Part shown: positions 1 to 38,139 of the stretch, piece after piece
Numbering within the stretch: the stretch's first letter is position 1
How the letters are laid out: every line of letters begins with the position of its first letter
DNA from: a virus
IMG/VR virus record: IMGVR_UViG_3300022744_000067
Location: 1 to 38,139 of that record
Reading direction: 5' to 3' (one strand)
DNA length: 38,139 nt
Made by a program: the position numbers and the translations under genes
The notes under the pieces: model-generated
What the model was told of the DNA's origin: nothing
The model's database searches: none
Seen by the model: the letters and a program-made list of their open reading frames with translations, nothing else

Positions 1-1292
1 TCGGTGCGGATGGGCTCGGTGCTCTCCACCCATCGCTGCTGCTGGCCGCGGAAGTCGAGCGCGATCTCCACGCCCGGGCGGCCCTGCCGGTTCTTGGCGA
101 CGTCCAGGCCGATCAGCCGGCCCTCGCCTTCCAGATCGCGTAGGGGCCACAGGAAGAAGATCCCGTCGGCGTCCTGCTCGATCGAACCGCTGTCGCGCAG
201 GTCGGCCAGCACCGGGCGCTTGCCGGGCCGCTTCTCGACCTCACGGTTCAACTGGCTGAGCGCGATCACGCACAGGCCGAGCTCCATCGCCAGCGCCTTC
301 AGGCCGCGGCTGATTTCCTCGATCTCGCTGTTGCGGTTGCTCGCGCTCGAGGTGCCCGACCGGCTGCACAGCTGCAGGTAGTCCAGCACCACGACCTTGA
401 TGCCCGGGACCATTCGCACCTTGTGGCGGATGTCGGCGATCGACAGGGCCGGCTGGTCGTCGACCCACACCGGCAAGGCGCCGATCTCGTCGAGCATCTC
501 AGTGGCGCGGCCCCAGTCGCTGTCGGACAGCTTGCCGCTGAGCAGCCGGCCGAAGTCGATGCGACCGCGGTTCGAAACGGCGCGGTCGGTGACTTCCTCG
601 GACGCCATCTCCTGCGACAGGAACAGGCCAGGATGCCCACCGCGCGCCAGGTCCATCAGGATCTGGGCGGACAGCGAGGACTTGCCCATGCCGGGCCGGG
701 CACCGATGAAGTAGACCTTGCCGGGCCGGAATCCGCCCGACAGCGCGCGATTCAGCGCACCGATGGAGCACGGCCACGCCGGCGGCACATCGCCGCGCGC
801 AAGGGCGTCGTAGTGGTCGAGACGCTCGCGAGCGATGTCGCCCAGGCGGCGCGGCTCACGCTTCATGCCGGCGCGGTGCAGGCCAGACAACGCAGCCCCC
901 ACCTTCTCCAGCACCTCGGCGATCGGCGTCTGGCTGGCCACCAGCTCGGCCGCTTCGGTCACTGCGTCGAGCAGCGCGCGGCGCTGGGCCTTCTCGCGGA
1001 CGACCTCGGCATACCGCCGGGCCATGCCGATCGGCGGCATCGAGCGCGACAGCTCGCCCAGGTAGGCCACCGCATCGGACACGGTGGCACCCAGCGCAGC
1101 GCCCAGGGTCACGACGTCGACGGAATCCCGGGCCGCGTCCATGCGCTTGATCTCGGCCCAGATCGCGACGTGATCGGCGTGGGCAAACTCGGACGGCTCG
1201 ATGTGCCCAACGTGCTGCAGGCAGCGCTGGTCGATCAGCACGCAGCCGATGAGCGACTGCTCGGCCTCTTGGCTCCAGATGGGGTCACGCAT
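1..1292 (-). CDS. dnaB: Replicative DNA helicase, DnaB family (3' end cut by window edge)
   Basis: Translating the minus strand from the ATG at 1292 gives about 430 residues with no stop before the window start, so the C-terminus is missing. The N-terminal part (residues about 1-100, starting MRDPIWSQEAEQSLIGCVL) matches the DnaB N-terminal domain. Walker A GARPGMGKSS lies near residue 196, Walker B VVVLDYLQL near 299, and the SQLNREVEKR stretch with the following RDSGSIEQDAD motif near 345. This is a ring helicase that unwinds DNA at the replication fork. The usual length is 450-470 residues, so only a short tail should be lost. It is the last visible gene of the leftward early operon and overlaps the O-like initiator gene by 8 bp, which fits an initiator/helicase pair. 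The call is firm; only the end is unknown. Confidence 0.95.
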   Translation of the reverse strand, partial: MRDPIWSQEAEQSLIGCVLIDQRCLQHVGHIEPSEFAHADHVAIWAEIKRMDAARDSVDVVTLGAALGATVSDAVAYLGELSRSMPPIGMARRYAEVVREKAQRRALLDAVTEAAELVASQTPIAEVLEKVGAALSGLHRAGMKREPRRLGDIARERLDHYDALARGDVPPAWPCSIGALNRALSGGFRPGKVYFIGARPGMGKSSLSAQILMDLARGGHPGLFLSQEMASEEVTDRAVSNRGRIDFGRLLSGKLSDSDWGRATEMLDEIGALPVWVDDQPALSIADIRHKVRMVPGIKVVVLDYLQLCSRSGTSSASNRNSEIEEISRGLKALAMELGLCVIALSQLNREVEKRPGKRPVLADLRDSGSIEQDADGIFFLWPLRDLEGEGRLIGLDVAKNRQGRPGVEIALDFRGQQQRWVESTEPIRT

Positions 1293-2226
1293 GGCTGACC
1301 TTCTTGTTGTCGTACTTCCCCTCGTGCACCTTCGCCCAGTTGGTCGGGTTCACGAGCCACTCAAGTTCGATCTCGAACACATGGCTCGCGGCATCACGCG
1401 GCGGCACACGGCCGGTCAGGAAGTCGCTGCGGTTGATGTAGCCGAAGAGCTTTCGCAGGTAGGCCAGGCCTTGAGCCTTATCGGTCCAGCCCTTGGCCTT
1501 GGCGGTCTCCCGCCACCGGGCACGGAGGTGGTCGGCCCGGGTTCCGCCCCACATGGCCGGGTTGTGCTGCGGCATGGTCGGGAGCACTTCAGCCCAGAGG
1601 GCCAGGATCTCGCCATGGGGGCAGTCCGGAAGGCCTTTGGGCTTTGAGGTCTCGACTTCAGCGACCAGGGCGAGCTGCGGGCGGTCTTCGGCACGAAGAG
1701 CGGGAACCTGCGCAGCAGGTTGTATTTCTTGCTCTTGCTCTTGCTCTTGCTCTTGCTCTTGGCTTCGAAGGGGCTTGCAAGGGGCTTCGCCGGATTCGGC
1801 GAAATCACGCTTCGAAGTCATGCAGAAGGCCTGCCCGTAGCGCTCGAAGAACATGGGCAGAAACGGGCACGACGGCAGTGCGTCGTACTCGGTCTGAATG
1901 CCCTTCGTGCGCTTGTCGTCCCTCTTGAGAGAGTCGCCGATCTGGTAAGCCGCCATCTCGGCCACCCACACCATCTCTGAAGCCTCATCGAAGAGGCAGA
2001 ACCCAGCTTCGATGCACCCGCGAAGCCCCTTCGAAGCCCCTTCGATGCCCAAGCCGGTTTCATGGGCCATGTAGAGCATCGGCTGGTAGTAGAGGCCGAG
2101 CATGTTGGAGTGGGGCGAGCTCATCAGGTACAGGGCGACGACGGTCGCTTCAGCACCCTTCGCGCGGATCTTTCGACCTGTCCCTGCCTGCCAGAACTTC
2201 GGCGACAGCTTGGCGTACTCGCGCAT
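1285..2226 (-). CDS. Phage replication initiator, O-like, with a QE-repeat hinge
   Basis: A 313-residue protein directly upstream of dnaB. The N-terminal half (residues 1-130, REYAKLSPKFWQAGTG...) resembles the winged-helix domain found in O-like phage initiators. A six-fold Gln-Glu repeat follows near residue 157. The C-terminal half, with GRVPPRDAASHVF near residue 278, probably contacts the helicase or its loader. The hinge repeat is encoded by a hexanucleotide microsatellite. Two clusters of 11-bp repeats sit inside the gene, as the lambda origin sits inside O. The start ATG overlaps the upstream stop (TGATG). The role as initiator is inferred from position and architecture; the sequence alone gives no catalytic signature. 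Confidence 0.75.
   Translation of the reverse strand: MREYAKLSPKFWQAGTGRKIRAKGAEATVVALYLMSSPHSNMLGLYYQPMLYMAHETGLGIEGASKGLRGCIEAGFCLFDEASEMVWVAEMAAYQIGDSLKRDDKRTKGIQTEYDALPSCPFLPMFFERYGQAFCMTSKRDFAESGEAPCKPLRSQEQEQEQEQEQEIQPAAQVPALRAEDRPQLALVAEVETSKPKGLPDCPHGEILALWAEVLPTMPQHNPAMWGGTRADHLRARWRETAKAKGWTDKAQGLAYLRKLFGYINRSDFLTGRVPPRDAASHVFEIELEWLVNPTNWAKVHEGKYDNKKVSHA
1727..1762. repeat. Hexanucleotide microsatellite TCTTGC x5 plus one imperfect copy
   Basis: Five perfect tandem copies of TCTTGC (1727-1756) and a sixth with one change (1757-1762). On the coding strand they give alternating Gln and Glu codons in the hinge of the O-like initiator. Gain or loss of a unit keeps the reading frame, so the hinge length can vary without destroying the protein. 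Confidence 0.95.
1757..1789 (-). repeat. Iteron-like 11-bp repeats, cluster A (candidate origin element)
   Basis: Read on the minus strand, CGAAGCCCCTT (1779-1789) is followed without gap by GCAAGCCCCTT (1768-1778), which has two changes at its first bases, and then by a degenerate third copy (1757-1767, 7 of 11). The same unit recurs in opposite orientation in cluster B about 240 bp away. Both clusters lie inside the O-like initiator gene, the place where lambdoid phages keep their origin. Function as an origin is inference. Confidence 0.5.
2021..2053 (+). repeat. Iteron-like 11-bp repeats, cluster B (candidate origin element)
   Basis: Two perfect tandem copies of CGAAGCCCCTT (2021-2031 and 2032-2042) and a degenerate third copy (2043-2053, 7 of 11). 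This mirrors cluster A: two good units plus one weak unit at exact 11-bp spacing, in inverted orientation. The repeats fall in different parts of the initiator protein (IEGASKGLRG here, EAPCKPLRS in cluster A), so protein-level repetition alone does not explain them well. Confidence 0.5.
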
Positions 2227-2471
2227 CAGATCTCTCCCCCTTCAGAATCCGTAAGGCCTGGCAGCTCACACACCCCGAAGTGCTCGCAGCGCTCAGCATC
2301 GGCAGGACTGGCCCCGCATGCTTGGCAGTGGGTCGGCGGAGGGTTCCACGACTGCACCCGGCACGCCGACGACGGCGGCAGGCCACGTGCAGCGCACAGG
2401 GCGGCCCGGATGGCGGCGGCGTGGATGACGTTCTCGCGCGCTTGGTGCGCGGCTTCGCGGTCGGTGCTCAT
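2226..2471 (-). CDS. Small Cys-rich protein, possible zinc binder
   Basis: 81 residues. The N-terminal half is a basic and alanine-rich helix (QARENVIHAAAIRAAL). The C-terminal part holds CQACGASPADAERCEHFGVC near residues 49-68, with the Cys pairs of a zinc ribbon. It is coupled on both sides: the ATG overlaps the previous stop as ATGA, and its stop overlaps the initiator start as TGATG. It must therefore be co-transcribed and probably translationally coupled with the replication genes. No family is recognised. It may be a small regulator or replication accessory, but that is a guess from position only. Confidence 0.75.
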   Translation of the reverse strand: MSTDREAAHQARENVIHAAAIRAALCAARGLPPSSACRVQSWNPPPTHCQACGASPADAERCEHFGVCELPGLTDSEGGEI

Positions 2472-2776
2472 GCCCTGGCCCCCTGCACCCCGTGCCGCTG
2501 CCAGCGCTGCATGTCGCCCAGCGTCACGCCGTGGGCGTAGTGGAAGACGCTCGGGTACTGCTCAGGCGCGCGCCACGTGCTGACCTTGGCGCAACCGACC
2601 GCCCTGTGGGCGTACTTGATGCCCAGCGCCTGGCAGCGCTTGCGGGTCGCCTCTTCACGCACACCGGTGGCCTGCGCCATCTCGGCAAGGGTCTTGCCCT
2701 CCATGCTGCGCAAGATGCGCGCTTCGGTGGGGTGCTCGCGCTCCCACCTCGGGCCGTTGATCTTGCGGCCACCCAT
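2468..2776 (-). CDS. Helix-turn-helix-like early protein of unknown function
   Basis: 102 residues from the ATG at 2776. A GTG one codon earlier (2779) is also possible and would form a GTGA overlap. Residues about 25-52 (SMEGKTLAEMAQATGVREEATRKRCQ) look like a helix-turn-helix of the kind found in sigma-like or Myb-like DNA-binding proteins. An Arg/Lys-rich beginning (GGRKINGPRWERE) comes before it. The C-terminal half is rich in Tyr, His and Trp and has no known motif. It lies between the Cro-like gene and the Cys-rich gene in the leftward operon, so a role in early gene control or origin binding is plausible but unproven. Confidence 0.75.
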   Translation of the reverse strand: MGGRKINGPRWEREHPTEARILRSMEGKTLAEMAQATGVREEATRKRCQALGIKYAHRAVGCAKVSTWRAPEQYPSVFHYAHGVTLGDMQRWQRHGVQGARA

Positions 2777-3078
2777 CACGCACCGCCTTCCGTGGCGGGG
2801 GCCAGGGGTTCAGTCTTGGCGGCGGGGGCCGATACATCGATGGTCGGGACCACCACCAGCACCGGCAGGCCCTTGGGCCAGCCTGCTTCTCGGACCCGAT
2901 GCCATCGAACGTCAGGGTTGAGGGTTTCGGATGGGATGCCAGTCACGCGCTCGATGGCCGGGCACCAGCGAGGAGGCACGCGGCCCTCTTGGTCCCACTT
3001 CGTCAGGCTCGCCGGGCGGATCTTGAGATCCTTGCAGATGCGGGCTTTGAGCCCGCGTTCGTGGAAGAGCTTTGTCAT
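2776..3078 (-). CDS. Cro/YdaS-like DNA-binding protein
   Basis: 100 residues from the ATG at 3078; an upstream GTG (3084) is less likely. Residues 1-60 (MTKLFHERGLKARICKDLKI..SLTKWDQEGRVPPRWCPAIERVTGI) fit the YdaS/Cro helix-turn-helix family, in which a short protein represses its own promoter. It is the first gene of the leftward early operon and is transcribed away from the CI-like gene, the normal position of Cro. The promoter -10 box (3092-3097) lies only 13 bp before the ATG, so the message is nearly leaderless. The C-terminal 40 residues are Pro/Ala-rich and probably disordered. Confidence 0.85.
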   Translation of the reverse strand: MTKLFHERGLKARICKDLKIRPASLTKWDQEGRVPPRWCPAIERVTGIPSETLNPDVRWHRVREAGWPKGLPVLVVVPTIDVSAPAAKTEPLAPATEGGA

Positions 3079-3091
3079 GGGCACGGATCCT

Positions 3092-3120
3092 ATATTACCG
3101 CGTGCGTAACTTCAAGCCAA
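3092..3120 (-). promoter_or_regulatory. Leftward early promoter (PL-like)
   Basis: On the minus strand, -35 TTGGCT (3115-3120) and -10 TAATAT (3092-3097) are separated by 17 bp. The -10 is embedded in GTTAC-N7-GTAATAT. The same GTTAC-N7-GTAATAT block occurs at the rightward promoter (4155-4173), so both early promoters share an operator that covers the -10. It drives the Cro-like gene, the replication initiator and dnaB. Confidence 0.75.
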
Positions 3121-3161
3121 AACGGAGCCTTACCGCGCGATGAACCTACCCGCTCCGGTAA
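3095..3161. promoter_or_regulatory. Left operator cluster (three 15-bp sites)
   Basis: Three sites resemble the perfect palindrome TTACCGCTTCGGTAA found at 4121: TTACCGCGTGCGTAA (3095-3109, 12 of 15), TTACCGCGCGATGAA (3130-3144, about 9 of 15) and TACCCGCTCCGGTAA (3147-3161, 12 of 15). They fill the space between the divergent Cro-like and CI-like genes. The sites were matched by eye; the binding protein is presumably the CI-like and/or Cro-like product. Confidence 0.65.
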
Positions 3162-3176
3162 GCGGTACAAATCCAC

Positions 3177-3563
3177 ATGCGCACCATTCAAGAAATCCGC
3201 TTCCACAACTTCGACCTGTTACTGAAGGAGGCCGGGGATGGGCGGGGTGCGGCCGCGCGCCTAGCCGAACTCACCGGGGTAGCGCCAGGGTTGATTTCGC
3301 AGATCAAGGACAGGAAACCCCGCTCACCTGGGGTGCCCCTGAAGATCGGCGACAAGACGGCGAGGAAGCTAGAGTCCGGAACTGGAAGAACCCAGGGATG
3401 GATGGATATGGATCACAGCGACGCCGAGACAGCCGAAGAAGCGGACGTTCTCGACCTGTTTCGAGGTCTTGATGTAGACCTTCAAGCCCAACTTGTGCAG
3501 CACGCCCGGCACCTTGCCGAGCTGGCCAGGCTGCGGCGGCCAGACAGCACGGAGGGCACGTAG
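3177..3563 (+). CDS. CI-like repressor, short form without peptidase domain
   Basis: 128 residues. The N-terminal part (residues about 1-65) holds a repressor-type helix-turn-helix, with AAARLAELTGVAPGLISQIKDRK as the recognition region. The C-terminal part is an acidic, Leu-rich helix (DVLDLFRGLDVDLQAQLVQHARHL), probably for dimerisation. There is no S24/LexA-type protease domain, so induction by RecA-driven self-cleavage is not expected. The gene diverges from the Cro-like gene across the left operators. There is no clear ribosome binding site, and a TACAAA box at 3166-3171 ends 6 bp before the ATG, which would give a leaderless message as for lambda cI from PRM. It probably maintains lysogeny by binding the TTACCG-type sites. 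Confidence 0.8.
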   Translation: MRTIQEIRFHNFDLLLKEAGDGRGAAARLAELTGVAPGLISQIKDRKPRSPGVPLKIGDKTARKLESGTGRTQGWMDMDHSDAETAEEADVLDLFRGLDVDLQAQLVQHARHLAELARLRRPDSTEGT

Positions 3564-3572
3564 TTACCGGAA

Positions 3573-3603
3573 TTGCACCGCTGCGGTACTTTTGCCCTAC
3601 AAT
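3573..3603 (+). promoter_or_regulatory. Promoter with operator upstream of the small RNA
   Basis: -10 TACAAT (3598-3603) and -35 TTGCAC (3573-3578), with a long 19-bp spacer. The spacer holds GCACCGCTGCGGTAC (3575-3589), which matches the palindromic operator at 4121 in 12 of 15 positions. A TTACCGG half-site (3564-3570) lies directly after the repressor stop codon. The promoter is therefore probably under repressor control. Confidence 0.6.
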
Positions 3604-3605
3604 CG

Positions 3606-3724
3606 CGCCGTCTAGCGTGACGGCAAGACAGAGAATCTAGCCCGAGCCCTTCGGCTCTTGCGTTCCTAGCCCGAAAGGGCCACGCCGTCACGTGGGAGCG
3701 CAAGGCCCGAAGGGCTTTTTCTTT
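3606..3724 (+). ncRNA. Candidate structured phage small RNA with intrinsic terminator
   Basis: About 115 nt between a promoter and a terminator, with no open frame of note. GCGTGACGGC (3615-3624) can pair with GCCGTCACGT (3684-3693), closing a domain with two compact hairpins: GAGCC-CTTC-GGCTC (3644-3657) and GCCC-GAAA-GGGC (3669-3680). A competing local hairpin CCGTC/GACGG (3608-3623) uses the left arm of the long stem. The motif CTAGCCCGA occurs twice. Phage immunity regions are known to encode regulatory RNAs (for example C4-type antisense RNAs), but I cannot assign this one to a family. Confidence 0.6.
3702..3724 (+). terminator. Intrinsic terminator of the small RNA
   Basis: Stem AAGGCCC / GGGCTTT with a GAA loop (one G-U pair), followed by TTTTTCTTT. 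It lies 3' of the folded domain and points away from the repressor gene. Confidence 0.8.
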
Positions 3725-4075
3725 GCGTCTCCCTGGGAAGGGCGGCGATCCAGAGACACAGCAGCTACCGGGCATGCATCGGCCCGCACCGCACAACAGA
3801 CCGACACGGCGCACGAGACGCCCGACCCCTGCGGGCATGGTGTACGCAGGGGGACCATCCGGGCGACGGCCGATCAGCCGACTCGGGAACGCGGCGTAAC
3901 GGGTTGATTCGGGCAGGGATGCGCTCCCCTGGTTTGGCTACCCACCAGACGAACGAGCGAGCCGCCGATGTGGTCCCGCAGGGGTTTCAGGTCTTGAAGA
4001 CAGGGATGCAGGTCGGGGGATCAACCCAACCCCCTGCATAGGCGCCCGCATGCCCTGAAATGACACCCGGATTCG
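3725..4075. other. Non-coding stretch with two strong inverted repeats
   Basis: No convincing gene is present; short frames here lack ribosome binding sites and family resemblance. CCCCTGCG (3826-3833) pairs with CGCAGGGG (3845-3852) across 11 bp. ATGCA plus GGGGG (4006-4010, 4015-4019) pairs with CCCCC plus TGCAT (4030-4039), leaving a 4-nt bulge. Neither hairpin is followed by a T run. They could be transcript structures or protein sites upstream of the right operators. Confidence 0.5.
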
Positions 4076-4170
4076 TTACCGCGCCGAGTGCGTGACTGAT
4101 TGCGCATCCTCGGCACGACATTACCGCTTCGGTAAAAATAATGCTTGCGGCGTCGTTACCGCGCATGTAA
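4076..4170. promoter_or_regulatory. Right operator cluster (three 15-bp sites)
   Basis: TTACCGCGCCGAGTG (4076-4090, weak), TTACCGCTTCGGTAA (4121-4135, a perfect palindrome) and TTACCGCGCATGTAA (4156-4170). The last one overlaps the -10 of the rightward promoter. The 35-bp step from 4121 to 4156 equals the step from 3095 to 3130 in the left cluster. Confidence 0.7.
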
Positions 4171-4173
4171 TAT
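4145..4173 (+). promoter_or_regulatory. Rightward early promoter (PR-like)
   Basis: -35 TTGCGG (4145-4150) and -10 TAATAT (4168-4173) with a 17-bp spacer. The operator at 4156-4170 covers most of the spacer and the start of the -10. It drives the rightward early operon, whose first gene starts 46 bp downstream. Confidence 0.75.
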
Positions 4174-4219
4174 TCTCCCCATGCCAGCCGATACAGGCAG
4201 GACCACACAGGGGATGAAG

Positions 4220-4591
4220 ATGAACGAGCTGACCGAAGAGCAATACGAAGCGCTGGAGCGCGACGAGAGCCGCGCGATCACCATCAGCGAACGCCTGCCG
4301 GCCGACGTGGCCCGCGCGATGAAGCTGGACCCGTTCGCCGGGATCCTGCGCCAGTGGAGCGCCGACACCGCCAAGACGGCGGCCTACACCTCGATCAAAG
4401 AGGTGATGCAGGACATCTGGAACGGCCCCCAGGCTGATGCCCTGGAAGGCGCGCTTCTGAACCTCACCCGCATGACCCTGGCCGGCGAACACGGCGCCGC
4501 GATGCAGTTCGCCGAGCGCGTGCAGTCCCTGATCGCCGAGCAGTACGTCTCTGAGCAGGCCGAGCACATCGGCGCTCACCACTGGGAGTGA
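4220..4591 (+). CDS. First gene of the rightward early operon, unknown function
   Basis: 123 residues from ATG 4220, chosen because AGGGG ends 6 nt before it. ATG 4214 would be too close to that site, and ATG 4181 would be leaderless. The protein is acidic and mainly helical (MNELTEEQYEALERDESRAITISERLPADVARAMKLD...) with no membrane segment or known motif. Being first after the repressed promoter suggests a very early function such as regulation or host takeover. It overlaps nothing upstream, and its TGA is followed by GGGAG-spaced translation of the next gene. No family is recognised. Confidence 0.8.
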   Translation: MNELTEEQYEALERDESRAITISERLPADVARAMKLDPFAGILRQWSADTAKTAAYTSIKEVMQDIWNGPQADALEGALLNLTRMTLAGEHGAAMQFAERVQSLIAEQYVSEQAEHIGAHHWE

Positions 4592-4596
4592 TCAGC

Positions 4597-4833
4597 ATGA
4601 ACACCATCAACTTCATCGCGCAGCACAACGACCAGGCCGCGCGCCTGGAGATGCTGCAGGCCTCGGCCCGCTTCAACTTCCGCCAGTCGATCCGCGCGCT
4701 GGCCTACGCCAACCAGGCCGCGGCCGAAGGCGACCAGAAGACGGCCGCCGAGTTCCGCAAGGACGCCGAGACCTACTCGCGCAAGTCCGAAGAGTCGTTC
4801 GCTGCGGTGTTCGCCGCTGCTCGGGGGCTGTGA
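4597..4833 (+). CDS. Small helical early protein, unknown function
   Basis: 78 residues from ATG 4597, with GGGAG 8 nt upstream; an in-frame GTG at 4588 is the alternative. The sequence is rich in Ala, Gln, Arg and Glu (NDQAARLEMLQASARFNFRQSIRALAYANQAAAEGDQKTAAEFRKDAETYSRKSEESFAAV) and should form a long amphipathic helix pair, as seen in small phage accessory proteins. Its stop overlaps the next start (TGATG). No function can be assigned. Confidence 0.75.
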   Translation: MNTINFIAQHNDQAARLEMLQASARFNFRQSIRALAYANQAAAEGDQKTAAEFRKDAETYSRKSEESFAAVFAAARGL

Positions 4834-4991
4834 TGGTCCGCCTCTACATCGTCGCCGCTGTCGCGATCGCTGCCGTGGTGTTCGTGGCCATCGAAGCCAA
4901 GAGCCCCGAAGTCGAGCGCATGCAGTACCGCGCCTGCGGCCACACGGTCCCCCAGGAATGCCTGATCTTCGACATCAAGGTGCCAGCATGA
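4833..4991 (+). CDS. Small single-pass membrane protein
   Basis: 52 residues. An N-terminal hydrophobic segment (residues 3-21, VRLYIVAAVAIAAVVFVAI) is followed by a short soluble tail with two Cys (RACGHTVPQEC). The start overlaps the previous stop (TGATG) and its stop overlaps the next start (ATGA), so it is translationally coupled on both sides. The segment could be a signal anchor placing the Cys pair in the periplasm. Such proteins can alter the host envelope or exclude other phages, but nothing in the sequence proves this. Confidence 0.7.
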   Translation: MVRLYIVAAVAIAAVVFVAIEAKSPEVERMQYRACGHTVPQECLIFDIKVPA

Positions 4992-5332
4992 ACGCCCCGA
5001 TCTTCTACCCGACCCAGCCCGCCGCGCACCTGCTGGCCGAGCTGGTCGCGCATCCCGATCACGACATGCAGGCCGAGGACTGGCTGCACATGGGCGAGAT
5101 GCCCGCACCGGTCGACGTGGACCTGGTGCTCGAGCAAGAGCAGGCCGAGCAGACCCGGCCCTGGGTGACGACCACCCTGCGCAGCATCGCCAAGTGGGCG
5201 CTGATTTGCGCCGCGCTGAGCCTGCTTGCTGGCGTCCTGACCGGCTGCGGCGGTGGCGATGACGCCGACGAGATCCAGGGCCCGCCGGACACCCGACTGA
5301 CTGACCCGCCGCGCGATTCGCGCGTGCTCTGA
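4988..5332 (+). CDS. Membrane protein with an internal lipobox-like motif
   Basis: 114 residues from ATG 4988 (ATGA overlap). The first 65 residues are acidic and soluble (APIFYPTQPAAHLLAELVAHPDHDMQAEDWLHM). A hydrophobic stretch near residues 69-86 (WALICAALSLLAGVLTGC) then ends in LTGCGGG, followed by an acidic tail. The hydrophobic segment plus LTGC resembles a lipoprotein signal, but it is internal instead of N-terminal. The protein is more likely anchored by one transmembrane segment with a C-terminal tail outside. An alternative reading is that a lipoprotein starts at an internal codon, but no suitable ATG is seen near the segment. Unknown function. Confidence 0.7.
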   Translation: MNAPIFYPTQPAAHLLAELVAHPDHDMQAEDWLHMGEMPAPVDVDLVLEQEQAEQTRPWVTTTLRSIAKWALICAALSLLAGVLTGCGGGDDADEIQGPPDTRLTDPPRDSRVL

Positions 5333-5338
5333 GTTTCC

Positions 5339-5407
5339 GGCCGGCGCGATTGCTATCCAGGGCAGACCCTCGCGGGTCGGGTGGGCAACCCAACTGGACC
5401 GCCGGCC
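5339..5407 (+). other. Intercistronic folded element, cloverleaf-like
   Basis: GGCCGGCG (5339-5346) pairs perfectly with CGCCGGCC (5400-5407). Inside lie GACCC-TCGC-GGGTC (5365-5378) and TGGG-CAA-CCCA (5382-5392). It starts just after the stop at 5332 and precedes the small frame at 5435. No tRNA identity elements are present. It may act in RNA stability or translation of the next cistron. Confidence 0.45.
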
Positions 5408-5434
5408 TTCTTCCACCACCACCAGGGACACGAC

Positions 5435-5545
5435 ATGAAGAACCTGATGCACGACCTGGCCGCCGCATGGCGCGCTGCATTGAACGAGTGGCACCGCTGC
5501 CGATGGTTGCGCCGCAACGGCAACCCGGATTTGTGCCCCTTCTGA
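5435..5545 (+). CDS. Very small basic protein (36 residues), tentative
   Basis: The sequence MKNLMHDLAAAWRAALNEWHRCRWLRRNGNP... runs 36 codons to TGA, with AGGGA 8 nt before the ATG. It is Trp- and Arg-rich with an amphipathic helix. It fills an otherwise empty gap between the lipobox-like protein and the Sak4-like gene, and its start site is reasonable. It is too short to prove by sequence alone. Confidence 0.5.
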   Translation: MKNLMHDLAAAWRAALNEWHRCRWLRRNGNPDLCPF

Positions 5546-5581
5546 CCACCACCACCCACCCACGTTGAAAGAGTTGACCCC

Positions 5582-6247
5582 ATGGCCATCGTTTCCATGA
5601 TCCTCGGCGAGAGCGGCACCGGCAAGAGCACCAGCCTGCGCAATCTCGACCCCGCGCAGACCCTGCTGATCCAGGCCGTGCGCAAGCCCCTCCCCTTCCG
5701 CGCCGCCGGCTGGAAGCCGTACAGCAAGCTCGACGGCAGCGGCTCGATCGTCGTCACCGACAAGTCGTCCTTCATCGAAGGCGCGATGACGAAGATCCCG
5801 CGCCCGATCGTGGTGATCGACGACTTCCAGTACATCCTGGCGAACGAGTTCATGCGCCGCGTGACCGACAAGGAAGTCGGGAACGCCGCCTTCGCCAAGT
5901 ACAACGAGATCGCCCGCAGCGCGTGGGACGTGCTGACCACCGCGGCATCGCTGGCCGAGGGCCGCCGCGTGTACCTGCTCAGCCACTCCACCACGGACGA
6001 GCTGGGCCACACCAAGATCAAGACCATCGGGAAGCTGCTCGACGAGAAGATCGTGCTGGAAGGCATGGTGACGATCGTCATGCGCTCGATGGTCCGCGAT
6101 GGGCAATACCAGTTCGCCACCAAGAACAACGGCAGCGACACGGTGAAGACGCCCCTCGGCATGTTCGATGAGCCGTACATCGACAACGACCTGGCCGCAG
6201 TCGATGCGCAGATCGTCTCCTACTACGGCGCAACCCAGGAAGCATGA
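5582..6247 (+). CDS. Sak4-like / AAA_24 recombination ATPase
   Basis: 221 residues. Walker A GESGTGKS lies at residues 9-16, and Walker B PIVVIDDFQY near 75-84. The core is RecA-like and ends with a DEPYIDNDLAAVDAQI tail. Size and motif spacing fit the phage AAA_24 (Sak4) ATPases, which help anneal single strands together with an SSB. The gene is followed two bases later by an SSB-like gene and then by a DnaQ-type exonuclease, a typical recombination module. A general packaging or motor ATPase is less likely given the small size and the neighbours. Confidence 0.8.
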   Translation: MAIVSMILGESGTGKSTSLRNLDPAQTLLIQAVRKPLPFRAAGWKPYSKLDGSGSIVVTDKSSFIEGAMTKIPRPIVVIDDFQYILANEFMRRVTDKEVGNAAFAKYNEIARSAWDVLTTAASLAEGRRVYLLSHSTTDELGHTKIKTIGKLLDEKIVLEGMVTIVMRSMVRDGQYQFATKNNGSDTVKTPLGMFDEPYIDNDLAAVDAQIVSYYGATQEA

Positions 6248-6248
6248 A

Positions 6249-6905
6249 ATGTTGAAACTCGACTCGAGCCTCGCGAAGGCTGCGGACGTCATCGCCGCGA
6301 ACATCCAAGAGCCCGGCAAGTACGTCGGCGTGATCACCCGCGCTGAGAAGCTGACCGCCGGCACCGGCACGGAAGGCCTTGGCCTCTCGTTCAAGGCCGA
6401 CAACGGGCAGACGGCCGACTACATCGACCTGTACCACACCAAGAGCGACGGCGAGCCGCTGAGCGCGCTCAAGACGGTGAACGCCATCCTCTGCTGTGCC
6501 CGCGTGGCACAGGCCGAGGAAGGCCCGATCCGCTGCGAGAAGTGGGTCAAGGCGAAGGGCGCCCGCGAGACCGTCACGGTGCCCGGCTACCCCGTCCTCA
6601 TGGGCAAGCGCATCGGGCTGCTGCTGCGCAAGGTGCTGGAGACCGACGACAAGGGCAAGGACCGCACGCGCATGGAGATCTTCGGCGTGTTCTCAGCCGA
6701 GACCGAGCTCACCGCGTCGGAGATGTACGCCAAGGCCAGCACGCCCAAGCGCTTGGCCGAGATGGTCGCGCTCCTGGCCACGAAGCCGGTCATCGACAAG
6801 CGCACGACCAAGCGCCCCGCCACATCCGTGGGCGGCGCCGCCGACTTCGACGCAGCGATGGAAGGCCATGCCGGCTATCGCATCCCTGACGACGAGCCTT
6901 TCTGA
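6249..6905 (+). CDS. SSB-like single-strand DNA-binding protein (candidate)
   Basis: 218 residues from ATG 6249, one base after the Sak4-like stop. Residues 20-110 (GKYVGVITRAEKLTAGTGTEGLGLSFKAD..ADYIDLYH) have the alternating beta pattern of an OB-fold-like domain. The protein ends in IPDDEPF, which copies the acidic, Phe-terminal tip of bacterial SSB proteins that recruits partner proteins. Phages that carry AAA_24 ATPases often carry such a protein next to them. The call rests on context plus the tip; the fold itself is inferred. A DUF669-like protein is the same idea under another name. Confidence 0.65.
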   Translation: MLKLDSSLAKAADVIAANIQEPGKYVGVITRAEKLTAGTGTEGLGLSFKADNGQTADYIDLYHTKSDGEPLSALKTVNAILCCARVAQAEEGPIRCEKWVKAKGARETVTVPGYPVLMGKRIGLLLRKVLETDDKGKDRTRMEIFGVFSAETELTASEMYAKASTPKRLAEMVALLATKPVIDKRTTKRPATSVGGAADFDAAMEGHAGYRIPDDEPF

Positions 6906-6914
6906 CCTGACCCT

Positions 6915-6928
6915 GGGGCTTCGGCCCC
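6915..6928 (+). other. UUCG-capped intercistronic hairpin
   Basis: GGGGC-TTCG-GCCCC (6915-6928) lies in the 37-bp gap between the SSB-like and exonuclease genes. UUCG tetraloops are very stable. There is no T run, so it is probably a message-stabilising or processing hairpin and not a terminator. Confidence 0.6.
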
Positions 6929-6942
6929 TTCTGGAGCCCCAC

Positions 6943-7614
6943 ATGACCCCCTTCTACTTCGACATCGAGACCATCCCCGACCAGACCCCGGGCGCGCTGG
7001 AAGAGCACTGCGCCGCCGTGACCGCGCCTGCTCAGTACAAGAAGGCCGACAGCATCGAAGCGTGGCTGAACGAGAACCGCAACACCGAGGGCGAAGCGTC
7101 CTGGCTGAAGACCAGCTTCGACGGTGGCGTCGGCCAGATCTGCGTGATCGGCTACGCCATCGGCGACCAGCCGGCCGAGACCTTCCAGGTTGCTGACCTG
7201 AGCCGCGAATCCGAGCGCGCCATGCTGCGCAACTTCTTCAGCGTGCTGGGCGCCATCGGCCCGCGTAGCACGCTGGTCGGCCACAACCTGGTGGCGTTCG
7301 ACATCCCCTTCATCTGGAAGCGCGCGATGGTGCTGGGTGTGAAGCCGCCCTTCGCCCTGCCGCGCAACCCGAAGCCGTGGAGCGAGCTGGTGATCGACAC
7401 CATGCTGATGTGGGATGCCTCGCAGCGCTCCGGCGGCAGCATGGACCGCATCTGCCGCCTGCTGGGCATCCCTGGCAAGGACGGCATGACCGGCGCCGAT
7501 GTGTGGCCCGCCGTGCGCGATGGCCGCATCGACGAGGTGGCCGCCTACTGCCGCAGCGACGTCGAGCGCACGCGCGCCATGTACCGCCGCATGGCCTTCG
7601 AGATCGAGGCCTGA
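6943..7614 (+). CDS. DnaQ/PolB-type 3'-5' exonuclease
   Basis: 223 residues from ATG 6943. All three exonuclease motifs are visible: ExoI FDIETIP near residues 5-11 (Asp and Glu), ExoII GHNLVAFDIPF near 110-120, and ExoIII YCRSDVERTR near 203-212. These give the acidic residues for two-metal catalysis. The domain resembles the stand-alone PolB-like 3'-5' exonucleases of phages. With the Sak4-like ATPase and SSB-like protein upstream, it probably produces or trims single-stranded ends in recombination, or proofreads replication. The frame is open far upstream, but the ATG after the hairpin is the only sensible start. Confidence 0.9.
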   Translation: MTPFYFDIETIPDQTPGALEEHCAAVTAPAQYKKADSIEAWLNENRNTEGEASWLKTSFDGGVGQICVIGYAIGDQPAETFQVADLSRESERAMLRNFFSVLGAIGPRSTLVGHNLVAFDIPFIWKRAMVLGVKPPFALPRNPKPWSELVIDTMLMWDASQRSGGSMDRICRLLGIPGKDGMTGADVWPAVRDGRIDEVAAYCRSDVERTRAMYRRMAFEIEA

Positions 7615-7629
7615 CCCCTTTCCAGGCGA

Positions 7630-7709
7630 GCGCCGCGACACCTCGGGTCGTCTCCTCCCCCTGTGCCCATGCAAGGTTTGTCGCGGCCCCGTTGATGCGG
7701 CGCCTTTTT
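7630..7709 (+). promoter_or_regulatory. Candidate attenuator-like leader before the Gp49-family gene
   Basis: GCCGCGACA (7632-7640) pairs perfectly with TGTCGCGGC (7679-7687). The overlapping GCGCCGC (7630-7636) can instead pair with GCGGCGC (7697-7703), which is followed by TTTTT (7705-7709). The two pairings exclude each other, the layout of an attenuator or riboswitch-like control. Loop lengths (38 and 60 nt) are long for an intrinsic terminator, so confidence is limited. Confidence 0.4.
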
Positions 7710-7735
7710 CTTCTCCACCGCCACGAAAGGCAACC

Positions 7736-8098
7736 ATGACCACACCGACCGACAACCTCGAAGCTGCCATCGTTGCAGCCGGCGCCACCAAGGCCCCGCG
7801 CATCACGCCGGCTGACATCGAAGACAACATCGCCAGCGAGCACTACTTCACCGGCGCCGATGGCGTCCTCGGTGCTGCTGGTGGTCACCTGCCACGTGCG
7901 CCCGCTTTGGAACTTCAGCTCCTGACGTTCTGCGTGCTGGTCCTGCGCAACGGCTTCACCGTCACCGGGCAAAGCGCCTGCGCCAGTCCCGAGAACTTCA
8001 ACTTCGACATTGGCCGCCGAATCGCTCGCGAGAACGCTATCGCCTCGATCTGGCCGCTCATGGGCTACGAGCTGCGCAGCAAGCTGGCCAGCGCCTGA
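7736..8098 (+). CDS. Gp49-family phage protein (Phage_gp49_66)
   Basis: 120 residues from ATG 7736, with AAAGGCAACC before it. The core ITPADIEDNIASEHYFTGADGV, then LLTFCVLVLRNGFTVTGQSACASPENF, then GRRIARENAIASIWPLMGYELR is the hallmark of the Gp49-family proteins found in many phages of Proteobacteria. Function is unknown; it is usually in the early region, as here. The same leader (CACNNCGAAAGGCAACC) precedes the next gene, suggesting duplicated translation signals. Confidence 0.9.
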   Translation: MTTPTDNLEAAIVAAGATKAPRITPADIEDNIASEHYFTGADGVLGAAGGHLPRAPALELQLLTFCVLVLRNGFTVTGQSACASPENFNFDIGRRIARENAIASIWPLMGYELRSKLASA

Positions 8099-8130
8099 CC
8101 ACAGCCACCACGCCACTACGAAAGGCAACC

Positions 8131-8871
8131 ATGCTCCAGTTCCTCTCCCCAATCGACGCGACGATGACCAGCTTCACCGGCCGCACCGAGAAGCACGGCG
8201 ACGAAGACGTGCCCGCGGTGTCCTGCGGCCTGAAGATCACCGGCGCCAACACCCTGCTCGACCTGATCTCGCCCACGCTGCGCCAGGCGCTGTACAAGGC
8301 CGTTGAAGACCAGGACCAGCTGCCCGGCGTCGAAGTGGCAACGCCCGTCCTGCGCTCGAAGGACATCGACACCATCCCGCTCGACATCACGTACGAGGGC
8401 TGGACCGTCACGATCGAGCACGGCATCGGCGACGACAGCGCCATCGTGCTGGGCGACGCCAAGGTCGACGTGAAGCGGATCAAGCTCTACGAGGGCGGCA
8501 CGGTGGACATCAGCGTCTCCTTCGGCAGCAGCGACGTCGACGCGGAAGAAGCGGGCCTGCTGTGGGCCAAGCAGAAGCGCATGGTGAGCGTGATGCTGAA
8601 GGCGCCTGAGGTGCCGAAGGACGCCCCCGCGATCGACGGCACCGGCGCTGATTTCAAGGCCGCGCATCCGCTGTTCGAAGACGCACCCGAAGCCGGCGAC
8701 GTGTTCGCCGCTGCACACGGCGGCAGCGATGACGCGGACAGCAACACGGGCGACGAGGCATTCGCCGGCACGGCCGATGCGGCCGGCGATGACGTCGCCG
8801 AGTTCGAAGCCGGCGCGGCCCATGCGGTGGCAGGCCTGAAGCCCGCGCGCCGCGGCGCCACCCGCCACTGA
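8131..8871 (+). CDS. Conserved phage early protein, acidic C-terminus, unknown function
   Basis: 246 residues; AAAGGCAACC precedes ATG 8131. The N-terminal 165 residues (MLQFLSPIDATMTSFTGRTEKHGDEDVPAVSCGLKI... VKRIKLYEGGTVDISVSFGSSDVDAEEAGLL) form a compact mixed alpha/beta region. Residues about 170-235 are low complexity, rich in Asp, Ala and Gly, and strongly acidic. The protein ends with a basic tail (KPARRGATRH). Such two-part proteins occur in phage early regions beside Gp49-family genes. DNA mimicry or a chaperone-like role is possible, but no motif supports a specific call. Confidence 0.8.
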   Translation: MLQFLSPIDATMTSFTGRTEKHGDEDVPAVSCGLKITGANTLLDLISPTLRQALYKAVEDQDQLPGVEVATPVLRSKDIDTIPLDITYEGWTVTIEHGIGDDSAIVLGDAKVDVKRIKLYEGGTVDISVSFGSSDVDAEEAGLLWAKQKRMVSVMLKAPEVPKDAPAIDGTGADFKAAHPLFEDAPEAGDVFAAAHGGSDDADSNTGDEAFAGTADAAGDDVAEFEAGAAHAVAGLKPARRGATRH

Positions 8872-8913
8872 CGATGACACGGGCGCGGCCTGGCGCTGCG
8901 CCCCACCACGACC

Positions 8914-9111
8914 ATGACCAAGCCCACCCGACCCGCCGCCCTGCCCCGCGCAATGGGCACCCGCAAGCAGACCACGCCGACCCCGGCGCGGATTACTGCT
9001 GACACCAAGGTCACCATCGCACCGGCCCCGCGCGATCGCTGGGATGCTGAGTCGACGATGGTCCCGCACTTTTCGGCCGTGCGCTACGGCCAGCAGGAGC
9101 CCCAGCAATGA
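8914..9111 (+). CDS. Small basic early protein, unknown function
   Basis: 65 residues (MTKPTRPAALPRAMGTRKQ...ending RWDAESTMVPHFSAVRYGQQEPQQ). The first half is Pro-, Thr- and Arg-rich and likely disordered. The C-terminal part has a more ordered look (DRWDAE..VPHFSAVRYG). A hairpin (GGGCGC near 8880, GCGCCC near 8900) lies between the upstream stop and this start. A second small frame (9108-9149, 13 codons) overlaps its stop and leads into the PP-loop gene. Confidence 0.6.
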   Translation: MTKPTRPAALPRAMGTRKQTTPTPARITADTKVTIAPAPRDRWDAESTMVPHFSAVRYGQQEPQQ

Positions 9112-9151
9112 CCAACGCCGAGATCCACAAAGCACGGGGAGTGAAATAGTG

Positions 9152-9889
9152 ATGTACGTCATTTCTGCCAGCTACGGAAACGACAGCATGGCAATGATCC
9201 AGTGGGCGCACGAGCGCGGCTTGTCGGGCGTCTATGTCGTCTACTGCGACACCGGATGGGCTGCGCCTGGGTGGTCCGCGCGCATTGCTGAAGGCGAGGC
9301 GCTAGCCAAGTCGCACGGCTTCACGCCGCACCGCGTGGAAAGCATCGGCATGGAAGAGCTGGTGCGAATGAAGCAGGGATTCCCGGGCAATGCACAGCAG
9401 TTCTGCACCGCGCACCTCAAGGGCCTGCCGTTCCTCGAATGGATCGAGGCAGCGGACCCCGAGCGCCGCGCCGTGGTCCTGATCGGCAAGCGCCGAGAGG
9501 AATCGCCAGCGCGGGCAGACACGCCAGAGTTCATCGAGTCCAGCGAGTACCACGCGGGCCGCAAGGTGTGGCACCCGCTCTACCTGCACACGGAGGCGAT
9601 GCGCGACAGCCTGCTCAAGCGTGCCGGCGTGCAGATCCTCCCGCACCGCTCCGACGAGTGCTTTCCGTGCGTCAACTCAAACCGCGCCGACTTCCTGCGC
9701 TTGACTCCTGGCGCTATCGAGCGCGTGTGCAGCCTGGAGGTCGAGACGAGTCAGCCGATGTTCCGTGCCAAGCGCTTCGGCGCGCTCGGGATTCATGGCG
9801 TCATCGCATGGGCCAAGGATGGACGCGACCGTGGATCCATCGACGATGAAGAGGCCGCCTGCGCCGGGCTTTTCGGCTGCGGCTTGTAA
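9152..9889 (+). CDS. PAPS reductase-like PP-loop enzyme
   Basis: 245 residues from ATG 9152, with GGGGAG 9 nt upstream; a GTG at 9149 is the alternative. The N-terminal SASYGNDSMA (residues 5-14) is the PP-loop (SxGxDS) that binds the ATP-derived phosphates. The region near 25-31 (YCDTGW) and QFCTAHLKGLPF near 88-99 fit the phosphoadenosine phosphosulfate reductase family. Two further Cys groups, ECFPCVN near 169 and CAGLFGCGL at the C-terminus, may bind metal or an iron-sulfur cluster. Phage members are widespread, and a sulfur-transfer or nucleic-acid-modification role is suspected but not shown. Assimilatory sulfate reduction is unlikely because no partner genes are present. Confidence 0.8.
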   Translation: MYVISASYGNDSMAMIQWAHERGLSGVYVVYCDTGWAAPGWSARIAEGEALAKSHGFTPHRVESIGMEELVRMKQGFPGNAQQFCTAHLKGLPFLEWIEAADPERRAVVLIGKRREESPARADTPEFIESSEYHAGRKVWHPLYLHTEAMRDSLLKRAGVQILPHRSDECFPCVNSNRADFLRLTPGAIERVCSLEVETSQPMFRAKRFGALGIHGVIAWAKDGRDRGSIDDEEAACAGLFGCGL

Positions 9890-9905
9890 CCCAGGGAGAC
9901 CCCCA

Positions 9906-10502
9906 ATGAACACCATCACCATCACCGACGACGAAATCCTGAAAGCCGGCCGACCCCCAAACGGGGTGCCACCGTGGGGCATTGGCAGCGACCGCCGCTA
10001 CTTTCTTGATGCTGTCCGCGCAGTCCTTGCGCTGGCCGAGAGCAAGAGCGCCGCCAAGGTGGCCGAGCTTGAGGCCGAACTTGAGGCGCACCGGCTGTAC
10101 GCGCGGGCGCTCTGCAAGGCTGTCGACGCGGCCACGGACTTTGCTGGCACCGTAGCCGGCGGGGCTTCATGGTGGGATGACGTGTGGGCTGACCATACCG
10201 CCGCGCTCGACCGTGCCCGCGAGAGGATCTCGCAAGCCCAGGCCGCACAGCCTGCCCAGGTGGCAGCGACCACGCAGGCCGAGCCTGTGGCGTGGCAACC
10301 GATGAAGACGGCACCGAAGGACAACCAACTCTGTGCGGTGCACGCTCCAGGCGCAATGGTCTGCGATGTGTGGCCGGCTCGCTGGAATGCCGAGCACGGG
10401 AACTTCGAGGCTGGTGGCGGATGGTTCGAGCCTGAAGAAGTTGTCTCGTGGATCGCGCTCCCTGAGCCGGCCCCGAAGCGGGAAGGGGGAAGTGATGTCT
10501 GA
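9906..10502 (+). CDS. Phage protein with coiled coil and DUF551-like C-terminal domain
   Basis: 198 residues, with AGGGAG before ATG 9906. The N-terminus (MNTITITDDEILKAGRPPNG..) is followed by a short coiled coil near residues 50-72 (AKVAELEAELEAHRLYARAL). The C-terminal 60 residues (WQPMKTAPKDNQLCAVHAP...WFEPEEVVSWIALPEPAP) match the DUF551 pattern, an opening Trp plus a closing WIxLPEP, known from phage and plasmid proteins of unknown function. It overlaps the next gene by 8 bp. Confidence 0.7.
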   Translation: MNTITITDDEILKAGRPPNGVPPWGIGSDRRYFLDAVRAVLALAESKSAAKVAELEAELEAHRLYARALCKAVDAATDFAGTVAGGASWWDDVWADHTAALDRARERISQAQAAQPAQVAATTQAEPVAWQPMKTAPKDNQLCAVHAPGAMVCDVWPARWNAEHGNFEAGGGWFEPEEVVSWIALPEPAPKREGGSDV

Positions 10503-10656
10503 TGCAGTTCGATTCATCGTCCGCACAGCTGTCGCGGTGCTGCTCTGGCTGTGTGCGCTTGCGATGCTGGATGTGCCGGTCAGCCTACCCGTGTTGCGCC
10601 ATGTGGGCGGGGCCTTCCTGGCCATGCTTGCCGTTCACGTTTCGGGGGCAGCATGA
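10495..10656 (+). CDS. Small two-segment membrane protein
   Basis: 53 residues (MSDAVRFIVRTAVAVLLWLC...). Hydrophobic segments lie near residues 7-26 and 34-50, with almost no loop between them. The ATG overlaps the upstream gene and the stop overlaps the next start (ATGA), so it is coupled on both sides. The size and hairpin-like topology fit phage inner-membrane accessory proteins. It is far from the lysis cassette, so a holin is unlikely. Function unknown. Confidence 0.65.
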   Translation: MSDAVRFIVRTAVAVLLWLCALAMLDVPVSLPVLRHVGGAFLAMLAVHVSGAA

Positions 10657-10937
10657 CCGCACCCATCGTTGAACGGGTGGCGCGGGCCATCTCCCGGGTG
10701 TATTTCGCAGCCCTACTCGATGATTCAAAAGTCGATGAGGCTGTTGACGCGCACTGGAGCTTCTGGATCCCCGAGGCCCGGGCATCGATCCGCGAGATGC
10801 ACACGATGGTCGAAGAGGTGATTACTGCCCTGGAGCCGCTTGCTGTCTACGGGCGGCCTGATTCGCGCGACGTTGACACCGCCAAGACCATCGAATCCAT
10901 CGCCTCACTGCGAGCACTGCTGAAGGACGCCCCATGA
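10653..10937 (+). CDS. Small helical early protein, unknown function
   Basis: 94 residues from ATG 10653 (ATGA overlap on both sides). It begins MTAPIVERVARAISRVYFAALLDD and ends RDVDTAKTIESIASLRALLKDAP. It is mostly helical and acidic, with an ARAISR-type start often seen in small phage early proteins. There is no membrane segment or metal motif. It belongs to a chain of coupled small genes between the DUF551-like gene and the accessory operon. Confidence 0.7.
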   Translation: MTAPIVERVARAISRVYFAALLDDSKVDEAVDAHWSFWIPEARASIREMHTMVEEVITALEPLAVYGRPDSRDVDTAKTIESIASLRALLKDAP

Positions 10938-11080
10938 CCTGCATGCACTGCGGCGGACGAGTTGAATGGCGAGGGTGGCGATTTGGAAACTTCACGCACA
11001 CCCTTTGCCTCTCCTGCGGAGAAACGAATTGCCACGAGCCTGAGCGTGAAGACGCCGACGAACCCGATGAAGAGGACTGA
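10934..11080 (+). CDS. Very small zinc-ribbon protein
   Basis: 48 residues. MTCMHCGGRVEWRGW is followed by CLSCGETNCHE, so Cys pairs CxxC (residues 3-6) and CxxC (25-28) are set for a zinc ribbon, and the tail is very acidic (EREDADEPDEED). The start overlaps the upstream stop (ATGA). The protein is below 60 residues but has a clear composition and coupling. Zinc ribbons of this size in phages often bind nucleic acid or host polymerase, but the target is unknown here. Confidence 0.7.
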   Translation: MTCMHCGGRVEWRGWRFGNFTHTLCLSCGETNCHEPEREDADEPDEED

Positions 11081-11084
11081 CCCC

Positions 11085-11267
11085 ATGACCGACACCACCG
11101 ACACCACCAAGGCCAAGGCCGATGCGCTCCACGAGATCATGGATTTGGCCCATGACTACGCCGGCGCAGAGATGGTCCTAGACGCAATGGTTGCTGCCGA
11201 CAAGCTCCGCGTCGCCATCGAGGCCGCACACATGCGCAGTACGCCGCCGACCAGTGGCGCGCAATGA
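11085..11267 (+). CDS. Small early protein with possible C-terminal frameshift
   Basis: 60 residues (MTDTTDTTKAKADALHEIMDLAHDYAGAEMVLDAMVAADKLRVAIEAAHM...). The N-terminal 10 codons are nearly identical to those of the gene at 12232. After HM the reading frame gives RSTPPTSGAQ and stops. Another frame from 11237 continues QYAADQWRAMIDEALREQP up to TGA 11294-11296, which looks much more like a natural helical end. A single-base change near 11235 would join them. The protein may be truncated by a real frameshift, or the sequence may have an error. Confidence 0.65.
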   Translation: MTDTTDTTKAKADALHEIMDLAHDYAGAEMVLDAMVAADKLRVAIEAAHMRSTPPTSGAQ

Positions 11268-11299
11268 TCGACGAAGCACTCAGGGAGCAGCCGTGATGG

Positions 11300-11488
11300 T
11301 CAACCCACTCGCGCCCGGTCAATCTGCCGCTCGATCCATGCAGCAGCGGACAGGCCGGCAGCATCGGCCAGTGCCTGCAACCGGGCCTTTCGGTCTGGTG
11401 TCGTGCGGATCTGCACGAGGCAGTCGCGCCGCTGCTCGGAGGGCACCGGAGGGCGCCCCCGGCGCTTGGGTTCGGCAAGGTGCGTCAT
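11300..11488 (-). CDS. Ribbon-helix-helix (Arc/MobC-like) DNA-binding protein
   Basis: 62 residues from ATG 11488, chosen because it overlaps the upstream stop as ATGA; the open frame starts earlier. A basic arm (EPKRRGRPPVPSEQRRD) leads into LVQIRTTPDRKARLQALADAAGLSAAAWIERQI, a beta strand plus two helices of the RHH fold. It is the last gene of a three-gene minus-strand operon placed against the direction of the early genes. RHH proteins commonly autoregulate such cassettes, and the TGTAATGC repeats in the operon promoter are candidate sites. No partner toxin is recognised. Confidence 0.75.
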   Translation of the reverse strand: MTHLAEPKRRGRPPVPSEQRRDCLVQIRTTPDRKARLQALADAAGLSAAAWIERQIDRARVG

Positions 11489-11784
11489 TGCAGTGGCTCG
11501 CTCATATCGGACACGGTGAGCCACATCGGCCGGAATGCGTCATCGCGCAGAGCCTGGATGATCTGGCCATCGGTCGCCGTCCCCCTCGTGGCAAGCACAA
11601 GACCCCCGTCGGAAATCACGCCATGCGACTGCACCAATACCTGGGCCCTATCGACGGTGGTCTGCCGAGTGTCCCTGCGCTGCCACCCGGACCGCTCCGT
11701 GAAAAGGTCGCGCACCACGGTGCGGGTGATGTCGGCCATCAGGCCGGCGCGCTCGATGCTGTAGGTCACGCTGGTGATGGTCAT
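11485..11784 (-). CDS. Accessory operon protein 2, unknown function
   Basis: 99 residues. It starts MTITSVTYSIERAGLMADITRTVVRDLF and ends FRPMWLTVSDMSEPLQ; it looks like a small alpha/beta protein. The ribosome binding site (TAAGG) is formed by the stop of the upstream gene three bases away, and its own stop overlaps the RHH gene start. It is therefore part of a tightly coupled three-gene unit. No family or catalytic motif is seen. Confidence 0.65.
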   Translation of the reverse strand: MTITSVTYSIERAGLMADITRTVVRDLFTERSGWQRRDTRQTTVDRAQVLVQSHGVISDGGLVLATRGTATDGQIIQALRDDAFRPMWLTVSDMSEPLQ

Positions 11785-11787
11785 GCC

Positions 11788-12096
11788 TTACTCCGCACGC
11801 TCAATGGTCACTTCCGGGGAGCCGGCGCCGTAGGAGTCGTAGAAAGCAAAGGACGGCATGGAGAAGTCGGCCACGCGGCCCCGGAAGTCCTCTCCGTTCT
11901 CATTGACGAGGACGATGCAGTCAGCCTGGTGGCGGCCGGGCTGCCCGGCGACTTTGCTGATTCCCATGACGCGCACCATCCGCACAGCTTCAGGCTTGTC
12001 GATCATCGCGCCGCCGCCGAGGCCATTCTTCCGGCCCTTGTGAGCCGCCACGGTGACCTTGATGATGTCGCCGGTCTTGATTTCGCTGAAGTCCAT
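11788..12096 (-). CDS. Accessory operon protein 1, unknown function
   Basis: 102 residues from ATG 12096, with AGGGG 6 nt upstream; an ATG two codons earlier (12102) is too close to that site. It begins MDFSEIKTGDIIKVTVAAHKGRKNGLGG and has mixed beta and Gly-rich regions, possibly a small OB or SH3-like beta barrel (KTGDIIKVTVA, ADCIVLVNENGEDFRGRVADF). It is the first gene of the minus-strand accessory operon. Lysogenic expression is likely because the operon has its own promoter outside the repressor-controlled ones. Function unknown. Confidence 0.65.
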   Translation of the reverse strand: MDFSEIKTGDIIKVTVAAHKGRKNGLGGGAMIDKPEAVRMVRVMGISKVAGQPGRHQADCIVLVNENGEDFRGRVADFSMPSFAFYDSYGAGSPEVTIERAE

Positions 12097-12143
12097 TTCC
12101 ATCCCCTGGTTTGCTGGACCGCACCGCGCTGTCCATGGGTATT

Positions 12144-12172
12144 AATGTAATGCAGATAAATGAGCCATGCAA
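12144..12172 (-). promoter_or_regulatory. Promoter of the accessory operon
   Basis: On the minus strand, -35 TTGCAT (12167-12172) and -10 TACATT (12144-12149) with a 17-bp spacer. The region 12130-12215 is clearly AT-richer than its surroundings. TGTAATGC copies at 12146 and 12181, and a TGTGATGC variant at 12199, may be operators, possibly for the RHH protein. Confidence 0.7.
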
Positions 12173-12197
12173 GCACTTTTTGTAATGCGTAGAAATT

Positions 12198-12215
12198 ATG
12201 TGATGCAGATCACAT
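12198..12215. promoter_or_regulatory. Near-consensus CRP/Vfr-type site
   Basis: ATGTGATGCAGATCACAT is a perfect TGTGA-N6-TCACA site; it differs from the textbook 18-bp core (ATGTGATCTAGATCACAT) only in the two central bases. Its centre is about 70 bp upstream of the expected start of the minus-strand accessory transcript, close to class I activator positions. It lies 17 bp before the plus-strand gene at 12232, where it could instead repress. Host CRP-family control of the accessory operon is inferred. Confidence 0.6.
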
Positions 12216-12231
12216 CAATCGAGGACACCCC

Positions 12232-12585
12232 ATGACCGACACCACCGACACCACCAAGGCCGATGCGCTGATGAAGCTGGCCGAGCGCCTGCGCATGGCT
12301 CCACTTTCTGGCGGCGAGCACCGCACAGCTCACGCCGAACTTGAGTCCGCCATCAAGGCCGCAATCGAGCGGATGAGCAGATACGACGGATTGATCAAGG
12401 TGGTTGGGCTCGACCGAATGTGCTTCCCAGCCGACCCAGTGACGCTGGAAGCGCTGTCCACTGGCTGCTATGACCAGTGGGCCTGGAACGAGCCAAGTGC
12501 GCTAGAGATCATCGACGTGACTGAGTGGAACACGCGCCGCAATGCGCTCCGCGCGATCCCCAAGACCGAGGGCTCACACGGATGA
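12232..12585 (+). CDS. Early protein sharing its N-terminus with the gene at 11085
   Basis: 117 residues. The first codons (MTDTTDTTKADAL) are nearly the same in DNA as those at 11085, so a start-region duplication or recombination joined these two genes. The rest (LAERLRMAPLSGGEHRTAHAELESAIKAAIERMSRYDGL...WNTRRNALRAIPKTEGSHG) is helical and unrelated. It restarts the plus-strand operon after the minus-strand accessory cassette and couples to the DUF4224 gene (ATGA). No family is recognised. Confidence 0.7.
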   Translation: MTDTTDTTKADALMKLAERLRMAPLSGGEHRTAHAELESAIKAAIERMSRYDGLIKVVGLDRMCFPADPVTLEALSTGCYDQWAWNEPSALEIIDVTEWNTRRNALRAIPKTEGSHG

Positions 12586-12875
12586 GCCCGCTGCACCTGA
12601 CCGACGCCGAAATCGCGGATATCTGCCAGCCGCTGCAGCAGCCAGCCGCCCAGGTGCGGCACCTGCGCGCGCTCGGCCTCACCGTGAGCACGAAGCCCAA
12701 CGGCCGCCCGCTCGTGATTCGCTCACATGCCGAGGCGGTGCTGTCTGGCCATCGCGCTCCCGCGCCGGCGCAGACGGCCGAAAACACCACCAGCGCAGGC
12801 CCCGACAAGGCCGCGCTGATCCTCCGATTCGGAAACCGCCGCCATGGGTCGACCACGAAAGCACAACCCGCTTAA
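12582..12875 (+). CDS. DUF4224-family protein, probable excisionase-like partner of integrase
   Basis: 97 residues from ATG 12582. Residues 1-50 (LHLTDAEIADICQPLQQPAAQVRHLRALGLTVSTKPNGRPLVIRSHAEAVL) fit DUF4224, a small winged-helix-like domain. It is almost always found just before a phage tyrosine integrase, and an Xis or DNA-architecture role is suspected. It overlaps the integrase gene by 32 bp. The C-terminal 40 residues are Pro/Ala-rich and probably disordered. Confidence 0.75.
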   Translation: MSPLHLTDAEIADICQPLQQPAAQVRHLRALGLTVSTKPNGRPLVIRSHAEAVLSGHRAPAPAQTAENTTSAGPDKAALILRFGNRRHGSTTKAQPA

Positions 12876-13944
12876 CCTGCCGCCGCGCGTCTACGCGAAG
12901 CATGGCGCGTTCTACTACCACCACCCGGCAGGCAGGTGGGAGCACCTCGGCCGCGACCTCGATGCGGTCAAGCGCCGGGCGGCCGAGATCGTGCACGGCC
13001 AGGGCGATGGGTTCGGCACGGTGGCCTATCACCTCGACCAGTTCCTGATCGCCTGCAAGGCACGCGTGAAGGTCAACGACCTGGCGCCGCGCACCCTTGA
13101 GGACTACACGCGCGACAGCGAGCCGCTGAAGGCGTTCTTCGGGCGGATGTACCCGCAAGGCGTGGAGCCCAAGCACGTCGCCGACTACCTGGACACCGGC
13201 CTTGAGATGGGCCGGGCAGTGCGTGCGAATCGCGAGAAGGCTTGCCTGTCGGCCATGTTCACCTGGCTGATCCGCACCGGAGAGGGCGGCGTCCAAACGA
13301 ACCCCTGCAAGGGCGTGAAGCGCAACAGGGAGACGAAGCGGGTCCGCTACGTCGAGGACGACGAGATGCACGAGACGCTGAAGAACGCCCCGGTGCAGGT
13401 GTGGGCCATGGCAGAGCTCGTCTACCGGACCCTGCAGCGGCCCGAGGACATCATCACCTGGACGCCCCGGAACATCGTCGAGCGCCGAGACTCGAGCGGC
13501 GCGCTGGTGCGGATCATCCGCGTCGGCCAGGCCAAGACCGGGGCCGCCGTCGACATCCTGGTCACGCCCGAGATCGACGCCGTGCTCGCGCGGGTCAAGG
13601 CCGCGGACACGAAGAAGGACGGGAAGGTGATCACAGGCCTAACGCTGATCCACCGCCGCGACGGCAAGCCCTACACCTACGACGGCCTGTGCAGCATGCT
13701 CAAGCGCCGGCAGGAAGAGGTGCGAGATCTGCACGCCATCAAGCGCGGCCCGCTGGCCGAAATGCCCTCGTGGGGCTTCTACGACATGAAGGGCAAGGGC
13801 GCCACCGACATGTGGCTGTCAGGCGTGCCGCTGGAGCGCATCCAGGTGCTGTGCGGCCACGACTCAGTGACCACCACCGAGCGCTACGTCAAGAGCCGAT
13901 GGCGCGGCATCGTGGCGCCGAACACCGTCGCCCGCGCTGTCTGA
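12844..13944 (+). CDS. int: Tyrosine integrase
   Basis: 366 residues. The N-terminal region (GRPRKHNPLNLPPRVYAKHGAFYYHHPAGRWEHLG) is an arm-type DNA-binding domain. A core-binding domain follows near residues 55-160, and the catalytic domain near 165-366. Visible catalytic residues are Arg199 (TLQRPED), Lys231 (QAKTG), His339 (LCGHDSVTTTE) and Tyr348 (ERYVK). The usual HxxR box reads Y313-D-M-K316, so His and Arg are replaced by Tyr and Lys. It lies next to a tRNA-Asn type attachment core 120 bp downstream. It catalyses recombination between attP and the host tRNA-Asn gene. Confidence 0.95.
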   Translation: MGRPRKHNPLNLPPRVYAKHGAFYYHHPAGRWEHLGRDLDAVKRRAAEIVHGQGDGFGTVAYHLDQFLIACKARVKVNDLAPRTLEDYTRDSEPLKAFFGRMYPQGVEPKHVADYLDTGLEMGRAVRANREKACLSAMFTWLIRTGEGGVQTNPCKGVKRNRETKRVRYVEDDEMHETLKNAPVQVWAMAELVYRTLQRPEDIITWTPRNIVERRDSSGALVRIIRVGQAKTGAAVDILVTPEIDAVLARVKAADTKKDGKVITGLTLIHRRDGKPYTYDGLCSMLKRRQEEVRDLHAIKRGPLAEMPSWGFYDMKGKGATDMWLSGVPLERIQVLCGHDSVTTTERYVKSRWRGIVAPNTVARAV

Positions 13945-14064
13945 AACCAGACCTGGACGCGCAACTTTCCCAGGCGGAGACCCGGATCGAATTTGCGCCC
14001 TTATCAGACAGTCGGGGAGGCGGAAAGCGAGCAACGGCGCGGCCTGGCGGGGAGATCGGGGCCG

Positions 14065-14112
14065 GGACTGTTAATCCGTAGGTCCCTGGTTCGAGCCCAG
14101 GTCGGGGAGCCA
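14065..14112 (+). other. 3' half of tRNA-Asn(GTT) (attachment core)
   Basis: It begins GGACTGTTAATCC (anticodon arm, anticodon GTT). The T arm is CCTGG-TTCGAGC-CCAGG, and the fragment ends TCGGGGA-G-CCA. The anticodon-to-end part equals a betaproteobacterial tRNA-Asn. No 5' half with a matching acceptor strand (TCCCCGA) is found upstream, so it is not a full tRNA gene. On integration it would restore the 3' end of the host gene. Confidence 0.85.
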
Positions 14113-14150
14113 AAATAAAGCGAAGTGGATCAACCACTTAGCGAGCGAAG

Positions 14151-14177
14151 AAGCCCGGTGATCCCGGGCTTTTTTCT
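14151..14177 (+). terminator. Intrinsic terminator downstream of the attachment core
   Basis: Stem AGCCCGG / CCGGGCT with a short loop, followed by TTTTTCTT. It faces plus-strand transcription from the integrase. After integration it would also end the restored tRNA-Asn transcript. Confidence 0.85.
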
Positions 14178-14264
14178 TGCCCGCTCGCGTCGATATCAGA
14201 CGTTTGTCTGAAACCCGGCCGACATGGCGCACCTGGTGAGCCACTCTCGGCGCATCATGACGCC

Positions 14265-14639
14265 ATGCGCCAAGCCGAATTCCACCGCTACACCTACACC
14301 GACTACCTGGGCCGGGTGCGGACCACGCGGCACCACCTGACGGCAGAAGACGCCGCCCAGCAGCTGGGGCCGAGCGCGCAGGTTCTGCCCGGGTCGACCG
14401 TGGTGCGCTGGTTGCGCGAGACGCCGGCCGAGATGGCCAGGCTGAGCACGGGAACGGGGATCATCGGGCCTGGCAGTCAGGCCGACGAGATCCGGGCGCT
14501 ATCGGCTCAGCGCGTCATAGCTGGCGGCGCAGAGCTCGCCGGAGGCTCGGGAGGCGTCAGCGACTTCAGCCAGCCGTCGAACGCGGTCGACGCAGCGGCT
14601 GAGCAGCTCGGCAGGCATTCCGGGATCGGCGCCGGCTGA
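14265..14639 (+). CDS. Small phage protein, convergent with and overlapping Rz/Rz1
   Basis: 124 residues. Residues 1-60 (MRQAEFHRYTYTDYLGRVRTTRHHLTAEDAAQQLG..PGSTVVRWLRETPAE) resemble a small phage protein type with a RYTDxxGR..TTR..M start. Related proteins usually end shortly after this part. Here the frame runs on for about 45 residues that lie antisense to Rz and Rz1 (from 14499). The tail is Gly/Ala/Ser-rich and may be an accident of the high-GC antisense strand. Function unknown. Confidence 0.6.
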   Translation: MRQAEFHRYTYTDYLGRVRTTRHHLTAEDAAQQLGPSAQVLPGSTVVRWLRETPAEMARLSTGTGIIGPGSQADEIRALSAQRVIAGGAELAGGSGGVSDFSQPSNAVDAAAEQLGRHSGIGAG

Positions 14640-15038
14640 CGAGCCGCCGCTAGCAGCGCCGGGATGCGCGGAGGCGCGACCGGTGGCGCGGAGGGTCCGG
14701 GCGGCGATGTCGAGAGACACGCGCAGCCGGTCAGCAGCAGCGCGGGCAGCAGCGGCGTCAGCCTCGATGACTTGAGTGCGGGCATGGTGGGCCTCCTGGG
14801 CCTGGGCAATGTCGGCTGCGCGCTGGGCCTCGACGGATCGGGCGTGCTCGCTGGCGGACGCGGCAGCAGCGGCCAGCGCGGCGCGCTCGGTGGCGATGGC
14901 GGCGGCCTGGCGGGCGTTGTCGCGCTGGGCCAGCGTCAGGCGGTGGCCGATGACGGCGCCCCAGGCCAGGACCGCCACGAGGGCCAGGGCCAGCAGCTCG
15001 CGCGGGATGACCGCCAGAGCGGCGCGCAAGGCGATCAC
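14499..15038 (-). CDS. Rz: Rz-like i-spanin
   Basis: 179 residues from the GTG at 15038, which overlaps the upstream stop as GTGA. One N-terminal membrane segment (residues about 9-32, IPRELLALALVAVLAWGAVIG) anchors it in the inner membrane. A long Ala/Arg/Gln-rich coiled coil reaches across the periplasm (RDNARQAAAIATERAALAAAAASASEHARSVEAQRAA...). Together with Rz1 it fuses inner and outer membranes in the last step of lysis. The nested Rz1 frame confirms the call. It is the last gene of the late operon before attP. Confidence 0.85.
   Translation of the reverse strand: MIALRAALAVIPRELLALALVAVLAWGAVIGHRLTLAQRDNARQAAAIATERAALAAAAASASEHARSVEAQRAADIAQAQEAHHARTQVIEADAAAARAAADRLRVSLDIAARTLRATGRASAHPGAASGGSSAGADPGMPAELLSRCVDRVRRLAEVADASRASGELCAASYDALSR
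14507..14785 (-). CDS. Rz1: Rz1-like o-spanin lipoprotein, nested inside Rz
   Basis: 92 residues from ATG 14785; an earlier in-frame ATG at 14809 is less suitable. It starts MPALKSSRLTPLLPALLLTGC, a lipoprotein signal with lipobox LLTGC, so the mature protein begins at Cys21. The rest is Pro-rich (STSPPGPSAPPVAPPRIP), as in Rz1. It lies entirely within the Rz gene in another frame, the classical nested spanin arrangement. Confidence 0.85.
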   Translation of the reverse strand: MPALKSSRLTPLLPALLLTGCACLSTSPPGPSAPPVAPPRIPALLAAARQPAPIPECLPSCSAAASTAFDGWLKSLTPPEPPASSAPPAMTR

Positions 15039-15997
15039 ACGGCCCCCACGTAGCGCGCCCGGCGCTCCAGCAGGATCAAGCGGCTGTACTCGCGATTGAT
15101 GGCAAAAAAGCTCTTGCCGTAGCCGCTCACCGGCTGCTTGGGCAGCAACGACGTGTGCTCTGCGTGGCCCCACCACCGCGACGGATCGCACCCGCGCGTG
15201 CCGGCGCAGAGCCGGCGGTCGGAGCGCACCCGACCGGCGCCGCCGTTGTAGGCAGTGAGCACCATCGCCCAGCGGTCGACGTCAGATGCCGCGCCCTCAG
15301 TCACGGGCCAGTTGTCGCGGTTGAGCAGCACCAGGCCGCGGGCCTGCAGCGCGGGGTCGTACAGGCTGGGCGACTCCCACGCCCACCCGGCCAGCTCGCG
15401 CGGGTGGCGCAGCACCAGGGCCGTGAGGTTGTCCATGTTCGCGGTCTTGGTGATCTGGCCCAGGCCGACACCGCGCTCGCGGGCCGTGCGCAACTCGGCG
15501 TAGGGCGTCCAGCACTTGCTGTGGCGCAGGCTGATGCACGACTCTTGCTCCACCTGCGCGGCCAGCGTCGGCAGATCTGCCTCGGGCCAGTGCGCACGCT
15601 GCTCGGCGGCCAGGATCGACAGGTGCCGCACGGCACCGGGCGGCAGCTCGCCGGCCCGCACCTGACCACTGGAGAGGATCAGCGCGGCCAGCACGAGGCA
15701 CACGCCGATGACGACATGCCCGGCCTGGCCGTCCTTGCACGCGAGGCGCGCGATCTGGCGCAGGTCGAGGCCGGGGAACAGCACGCGGCGCATCACGTGG
15801 GAACTGGCCGCGGCGACGAAGCCCCAGCCAAGACCGAGGCCGATCACCGACAGGGGCGGCAGGTTGATCGCCAGCGCGGCGGCCGGCGAGCCCCAGATGA
15901 GCAGCAGGCCCACGGCCAGCAAGCCCAGCACGCGCGCCAGGTCGGCACCTCGGCCGCGACCAGGCCGGGCTGAGCGAGGGAAGTCAGGGAGTTCCAT
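15035..15997 (-). CDS. Membrane-anchored lytic transglycosylase (holin-like N-terminus)
   Basis: 320 residues from ATG 15997, with GAAAGGA upstream. Three hydrophobic segments lie near residues 22-44, 48-66 and 93-110. The C-terminal 190 residues form an SLT/lysozyme-like domain: VEQESC with likely catalytic Glu near 152, GVGLGQITKT near 175 and LTAYNGGAGR near 250. It should cut peptidoglycan. The N-terminal part, with MRRVLFPGLDLRQI between segments two and three, looks like a small holin-type membrane domain, so this could be a holin-endolysin fusion. It overlaps the holin candidate gene (14 bp) and the Rz start (GTGA). Confidence 0.85.
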   Translation of the reverse strand: MELPDFPRSARPGRGRGADLARVLGLLAVGLLLIWGSPAAALAINLPPLSVIGLGLGWGFVAAASSHVMRRVLFPGLDLRQIARLACKDGQAGHVVIGVCLVLAALILSSGQVRAGELPPGAVRHLSILAAEQRAHWPEADLPTLAAQVEQESCISLRHSKCWTPYAELRTARERGVGLGQITKTANMDNLTALVLRHPRELAGWAWESPSLYDPALQARGLVLLNRDNWPVTEGAASDVDRWAMVLTAYNGGAGRVRSDRRLCAGTRGCDPSRWWGHAEHTSLLPKQPVSGYGKSFFAINREYSRLILLERRARYVGAV

Positions 15998-16187
15998 TTG
16001 TCGATCCTTTCGTGGTGATGGAGATGCCCGCGTTTTGCGCGGCCTGGGCAACGATGTAGGCGCCCGCCGTCCACTGCATGACGCTGGCCCAGATGTCGGC
16101 GGGGATCTTGCTGAGCCAGAGCATCAACGTGGCCAGCAGCATCGCCAGGACGGCGACGGCGAATTTCCGGTGTCCGGTGAGATCCAT
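15984..16187 (-). CDS. Holin-like small membrane protein
   Basis: 67 residues from ATG 16187. Segments near residues 9-26 (AVAVLAMLLATLMLWLSK) and 34-52 (VMQWTAGAYIVAQAAQNAG) give a two-segment membrane topology. The start MDLTGHRKFAV resembles small holins found before endolysin genes. It overlaps the transglycosylase gene by 14 bp. It probably makes or controls the lysis hole. Confidence 0.75.
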   Translation of the reverse strand: MDLTGHRKFAVAVLAMLLATLMLWLSKIPADIWASVMQWTAGAYIVAQAAQNAGISITTKGSTNGTP

Positions 16188-16191
16188 AGGG

Positions 16192-16341
16192 TCAGTCCTC
16201 CAGGTCATCAGCGCGCTCACGCACGCCCGAGCGGTCGCCCGCCATCTGAGCCAGGGCCATGATCGCCACGCCGAGCAGGACGCCGACCCAGCCGGCTACG
16301 ATCAGCTCGGCCACGCCGAGGCAGTCAGGGCAGTCCATCAT
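16192..16341 (-). CDS. Small membrane protein of the lysis cassette
   Basis: 49 residues (MMDCPDCLGV...). A CxxC pair near the N-terminus is followed by one hydrophobic segment (residues about 11-32, AELIVAGWVGVLLGVAIMALAQ) and a charged tail (RSGVRERADDLED). The first ATG overlaps the upstream stop (ATGATG/TGA). It lies between the XhlA-like and holin-like genes, so it is probably a lysis accessory or antiholin-type protein. Confidence 0.65.
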   Translation of the reverse strand: MMDCPDCLGVAELIVAGWVGVLLGVAIMALAQMAGDRSGVRERADDLED

Positions 16342-16598
16342 TTGTGCACCGCCTGCCAGATGGCAAAGCCGCTGGCGGCCAGCGCCCACATGCCCATGCC
16401 GCGATTGATCCACTTGTCGAGCTCTCGACGGTCTGACGCGCGGCGCTCGTCCACCGCCTTGACCTCTTTCGCCAGAGCGCGGTGGTCTGACTCGAGATCG
16501 TCCAGGCGGCGCTCGTTCGCGGCGAGCTTTGCAACAGCGGTCACCAGCTCGTCGAGCTTGGCGTCCATACGGGCGAAATCAGTGTCGGACCAGCTCAC
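16338..16598 (-). CDS. XhlA-like coiled-coil membrane protein
   Basis: 86 residues, GTG start overlapping the upstream stop (GTGA). A coiled coil spans residues about 10-62 (MDAKLDELVTAVAKLAANERRLDDLESDHRALAKEVKAVDERR), and one C-terminal hydrophobic segment (GMWALAASGFAIWQAV) anchors it. This layout is that of the hemolysin XhlA-like proteins that assist holins. It is the first gene of the lysis group. Confidence 0.75.
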   Translation of the reverse strand: MSWSDTDFARMDAKLDELVTAVAKLAANERRLDDLESDHRALAKEVKAVDERRASDRRELDKWINRGMGMWALAASGFAIWQAVHK

Positions 16599-17041
16599 GG
16601 CGTCGGTTCCTCGGGCCAGGTGATGGAGATGGGGAAGCCGGGCTGCGCAGTGATGTCGCGCAGGGCTTGTCGGTAAGCGCCCCAGGCCTGGGCAGTCCAG
16701 GCGGGCACGTCGGGGAGCTGCGTCCAGTCGCAGGCCAGCAGTCGGCGGGCGCGCTCGGCGCGTGCATCGCGCGCCAGCGCGGCCGCGGTGGGCTCGCTGA
16801 CCCAGCGCCAGGCCTCGGCATCCCAGCGCCAGGTCTGCAGATCGTCCGCCTCGGGCGCGTGCGGCTGATGCGGCACGGTCTCGCCCGTGGCCAGATCCAC
16901 GCGCACGCGCTCATGGTCGTGCCGCCCTTCGATGGCTTTGCATCCGGCGGGCGTGTTCGCCTCCAGCCAGCTGTCCGGCCCCGAGAAGGCCTGCCCTGTG
17001 AGAGCGCCGGTTTCTGCGCTGTAGAAGGTCCAGGTCTTCAT
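16595..17041 (-). CDS. Tail fiber assembly-like protein
   Basis: 148 residues from ATG 17041, which overlaps the upstream stop (ATGA); the open frame extends upstream but that part is not coding. It starts MKTWTFYSAETGALTGQAFSG. The centre has VDLATGETVPHQPHAPEADDLQTWRWDAEAWRWV, and the end is DWTQLPDVPAWTAQAWGAYRQALRDITAQPGFP..ITWPEEP. The DWTQLPDV...YRQALRDIT..P...WP pattern is the conserved C-terminal signature of phage tail fiber assembly and related small tail proteins. It probably helps fold or attach the tail proteins encoded upstream. Confidence 0.8.
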   Translation of the reverse strand: MKTWTFYSAETGALTGQAFSGPDSWLEANTPAGCKAIEGRHDHERVRVDLATGETVPHQPHAPEADDLQTWRWDAEAWRWVSEPTAAALARDARAERARRLLACDWTQLPDVPAWTAQAWGAYRQALRDITAQPGFPISITWPEEPTP

Positions 17042-17364
17042 TTCTTCAAGAGCTCCACGCTGACCGAGATGTCGGTGTAGATGCTGGACGTGGCGCCAGA
17101 GTTGTCGCAGTAGAGGCCAAACGTCGCGGTCACGTTCGCCACAACCTGGAAGTCGCCCTGGATGGAATGCGGCAGCGTGGATGCCCCCTCGCGGTAGGGG
17201 TCGCCGTAGGTTGTGACCCCCGATTGCGTCATGAAACAGCGGGTTCTCCGCGTCGCGCCGAAATCTGAACCCGTCCCGGCGCAGGTGTAAACACCCTTGA
17301 TCCGGATCAGGCCGGAGGCCGACGGGGTGAATGACACCGATTTGATGATTCCGCTTCCAGCCAT
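17038..17364 (-). CDS. Variable tail-associated protein, unknown function
   Basis: 108 residues from ATG 17364. Beta-rich, Ser/Thr-rich sequence (AGSGIIKSVSFTPSASGLIRIKGVYTCAG...YGLYCDNSGATSSIYTDISVSVEL), consistent with a small virion surface or receptor-binding domain. Base composition is lower in GC than in the tail module upstream of 18720. It is coupled with its neighbours by short overlaps. No family is recognised. Confidence 0.65.
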   Translation of the reverse strand: MAGSGIIKSVSFTPSASGLIRIKGVYTCAGTGSDFGATRRTRCFMTQSGVTTYGDPYREGASTLPHSIQGDFQVVANVTATFGLYCDNSGATSSIYTDISVSVELLKK

Positions 17365-17366
17365 GA

Positions 17367-17762
17367 TCAAGCGATGGTCGAGAAGCTGATGGGGCCTGCG
17401 TCGAAGACATACCCGGCTTCAAACGTAGCGTTGTCTTGGAGGGCCGCGGTAACAATAGATTCAGCACGAATGTCGTCTTGTGGTGCGCGCTCAAATGCGG
17501 GGAAATCACTGCCGAGGCTGACCATAAATTCGTCGAATTCCACGATGTCCCCATTTTCGGGAGAAGGCAGCGCCGATCCATCGGCCATTCGGAACCCCGC
17601 CAAAACGCCGCCATTACCTTGCACGGCTTCTCCCCAAGTGATGCGGAATTGGTAGAGTTGCCACTCAGGGCCAGGCGCTGGAACGGTAACGCGCTCGATT
17701 GCGGCCGGGGCAATGTCGAAATAAAGGTGGACGTCATTCCACAATTCAACGCCTGCAGGCAT
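17367..17762 (-). CDS. Variable tail-associated protein with jelly-roll look
   Basis: 131 residues, GAGGAT before ATG 17762. The segment WNDVHLYFDIAPAAIERVTVPAPGPEWQLYQFRITWGEA followed by GDIVEFDEFMVSLG reads like a carbohydrate-binding jelly-roll, as found on tail tips. It starts 9 bp after the tail tip stop and may be an add-on receptor-binding piece. Base composition is lower in GC than in the core tail genes, as for its neighbours. Confidence 0.6.
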   Translation of the reverse strand: MPAGVELWNDVHLYFDIAPAAIERVTVPAPGPEWQLYQFRITWGEAVQGNGGVLAGFRMADGSALPSPENGDIVEFDEFMVSLGSDFPAFERAPQDDIRAESIVTAALQDNATFEAGYVFDAGPISFSTIA

Positions 17763-17771
17763 GTTCTATCC

Positions 17772-20700
17772 TCAAAATGGGCCGGTCGGCACCGTGATGG
17801 AAGCGCCCGAGTACAAGGCGCCGTCAGAAATGCGGAACGTTAGGATTGTGCAAGCCTCGCCGCCACCGCCGCCGCTGTAACTGTATATACCGGCGCTGCC
17901 AATGTTTGAAACTGTCGACCCCGCGCCTGTGAAGACCCTTGTTCCATTGAGCCATACTGACGTTTCAGCAGCCGAAACGACATAAGCAATATGGTTCACT
18001 GCGCCAGTATTGAATGAAACAGTCGGGTCTCCATAAAGACCACTGGCGCCGTATATATACAAGACAGAGCCGGAAAGAGTCGATGGGCTGACGCTGAATA
18101 GGTCAGTGGAAGATCCAGCCTCAAGGCCGATTTCAAAGAGTGCCCCGGGGATGAAATGCGCCTCAAGGGTAAATGCGCCGCTTGACAACGATTGATAAGA
18201 GGTTGTCCCGGTATGGATGCTTGCGGGCGCCGCACTGTTCGTCACCGATGCATAGGCGTCAAATCCGGACCCATATGGCGACGGCGCGGAGACAAGTGCC
18301 GCGCTGAATGAGCTGTCGACAATGGCCCCTGAACTGTCGTAAGCATGCACATCAAGTGGCCCAGTCGACGCGAAAGGGCTGCTTTGCAGGCTGAAGGTCG
18401 AAAGCGCAGAAGATGGCGCCCACGTGCTTGACCGGCGCCGCGCCCAAAACTGCACCGTGTAGGTATGCCCAGGCCGCCAACCGCCCGACACGCCGCCCTT
18501 CACGAGGTCGCCCGGGTAGGTTTCTTGCCCGGAAAGAATGCCCACCATTGCGCCGGATGCGTATGTAGGGACAACCGCACCAGTGGCGTAAAGGGATGCC
18601 GAACGCCCTACGCTATCACGACCGATCGCACCATCAAAGAAGCCCCAGGCGTTGCCGGCGTTGCTGCGATTCGTCTCGAGCAAATCCCACCCATAGGGGT
18701 GCCCGTCCAAAGCTGAACGGCTGTAGTAATCCCCGTTCATCACGAGGTTCTTGTCGATCGCGCGCAGGTTGTAGAAAGCGCCCGTCACCTCGTAGGGGTA
18801 GGCCGTGACGCTGGCCAGGTCTTCCTCGGCGCCCCCGAACTGGTTGAAGCTGGTGAACTTGAAATAGAGCGTGCGGCCGATGTTGTCCGGCGACAGCTCG
18901 CCGCTCTTGGCGATGGCATCGTCGACCCGCACGAACGCATCGCCCGATGCATGGGCAGCAGCGGCCCGCCCGTGCGCGCCGCGCAGGACGCTCGACAGCG
19001 TGTAGGCGCCCGCGCCGGTCAGGGTAGCGGCGACATAGGCCACATACTCCGGCGACGCGCCGCCGATGTAGCACAGCGTGTTGAGCGCGACCGCATCCGT
19101 GGCCGAGCCGCTCAGGAGCTGGGCCGTGCCCAAGCCCTGCACCGCCGCGGTGTTCTGCGTGGCAGTCATGGCGGCAGAGAGCGTGCCATAGCGCGCCGCG
19201 CCGGCCACAGAGCCCGCGCGCTTGTACGTCAGGCCATCGGATGACACCCACACCGAGCAGCCGCCCCAATCGGAGGTGCTGCCCTTGACCGCCGCGTACA
19301 CCTCCAGGCCGGTCGACGTCAGGACGGCCGGCGCTTCGAAAAAGACGGGCGCGGTCACCGACCCGGGCGCGGCCCGGTAGTTGTGCAGGTAGCCGCCGGG
19401 CACCTGCGACGTGTAGAGCGTCGGCGAGGCCGCGCCCAGGGGCCAGTCCTCAATCTCGACCGTCAGCGTGCCTTCCTCGTCTTCCTCGATCTTCGTGATT
19501 CGGACCGGCAGCTTCGAGTCGTTGAGCAGCGTGTCGGAGACCGTCACCAGGTCCATCGGCTCCAGCAGGCAGTAAGCCCAGGGCAGCTTGAGCGTCGCCG
19601 TGCGGCCGATGAGCAGCGAACGCTGGAGCAGGATCTGCGCGACCAGGCGCGCGACGCCGGCGTCGCAGATCCACGGCGCCGAGAACGTCGGCATGGTGCG
19701 CGTGCCGTTCGTGGCGATGTCCGCGTCGTCCTGCGCCGTCGCGATGGTCTTGGCGTAGTAGAGGGTCCGGTCGCAGTACTCGACCTTCACCACGTTGTAT
19801 CGGTCGGCGCCGGCCTTGTCCGTCCAGACGATCGGGTCTTCGCTGCCGTCCTGCAACCACCGGTCATCGTCCAGGTCGTAGATCGGCGTCGTGTTGGGCG
19901 TGTAGGTGACGCCGTTGCCCGTGAGGGTCACGTCTCCATACGGGATGATCTTGAGCGTGTCGACGGACCACACCGCGGCCGAGTTGGTCAGCTTGCAGAT
20001 CGCGTCGATGAAGTCCGCGGCGCGCTGCTGCTCGGTCAGTAGCGGGGACATGAGCAGGCCAGCCGCGGCGCAGTAGTTCGTCCAGTCGCCCACCTCGAGC
20101 TGCGTCGCCGGCATCCGCGCCCCATACCGGCCGTCCGTCAGAACACCCGCGGTGAACTCTGCCGGGTTGCAGTCCGGCTTGCTGCTGCCGTAGCGGTAGG
20201 CCCCCGCGCCCTGCACTTCGAACGAGTGGTTGTCGACGCTCGCGCCGGTGCCAAGGTCGTAGTCCTGGCCGTGCACGAACGCGAGGCCCGGATACCCGAG
20301 CGAGTGGGTGGCATCGAGCGCCGTCAGCCAGGCCGGGGCGGTCTGCGACATGTCGCCCGCCGCGAGCGATAGGCCGAGCGTCGTCAGGGCCGCCAAGCTC
20401 GGGGCGCCGTTGCCGCGCTGGTACTTGATGGTCAGCGTGTAGCCGCGCCACTTGGCGTCGAGCACCGTGACAACGCCCGCCGACAGGCTGTAGTCGGTGC
20501 CCGAGGCCAGCGTCACGACACGGGTGTCCGTCCAGCTCCCGCCGGCGTCGCCGTAGCTCTCGGTGACGGTGATCGTGGTGGTGATCGTCGGCGTGCCGAT
20601 GAGCGTTGCGCCGTTGGCCAGGGTGTAGGTCATCGCGCCCGAACCGGGCACGGCGTAGGTCTCGGACGCGCTCACGATGTTGGCGGCGGCCCAGCCACCG

Positions 20701-20984
20701 GTCAGCACTTCCTTGCCCTTCCAGATGCGCGAGATCCCGCCGATGGGGCCCTGACAGATGCCCATGAGCACCGACGCGCTGTAGGTGTAGGTGTTGCTCG
20801 TGGTCTTGACGCCGCCGCCCTTCCCGCCTTGGTCTTGGGTGCTGGTTTGCGGCGTGGCCTTGAACCCCAGGTAGTCGATGAGGTTGCCGGCCACGCGGTT
20901 GACCCCGCCCACCACCGGGATGACCACGCCGTAGGCGCTGGATTGGATCTTGAGGGCTTCGAGCTTGGTCTCGCTCGTCGCCAT
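17772..20984 (-). CDS. Tail tip / host specificity protein with LamG-like C-terminus
   Basis: 1070 residues from ATG 20984, with GGAAAG upstream; ATG 21002, overlapping the previous stop, is possible. The first 700 residues (MATSETKLEALKIQSSAYGVVIPVVGGVNRVAGNL...) fit the phage tail protein family that includes the GTA tail host-specificity protein. It lies in the order tape measure, DUF2460, DUF2163, NlpC/P60, tail tip. The last 300 residues (from about 20 residues after FYNLRAID) are Ser/Gly-rich and end in a concanavalin-type LamG-like fold (FTLEAHFIPGALFEIG...VWLNGTRVF). The 3' third has lower GC and other codon use, a sign of exchanged receptor-binding parts. Confidence 0.85.
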   Translation of the reverse strand: MATSETKLEALKIQSSAYGVVIPVVGGVNRVAGNLIDYLGFKATPQTSTQDQGGKGGGVKTTSNTYTYSASVLMGICQGPIGGISRIWKGKEVLTGGWAAANIVSASETYAVPGSGAMTYTLANGATLIGTPTITTTITVTESYGDAGGSWTDTRVVTLASGTDYSLSAGVVTVLDAKWRGYTLTIKYQRGNGAPSLAALTTLGLSLAAGDMSQTAPAWLTALDATHSLGYPGLAFVHGQDYDLGTGASVDNHSFEVQGAGAYRYGSSKPDCNPAEFTAGVLTDGRYGARMPATQLEVGDWTNYCAAAGLLMSPLLTEQQRAADFIDAICKLTNSAAVWSVDTLKIIPYGDVTLTGNGVTYTPNTTPIYDLDDDRWLQDGSEDPIVWTDKAGADRYNVVKVEYCDRTLYYAKTIATAQDDADIATNGTRTMPTFSAPWICDAGVARLVAQILLQRSLLIGRTATLKLPWAYCLLEPMDLVTVSDTLLNDSKLPVRITKIEEDEEGTLTVEIEDWPLGAASPTLYTSQVPGGYLHNYRAAPGSVTAPVFFEAPAVLTSTGLEVYAAVKGSTSDWGGCSVWVSSDGLTYKRAGSVAGAARYGTLSAAMTATQNTAAVQGLGTAQLLSGSATDAVALNTLCYIGGASPEYVAYVAATLTGAGAYTLSSVLRGAHGRAAAAHASGDAFVRVDDAIAKSGELSPDNIGRTLYFKFTSFNQFGGAEEDLASVTAYPYEVTGAFYNLRAIDKNLVMNGDYYSRSALDGHPYGWDLLETNRSNAGNAWGFFDGAIGRDSVGRSASLYATGAVVPTYASGAMVGILSGQETYPGDLVKGGVSGGWRPGHTYTVQFWARRRSSTWAPSSALSTFSLQSSPFASTGPLDVHAYDSSGAIVDSSFSAALVSAPSPYGSGFDAYASVTNSAAPASIHTGTTSYQSLSSGAFTLEAHFIPGALFEIGLEAGSSTDLFSVSPSTLSGSVLYIYGASGLYGDPTVSFNTGAVNHIAYVVSAAETSVWLNGTRVFTGAGSTVSNIGSAGIYSYSGGGGGEACTILTFRISDGALYSGASITVPTGPF

Positions 20985-20998
20985 GTTCTTTCCGCCGC

Positions 20999-21436
20999 TC
21001 ATTCGATGATGCTCCAGTACTGCACGGCCCGGCCCTGCAGCGGGTCCTCGCTGACGCGCGAAACGATGACCCCGCGGCCGATGTAGGCGTGCACGACGGT
21101 CGGATCGGCTCCGCCCTCGACCACGATGCCGCCATGCGAGAAGCAGCGCCCGAACTGCCACACGCCGATATCGCCCGCCTGCGGGGCGCCCTCGATGCGC
21201 CGCGCGCCGACGCGCTCCAGCCAGCCCAAGTACAGCTCTTCGCTGCGATGCAAGTGCCAGTGCTGCGCGTAGTCGCCCAGGTCAAGACATGGCACCAGGC
21301 CGGCCGCTTCGTACACCGCGGCCAGGATCTGCGCGCAGTCCACGCCCAGGCCCTTGATCCGGGCGTGGTGGTGGTAGGGCGTGCCGACCCAGCCCCAGGC
21401 CTCGGCCGCCACTGCCGCGCGCTGCTCGGCGCTCAC
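20999..21436 (-). CDS. NlpC/P60 cysteine peptidase, tail assembly (lambda K-like)
   Basis: 145 residues from GTG 21436 (GTGA overlap). Motifs are WVGTPYHHHARIKGLGVDCAQ (catalytic Cys near residue 33), then FSHGGIVVEGG (catalytic His near 102) and an acidic partner near the middle of the C-terminal strand region. In siphophages this protein sits at the tail tip and opens peptidoglycan during DNA entry or processes tail proteins. The order, directly after BR0599/DUF2163 and before the tail tip, is as in the gene transfer agent of Rhodobacter. Confidence 0.9.
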   Translation of the reverse strand: MSAEQRAAVAAEAWGWVGTPYHHHARIKGLGVDCAQILAAVYEAAGLVPCLDLGDYAQHWHLHRSEELYLGWLERVGARRIEGAPQAGDIGVWQFGRCFSHGGIVVEGGADPTVVHAYIGRGVIVSRVSEDPLQGRAVQYWSIIE

Positions 21437-22323
21437 GTCACGGTCTCCGGCGCCGGCACGAAGGGCTCGCCGCGGAAGCGCACGACGTTGCCGAACTTGC
21501 TCGTGCACGTGGCCTTGGTCTTGTCGCAGCCCGCGCGCAGTGTGAACGTGTCGCCGGCCGCCGGCGCGTTGTCGAAGGGGCTCGTGACCTGGACCGTGGC
21601 GGAGCCGCTCAGCGTGTGCAGGCGCACCGTGCGCGACTGGCCCGCGCAGGCGCCGGACGTCATCGTCAGCACGCCAAGATCAGCCCAGCCGGCCGCCTTG
21701 CCCGTGACCGCGGCCGAGGCCGACGTGATGACACGCCGGGTGGTGTCAGGCACCGTCGCCACTGTGCCGCTGACCGTGTAGGTGGACATGGCCAGGCCGC
21801 ACTGAGCGTCGAACAGCGTGTTCCGGCACCCGGGCTGATACACGTCGCCGGGGATCATGACGTCCAGCAGCTCGGCGTGCGAGCGAACTTCAAACGTGGC
21901 ACCCGAGCGGCCCACCTTGACCTCGCCCACGCGGCCGAAGAAGCCGGGCGCGATGCCCTGGCACACGTTGGAGATGTCGAAGAATCCGCGGTCGAGGCGG
22001 ACAGTCGCGTTGGCGAAGGTGCGCAGCTTGATCGCCTGGATGAGCGGCACGCCGCCCACCTGGACCGTCGCATCGGCCGCCAGCGTCATCGTCATGGTGT
22101 CGACGGACACGCCGACCGACTGCTTCAAGCCTGTGCGCGTGATCGCCGGGCCCAGGCTCCAGGTGACGCTGTTCACCGAAACGATCACGTCGCCCGACGT
22201 CCAGCGCAGGGTGGTCCCGTTCTTCAGCTTGATCGTCCACAGGTCGATCGGACGGGCCGCCGTGTTGGCCAGCAGCCAGGCCACCAGCGCGCCCGCGCTG
22301 GGCTCCCACACCGGCGCCTTCAT
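21433..22323 (-). CDS. Tail protein of the DUF2163 / BR0599 family
   Basis: 296 residues from ATG 22323 (ATGA overlap). It begins MKAPVWEPSAGALVAWLLANTAARPIDLWTIKLKNGTTLRWTSGD. The C-terminal part has four clustered Cys (YQPGCRNTLFDAQCGLA, SGACAGQ, RAGCDKTKATCTSKFGN). Both halves are typical: an N-terminal DUF2163 hub domain and the C-terminal BR0599 domain with conserved Cys. It forms part of the distal tail. Confidence 0.9.
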   Translation of the reverse strand: MKAPVWEPSAGALVAWLLANTAARPIDLWTIKLKNGTTLRWTSGDVIVSVNSVTWSLGPAITRTGLKQSVGVSVDTMTMTLAADATVQVGGVPLIQAIKLRTFANATVRLDRGFFDISNVCQGIAPGFFGRVGEVKVGRSGATFEVRSHAELLDVMIPGDVYQPGCRNTLFDAQCGLAMSTYTVSGTVATVPDTTRRVITSASAAVTGKAAGWADLGVLTMTSGACAGQSRTVRLHTLSGSATVQVTSPFDNAPAAGDTFTLRAGCDKTKATCTSKFGNVVRFRGEPFVPAPETVT

Positions 22324-22913
22324 GGCTTCACCGTGATGAGGCGGACCTGGCCGGTCGACCAAAACCCATTCGCGAACTCATCGAACGGCAGTTCGTCGTC
22401 CTCGAAGCGAACCCGCCAGTAGTACGAGCCTGTCCACGTGATCGCTTGGCCGGCGGTGGGCGCCGTGGCGAACGTGACGAGCCCGGTGCTGCTGATGGTG
22501 TAGCCCGAGCCCTGCAGGAACCCCGCGCGGTAGATCTGCGGGGTGCCGTTGACGTCGAAGATGGGCACCAGGGCCCCGCCGATTGAGCGCGCGAGCTGGA
22601 ACGTGGTGGTGCTGCCGTTGCCCGTGCCGATCGACTGGCCGCTCACGGCGTTGTCGTTCGGATCGGAGAACAGGAACGTGTCGAACGCGCCGGCCACCTT
22701 GTCGAACAGGCCGAACAACTGCTGGAACTCGTTGTAGGCCGCCGCGTCGCGGAGGAACTCGTACTGCAGCGTGTAGCGGTAGCGCGGGTACGTCATCGAG
22801 GACGTGCGGAACTCCCGGCCGCTGGGCGTGCGCTTGGCTTTGGTCTCCCAGGCCGGGGCCTTGCGGATCGGCCACTGCAGGCCGGGCAGCGCGGGATAGA
22901 TGAGCTGGCTCAT
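22320..22913 (-). CDS. Distal tail protein, DUF2460 family
   Basis: 197 residues from ATG 22913 (ATGA overlap with the tape measure stop); a longer in-frame upstream extension exists but is antisense-like noise. It reads IYPALPGLQWPIRKAPAWETKAKRTPSGREFRTSSMTYPRYRYTLQYEFLRD at the N-terminus and VRFEDDELPFDEFANGFWSTGQVRLITVKP at the end, both hallmarks of DUF2460. This protein is the distal tail ring equivalent. Confidence 0.9.
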   Translation of the reverse strand: MSQLIYPALPGLQWPIRKAPAWETKAKRTPSGREFRTSSMTYPRYRYTLQYEFLRDAAAYNEFQQLFGLFDKVAGAFDTFLFSDPNDNAVSGQSIGTGNGSTTTFQLARSIGGALVPIFDVNGTPQIYRAGFLQGSGYTISSTGLVTFATAPTAGQAITWTGSYYWRVRFEDDELPFDEFANGFWSTGQVRLITVKP

Positions 22914-25396
22914 GAACGACGGACCTCGAAGTTGCGATCTGCCCGCTTCAGCGCGGCGGCGAGGTCCTTCACGCGCACGAAGTCGCCGCCGGTCGCCGGG
23001 ATGTTGATGACCGTGCCGGCGCTCTTGGCCGCGGGCGTCCCGCCGTCCGCGAGGCTGCGGATGACGTCCGCGTGCTTGGCCGGCAGCACCATTTCCTTCT
23101 GGTGCAGTTGGGTGAGCGGGTTCACGCCGGCGGGGATGTCGTAGCCGCCTGATGCGCTCGCCAAGTGCCCGACGATCGCGGACACGCCGGCGAAGGCCAC
23201 GCCCGCCGCCACCGGCGCCAGGACAGGGCCGACGACCGGAATGGCGCTGATGGCCGCCCAGGCATTGGCCATTGCCTGCCAGGCGCTGATCATGATGTTC
23301 TTGCCGGCCGTCCACAGCCACAGGGCCACGGACTTGAGGGCTGCCCACGACTCGATCGCGAGCTGTTCCATCTTGGCGCCCATCGTGGCCGCGGTCATGG
23401 CCTCCTGGCCGAAGATCCACTTCATCACCATCGGCTTGATGACCGACGACGCGAACCAGCCCACCACGTCCGTCATGACGGCGCGGAAGGCGCCCTTCCA
23501 GGTGAGCGTCCCGTTCATCATGGCGTTGATGCCCTTGTCCCACAGGCCGGAGAGCGTCGAGCCCAGCGACGCCCAGATCGCGCCCTGGTCCTTCGCGCTC
23601 TGCGTGGCCATCTGCGTGCGGATCTGCGCCAGCTTCATCTGGTGCTGTTGCTCCTGCTGCTGGATCTGCTCGTGGATCTGCGCGAGCTTCACCACGTCGA
23701 GCGCCGGGTCCAGTTGCTGGGCCTGCATCTGCAGCGCGGCGATGCGGATGGCGTTGCGCTGTTCTTCGAAGTCGCGTTGTTGCGCCAGCGCGGCGGACTC
23801 GCTGATCTGGCCAGTGGCCAGCAGCAGGCGCGATGCTTCCTCGGCCACATCGACCTCGGCCAGCGCGCGATTGCGGGCGCTGTCGATCGACATGCGGTCG
23901 AGCTCGCCGCGCTTGCTGGCCTCGTCCTTGAGCACCTCGATGCGCGCGGCGGCGATCTTCTTGGCGACCGAGATCTGGTCCTTCTCGGTCAGCTTCTGCG
24001 TGGCCTGGATGTTCTGCCAGAACGCCACCTCGTCGGCCTTCTGCATCCCGTGGATCGCGTCAAGCTGAGTGGCCACGTACCGGGCTTGCTCGAGCTGTTC
24101 CTCATAGAGCGGCATCGAAGACTTCTCGGCCTTGGCCTTGTCGTCCTTGTCGTCATCGACCTTTGCGTTCTTGAAGTCGAGCTTCCGGCGCGAGCCCTTC
24201 GAGTCCCCGCCGCCGGCCGCGGCCTTGTCCATCGCGTCGCGGATGCGCCCGCCGAGCGTGGACTGGCCCCAGGCCGCCTCCTGGTCGTTCAGGAACTCCT
24301 GGCCGATGGTGCGCATCTGCCCGTATGCGCCCTTGAGCGCATCCACCGCCCCGGTCAGGTTGCCCGCGGTGATCATGTTGTAGGCGTCGACAACCCCGCC
24401 CAGCATCGTCGAGGCCTGGGCCACGCCGGCGCCGATCGCCTCCCCGATGGTGACGAAGGCGCGCTTGAGCACGATCACCGTGTCGATGAGGTAGGTGAAC
24501 CCGGTGACGGCGTTGCGCGTCCAACGGTCGATGCTGCCGTCGTTGGCCAGGGCCTGGATCTGGTCCTTCAGGCCGCCAGCCTGCTTGAAGACGTCCAGAA
24601 AGGCCTGGGACGCATCGCGCAGCGCCGGGGCCATCGACAGGCTGAGCGTCTTCTTCCAGGCTTCGCCGTTGGCGCGCAGGCGCACCAGGTTGTCCCCGAA
24701 CGCATCGGCGGCCTCGGCTTGCTCTGCCGTGATCTTGGCCTGAATCTCCCCCGCGTCCGCCAAGTCAGCCATGAACGGCAGAAGCTGCGCGCCCTGCCTG
24801 CCCATGAGCGCCATCGCAGCGGCAGTCTTCTCCGTGCTGTCGTCGCACTCGGCCATCGCCTTGGCAACGGCCAGCATCCGCTCGTCCGGGCTCATGGCCT
24901 GGAAGGCCTTGAAGTCGATCCCGAGCGCGCGCAGGGCCGCGGCAGCGCCCGCGCCTTCCTCATCGGTCTTGGCCAGGCTGGCCGCCATGCGGTTGGACGC
25001 CGCAGCGATGGACTCGACCGAGGTTTCCGACAGCTTGCCGATCGACGCAAGGCCCGACAGCGCCTCGACGGTGAACCCGGTTTGCTGGGCGACGTCGTGC
25101 AGACTTGCCGCCGCGTCGATCTGGTCCTTCACCATGTTGGCGAAGAGGCCGGCCGAGAGGATTCCGCCGAGCCCAATGAGGCCGCGCGTGACATTGCCCA
25201 GCGCCTGGCCGATGCGCCCGCCTTGGGTTTCGAAGGCGCTCGCCAGGCCCGACCACGCGCCGCCGCCCTGGATGGCTGCGGCCTGCACGGCGCCGGCGAA
25301 GGTCGTCACCTGCCCGATGGCTTCGCGCGACTTGGCCGCGAGTTCGGAGGTGGTCGCGCCGAACTCGACCTCAATGCGCTTGTCGTTGTTGGTCAT
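22910..25396 (-). CDS. Tail tape measure protein
   Basis: 828 residues. The N-terminal part (NNDKRIEVEFGATTSELAAKSREAIGQVTTFAGAV) is a lambda-tail-length type region. Long Ala-rich helices and coiled coils follow (SIGKLSETSVESIAAASNRMAASLAK; DLADAGEIQAKITAEQAEAADAF; QQRDFEEQRNAIRIAALQMQAQQ). Hydrophobic stretches near 660-760 (AISAIPVVGPVLAPVAAGVAFAG) may pass through the membrane during DNA injection. Its position after the frameshifting chaperones and before DUF2460 is conserved. Length 828 suggests a tail near 120 nm by the usual rule of about 1.5 angstrom per residue. Confidence 0.95.
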   Translation of the reverse strand: MTNNDKRIEVEFGATTSELAAKSREAIGQVTTFAGAVQAAAIQGGGAWSGLASAFETQGGRIGQALGNVTRGLIGLGGILSAGLFANMVKDQIDAAASLHDVAQQTGFTVEALSGLASIGKLSETSVESIAAASNRMAASLAKTDEEGAGAAAALRALGIDFKAFQAMSPDERMLAVAKAMAECDDSTEKTAAAMALMGRQGAQLLPFMADLADAGEIQAKITAEQAEAADAFGDNLVRLRANGEAWKKTLSLSMAPALRDASQAFLDVFKQAGGLKDQIQALANDGSIDRWTRNAVTGFTYLIDTVIVLKRAFVTIGEAIGAGVAQASTMLGGVVDAYNMITAGNLTGAVDALKGAYGQMRTIGQEFLNDQEAAWGQSTLGGRIRDAMDKAAAGGGDSKGSRRKLDFKNAKVDDDKDDKAKAEKSSMPLYEEQLEQARYVATQLDAIHGMQKADEVAFWQNIQATQKLTEKDQISVAKKIAAARIEVLKDEASKRGELDRMSIDSARNRALAEVDVAEEASRLLLATGQISESAALAQQRDFEEQRNAIRIAALQMQAQQLDPALDVVKLAQIHEQIQQQEQQHQMKLAQIRTQMATQSAKDQGAIWASLGSTLSGLWDKGINAMMNGTLTWKGAFRAVMTDVVGWFASSVIKPMVMKWIFGQEAMTAATMGAKMEQLAIESWAALKSVALWLWTAGKNIMISAWQAMANAWAAISAIPVVGPVLAPVAAGVAFAGVSAIVGHLASASGGYDIPAGVNPLTQLHQKEMVLPAKHADVIRSLADGGTPAAKSAGTVINIPATGGDFVRVKDLAAALKRADRNFEVRRS

Positions 25397-25712
25397 GCGG
25401 TGTGCTCATGGGAGGTAGCCCGAGGCGGGAAACCAGGGCGTCGAACTCTTCGGCCGCAAGGCGGGTGATCGCCCGCTCGTTCTCGGCGAGTTCCTGGTCG
25501 GGGTCGTAGGCGTCGGGCGCCTTGTATCCGAGGTAGCTGGCCACCAGCACGTGCACCGGTGGGTGCTTGCGCAGGTAGCCCAGCAGCGCCCACAGGTCGG
25601 GCAGCTCGGTGTCCCAGGCCTGCGCCATGGTGATCCCGAGCGACGCGGCCACGTGGGCCGCCAGGTCGGGCCAGTCGAGAGGCGCCCCACCGCCCCCCGA
25701 TGGCCTCAGGCG
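25371..25712 (-). CDS. T-like extension of the tail chaperone, made by -1 frameshift
   Basis: This frame has no good start of its own. It continues from the G-like gene by a -1 shift at GGGAAAC (25712-25718) and adds 113 residues (RLRPSGGGGAPLDWPDLAAHVAASLG... RLGLPPMSTPHDQQRQAH), giving a 211-residue GT product. The downstream part contains MAQAWDTELPDLWALLGYL and an acidic helical segment. It overlaps the tape measure start by 26 bp. In lambda-like phages GT loads onto the tape measure. Confidence 0.8.
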   Translation of the reverse strand, partial: RLRPSGGGGAPLDWPDLAAHVAASLGITMAQAWDTELPDLWALLGYLRKHPPVHVLVASYLGYKAPDAYDPDQELAENERAITRLAAEEFDALVSRLGLPPMSTPHDQQRQAH

Positions 25713-25999
25713 TTTCCCGACTCGTCCAGCTTGGACTGCCCCGCGATGGCTGCGATGGCCTGCGGCGCCTGGCGCATGTCCAGCCCGTCCCACACCGCAT
25801 CGATGGTGAGGTCCGGGTAGTTGCGCGCCAGGCACTCATGCACCAGCGAGACGATCTGCGTGGCCTGCTCTTCGGTCGGCTCGCCGGAGATCTTGCCGAA
25901 GCCGGCCAGCGTCTCGCGGTGCTTGACGTACTGGCGCATGGTCAGCGCGGGCACGACGTAGGGCTTGTCGCCCAGGGTGATCTTGGTGCCTGCGATCAT
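25706..25999 (-). CDS. Tail assembly chaperone, G-like
   Basis: 97 residues from ATG 25999; a GTG two codons earlier (26005) would form a GTGA overlap. It starts MIAGTKITLGDKPYVVPALTMRQYVKHRETLAGFG and ends SKLDESGNA, a typical phage tail chaperone. The slippery site lies four codons before its stop. The gene follows the tail tube gene and precedes the tape measure, the conserved position of G/GT. Confidence 0.85.
   Translation of the reverse strand: MIAGTKITLGDKPYVVPALTMRQYVKHRETLAGFGKISGEPTEEQATQIVSLVHECLARNYPDLTIDAVWDGLDMRQAPQAIAAIAGQSKLDESGNA
25712..25718 (-). promoter_or_regulatory. Programmed -1 frameshift slippery site GGGAAAC
   Basis: In the G-like frame the codons are TCG GGA AAC GCC TGA, so G-GGA-AAC is a canonical X-XXY-YYZ heptamer in the correct phase. 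Lambda uses GGGAAAG at the same place. A -1 shift reads GGG AAA CGC CTG and enters the T-like frame directly. Confidence 0.85.
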
Positions 26000-26001
26000 G
26001 C

Positions 26002-26754
26002 TCACTCGCTCAGGTAGATGTTGCCGACCGAGTTGGCGCCGTCCGCGAAGGCGGAGAACTCCAGCTCGGGGATGTTGTAGTCGTCCAGCTTGGTCGAGAG
26101 CAGGCCCAGCTTGGTGAACACCACGCGGTTGAGGACTGCCAGGCTGCGCTTGCCCTGGTAGGACGATTGCATCATCAGCTTCAGGGTCGGGCTGGCACCC
26201 ATCGCCAGGTTCGTGAGGCTGATGTTCTGCGCGCCGGCCAGCGAGTAGCTGTAGCGGTAGTTGATGAAGACCGTCTTGCCGACGTCGGCGGAGGCGAACG
26301 TGTAGGTGCTGCCGCTCAGCGAGTACTGGCCGGTGGTCGGGCCCGAGGCCACGCGCACATACGGGATGCCGTTGGAGTCGATGACGCCCAGGTCTTCCGT
26401 GTAGGTGCCGCTGTTGGGCGGGGTGATCGAGACGGTCAACGCGACGGTCGTGCCGGCGGCGTCGATGTTGATGGTGGACATCGTGCCCGAGGCGACCGAC
26501 TGCGAGAAGAACAGCGTGTTGATCGCGCGGCCGAAGACCGAGGCGGCGCTGATCTTGCCGCTGATCTTGGCCTTGCCGCGGGCCACGTCCACCGCGAACT
26601 GGTTCTGGCCGAACAGCTCCTTGGTGTCCGCCGAGAAATCGAGGCTCGCGCTCTGCTGCGTCATCACACGGATGGGCGTGGCGTTGCCGATGGCATTGCC
26701 CGAAGCGTCAACGAGGGGGATGGCAAAGGTTTCGCCTGCGCCGAACATGAACAT
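26002..26754 (-). CDS. Major tail (tube) protein
   Basis: 250 residues from ATG 26754 with GGAG upstream. Features are a beta-rich N-terminus (FMFGAGETFAIPLVDASGNAIGNATPIRVMTQQSASLDFSADTKELFGQNQFAVDVARGKAKISGKISAASVFGRAINTLFF), an Ig-like or immunity-type loop region (ITPPNSGTYTEDLGVIDSNGIPYVRV), and a C-terminal ELEFSAFADGANSVGNIYLSE. This fits tail tube proteins with an inserted domain. Two tandem terminator-like hairpins come just before it, so its expression may be separated from the head genes. Confidence 0.85.
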   Translation of the reverse strand: MFMFGAGETFAIPLVDASGNAIGNATPIRVMTQQSASLDFSADTKELFGQNQFAVDVARGKAKISGKISAASVFGRAINTLFFSQSVASGTMSTINIDAAGTTVALTVSITPPNSGTYTEDLGVIDSNGIPYVRVASGPTTGQYSLSGSTYTFASADVGKTVFINYRYSYSLAGAQNISLTNLAMGASPTLKLMMQSSYQGKRSLAVLNRVVFTKLGLLSTKLDDYNIPELEFSAFADGANSVGNIYLSE

Positions 26755-26772
26755 GATGAGTTCTCCAACGTG

Positions 26773-26819
26773 AAAAAGCCCGCGTCGAGCGGGCAGAAAA
26801 AAGCCGGCGCAGAGCCGGC
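26773..26819 (-). terminator. Two tandem intrinsic terminators before the tail tube gene
   Basis: On the minus strand, GCCGGC-TCTGC-GCCGGC (26803-26819) is followed by TTTTTT, then GCCCGC-TCGAC-GCGGGC (26778-26794) is followed by TTTTT. Both are complete stem-plus-U-tract signals within 50 bp, in the direction of the structural operon. They may attenuate transcription between head and tail genes. Confidence 0.8.
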
Positions 26820-26841
26820 GGAACTTGGGCAGGAGCTGGGC

Positions 26842-27270
26842 CTAGTCGTGCACCAGCACCTCGACAGGGATGATGGAAACGGACTGCGAGCCCAGCGTGC
26901 CCTCGTCTGTCTCGATGCGGCCGACGATGCGGCAGTCGTGCACCAGGCCGCCCAGCGTGTTGCGCTGGCCCTGGGCGACGTTGGGCGCCAGCGCGGCGCA
27001 CACGGCGTCGAGCATGGCGTTCATGGCCGTGGCGGGCACGTCCGGCTCAGGCGTCCAGGTGTAGACGTAGACGTCGAACGGCAGGCGCCAGATCGTCGGC
27101 TTGCCGGTCTCGTGCTGTGCGTCCTCGTCGCGCTTGCTCTGAAACAGCGCGGGCTGCTCTTCCTTGGGGACGTCGTTCCAGTGCTTCAGGCGCCGGCTGG
27201 CCGTGTTCAGCCCAGGGATGGCGCTCAGGCGCGCGAACAGCGCGGCATGGATGGCTTCTCGGTCGATCAC
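26842..27270 (-). CDS. Tail terminator-like / minor tail protein
   Basis: 142 residues, GTG start 27270 coupled to the previous stop (27267). It begins MIDREAIHAALFARLSAIPGLNTASRRLKHWNDVP and ends SVSIIPVEVLVHD. The size and the helix-then-beta layout match tail terminator (lambda U / gp17-like) proteins, which sit between connectors and the tube. Position in the operon supports this. It ends just before the tandem terminators. Confidence 0.75.
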   Translation of the reverse strand: MIDREAIHAALFARLSAIPGLNTASRRLKHWNDVPKEEQPALFQSKRDEDAQHETGKPTIWRLPFDVYVYTWTPEPDVPATAMNAMLDAVCAALAPNVAQGQRNTLGGLVHDCRIVGRIETDEGTLGSQSVSIIPVEVLVHD

Positions 27271-27743
27271 TTGGCGATCCTTCCGGCCGCCGCTTCAAGG
27301 TCGGCCATGATCTCGGGCGTCATGTCGCGCAGGCTGGAGCGCAGGAACGACCGCTCGGGCATGTTCACGGACCGCGAGTGCTGGCGCACGACGACATCAC
27401 GCGGCGAGATCTCGCGGCCCCAGGCCTGCTTGATGGTGCGCAGGTGCTGCTTCACAGACTCCGTGCCCTTGAAGCCGTATTCGTGCTTGGCCGCATAGCT
27501 CAGGTTCGTGCTGACGATGCCGCGCGCCGAACCGGGCGACCGCAACACCACTTGGTCGATCGAGCGCCGCAGCGTGCCGGTGCGCACGTTCAGCACTTGG
27601 CCGGTCAGCTTGTCCTTGACGACGTGCCGCTGCAGCTTGAGCGCCAAGCGGCCGACCGTGGTGCCGATCTCCGCGTCCGCGCGGGCTGGCACGCGCCCGA
27701 AGTAGGCGATGACCGCCGCATCGCCAACAGCGCGCACGCTCAT
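27267..27743 (-). CDS. HK97 gp10-like tail completion / neck protein
   Basis: 158 residues (ATGA overlaps both sides). The core VLNVRTGTLRRSIDQVVLRSPGSARGIVSTNLSYAAKHEYGFKG...MPERSFLRSSLRDM is the signature of the HK97 gp10-like family: an RTGxLRRSI motif, then YA..HEYG, then RSFLR. It joins head and tail. Confidence 0.9.
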   Translation of the reverse strand: MSVRAVGDAAVIAYFGRVPARADAEIGTTVGRLALKLQRHVVKDKLTGQVLNVRTGTLRRSIDQVVLRSPGSARGIVSTNLSYAAKHEYGFKGTESVKQHLRTIKQAWGREISPRDVVVRQHSRSVNMPERSFLRSSLRDMTPEIMADLEAAAGRIAK

Positions 27744-28273
27744 GCGATGGGCACCACGCGGCGGTACTGGTCGAGCACCTGGCGGGACGACGGCGTGAAG
27801 GCCGCGGTGATGTAGCTGATGGTCTCGCCCGCGAGCGACTTCGCCGACACGTCGAGGTGGTCGCGCCGCTTGTACGCCAGCGTGCAGGCCTCGATCACTG
27901 CCTGCTCGATGTCAGCGGGCACGGCGGCATAGCCTGCGGTGTAGTCGACGCGCACGTTTTGGACGCCCGCCGTGAAGCGGTAGCCGTCGAGCTTGATTGC
28001 GATGGGCGTGAACGACACGGCCGACGCCGGGATGGTCAGCCCATCGACCACCACCGCCGAGACGGCAGTGATGGGGGTGAAGGGGACCACCAAGACCGCG
28101 CCGTTGTGCCCGTTGCGCCATTGCGAGACGGACTCGGACAGAACGGGCCGGCTGAGATAGGTCTCGACCCAATCGCTCGCCGCGCCGATCAGGCGCGTGA
28201 GCTCGGTGTCGGAGTCCGCGGACTTGATGCCCGCGTAGCTCTTGACCGCGGCCAGGGTGGTCAGGTTCGCCAT
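27740..28273 (-). CDS. Head-tail connector (gp6-like)
   Basis: 177 residues. The N-terminus ANLTTLAAVKSYAGIKSADSDTELTRLIGAASDWVETYLSR and the later VDYTAGYAAVPADIEQAVIEACTLAYKRRDHL follow the gp6/gp15 connector pattern: two N-terminal helices, then the VDYxAGY..P.DI..A motif. It forms the ring below the portal. It starts two bases after the preceding stop. Confidence 0.9.
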   Translation of the reverse strand: MANLTTLAAVKSYAGIKSADSDTELTRLIGAASDWVETYLSRPVLSESVSQWRNGHNGAVLVVPFTPITAVSAVVVDGLTIPASAVSFTPIAIKLDGYRFTAGVQNVRVDYTAGYAAVPADIEQAVIEACTLAYKRRDHLDVSAKSLAGETISYITAAFTPSSRQVLDQYRRVVPIA

Positions 28274-28275
28274 GA

Positions 28276-28521
28276 TCAGGCGGCGTCAGGGGCGGTGCCC
28301 TTGGCTGCGTCGGTGGCGGCCTTGGCGGCTTGTGCGGCGGCCTTGGCTGCGGCCTTCTCGGCGGCGGGATCGGACACGCCGACGAAGCCGTGCGAAGCCA
28401 GCGCGACGTGGGCGCCTTCGATGCTGTCGGGCACGACGATGCAGCCGTCCTTGTCGACGTTGAACTCTTCGCCGCCGACGCTGACCGAGGTGATGCCCTC
28501 GGGGCCTTTGAACTTTGCCAT
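28276..28521 (-). CDS. Small head-associated protein (in frame with the endonuclease)
   Basis: 81 residues from ATG 28521, with AAGGAA before it (within the end of the endonuclease gene). It begins MAKFKGPEGITSVSVGGEEFNVDKDGCIVVPDS and continues with a Lys/Ala-rich tail (EKAAAKAAAQAAKAATDAAKG). The first part recalls small head or decoration proteins downstream of capsid genes. There is no stop between the endonuclease and this gene, so a long fusion could also be made. Its own ribosome binding site and independent look support a separate product. Confidence 0.75.
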   Translation of the reverse strand: MAKFKGPEGITSVSVGGEEFNVDKDGCIVVPDSIEGAHVALASHGFVGVSDPAAEKAAAKAAAQAAKAATDAAKGTAPDAA

Positions 28522-29343
28522 TTCAGATTCCTTTTTCAGTTGGTAGAACACGACTGACGGTGACCGCCCCATGCGATCGCCGATCTCTTTGAACGTGAGC
28601 CCTTCGGCCCTCAACCTCACCATTTCGGCAACTTCCGCCGCCGCTGGAGAGTTGGCCTTCGGCCTTGGGATGCCGCGCGTGGCAGCGTGCATAGCGCGCA
28701 GCTTCTGCCTCGTCTCTTCAGACATGGCTTTTGGCAGGTTGGCGATTGCCTTTGCCACTCTGTCCGGACGCCTCCCCGCCTCCACCATCTTCTGAATGGA
28801 TTCAGCGGAGTGCCGACGCCCCTTCATTGGGCTTGGCTTCCCGGTTTGCCGTTCAGCGGCTGCTGCGCGCGCGCGAGCGCTTGAGAACTGCTTCGCGGCG
28901 GCCTCGCGCAGTTTCTGACGATGCTCATCAGACTTCCGGCGCCCGCTCGCTGCTGCGCTCATCTTCTGCCTGGTCTCAGGGCTCTTTGGAACGCCCGCGC
29001 GTTCCATGCTGAATCGGTCCTTCATGGACTGTGGCTGGGGCACGCCGGCGCGAGTCCCAGCCACCGGGGCCACGTTGTAACCGTGCCTTGGATCTCCCGC
29101 TTTGAGGGCGTTGATCCAGTGCTGCTCTCTCACCAGCAAGTCGCCACTCTCCACAAGCTCCAAGACCTTGAAGCAGAAGGCCCCGGGGCCGTTCTTACTC
29201 CAGGATCTCTGCAACTGCGGGGAGTGGTGCGTGCCGTTCTTCAGCATGCTCCGATGAGACTTCCACCGTGCCCTGATATCAACAGCTGACCCTATGTAGT
29301 GCTTGCCGTTGATTGCGTTGCTGATCGCGTAAACCCCGCGCAT
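28276..29343 (-). CDS. GIY-YIG homing endonuclease, open in frame into the head gene
   Basis: The frame gives 355 residues from ATG 29343, of which about 274 are the endonuclease. Residues 1-85 contain GVYAISNAINGKHYIGSA, the RARWKSH arginine, and EQHWINAL plus GYNVAP, all GIY-YIG nuclease elements. Four NUMOD3-type repeats follow (SPETRQKMS, SDEHRQKL, SAESIQKM, SEETRQKL). The end is a helix-turn-helix (EMVRLRAEGLTFKEIGDRMGRSPSVVFYQL). It is a free-standing selfish element between the capsid and head genes. An RBS-masking hairpin precedes it. Confidence 0.85.
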   Translation of the reverse strand: MRGVYAISNAINGKHYIGSAVDIRARWKSHRSMLKNGTHHSPQLQRSWSKNGPGAFCFKVLELVESGDLLVREQHWINALKAGDPRHGYNVAPVAGTRAGVPQPQSMKDRFSMERAGVPKSPETRQKMSAAASGRRKSDEHRQKLREAAAKQFSSARARAAAAERQTGKPSPMKGRRHSAESIQKMVEAGRRPDRVAKAIANLPKAMSEETRQKLRAMHAATRGIPRPKANSPAAAEVAEMVRLRAEGLTFKEIGDRMGRSPSVVFYQLKKESEMAKFKGPEGITSVSVGGEEFNVDKDGCIVVPDSIEGAHVALASHGFVGVSDPAAEKAAAKAAAQAAKAATDAAKGTAPDAA

Positions 29344-29344
29344 A

Positions 29345-29372
29345 GAACCCTCTTGAGTGAACAAGAGGATTC
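29345..29372 (-). promoter_or_regulatory. Hairpin masking the endonuclease ribosome binding site
   Basis: On the minus strand GAATCCTCTTG (29362-29372) pairs with CAAGAGGGTTC (29345-29355), 11 pairs including one G-U, around a 6-nt loop. AGAGGG, the ribosome binding site for ATG 29343, lies inside the second arm. Such masking keeps homing endonucleases silent in long transcripts of some phages such as T4. Confidence 0.75.
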
Positions 29373-29387
29373 TATTTGCCGCCTACG

Positions 29388-30902
29388 TTAGGCAACGTTT
29401 TTAATCAGGCCGATTGCGGGCGGAAAGTAGTGCTGGAGCACTTCATCCACATACACGCCGTACTCGTACTTGCGGGTACGCAGCGGCCACTCGATCTGGT
29501 GGTACTCGCGGCGGGTGCGCACGCGGTCCAGCGAGGTCACGCCGTCCAGGTAGGCGGGCACCTGGGTCGTGCGGAAGAACATCGTGCCGGGCGGCATGTT
29601 CGGGTGCACGATCAGGTCGATCACCTGGCCAGTGATGGGCGAGAGGTACTTGCCCACGTTGCGGCCGGCGGTCAGCGCCTGGGTGGCGCTGTTGGGGTCG
29701 ACGGTGAACATGACGTTCGGGTTCGTCTGGCCCAACACCAGGTTGGTGATCTTCTGGAACTGGCGGAACGAGAGGTGAATCTCGTTCGGCTGCAGGCGGT
29801 ACTTGTCGAACCAGACCGCGAGGGCCGTGTCGATCTCCACCACGCGGCCACCGGCGCCCGTGAGCGTGGTGCCGACGCCCGGCGTGCCGGTGGGCAGTGC
29901 CTGGTAGTAGCTGCCCAGCGCCGACTTGCTGGCGATGGTCAGCAGGCCGTCGAACTCCAGGCCGGAGGTCGAAGCGTCCGCCGAGGGCAGGGTCGACGCA
30001 AGCTGGTTGCTGCCGCCGGTCAGCGCGGTGATGGACACGCTGTTGATCGTGGTCACAGCACCCAGGCGCTCGGAGCCGGCCGGGCCCCAGAACCAGGCGT
30101 AGGCCACGGCGCCGCGGACATCAGCCACGGTGCCGGTGACCGAGCCGGTGCCGCCGGTCACAGACACGGTGGCGGCGGCCGACTTCTGCGCGGTGCCCGC
30201 GTTCACGGTGTCGGTCGAGCCGTCAGCGTTGGTGCGGGTGATCTGCGCGCGGACCAGGGCGGTGGTGGCGTCGAACGACTGGCCGGACTGGCCGTTGTTG
30301 ATGCCGGCCACGTCCCAGTACGACTGCAGGCCCAGGGCCACGACGATGACCGAGAGGGTCTGCGTGGCCAGCGTGCCGCCGGTGGTGCTGGCGGCCAGGG
30401 TCGGCGTCGGGGTCGTGCCCATCGCGAGCGAGGTGTTGCCGCCCAAGAGGATCATCTCTTCCTCGAGCATCACGGACTCCAGGGTCTGCTGGACAGCCAG
30501 CGCCTTGACGTCCTCGAAGCCCTTGGCGGCGTAGTCGGCCTCGAAGGTCACCGACTTTTCCAGGCCCAGGCCACGGTAGGCCGCGAAGTACTCGGCGCTC
30601 GTGTGGCTGACCTGGGCGCCGCGGTTGCCCTCGGAGATGCCAGCACGCACGCGGGTCGTGTTGATGCCGGTGATCGCCCGCCAGTTGGCCTGGACAGCGA
30701 AGCCGCCACCCACGCGCGGGATGCTGTTGCGCAGCGGCGTGAGCAGCGGGTACAGCTTCTTCGACGGCGCTTCCAGGTCATAGCCCTGGATGCCGGCGGT
30801 GGCGCTGCCGGGCTGCGTGAAGTTCTTGGTCAGTTCATCGACGGCCTGGGCTTGCGAGGTCTTCACCAGCTCCAGGATTTCGCTCATGTTCAAGGCGGAC
30901 AT
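29388..30902 (-). CDS. Major capsid protein (HK97 fold) with inserted domain
   Basis: 504 residues, GAAAGGA before ATG 30902. It begins MSALNMSEILELVKTSQAQAVDELTKNF, then LLTPLRNSIPRVGGGFAVQANWRAI and EKSVTFEADYAAKGFEDVKALAVQQTLESVMLEEEMILLGGN, and ends DRVRTRREYHQIEWPLRTRKYEYGVYVDEVLQHYFPPAIGLIKNVA. This is an HK97-type capsid with a long E-loop-like region. The central part (DGSTDTVNAGTAQKSAAATVSVTGGTGSVTG) looks like an inserted Ig-like surface domain. It follows the protease gene and precedes the homing endonuclease. Confidence 0.9.
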   Translation of the reverse strand: MSALNMSEILELVKTSQAQAVDELTKNFTQPGSATAGIQGYDLEAPSKKLYPLLTPLRNSIPRVGGGFAVQANWRAITGINTTRVRAGISEGNRGAQVSHTSAEYFAAYRGLGLEKSVTFEADYAAKGFEDVKALAVQQTLESVMLEEEMILLGGNTSLAMGTTPTPTLAASTTGGTLATQTLSVIVVALGLQSYWDVAGINNGQSGQSFDATTALVRAQITRTNADGSTDTVNAGTAQKSAAATVSVTGGTGSVTGTVADVRGAVAYAWFWGPAGSERLGAVTTINSVSITALTGGSNQLASTLPSADASTSGLEFDGLLTIASKSALGSYYQALPTGTPGVGTTLTGAGGRVVEIDTALAVWFDKYRLQPNEIHLSFRQFQKITNLVLGQTNPNVMFTVDPNSATQALTAGRNVGKYLSPITGQVIDLIVHPNMPPGTMFFRTTQVPAYLDGVTSLDRVRTRREYHQIEWPLRTRKYEYGVYVDEVLQHYFPPAIGLIKNVA

Positions 30903-30919
30903 TGCCTTTTCCTTTCAGG

Positions 30920-30945
30920 GGAGAAAGCCGCGTGAAGCGGCGGGA
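30920..30945 (-). terminator. Weak terminator-like hairpin between protease and capsid genes
   Basis: On the minus strand GCCGC-TTCAC-GCGGC (30927-30941) is followed by TTTCTCC. The stem is short and the U tract poor. It lies between the scaffold/protease gene and the capsid gene and may be an RNA processing or partial attenuation site. Confidence 0.4.
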
Positions 30946-30968
30946 GTTACACCCGGAGGGTGATTCGG

Positions 30969-32198
30969 TCAGACGATGCGGACGGGCTTGGCCTGGGCGG
31001 CCTTGATGAGCGTCGCCACTTCGTCGGGGGTGCCATCGGCCTTGACGACCGGGGCGGTTTCTTTCTCGGGCTCGTCGTCGCGGTCGGCGGCCTTGCTGAT
31101 GGTCAGGCCCTGCCCGTTGGCGAAGCCCTTCGGGGCGGCGGGCTCGGCCTTCAGGCGCTCGATCTCGCCGGCCATGGCCTTGAGCAGCTCCAGCCCGGAC
31201 GAGGCGCCCGCGGCCTTGACGAAGACGGCCAGCTCGTCGACGACGGCGGCCTTCTGGATCTGGTCGCCGGCCGGAGCGTCCGCCTTCTCGCCGTCGCTGG
31301 CTTCGGTGCCCTCGTCCTCGTCGGCGTCATAGGCCAGGTCGGCCAGCGCCTTGTCGGCGGCCTTGCAGGCGTCGTGCGCGGCCTTCAGCGCGGCCTTGGT
31401 GGCGGTGCTGAAGCGCTTCCCTGCCTTGGCCAGGTCGCCGCCGGCGTCGGCCATCGCCACCTCGGTGACGGCAGGGGCCGGCACGGCAGCGTGCAGGCGG
31501 GCCAGCAGCTCGGCGGATTCCTCGGCGGCCATTGAGTTGAGGATGCCCAGGCCCTGGCCCAGCCAATCGCGCAGCGCGGCGGGAAGCGGGGAGGCGTCGC
31601 CTTCGTACTGCGCTTCCCACTCGGCATCGGCCACCACGTAGCCCAGCTCCTGCAGCATCTGCGCGAAGCGGCCCACGTCGTAGAGGCCCTTCTTCACGGT
31701 GTCGGCGTTCTCGACCAGGCCCTGCCCTTCGGTGTCCGGGCCCGCGTCGTCCTCGGGGCCGGCGTCGGCCTTGAACATGGTGAACACGGCCTCGGGATTG
31801 GCCGGGCGGTCCACCAGGCTGATCTCGCGCAGGTCGATCGACTTGATCACCTTGCCGTCGCGGCCACCGGGGGGAACGCGCCCGCCGATGCTGAAGCCCT
31901 TGAGCACGCCAGTGTTCACCTTGAGCACGGCCACGGGGTCGACCACGTGCGCGCCGAACCAGGTCCGGCCGTCGTCCTGCACCTCGTAGTCGATGGCCAC
32001 GCCGACCGCCTTCTTCGGGTCGTGCTGCTCGCGCACGTTGCCGAAGGCCATGTAGCCATCGCGGGCCGCCTTCATGGCGTCGGCGGTGATGGTCTCGCCG
32101 TCGCTGTCGACCACCTCAGACGAGGCATAGCCCCAAACCTTGATGGTGCCGTCGTCCTGCGCTTCGGTCTTCGCGATCGCGCCGTAGATCTTCGTCAT
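30969..32198 (-). CDS. Prohead protease with scaffold-like C-terminus (XkdF/S78-type)
   Basis: 409 residues from ATG 32198, with AAGGAC upstream. Residues 1-150 form the protease: IYGAIAKTEAQDDGTIKVWGYASSEVVDSDGE, REQHDPKKAVG (catalytic His near 58), GVLKGFSIGGRV and LREISLVDRPANPEA (near 124). The remaining 250 residues are Ala/Lys/Glu-rich and helical, as expected of a scaffold that the protease later removes. It lies just upstream of the capsid gene, the usual place. Confidence 0.9.
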   Translation of the reverse strand: MTKIYGAIAKTEAQDDGTIKVWGYASSEVVDSDGETITADAMKAARDGYMAFGNVREQHDPKKAVGVAIDYEVQDDGRTWFGAHVVDPVAVLKVNTGVLKGFSIGGRVPPGGRDGKVIKSIDLREISLVDRPANPEAVFTMFKADAGPEDDAGPDTEGQGLVENADTVKKGLYDVGRFAQMLQELGYVVADAEWEAQYEGDASPLPAALRDWLGQGLGILNSMAAEESAELLARLHAAVPAPAVTEVAMADAGGDLAKAGKRFSTATKAALKAAHDACKAADKALADLAYDADEDEGTEASDGEKADAPAGDQIQKAAVVDELAVFVKAAGASSGLELLKAMAGEIERLKAEPAAPKGFANGQGLTISKAADRDDEPEKETAPVVKADGTPDEVATLIKAAQAKPVRIV

Positions 32199-32221
32199 GG
32201 GTTCGTCCTTCCAGAAACGAG

Positions 32222-32243
32222 AAACCCGCCTCAGTGGGCGGGT
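32222..32243 (-). terminator. Terminator-like hairpin upstream of the protease gene
   Basis: On the minus strand ACCCGCC (32237-32243) pairs with GGCGGGT (32224-32230) across 6 nt, followed by TTCTCGTTT. It separates the head morphogenesis gene from the protease gene. The U tract is imperfect. Confidence 0.5.
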
Positions 32244-32264
32244 CAGGTGTGAATGTGGCCGGGG

Positions 32265-33119
32265 TCAGTTGTCAGCCAGGACCGACAGCACGGTGCACCG
32301 GCAGTTCGGGTGCGCGGGCGGACCGCTGACGCCGCCGGGGAACTCATCGCGCAGGCCCACAACCTCGCCGTCGAGCGCCTGGCACTCGTCGCAGCAGTCA
32401 TCAGCCGTCAGCCACTCCTTGCCGGCCACCAGGCCCGAGCGCTCCCAGCCGATGAGCGTGCCCTCGGTGTCCGCGAACGCGATCTCAGTGCGCGCGATGG
32501 TCTCTGCGCGGGCGTCCGAGAAGGCGTGATCCGCCGCGATCTGCTCGGCCAGCTTCTGCGCGCTCCAGCCTTCGTCGATGGCATCCTCTACCGCCGTTCG
32601 CAGCATGGAGCGCGTGGCCTCGTCGATCTGCCACTCGCCGCGCGGGTTCGGCACCAGCTCGCCATCTACCCACTTCATGCCGACCAGCTCTGCGCTTCGC
32701 TGCCGTGCCCAGGCCTCGGCCCGCAGGCGCATCAGGTCGCGTTCCTCGCCCTGCCCGATCCCCAACTGCTCAAGCGCCGCGCCGCCACCGGAGACAGCCA
32801 CGGCGGCCAGGTACTGCTCGAGCATTTCCGGCGCGTCCGACCAGTCGAGCTCCAACTGCGCCAGCGCGGCCTCGGCCCGAGCGCGGGACGGGCTGCGCTT
32901 CTCGGCCAGCTCCAGGATCTGCGCCAACTGCAGGGCCGCTTCGGCCGCTTTGCCCTTGAGGTACTTCGCCAGGGCCCGGCGCATCTTGCTGCGCGCCCGC
33001 TTGACCGCCGCGCGCTCGTGCTCGATCGGCTTGCGCCCGTTCGCGGCCTTGATGAGCCCGGAGAACACGGGACGCACCGGCTGGCAGGTGACGCACAGGT
33101 GCATTCTCGTGCCCTTCAT
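32265..33119 (-). CDS. Phage head morphogenesis protein (SPP1 gp7 / Mu F-like)
   Basis: 284 residues from ATG 33119. The signature lies in the C-terminal third: ARAETIARTEIAFADTEGTLIGWERSGLVAGKEWLTADDCCDECQALDGEVV...PAHPNCRCTVL. This is the Mu F family pattern, with the CxxC and HPNCRC motifs. It is a minor head protein that enters the prohead. It is directly downstream of the WG-rich small protein and overlaps its stop (TAATG). Confidence 0.9.
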   Translation of the reverse strand: MKGTRMHLCVTCQPVRPVFSGLIKAANGRKPIEHERAAVKRARSKMRRALAKYLKGKAAEAALQLAQILELAEKRSPSRARAEAALAQLELDWSDAPEMLEQYLAAVAVSGGGAALEQLGIGQGEERDLMRLRAEAWARQRSAELVGMKWVDGELVPNPRGEWQIDEATRSMLRTAVEDAIDEGWSAQKLAEQIAADHAFSDARAETIARTEIAFADTEGTLIGWERSGLVAGKEWLTADDCCDECQALDGEVVGLRDEFPGGVSGPPAHPNCRCTVLSVLADN

Positions 33120-33319
33120 TAATGAGATAGATGTGCCGCCAACATGAATAACAGATCGTTTTCGTCATCAACGGTGCGCTGATCGTCGAAATCATCTGCC
33201 TCTCTGTGCGGCGGCTTTGGGTCGGCCCATAAAAACACAATGCCGGCCCCATTTGCTTTTCTTACGGCGCCCCAGGAGTCTCCCAAGGACGCGCCCCACG
33301 TATCACCCCACGCACTCAC
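33119..33319 (-). CDS. Small WG-repeat phage protein
   Basis: 66 residues from the GTG at 33319, which overlaps the stop of the preceding gene (GTGA); a GTG four codons earlier is also open. It starts MSAWGDTWGASLGDSWGAV, a short Trp-Gly repeat seen in small proteins found behind tail or surface protein genes of phages. The rest is acidic and charged (DFDDQRTVDDENDLLFMLA). Its stop overlaps the start of the next gene (TAATG). Function unknown; it may travel with the large surface protein as one cassette. Confidence 0.65.
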   Translation of the reverse strand: MSAWGDTWGASLGDSWGAVRKANGAGIVFLWADPKPPHREADDFDDQRTVDDENDLLFMLAAHLSH

Positions 33320-36144
33320 ACAGGCCCCCACGTGTCACCGGGGACCCCAGTGCCGCGGATCAGAACGCCGTTGACGTACCGCACATCGACTTGCAGCGCA
33401 GGCCCCGACGCCCCCGCAATGTAGGCACGGCCCGGGTCCATTTGGATGGAGCCAGGGCCTGAAGCGATAACGCTGGTCCCGTCGCTGCGCCGCAGGTAGC
33501 CGCCAGTGACTAGCAGCACGCCCGCGCTCACCGTGTTCTGCAGCCTTGCGTCAACCACCGAGGTGTTGATCAGGTAGTTTGAAGAATCATCTGCAGTGAC
33601 TGCGTTGTGCATCAGGCGCACGCCGTCAGCCGTGGTGTTCGCCCATCGAGCCCACGCGTAGACGCGCTGCACGCTGGTAACGCCGTCAGGGTCGTTCGTG
33701 TCGATCTGCAGGTTCTGGTAGTCCGGCGTGAACTCGGTGCAGGTGCTGCCGTCGATGGCGTTGGCGACATACACCGTGTCGGTCGTTTGAGTGCACAGGA
33801 ACGTCGCGCCACCAGATGTAAGCACCGCGGTCAGCTCTTGCGGCAGCAGGCCCGTCTTGGCCCAGCGCAGGCGCAGCGTCTTCGCGCCAGAGAAAACCTG
33901 CGAGTAGGTAAGCTGCCCAGCTGCTACGTCGTTCAAGATCTCCACGTTGTCCGTGGCGTTGAACAACTGGTAGCGCGCACCAACAGGCATGCCGGACGAG
34001 GCAATCACCACTGTCGTCTTGGTGCCGGCGGCGTCGGTGTAGCTACCGCTGATTGCTCCCGCGCCGGACAGAACCACGGTGTAGGTGGTCGTGAACGTGC
34101 TCGCCGTGCTGTCGGCTGTGATGTGGATGGCCCTGCTCAGGTTCGCCGTCTGGCACAGGTCGGCATTGCAGGCCTGATAGACCTGGGCCGGCGTCAGCGA
34201 GCCGGCCACCGTGATGGTCTGCGTGGTGTGGTTGACAGCCACGGGCAAAGCCAGCGCGGCAGCCTCGGACAGCGTGATGCGGGGGTCAGCGATCACGTAG
34301 GGAGTTTCGTTGTCCAGTTCGTAGCCGAAGTGGCGGGCAGACTGAACGAAAGCACCATCCGGCACGCCATCAAACCAGACGGTTCCTCCCGCACCTTTTA
34401 CCGTCAATCGAACCGTGACTTGCCCATTCGCCGTGAGCGTTACATCGCGGGTGATTTTGTTCCACGTGTCGATGTTTGCCGGCGCGGTGTCCACCGAGCT
34501 AGCGCCCGGCGCCGAGATGGACATAACTGGCGGGCTGGCTGTGCCGTAGGTACTGTCAACACGCACGTAGGCGACGATCCTGTAGGTCGCCCCCGACTTT
34601 CCAGTGAACTTCACGTCGAATGGGGTGGAAACGTTTGCGGTCGTACTATCCGCACCTGGCTGAATCTTCAGCGACTTTGGCCCCCTGATGCGCTGTGCGG
34701 CGTCTGTCGAAAAGAAAGCCCCCTGCTTCCACATGCGGCTGTCGGTGGTGTCCCCGTTGATTCCCACGATCTGGACATAACCCCCCTTTAGCGCAGATGG
34801 CGTCGTGACCATCGCGTTTAGAGCACTACCTGAAACGGTAACGTTTGAAACGTCAATGTAGGCCTCTGAGCCTGCATTGAAGACGTTGGAACCTGTAGAT
34901 GTGACGCCGCGAATTACGCTGTCGCTTATTGCCACCTGTGTGGTGTCGAACGCCACACGCTGCAGCCCTTCCATGATGCATCGCTCGACCTTGATCCCAT
35001 AGCCGACGTTAAGGCCGTAAATCCCATTGGTGCAATAGAACTCAGAGTCTGAGAAGGTGACGCCGACTGGCGTTTCGCTAGCCTGACCTCCGCGCAGGAA
35101 TGTATTTCCGCCAATCACATACGCCCGGCTAAATTTTCCAGACGGGGCGCCGAGCGTGAACCAATTGTTCTGGTTCGTGACGTAGCAAACCAGATCCTGC
35201 ATGTCGATCTGCGGTTGCGACCAAACGTGAAGCAGCCCTGTGCCCGAGGCGTTTGCTTGAGCCGCACCCGGTGCTGCTGCAAGCGTGAATTCGTGCAGAG
35301 ACATACCCTGCATGTCTCCGACCGTTGCTGCATTTGCCTTCTGCAGCCACACGGTCCCACCAGGAGTGCCGATTCCACCGCAACAGACTTCGACGTTGGA
35401 CAATTCGATGCTGCCGGTCGGGTTCAGCAGTAGGCCTGTGGCCCACACTGTGCTGCTGTATGAGCCGATGCGGACGTTTCGGGTGAGGTTCACCACACGC
35501 GTGCCATTCGCATGTGCATACGTGAGCGGCGAGTTCAGGCCAATTGTGACCGGCCCTGTGCCAGAGATTGACGTAATGAAGCGCGATTCGCGCTGCTCAG
35601 GCATATTCGCCGTGATCGTTGCGGCAAGATCACCGCCCAGTCCGATTCGGTCGCCGATGGACCAGCCGGATGCTTCGGCAACGAAGATGGAAGGTGCGGC
35701 AACCGCAGTTGCAGCACTAGTCTTTGTTGCGTAGGTCTTTGGTGCGCCATAGAACGAGACATCCTTGGCGCCATTGCTTTGCCCAAAGTTCGCGGCGTAT
35801 TTGGCGTTTGCCAGGGTGGCGCTGTCGTTCAGTAGGAGCGTGGCAGTCACGCCGGCCGGAATTGGGCTTGCCTTGGTTCCGTAGTCAATGTTGGCCGTAG
35901 TCGCACCATTGGTGCGAATAGTTCCGCGAACAGCCAGTGACGAAGACACTGTTCGAGAAGCTCGAAGCGTCCCGTTGATCACCCCTGCGTTCGCAGAGTC
36001 GTCGCCAACACGATACGACCCGTCTACCGTCACCACGTGACCGGCAGCGATCACAAACGCATCCCCAAGCACTGGCACGACACCCCCCACCCAAGTCGAG
36101 GTCGCGGACCAGTTGCCGGTCTGGGCGGAAGTGATGCTAGCCAT
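33316..36144 (-). CDS. Large G8-type surface/adhesion protein inside the head cluster
   Basis: 942 residues; it overlaps the portal end by 8 bp and the next gene by GTGA. The N-terminus (MASITSAQTGNWSATSTWVGGVVPVLGDAFVIAAGHVVTVDGS) fits a G8 domain. The next part is Gly/Asn/Thr-rich with the regular turns of a beta-helix (residues about 120-460). A carbohydrate-binding-like beta sandwich follows near 500-620 (TYRIVAYVRVDSTYGTAS...WFDGVPDGAF). The C-terminal third has further beta repeats. There is no membrane segment or signal peptide. Visibly lower GC than neighbours marks it as an insertion. It may be a capsid-bound adhesin or decoration; a tail spike is less likely given its place between portal and head genes. 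Confidence 0.75.
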   Translation of the reverse strand: MASITSAQTGNWSATSTWVGGVVPVLGDAFVIAAGHVVTVDGSYRVGDDSANAGVINGTLRASRTVSSSLAVRGTIRTNGATTANIDYGTKASPIPAGVTATLLLNDSATLANAKYAANFGQSNGAKDVSFYGAPKTYATKTSAATAVAAPSIFVAEASGWSIGDRIGLGGDLAATITANMPEQRESRFITSISGTGPVTIGLNSPLTYAHANGTRVVNLTRNVRIGSYSSTVWATGLLLNPTGSIELSNVEVCCGGIGTPGGTVWLQKANAATVGDMQGMSLHEFTLAAAPGAAQANASGTGLLHVWSQPQIDMQDLVCYVTNQNNWFTLGAPSGKFSRAYVIGGNTFLRGGQASETPVGVTFSDSEFYCTNGIYGLNVGYGIKVERCIMEGLQRVAFDTTQVAISDSVIRGVTSTGSNVFNAGSEAYIDVSNVTVSGSALNAMVTTPSALKGGYVQIVGINGDTTDSRMWKQGAFFSTDAAQRIRGPKSLKIQPGADSTTANVSTPFDVKFTGKSGATYRIVAYVRVDSTYGTASPPVMSISAPGASSVDTAPANIDTWNKITRDVTLTANGQVTVRLTVKGAGGTVWFDGVPDGAFVQSARHFGYELDNETPYVIADPRITLSEAAALALPVAVNHTTQTITVAGSLTPAQVYQACNADLCQTANLSRAIHITADSTASTFTTTYTVVLSGAGAISGSYTDAAGTKTTVVIASSGMPVGARYQLFNATDNVEILNDVAAGQLTYSQVFSGAKTLRLRWAKTGLLPQELTAVLTSGGATFLCTQTTDTVYVANAIDGSTCTEFTPDYQNLQIDTNDPDGVTSVQRVYAWARWANTTADGVRLMHNAVTADDSSNYLINTSVVDARLQNTVSAGVLLVTGGYLRRSDGTSVIASGPGSIQMDPGRAYIAGASGPALQVDVRYVNGVLIRGTGVPGDTWGPV

Positions 36145-37948
36145 TGGTCACCGGCCTCGTTTGCATGACAGTGGCGCGACCTTGAGAATCGCGTTCAATG
36201 ACGACTGTTTCCGTTGGCGATTTGGGTTGCTGCTCGGGCTGCTCGATATGAGCGTGCAAAGTAATTGCACCCACGTCAACCAGAACATCAGCAGGCTTCG
36301 GGGCTTCAACATTGATGATTGGCCCCCCAATTTCCACAACAGGCGCCGGGATGTTTATTCCAGGCATATTTACGGTTACTGTTGGGGTCGGTAGTTCTTT
36401 TGCGACAAATGCCCCAAAACTTGCCGCAATCGACGCAATTGCGTCAGATCCAACAACATCAAAAGGGGCAGATTTTTCTATTTGCACCTCTGTTGCCGGC
36501 GTGGTGATGTGGTTGTGGATGTGGATGGCCCGGTCGGCCTTCTCGGCGTCGTCCTTGGGCTCGTCCTTGCCCGCTGCGGGCTTCGCGCCGGGCTTGCTCG
36601 GCTCGTCGTCATCGGGCGCCTGGCCAGCGGCCACGACGGGCGCCGGCGGCTTGATGCTTTCCAGCTGCTCGGGCGTCATGGGGTCACGCCCCAAGACCTC
36701 GCGGGCCTCGTCGGGGTGCAGGATCTTGGCGGTCACGTAGGCGCACAACACCAGCTGGCGCTTCACCGGGTCGACGATCTCGCCTTCCTTCCAGGCCAGC
36801 TCCAGCTCGCCCCAGCCACCGGCCGCCAGGATGCGGTCGACGGCCAGCTTCGCCCAGTGCATCGTGGGCGCCATGCCTTCGCTCAAGGACTGCTCGCGCG
36901 TGGTCTCGGCAACCGAGCGGTTGACCTGGGCGACGAACGGGGTCGGGTCGATCGCGAAGCAGTAGCAGACGATCCGGGCCAGCCACTCGTCGAACTGGTC
37001 CTTGAGGGGCGGCTGCTTGATCTCTTTGAAGTTGCGCGCGATCTCGCCGGGGACGAACTTCAGGCGACGGCGCGAGGCCATGTCGTCCATCAGCAGCGTG
37101 TCCCAGTACGTCTGGAACTGCGCGATCTGCTCGGGGGTCCACTCAGCAGGCACACCGGCCAGCGCATCGGGCACGGTGCCAGACGTGAAGTAGTCCAGCG
37201 TGAACTGCTGGCGGCGCAGCGCGACGTTGACCGTGTTGATGATCTGCTCGACCGGGCCGAAGCCGTAGACCTTGTGCGTGCGGCGGTTGCGCGGCGCATA
37301 GATGAGCTCTTCGCGGGTGTAGTCGACGGCGGGCACGCCCTTGAGCACCTGCTGGTATGCCGGGCCCTCCTTAGGGGTGCGGCCGGTGGCGTCGATGACG
37401 GGCTTGATCGTGGCGCCGTCGATCGGCTCGGCCGCGTACAGCTCGCCGCCGCGCGTGCGCCGCAAGTAGATCGCCGGGGCGTCCAGGACGTAGAGATCCT
37501 CCAGCAGCATGCGCAGCCAGGTCGCCCAGTCGTTGGTCTGGTCCGGGCAGCGCAGGAAGGCCTCGGCCGCCTCACAGCGGGCGTCCGGCTTCAGCTTCTT
37601 GTTGCGGGGAACCACCTGCCAGGGCAGCGCGCACACCTGGTCCTTGCGGGTCTCGATGACAAGGCGCAGGGTGTCGAAGTTGTCCGCCAGCAGGCGCAGC
37701 GCAGGGAAGCCCACAGGCTCGCCATGCCGCGGCGCGGTGTTGGTGTTGTAGCCGACGCGGTAGTCGGTGATCCGGCCGGCAACGCCTGCCGACTCAGCCT
37801 GCTCGGGCGCCACGACGGGCGCAAGCGGCTCCATCGGGCCCATCCAGATCCCGCCAGCGTTGCCGGTCAGGGCGTACTTCAGGCCCGCCGCAACGCGCGC
37901 GACGAGGCCGGGCTCAAGGTCCGTGCCCATTGATGCGTTACGTGCCAT
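36137..37948 (-). CDS. Portal protein with variable C-terminal tail
   Basis: 603 residues from ATG 37948. The core region (residues about 80-440) has DYRVGYNTNTAPRHGE, FDTLRLVIETRKDQVCALPWQVV, LLEDLYVLDAPAIYLRR, ELIYAPRNRRTHKVYGFGPVEQIIN and DPTPFVAQVNRSVAETTREQSLSEG, typical of HK97-type portals. A long acidic, Pro/Lys-rich tail follows (PDDDEPSKPGAKPAAGKDEPKDD). Residues after about 490 (IHIHNHITTPATEV...) have lower GC and a beta-rich, Val/Pro-rich composition. The portal forms the DNA entry ring and recruits terminase. It overlaps the terminase end by 11 bp. Confidence 0.9.
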   Translation of the reverse strand: MARNASMGTDLEPGLVARVAAGLKYALTGNAGGIWMGPMEPLAPVVAPEQAESAGVAGRITDYRVGYNTNTAPRHGEPVGFPALRLLADNFDTLRLVIETRKDQVCALPWQVVPRNKKLKPDARCEAAEAFLRCPDQTNDWATWLRMLLEDLYVLDAPAIYLRRTRGGELYAAEPIDGATIKPVIDATGRTPKEGPAYQQVLKGVPAVDYTREELIYAPRNRRTHKVYGFGPVEQIINTVNVALRRQQFTLDYFTSGTVPDALAGVPAEWTPEQIAQFQTYWDTLLMDDMASRRRLKFVPGEIARNFKEIKQPPLKDQFDEWLARIVCYCFAIDPTPFVAQVNRSVAETTREQSLSEGMAPTMHWAKLAVDRILAAGGWGELELAWKEGEIVDPVKRQLVLCAYVTAKILHPDEAREVLGRDPMTPEQLESIKPPAPVVAAGQAPDDDEPSKPGAKPAAGKDEPKDDAEKADRAIHIHNHITTPATEVQIEKSAPFDVVGSDAIASIAASFGAFVAKELPTPTVTVNMPGINIPAPVVEIGGPIINVEAPKPADVLVDVGAITLHAHIEQPEQQPKSPTETVVIERDSQGRATVMQTRPVTNG

Positions 37949-38139
37949 TCGGTGCTTCTTCCTTGCGGGCCTGGGCTTCCTGCGTCATGCGCTGCAGGTA
38001 GTCCAGCATCCCGGTGTTTCCGCCTTCCAGCTCACTGAAAGCGCGCGAGAGGGCGTCGACCTGATCGTCATGCGCCCCGTTCGGGAACATGCGCATTTCG
38101 CTGATCAGCTCGTCATTCCAGGGGCCGCGCAGCATGAGC
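37938..38139 (-). CDS. Terminase large subunit, C-terminal end (5' part outside the window)
   Basis: The last 66 residues of the gene are in the window and the start is beyond 38139. LRGPWNDELISEMRMFPNGAHDDQVDALSRAF is the end of the RNase H-like nuclease domain: the HDDQVDAL motif carries the final metal-binding Asp of the terminase nuclease. The tail (MTQEAQARKEEAPNGT) is charged. This is the packaging motor and nuclease that cuts the DNA concatemer. Its partner small subunit must lie outside the window. Confidence 0.9.
   Translation of the reverse strand, partial: LMLRGPWNDELISEMRMFPNGAHDDQVDALSRAFSELEGGNTGMLDYLQRMTQEAQARKEEAPNGT

Follow-up and report, generated by a model that had tools for sequence, protein, structure and literature searches.

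Immunity region and the predicted promoter ahead of the RNA

The window analyzed here is the whole of virus record IMGVR_UViG_3300022744_000067, a 38,139-bp stretch of phage DNA with a G+C content of ~66%. Its control region holds, in order, a Cro/YdaS-like gene, a gene for a CI-like repressor, the RNA at 3610–3724, a 350-nt gap and an early promoter; cI, the RNA and the early operon all share one strand (Table 1). The CI-like repressor gave no Pfam match, and because no S24 peptidase domain was found in it, it is probably not RecA-cleavable. The tRNA-Asn fragment that adjoins the integrase gene is probably attP and is near to beta/gammaproteobacterial tRNA-Asn. The early region also contains a phosphoadenosine phosphosulfate reductase-like gene (phrog_424) at 9044–9889, and strong RNA structure is predicted in three other segments as well (14401–14520, 29281–29460 and 35881–36000 (minus); z −4.6 to −5.9).

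Table 1. Positions of the features discussed, in the window unless another phage or prophage is named
Feature	Position	Strand	Remarks
Cro/YdaS-like regulator	2776–3084	minus	PF15943, 28.8 bits, slightly under the 30-bit cut-off
Operators and half-site between Cro and CI genes	3095–3109, 3147–3161; half-site 3130–3144		
CI-like repressor, 128 aa	3177–3563	plus	phrog_12107, E = 1e-11
Operator half-site TTACCG	3564–3578		centre about −39 from the RNA start
Best −35 candidate, TTGCAC	3573–3578	plus	weak; 19-nt spacer to TACAAT
Predicted operator GCACCGCTGCGGTAC	3575–3589		11/14 to TTACCGCNGCGGTAA; in the RNA promoter spacer, between −35 and −10
−10 box, TACAAT	3598–3603	plus	predicted promoter of the RNA
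Structured RNA, 115 nt (predicted transcript)	3610–3724	plus	from −10 spacing, fold z, U-tract and non-coding character
Closing stem	3615–3624/3684–3693	plus	MFE fold of 3610–3693; absent from the full-length fold
Leader hexamer UGACGG	3618–3623	plus	5′ strand of the loop–leader pairing
Rod, 5′ arm	3644–3666	plus	11 bp, 1x1 C.C mismatch, 11 bp
Apical hairpin a, GCCC-GAAA-GGGC	3669–3680	plus	GNRA tetraloop
Apical hairpin b, CACG-CCGUCA-CGUG	3681–3694	plus	hexaloop 3685–3690 complements 3618–3623
Rod, 3′ arm	3695–3717	plus	
U-tract TTTTTCTTT	3716–3724	plus	predicted intrinsic terminator
Non-coding gap before early promoter	3725–4075		fold z = 0.26 (structurally unremarkable); coding scores negative
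Early promoter, TTGCGG-17-TAATAT	4145–4173	plus	predicted operators 4121–4135 and 4156–4170
Integrase gene	12844–13944		
tRNA-Asn gene, 3′ part	14066–14112		adjoins the integrase gene
L061 Arc-like gene	518–961	plus	own sequence; weakly matches a phage protein annotated as Arc-like
L061 Arc-like gene	2652–3269	minus	PF03869
Pseudomonas-type rod, first kind	L131 4377–4449, L139 4461–4534, L133 4180–4254, L143 4547–4621, L142 3707–3791, L152 4343–4421		
Pseudomonas-type rod, second kind	L137 4084–4161, L140 4077–4154, L147 4047–4124, L189 4047–4124, L133 4082–4159		

Transcription of the RNA and its repression in the lysogen are predicted from promoter and operator motifs. With T1, A2 and T6 fixed and at least 5/6 agreement with TATAAT required, the TACAAT box that a first-pass annotation had assigned to the RNA is one of just three qualifying hexamers in the 38-kb window, both strands counted. 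Taking TTACCGCNGCGGTAA as the operator consensus and at least 11/14 matches as a strong site, we find five predicted strong operators in the 38-kb window (at 3095, 3147, 3575, 4121 and 4156), all of them in the immunity region, against 0.96 per window expected from shuffles, and 8 of the 13 TTACCG/CGGTAA half-sites in the window fall within 3095–4156. An additional half-site, at 4076, follows the non-coding gap. The operator copy that the annotation had seen in the promoter spacer is one of the five strong sites; it occupies this spacer as the operators of the two early promoters occupy theirs, and repression of the RNA promoter is the simpler reading of the arrangement. Activation by the repressor may also apply because the RNA promoter resembles that of cI: both have a weak −35, a TACAAW box (TACAAT versus TACAAA) and a half-site near −40 (about −39 versus −40), with the operator at about −28 versus −23.

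Predicted fold of the 115-nt RNA

The segment 3605–3724 has a predicted folding energy of −63.1 kcal/mol (z = −5.4; 0 of 200 shuffles were as good) and ranks 7th in fold strength among 1268 half-overlapping windows on both strands. The full-length fold is a 22-bp rod, which the first-pass annotation had not described, with a GNRA hairpin and a hexaloop hairpin joined to its apex in a three-way junction. The rod arms are Watson–Crick complementary at 19 of 22 positions, a value reached by 0 of 1000 shuffles (best, 16). The annotation's observation is confirmed as real, and every element that it named is present, the U-tract terminator lying at the 3′ end of the rod. The long closing stem exists as an exact 10-bp helix (helices of at least 10 bp occur in 1.1% of shuffles, a modest result alone), but it is not the main fold at full length, where the rod dominates instead. 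Its probability in the full-length ensemble is ~0, and it leads only until ~3706 has been transcribed, after which the rod replaces it; as modeled, the closing stem is a co-transcriptional folding intermediate. The 5′ hairpin CCGUC/GACGG is likewise present in the sequence but would be mostly lost if the start is G3610. A protein frame across the region, which would have spoken against an RNA, was not found, in that every open reading frame touching the RNA scores negative under a codon model trained on the window phage.

The core of the closing stem is the pairing between the leader hexamer UGACGG and the hexaloop CCGUCA. The leader hexamer is a perfect complement of the hexaloop and stands 20 nt ahead of the rod; shuffled leaders gave such a match at this distance with P = 0.0002. 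In the model this loop–leader pairing can form alongside the rod, giving a pseudoknot in which hexaloop and leader would be in physical contact.

The location of the RNA directly after cI raises the question of whether it is simply the terminus of the cI mRNA, acting there as a strong terminator and 3′-stabilizing structure that would insulate cI from the early promoter, with the operator serving for repressor looping or roadblocking. The cI stop codon lies at 3563 and no recognizable terminator precedes the U-tract, so the cI mRNA may end with the same structure in the lysogen; in comparator phages, too, a T-run or terminator separates cI from the early promoter. We regard this explanation as improbable, as it accounts neither for the rare TACAAT box, which stands at the correct distance from both operator and RNA, nor for the loop–leader complementarity, and the two related copies described below head early operons rather than following a repressor gene. 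Phages of the same layout mostly have a small open reading frame after cI, not an operator-controlled RNA, and a few have no clear open reading frame there.

Related copies in phage L061

A covariance model with the window RNA as its sole sequence had only one other match among the relatives searched, at positions 3358–3485 of L061 (37 bits, E = 1.2e-5). L061 belongs to a 31-kb phage contig, and the replication protein encoded there shares 66% identity with that of the window over the N-terminal half. Folded alone, the matched segment gives 11 bp, a 1x1 mismatch, 11 bp, hairpins of 4 bp/4 nt and 5 bp/6 nt, and a U-tract, with the same 28 nt between the rod arms as in the window RNA. A covariance model of these two sequences identified a second copy at L061 323–441 on the minus strand (53 bits, E = 2e-11). 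All 22 rod pairs form in each of the three members, 14 of them changed on both sides, and the core of the 3615–3693 stem recurs in each in differing letters; the compensatory changes that the annotation had proposed looking for are thus present, in a covariation alignment that was fitted to the structure and comprises three copies in two phages. A GNRA tetraloop, a class to which 1 in 32 tetraloops belongs under equal base use, occupies the equivalent place in all three (GAAA, GCGA and GCAA). Leader and hexaloop are complementary at 6/6 positions in the window (UGACGG/CCGUCA) and in both L061 copies (CGGCAC/GUGCCG and CUGCCC/GGGCAG), with the hexamer 20, 18 and 17 nt from the rod and shuffled-leader P values of 0.0002, 0.011 and 0.011, respectively; because the search models did not contain that pairing, both L061 values test it fairly. 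The letters themselves are less alike, with the same pair at 10 of 23 rod positions between the window and L061 (P = 0.013, for a match selected by the model) and similarity at chance level between the window and the second L061 copy. A strict descriptor, drawn from these same three members, asks for 22-nt rod arms with at least 17 pairs, a GNRA hairpin and a hexaloop hairpin whose loop has its complement 12–30 nt upstream of the rod; it retrieved with complementarity only the three in 5.3 Mb of strand. A looser descriptor (any 5- to 8-nt loop, 5-nt match) hit 171 places, and only the strict form was used because the looser one is unspecific. The best reading is that the window RNA and the two L061 copies form a small, apparently undescribed RNA family in which shape is kept over letters, and that every member combines the rod and GNRA hairpin with a hexaloop–leader match and a predicted repressor-controlled promoter upstream.

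Immediately upstream of each L061 copy is a stretch rich in operators, with a separate Arc-like gene on its divergent side. The arrays comprise three CTTCA-N(0-4)-TGAAG palindromes, with no others in the 31 kb, and a set of four GAGTC/GACTC in 40 bp. One copy is preceded by a promoter, TTGACT-17-TACATT, and upstream of the other there is no clear sigma-70 promoter match. The copies head the leftward early operon (excisionase-like gene, towards integrase) and the rightward one (replication gene), in both cases between promoter and first gene and within ~25 nt of a start codon. The U-tract of one copy ends ~20 nt ahead of the first gene, so that expression of the operon would need readthrough; the other copy has no U-tract and continues into the ribosome-binding site. 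At L061 300–335, the leader hexamer CUGCCC of the second copy recurs directly ahead of the Shine–Dalgarno sequence (CCUGCCCAGGAGAU), so the hexaloop of that copy could alternatively mask the ribosome site.

The proximity to start codons is relevant to the possibility that the structure is a promoter-proximal RNase III processing site or mRNA-stabilizing hairpin, of the same general type as the site that RNase III cuts in the lambda N leader. A near-perfect duplex of 22–23 bp amounts to about two helical turns, the L061 copies stand ~25 nt or less from a start codon, and differently designed rods precede start codons in the early operons of Pseudomonas prophages. Since RNase III requires neither a conserved GNRA loop nor loop–leader complementarity, we consider this explanation very improbable. 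The Pseudomonas-type rods resemble the family but were rejected as members, as they have no GNRA loop and no loop–leader match. One kind is a long rod with a two-hairpin apex just upstream of the early-operon start codon and after a conserved CCCGATGCATCCCGCATCCCCTTCCCTTCAC stretch; its apex stems covary, and it has no Rfam match. A second, distinct kind has the apex TGGAATCGTCCGGATC..CCGGCCA and in L133 lies directly ahead of the first.

Scanned at gathering thresholds, the window matched no family of Rfam 15, which includes C4 antisense RNA, in keeping with the annotation's failure to recognize a family (at E ≤ 5 there are two chance-level matches to other families); L061 had no match either. 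Searches for sequence homologues by blastn against phages and plasmids, and with an exact pattern in viral contigs, found none. No homologous locus was recovered when viral contigs were searched with the proteins of the repressor, Cro-like and downstream genes, or genome contigs with the repressor. Operator-pair patterns did match in viral contigs; none of these matches codes for proteins related to those of the control region, and the ones inspected were intragenic sites. The repressor had distant homologues only in 768 proteobacterial genomes, and the immunity-region DNA had short chance matches only in 301 genomes. Arc-like proteins in known phages led to no additional member. Covariance model R3 gave one borderline match in 460 genomes, a scan that is weak evidence because of its first-look limits, and a match of model R1 in genome G044 (L275) proved to be a plain long terminator hairpin. 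An inverted similarity between the RNA and 2735–2768 (71%) was judged to be chance; it runs in the sense of the left mRNA and so is not antisense. Our literature search found no published description of the window or L061 RNA.

Proposed action and comparison with known phage RNAs

The operator, the −10 box, the structure, the position and the three-member family are computed results; together they describe a real, statistically strong and apparently undescribed kind of promoter-proximal structured phage RNA. The window RNA looks like a phage control RNA. We propose, at about even odds, a new small family of repressor-controlled, promoter-proximal structured leader RNAs that fold in two steps and act in cis. 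Once the repressor is off, polymerase would start at ~3610 from the promoter overlapped by the CI operator. In the first folding step, the leader hexamer would pair with the future hexaloop region as the closing stem; in the second, the 22-bp rod and the GNRA and hexaloop hairpins would form, and the hexaloop–leader pairing would stay as a pseudoknot. The U-tract directly 3′ of the rod would stop most transcripts at ~115 nt, rod and U-tract together either halting polymerase to give the 115-nt RNA or allowing passage. The element would act on its own polymerase or transcript, by attenuation or by RNA-mediated antitermination or processing. We infer that it probably acts in cis on the early transcript because the L061 element lies between promoter and first gene in both early operons. 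In the window, a gene-free stretch of 350 nt and then a separate early promoter lie downstream of the RNA, which makes a cis role less obvious there than in L061. In a stronger form of the proposal, which we hold to be doubtful, the RNA would represent a new class of RNA-only regulator, the pseudoknotted rod deciding, without an N/Q-type protein, whether polymerase goes beyond the leader into the lytic operons.

Alternatively, the RNA could be a trans-acting sRNA, silenced in the lysogen by the repressor and released on induction, whose targets would be mRNAs of the host or the phage or else a protein, for example Hfq. Read from the sequence, it has its own promoter, its own terminator, an 8-U tail and a length of 115 nt, and no gene lies within 450 nt downstream. 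Comparable phage sRNAs tied to the lytic phase are known, PreS of lambda and VpdS of VP882 (PMC12197685). These, however, are Hfq-dependent base-pairing RNAs, and the window RNA has no significant target (z below −3) among the phage's own translation starts. Moreover, the fold is conserved between members and the letters are not, and the L061 copies lie in or directly before 5′ UTRs, one of them without a U-tract. We therefore consider a trans-acting role rather unlikely.

Among the RNAs of phage control regions, C4 antisense RNA of P1/P7 is a small structured RNA in an immunity region whose target lies on the very transcript that carries it; the window RNA, in contrast, has no Rfam match, and no ant/icd-like target was found for it. 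Lambda OOP RNA, antisense to cII, and P22 sar RNA, antisense to ant, are likewise short terminated RNAs with their own promoter in a control region, whereas the window RNA is antisense to no gene and has no coding frame opposite. The annotation's description of a structured small RNA holds, in that the RNA is non-coding and has a predicted operator-overlapped promoter and terminator of its own; an immunity RNA of C4, OOP or sar type is not supported, as the RNA is antisense to no neighbor, has no significant target among the phage's own translation starts and matches no such model.

Known RNA elements located between the promoter of a phage repressor and the lytic genes are few; for control of early transcription by an RNA alone, the main example is put of HK022. 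In put-type antitermination, downstream terminators are read through via the zinc-binding domain of the RNA polymerase β′ subunit. The putL and putR RNAs of HK022 are ~70 nt long, form two stem-loops in a V shape, share sequence and need no phage protein (PMC9378689). As in HK022, the L061 elements lie downstream of repressor-controlled early promoters and number two per phage; the window has one copy only, separate from the main early promoter. Unlike put, the window and L061 RNAs have a 22-bp rod, a three-way junction, a GNRA hairpin and a loop–leader match, hardly share letters and, in two of three members, have a U-tract after the rod. The analogy with put is one of placement; the fold differs, and we claim no membership. 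If the proposal is true, a second, unrelated fold in a put-like place would mean that RNA-based control of the lysis–lysogeny decision is more widespread, and that such RNAs have been overlooked because sequence searches are blind to elements conserved in shape. The three-feature descriptor of rod, GNRA hairpin and leader-complementary hexaloop provides a precise pattern with which to search phage databases for them.
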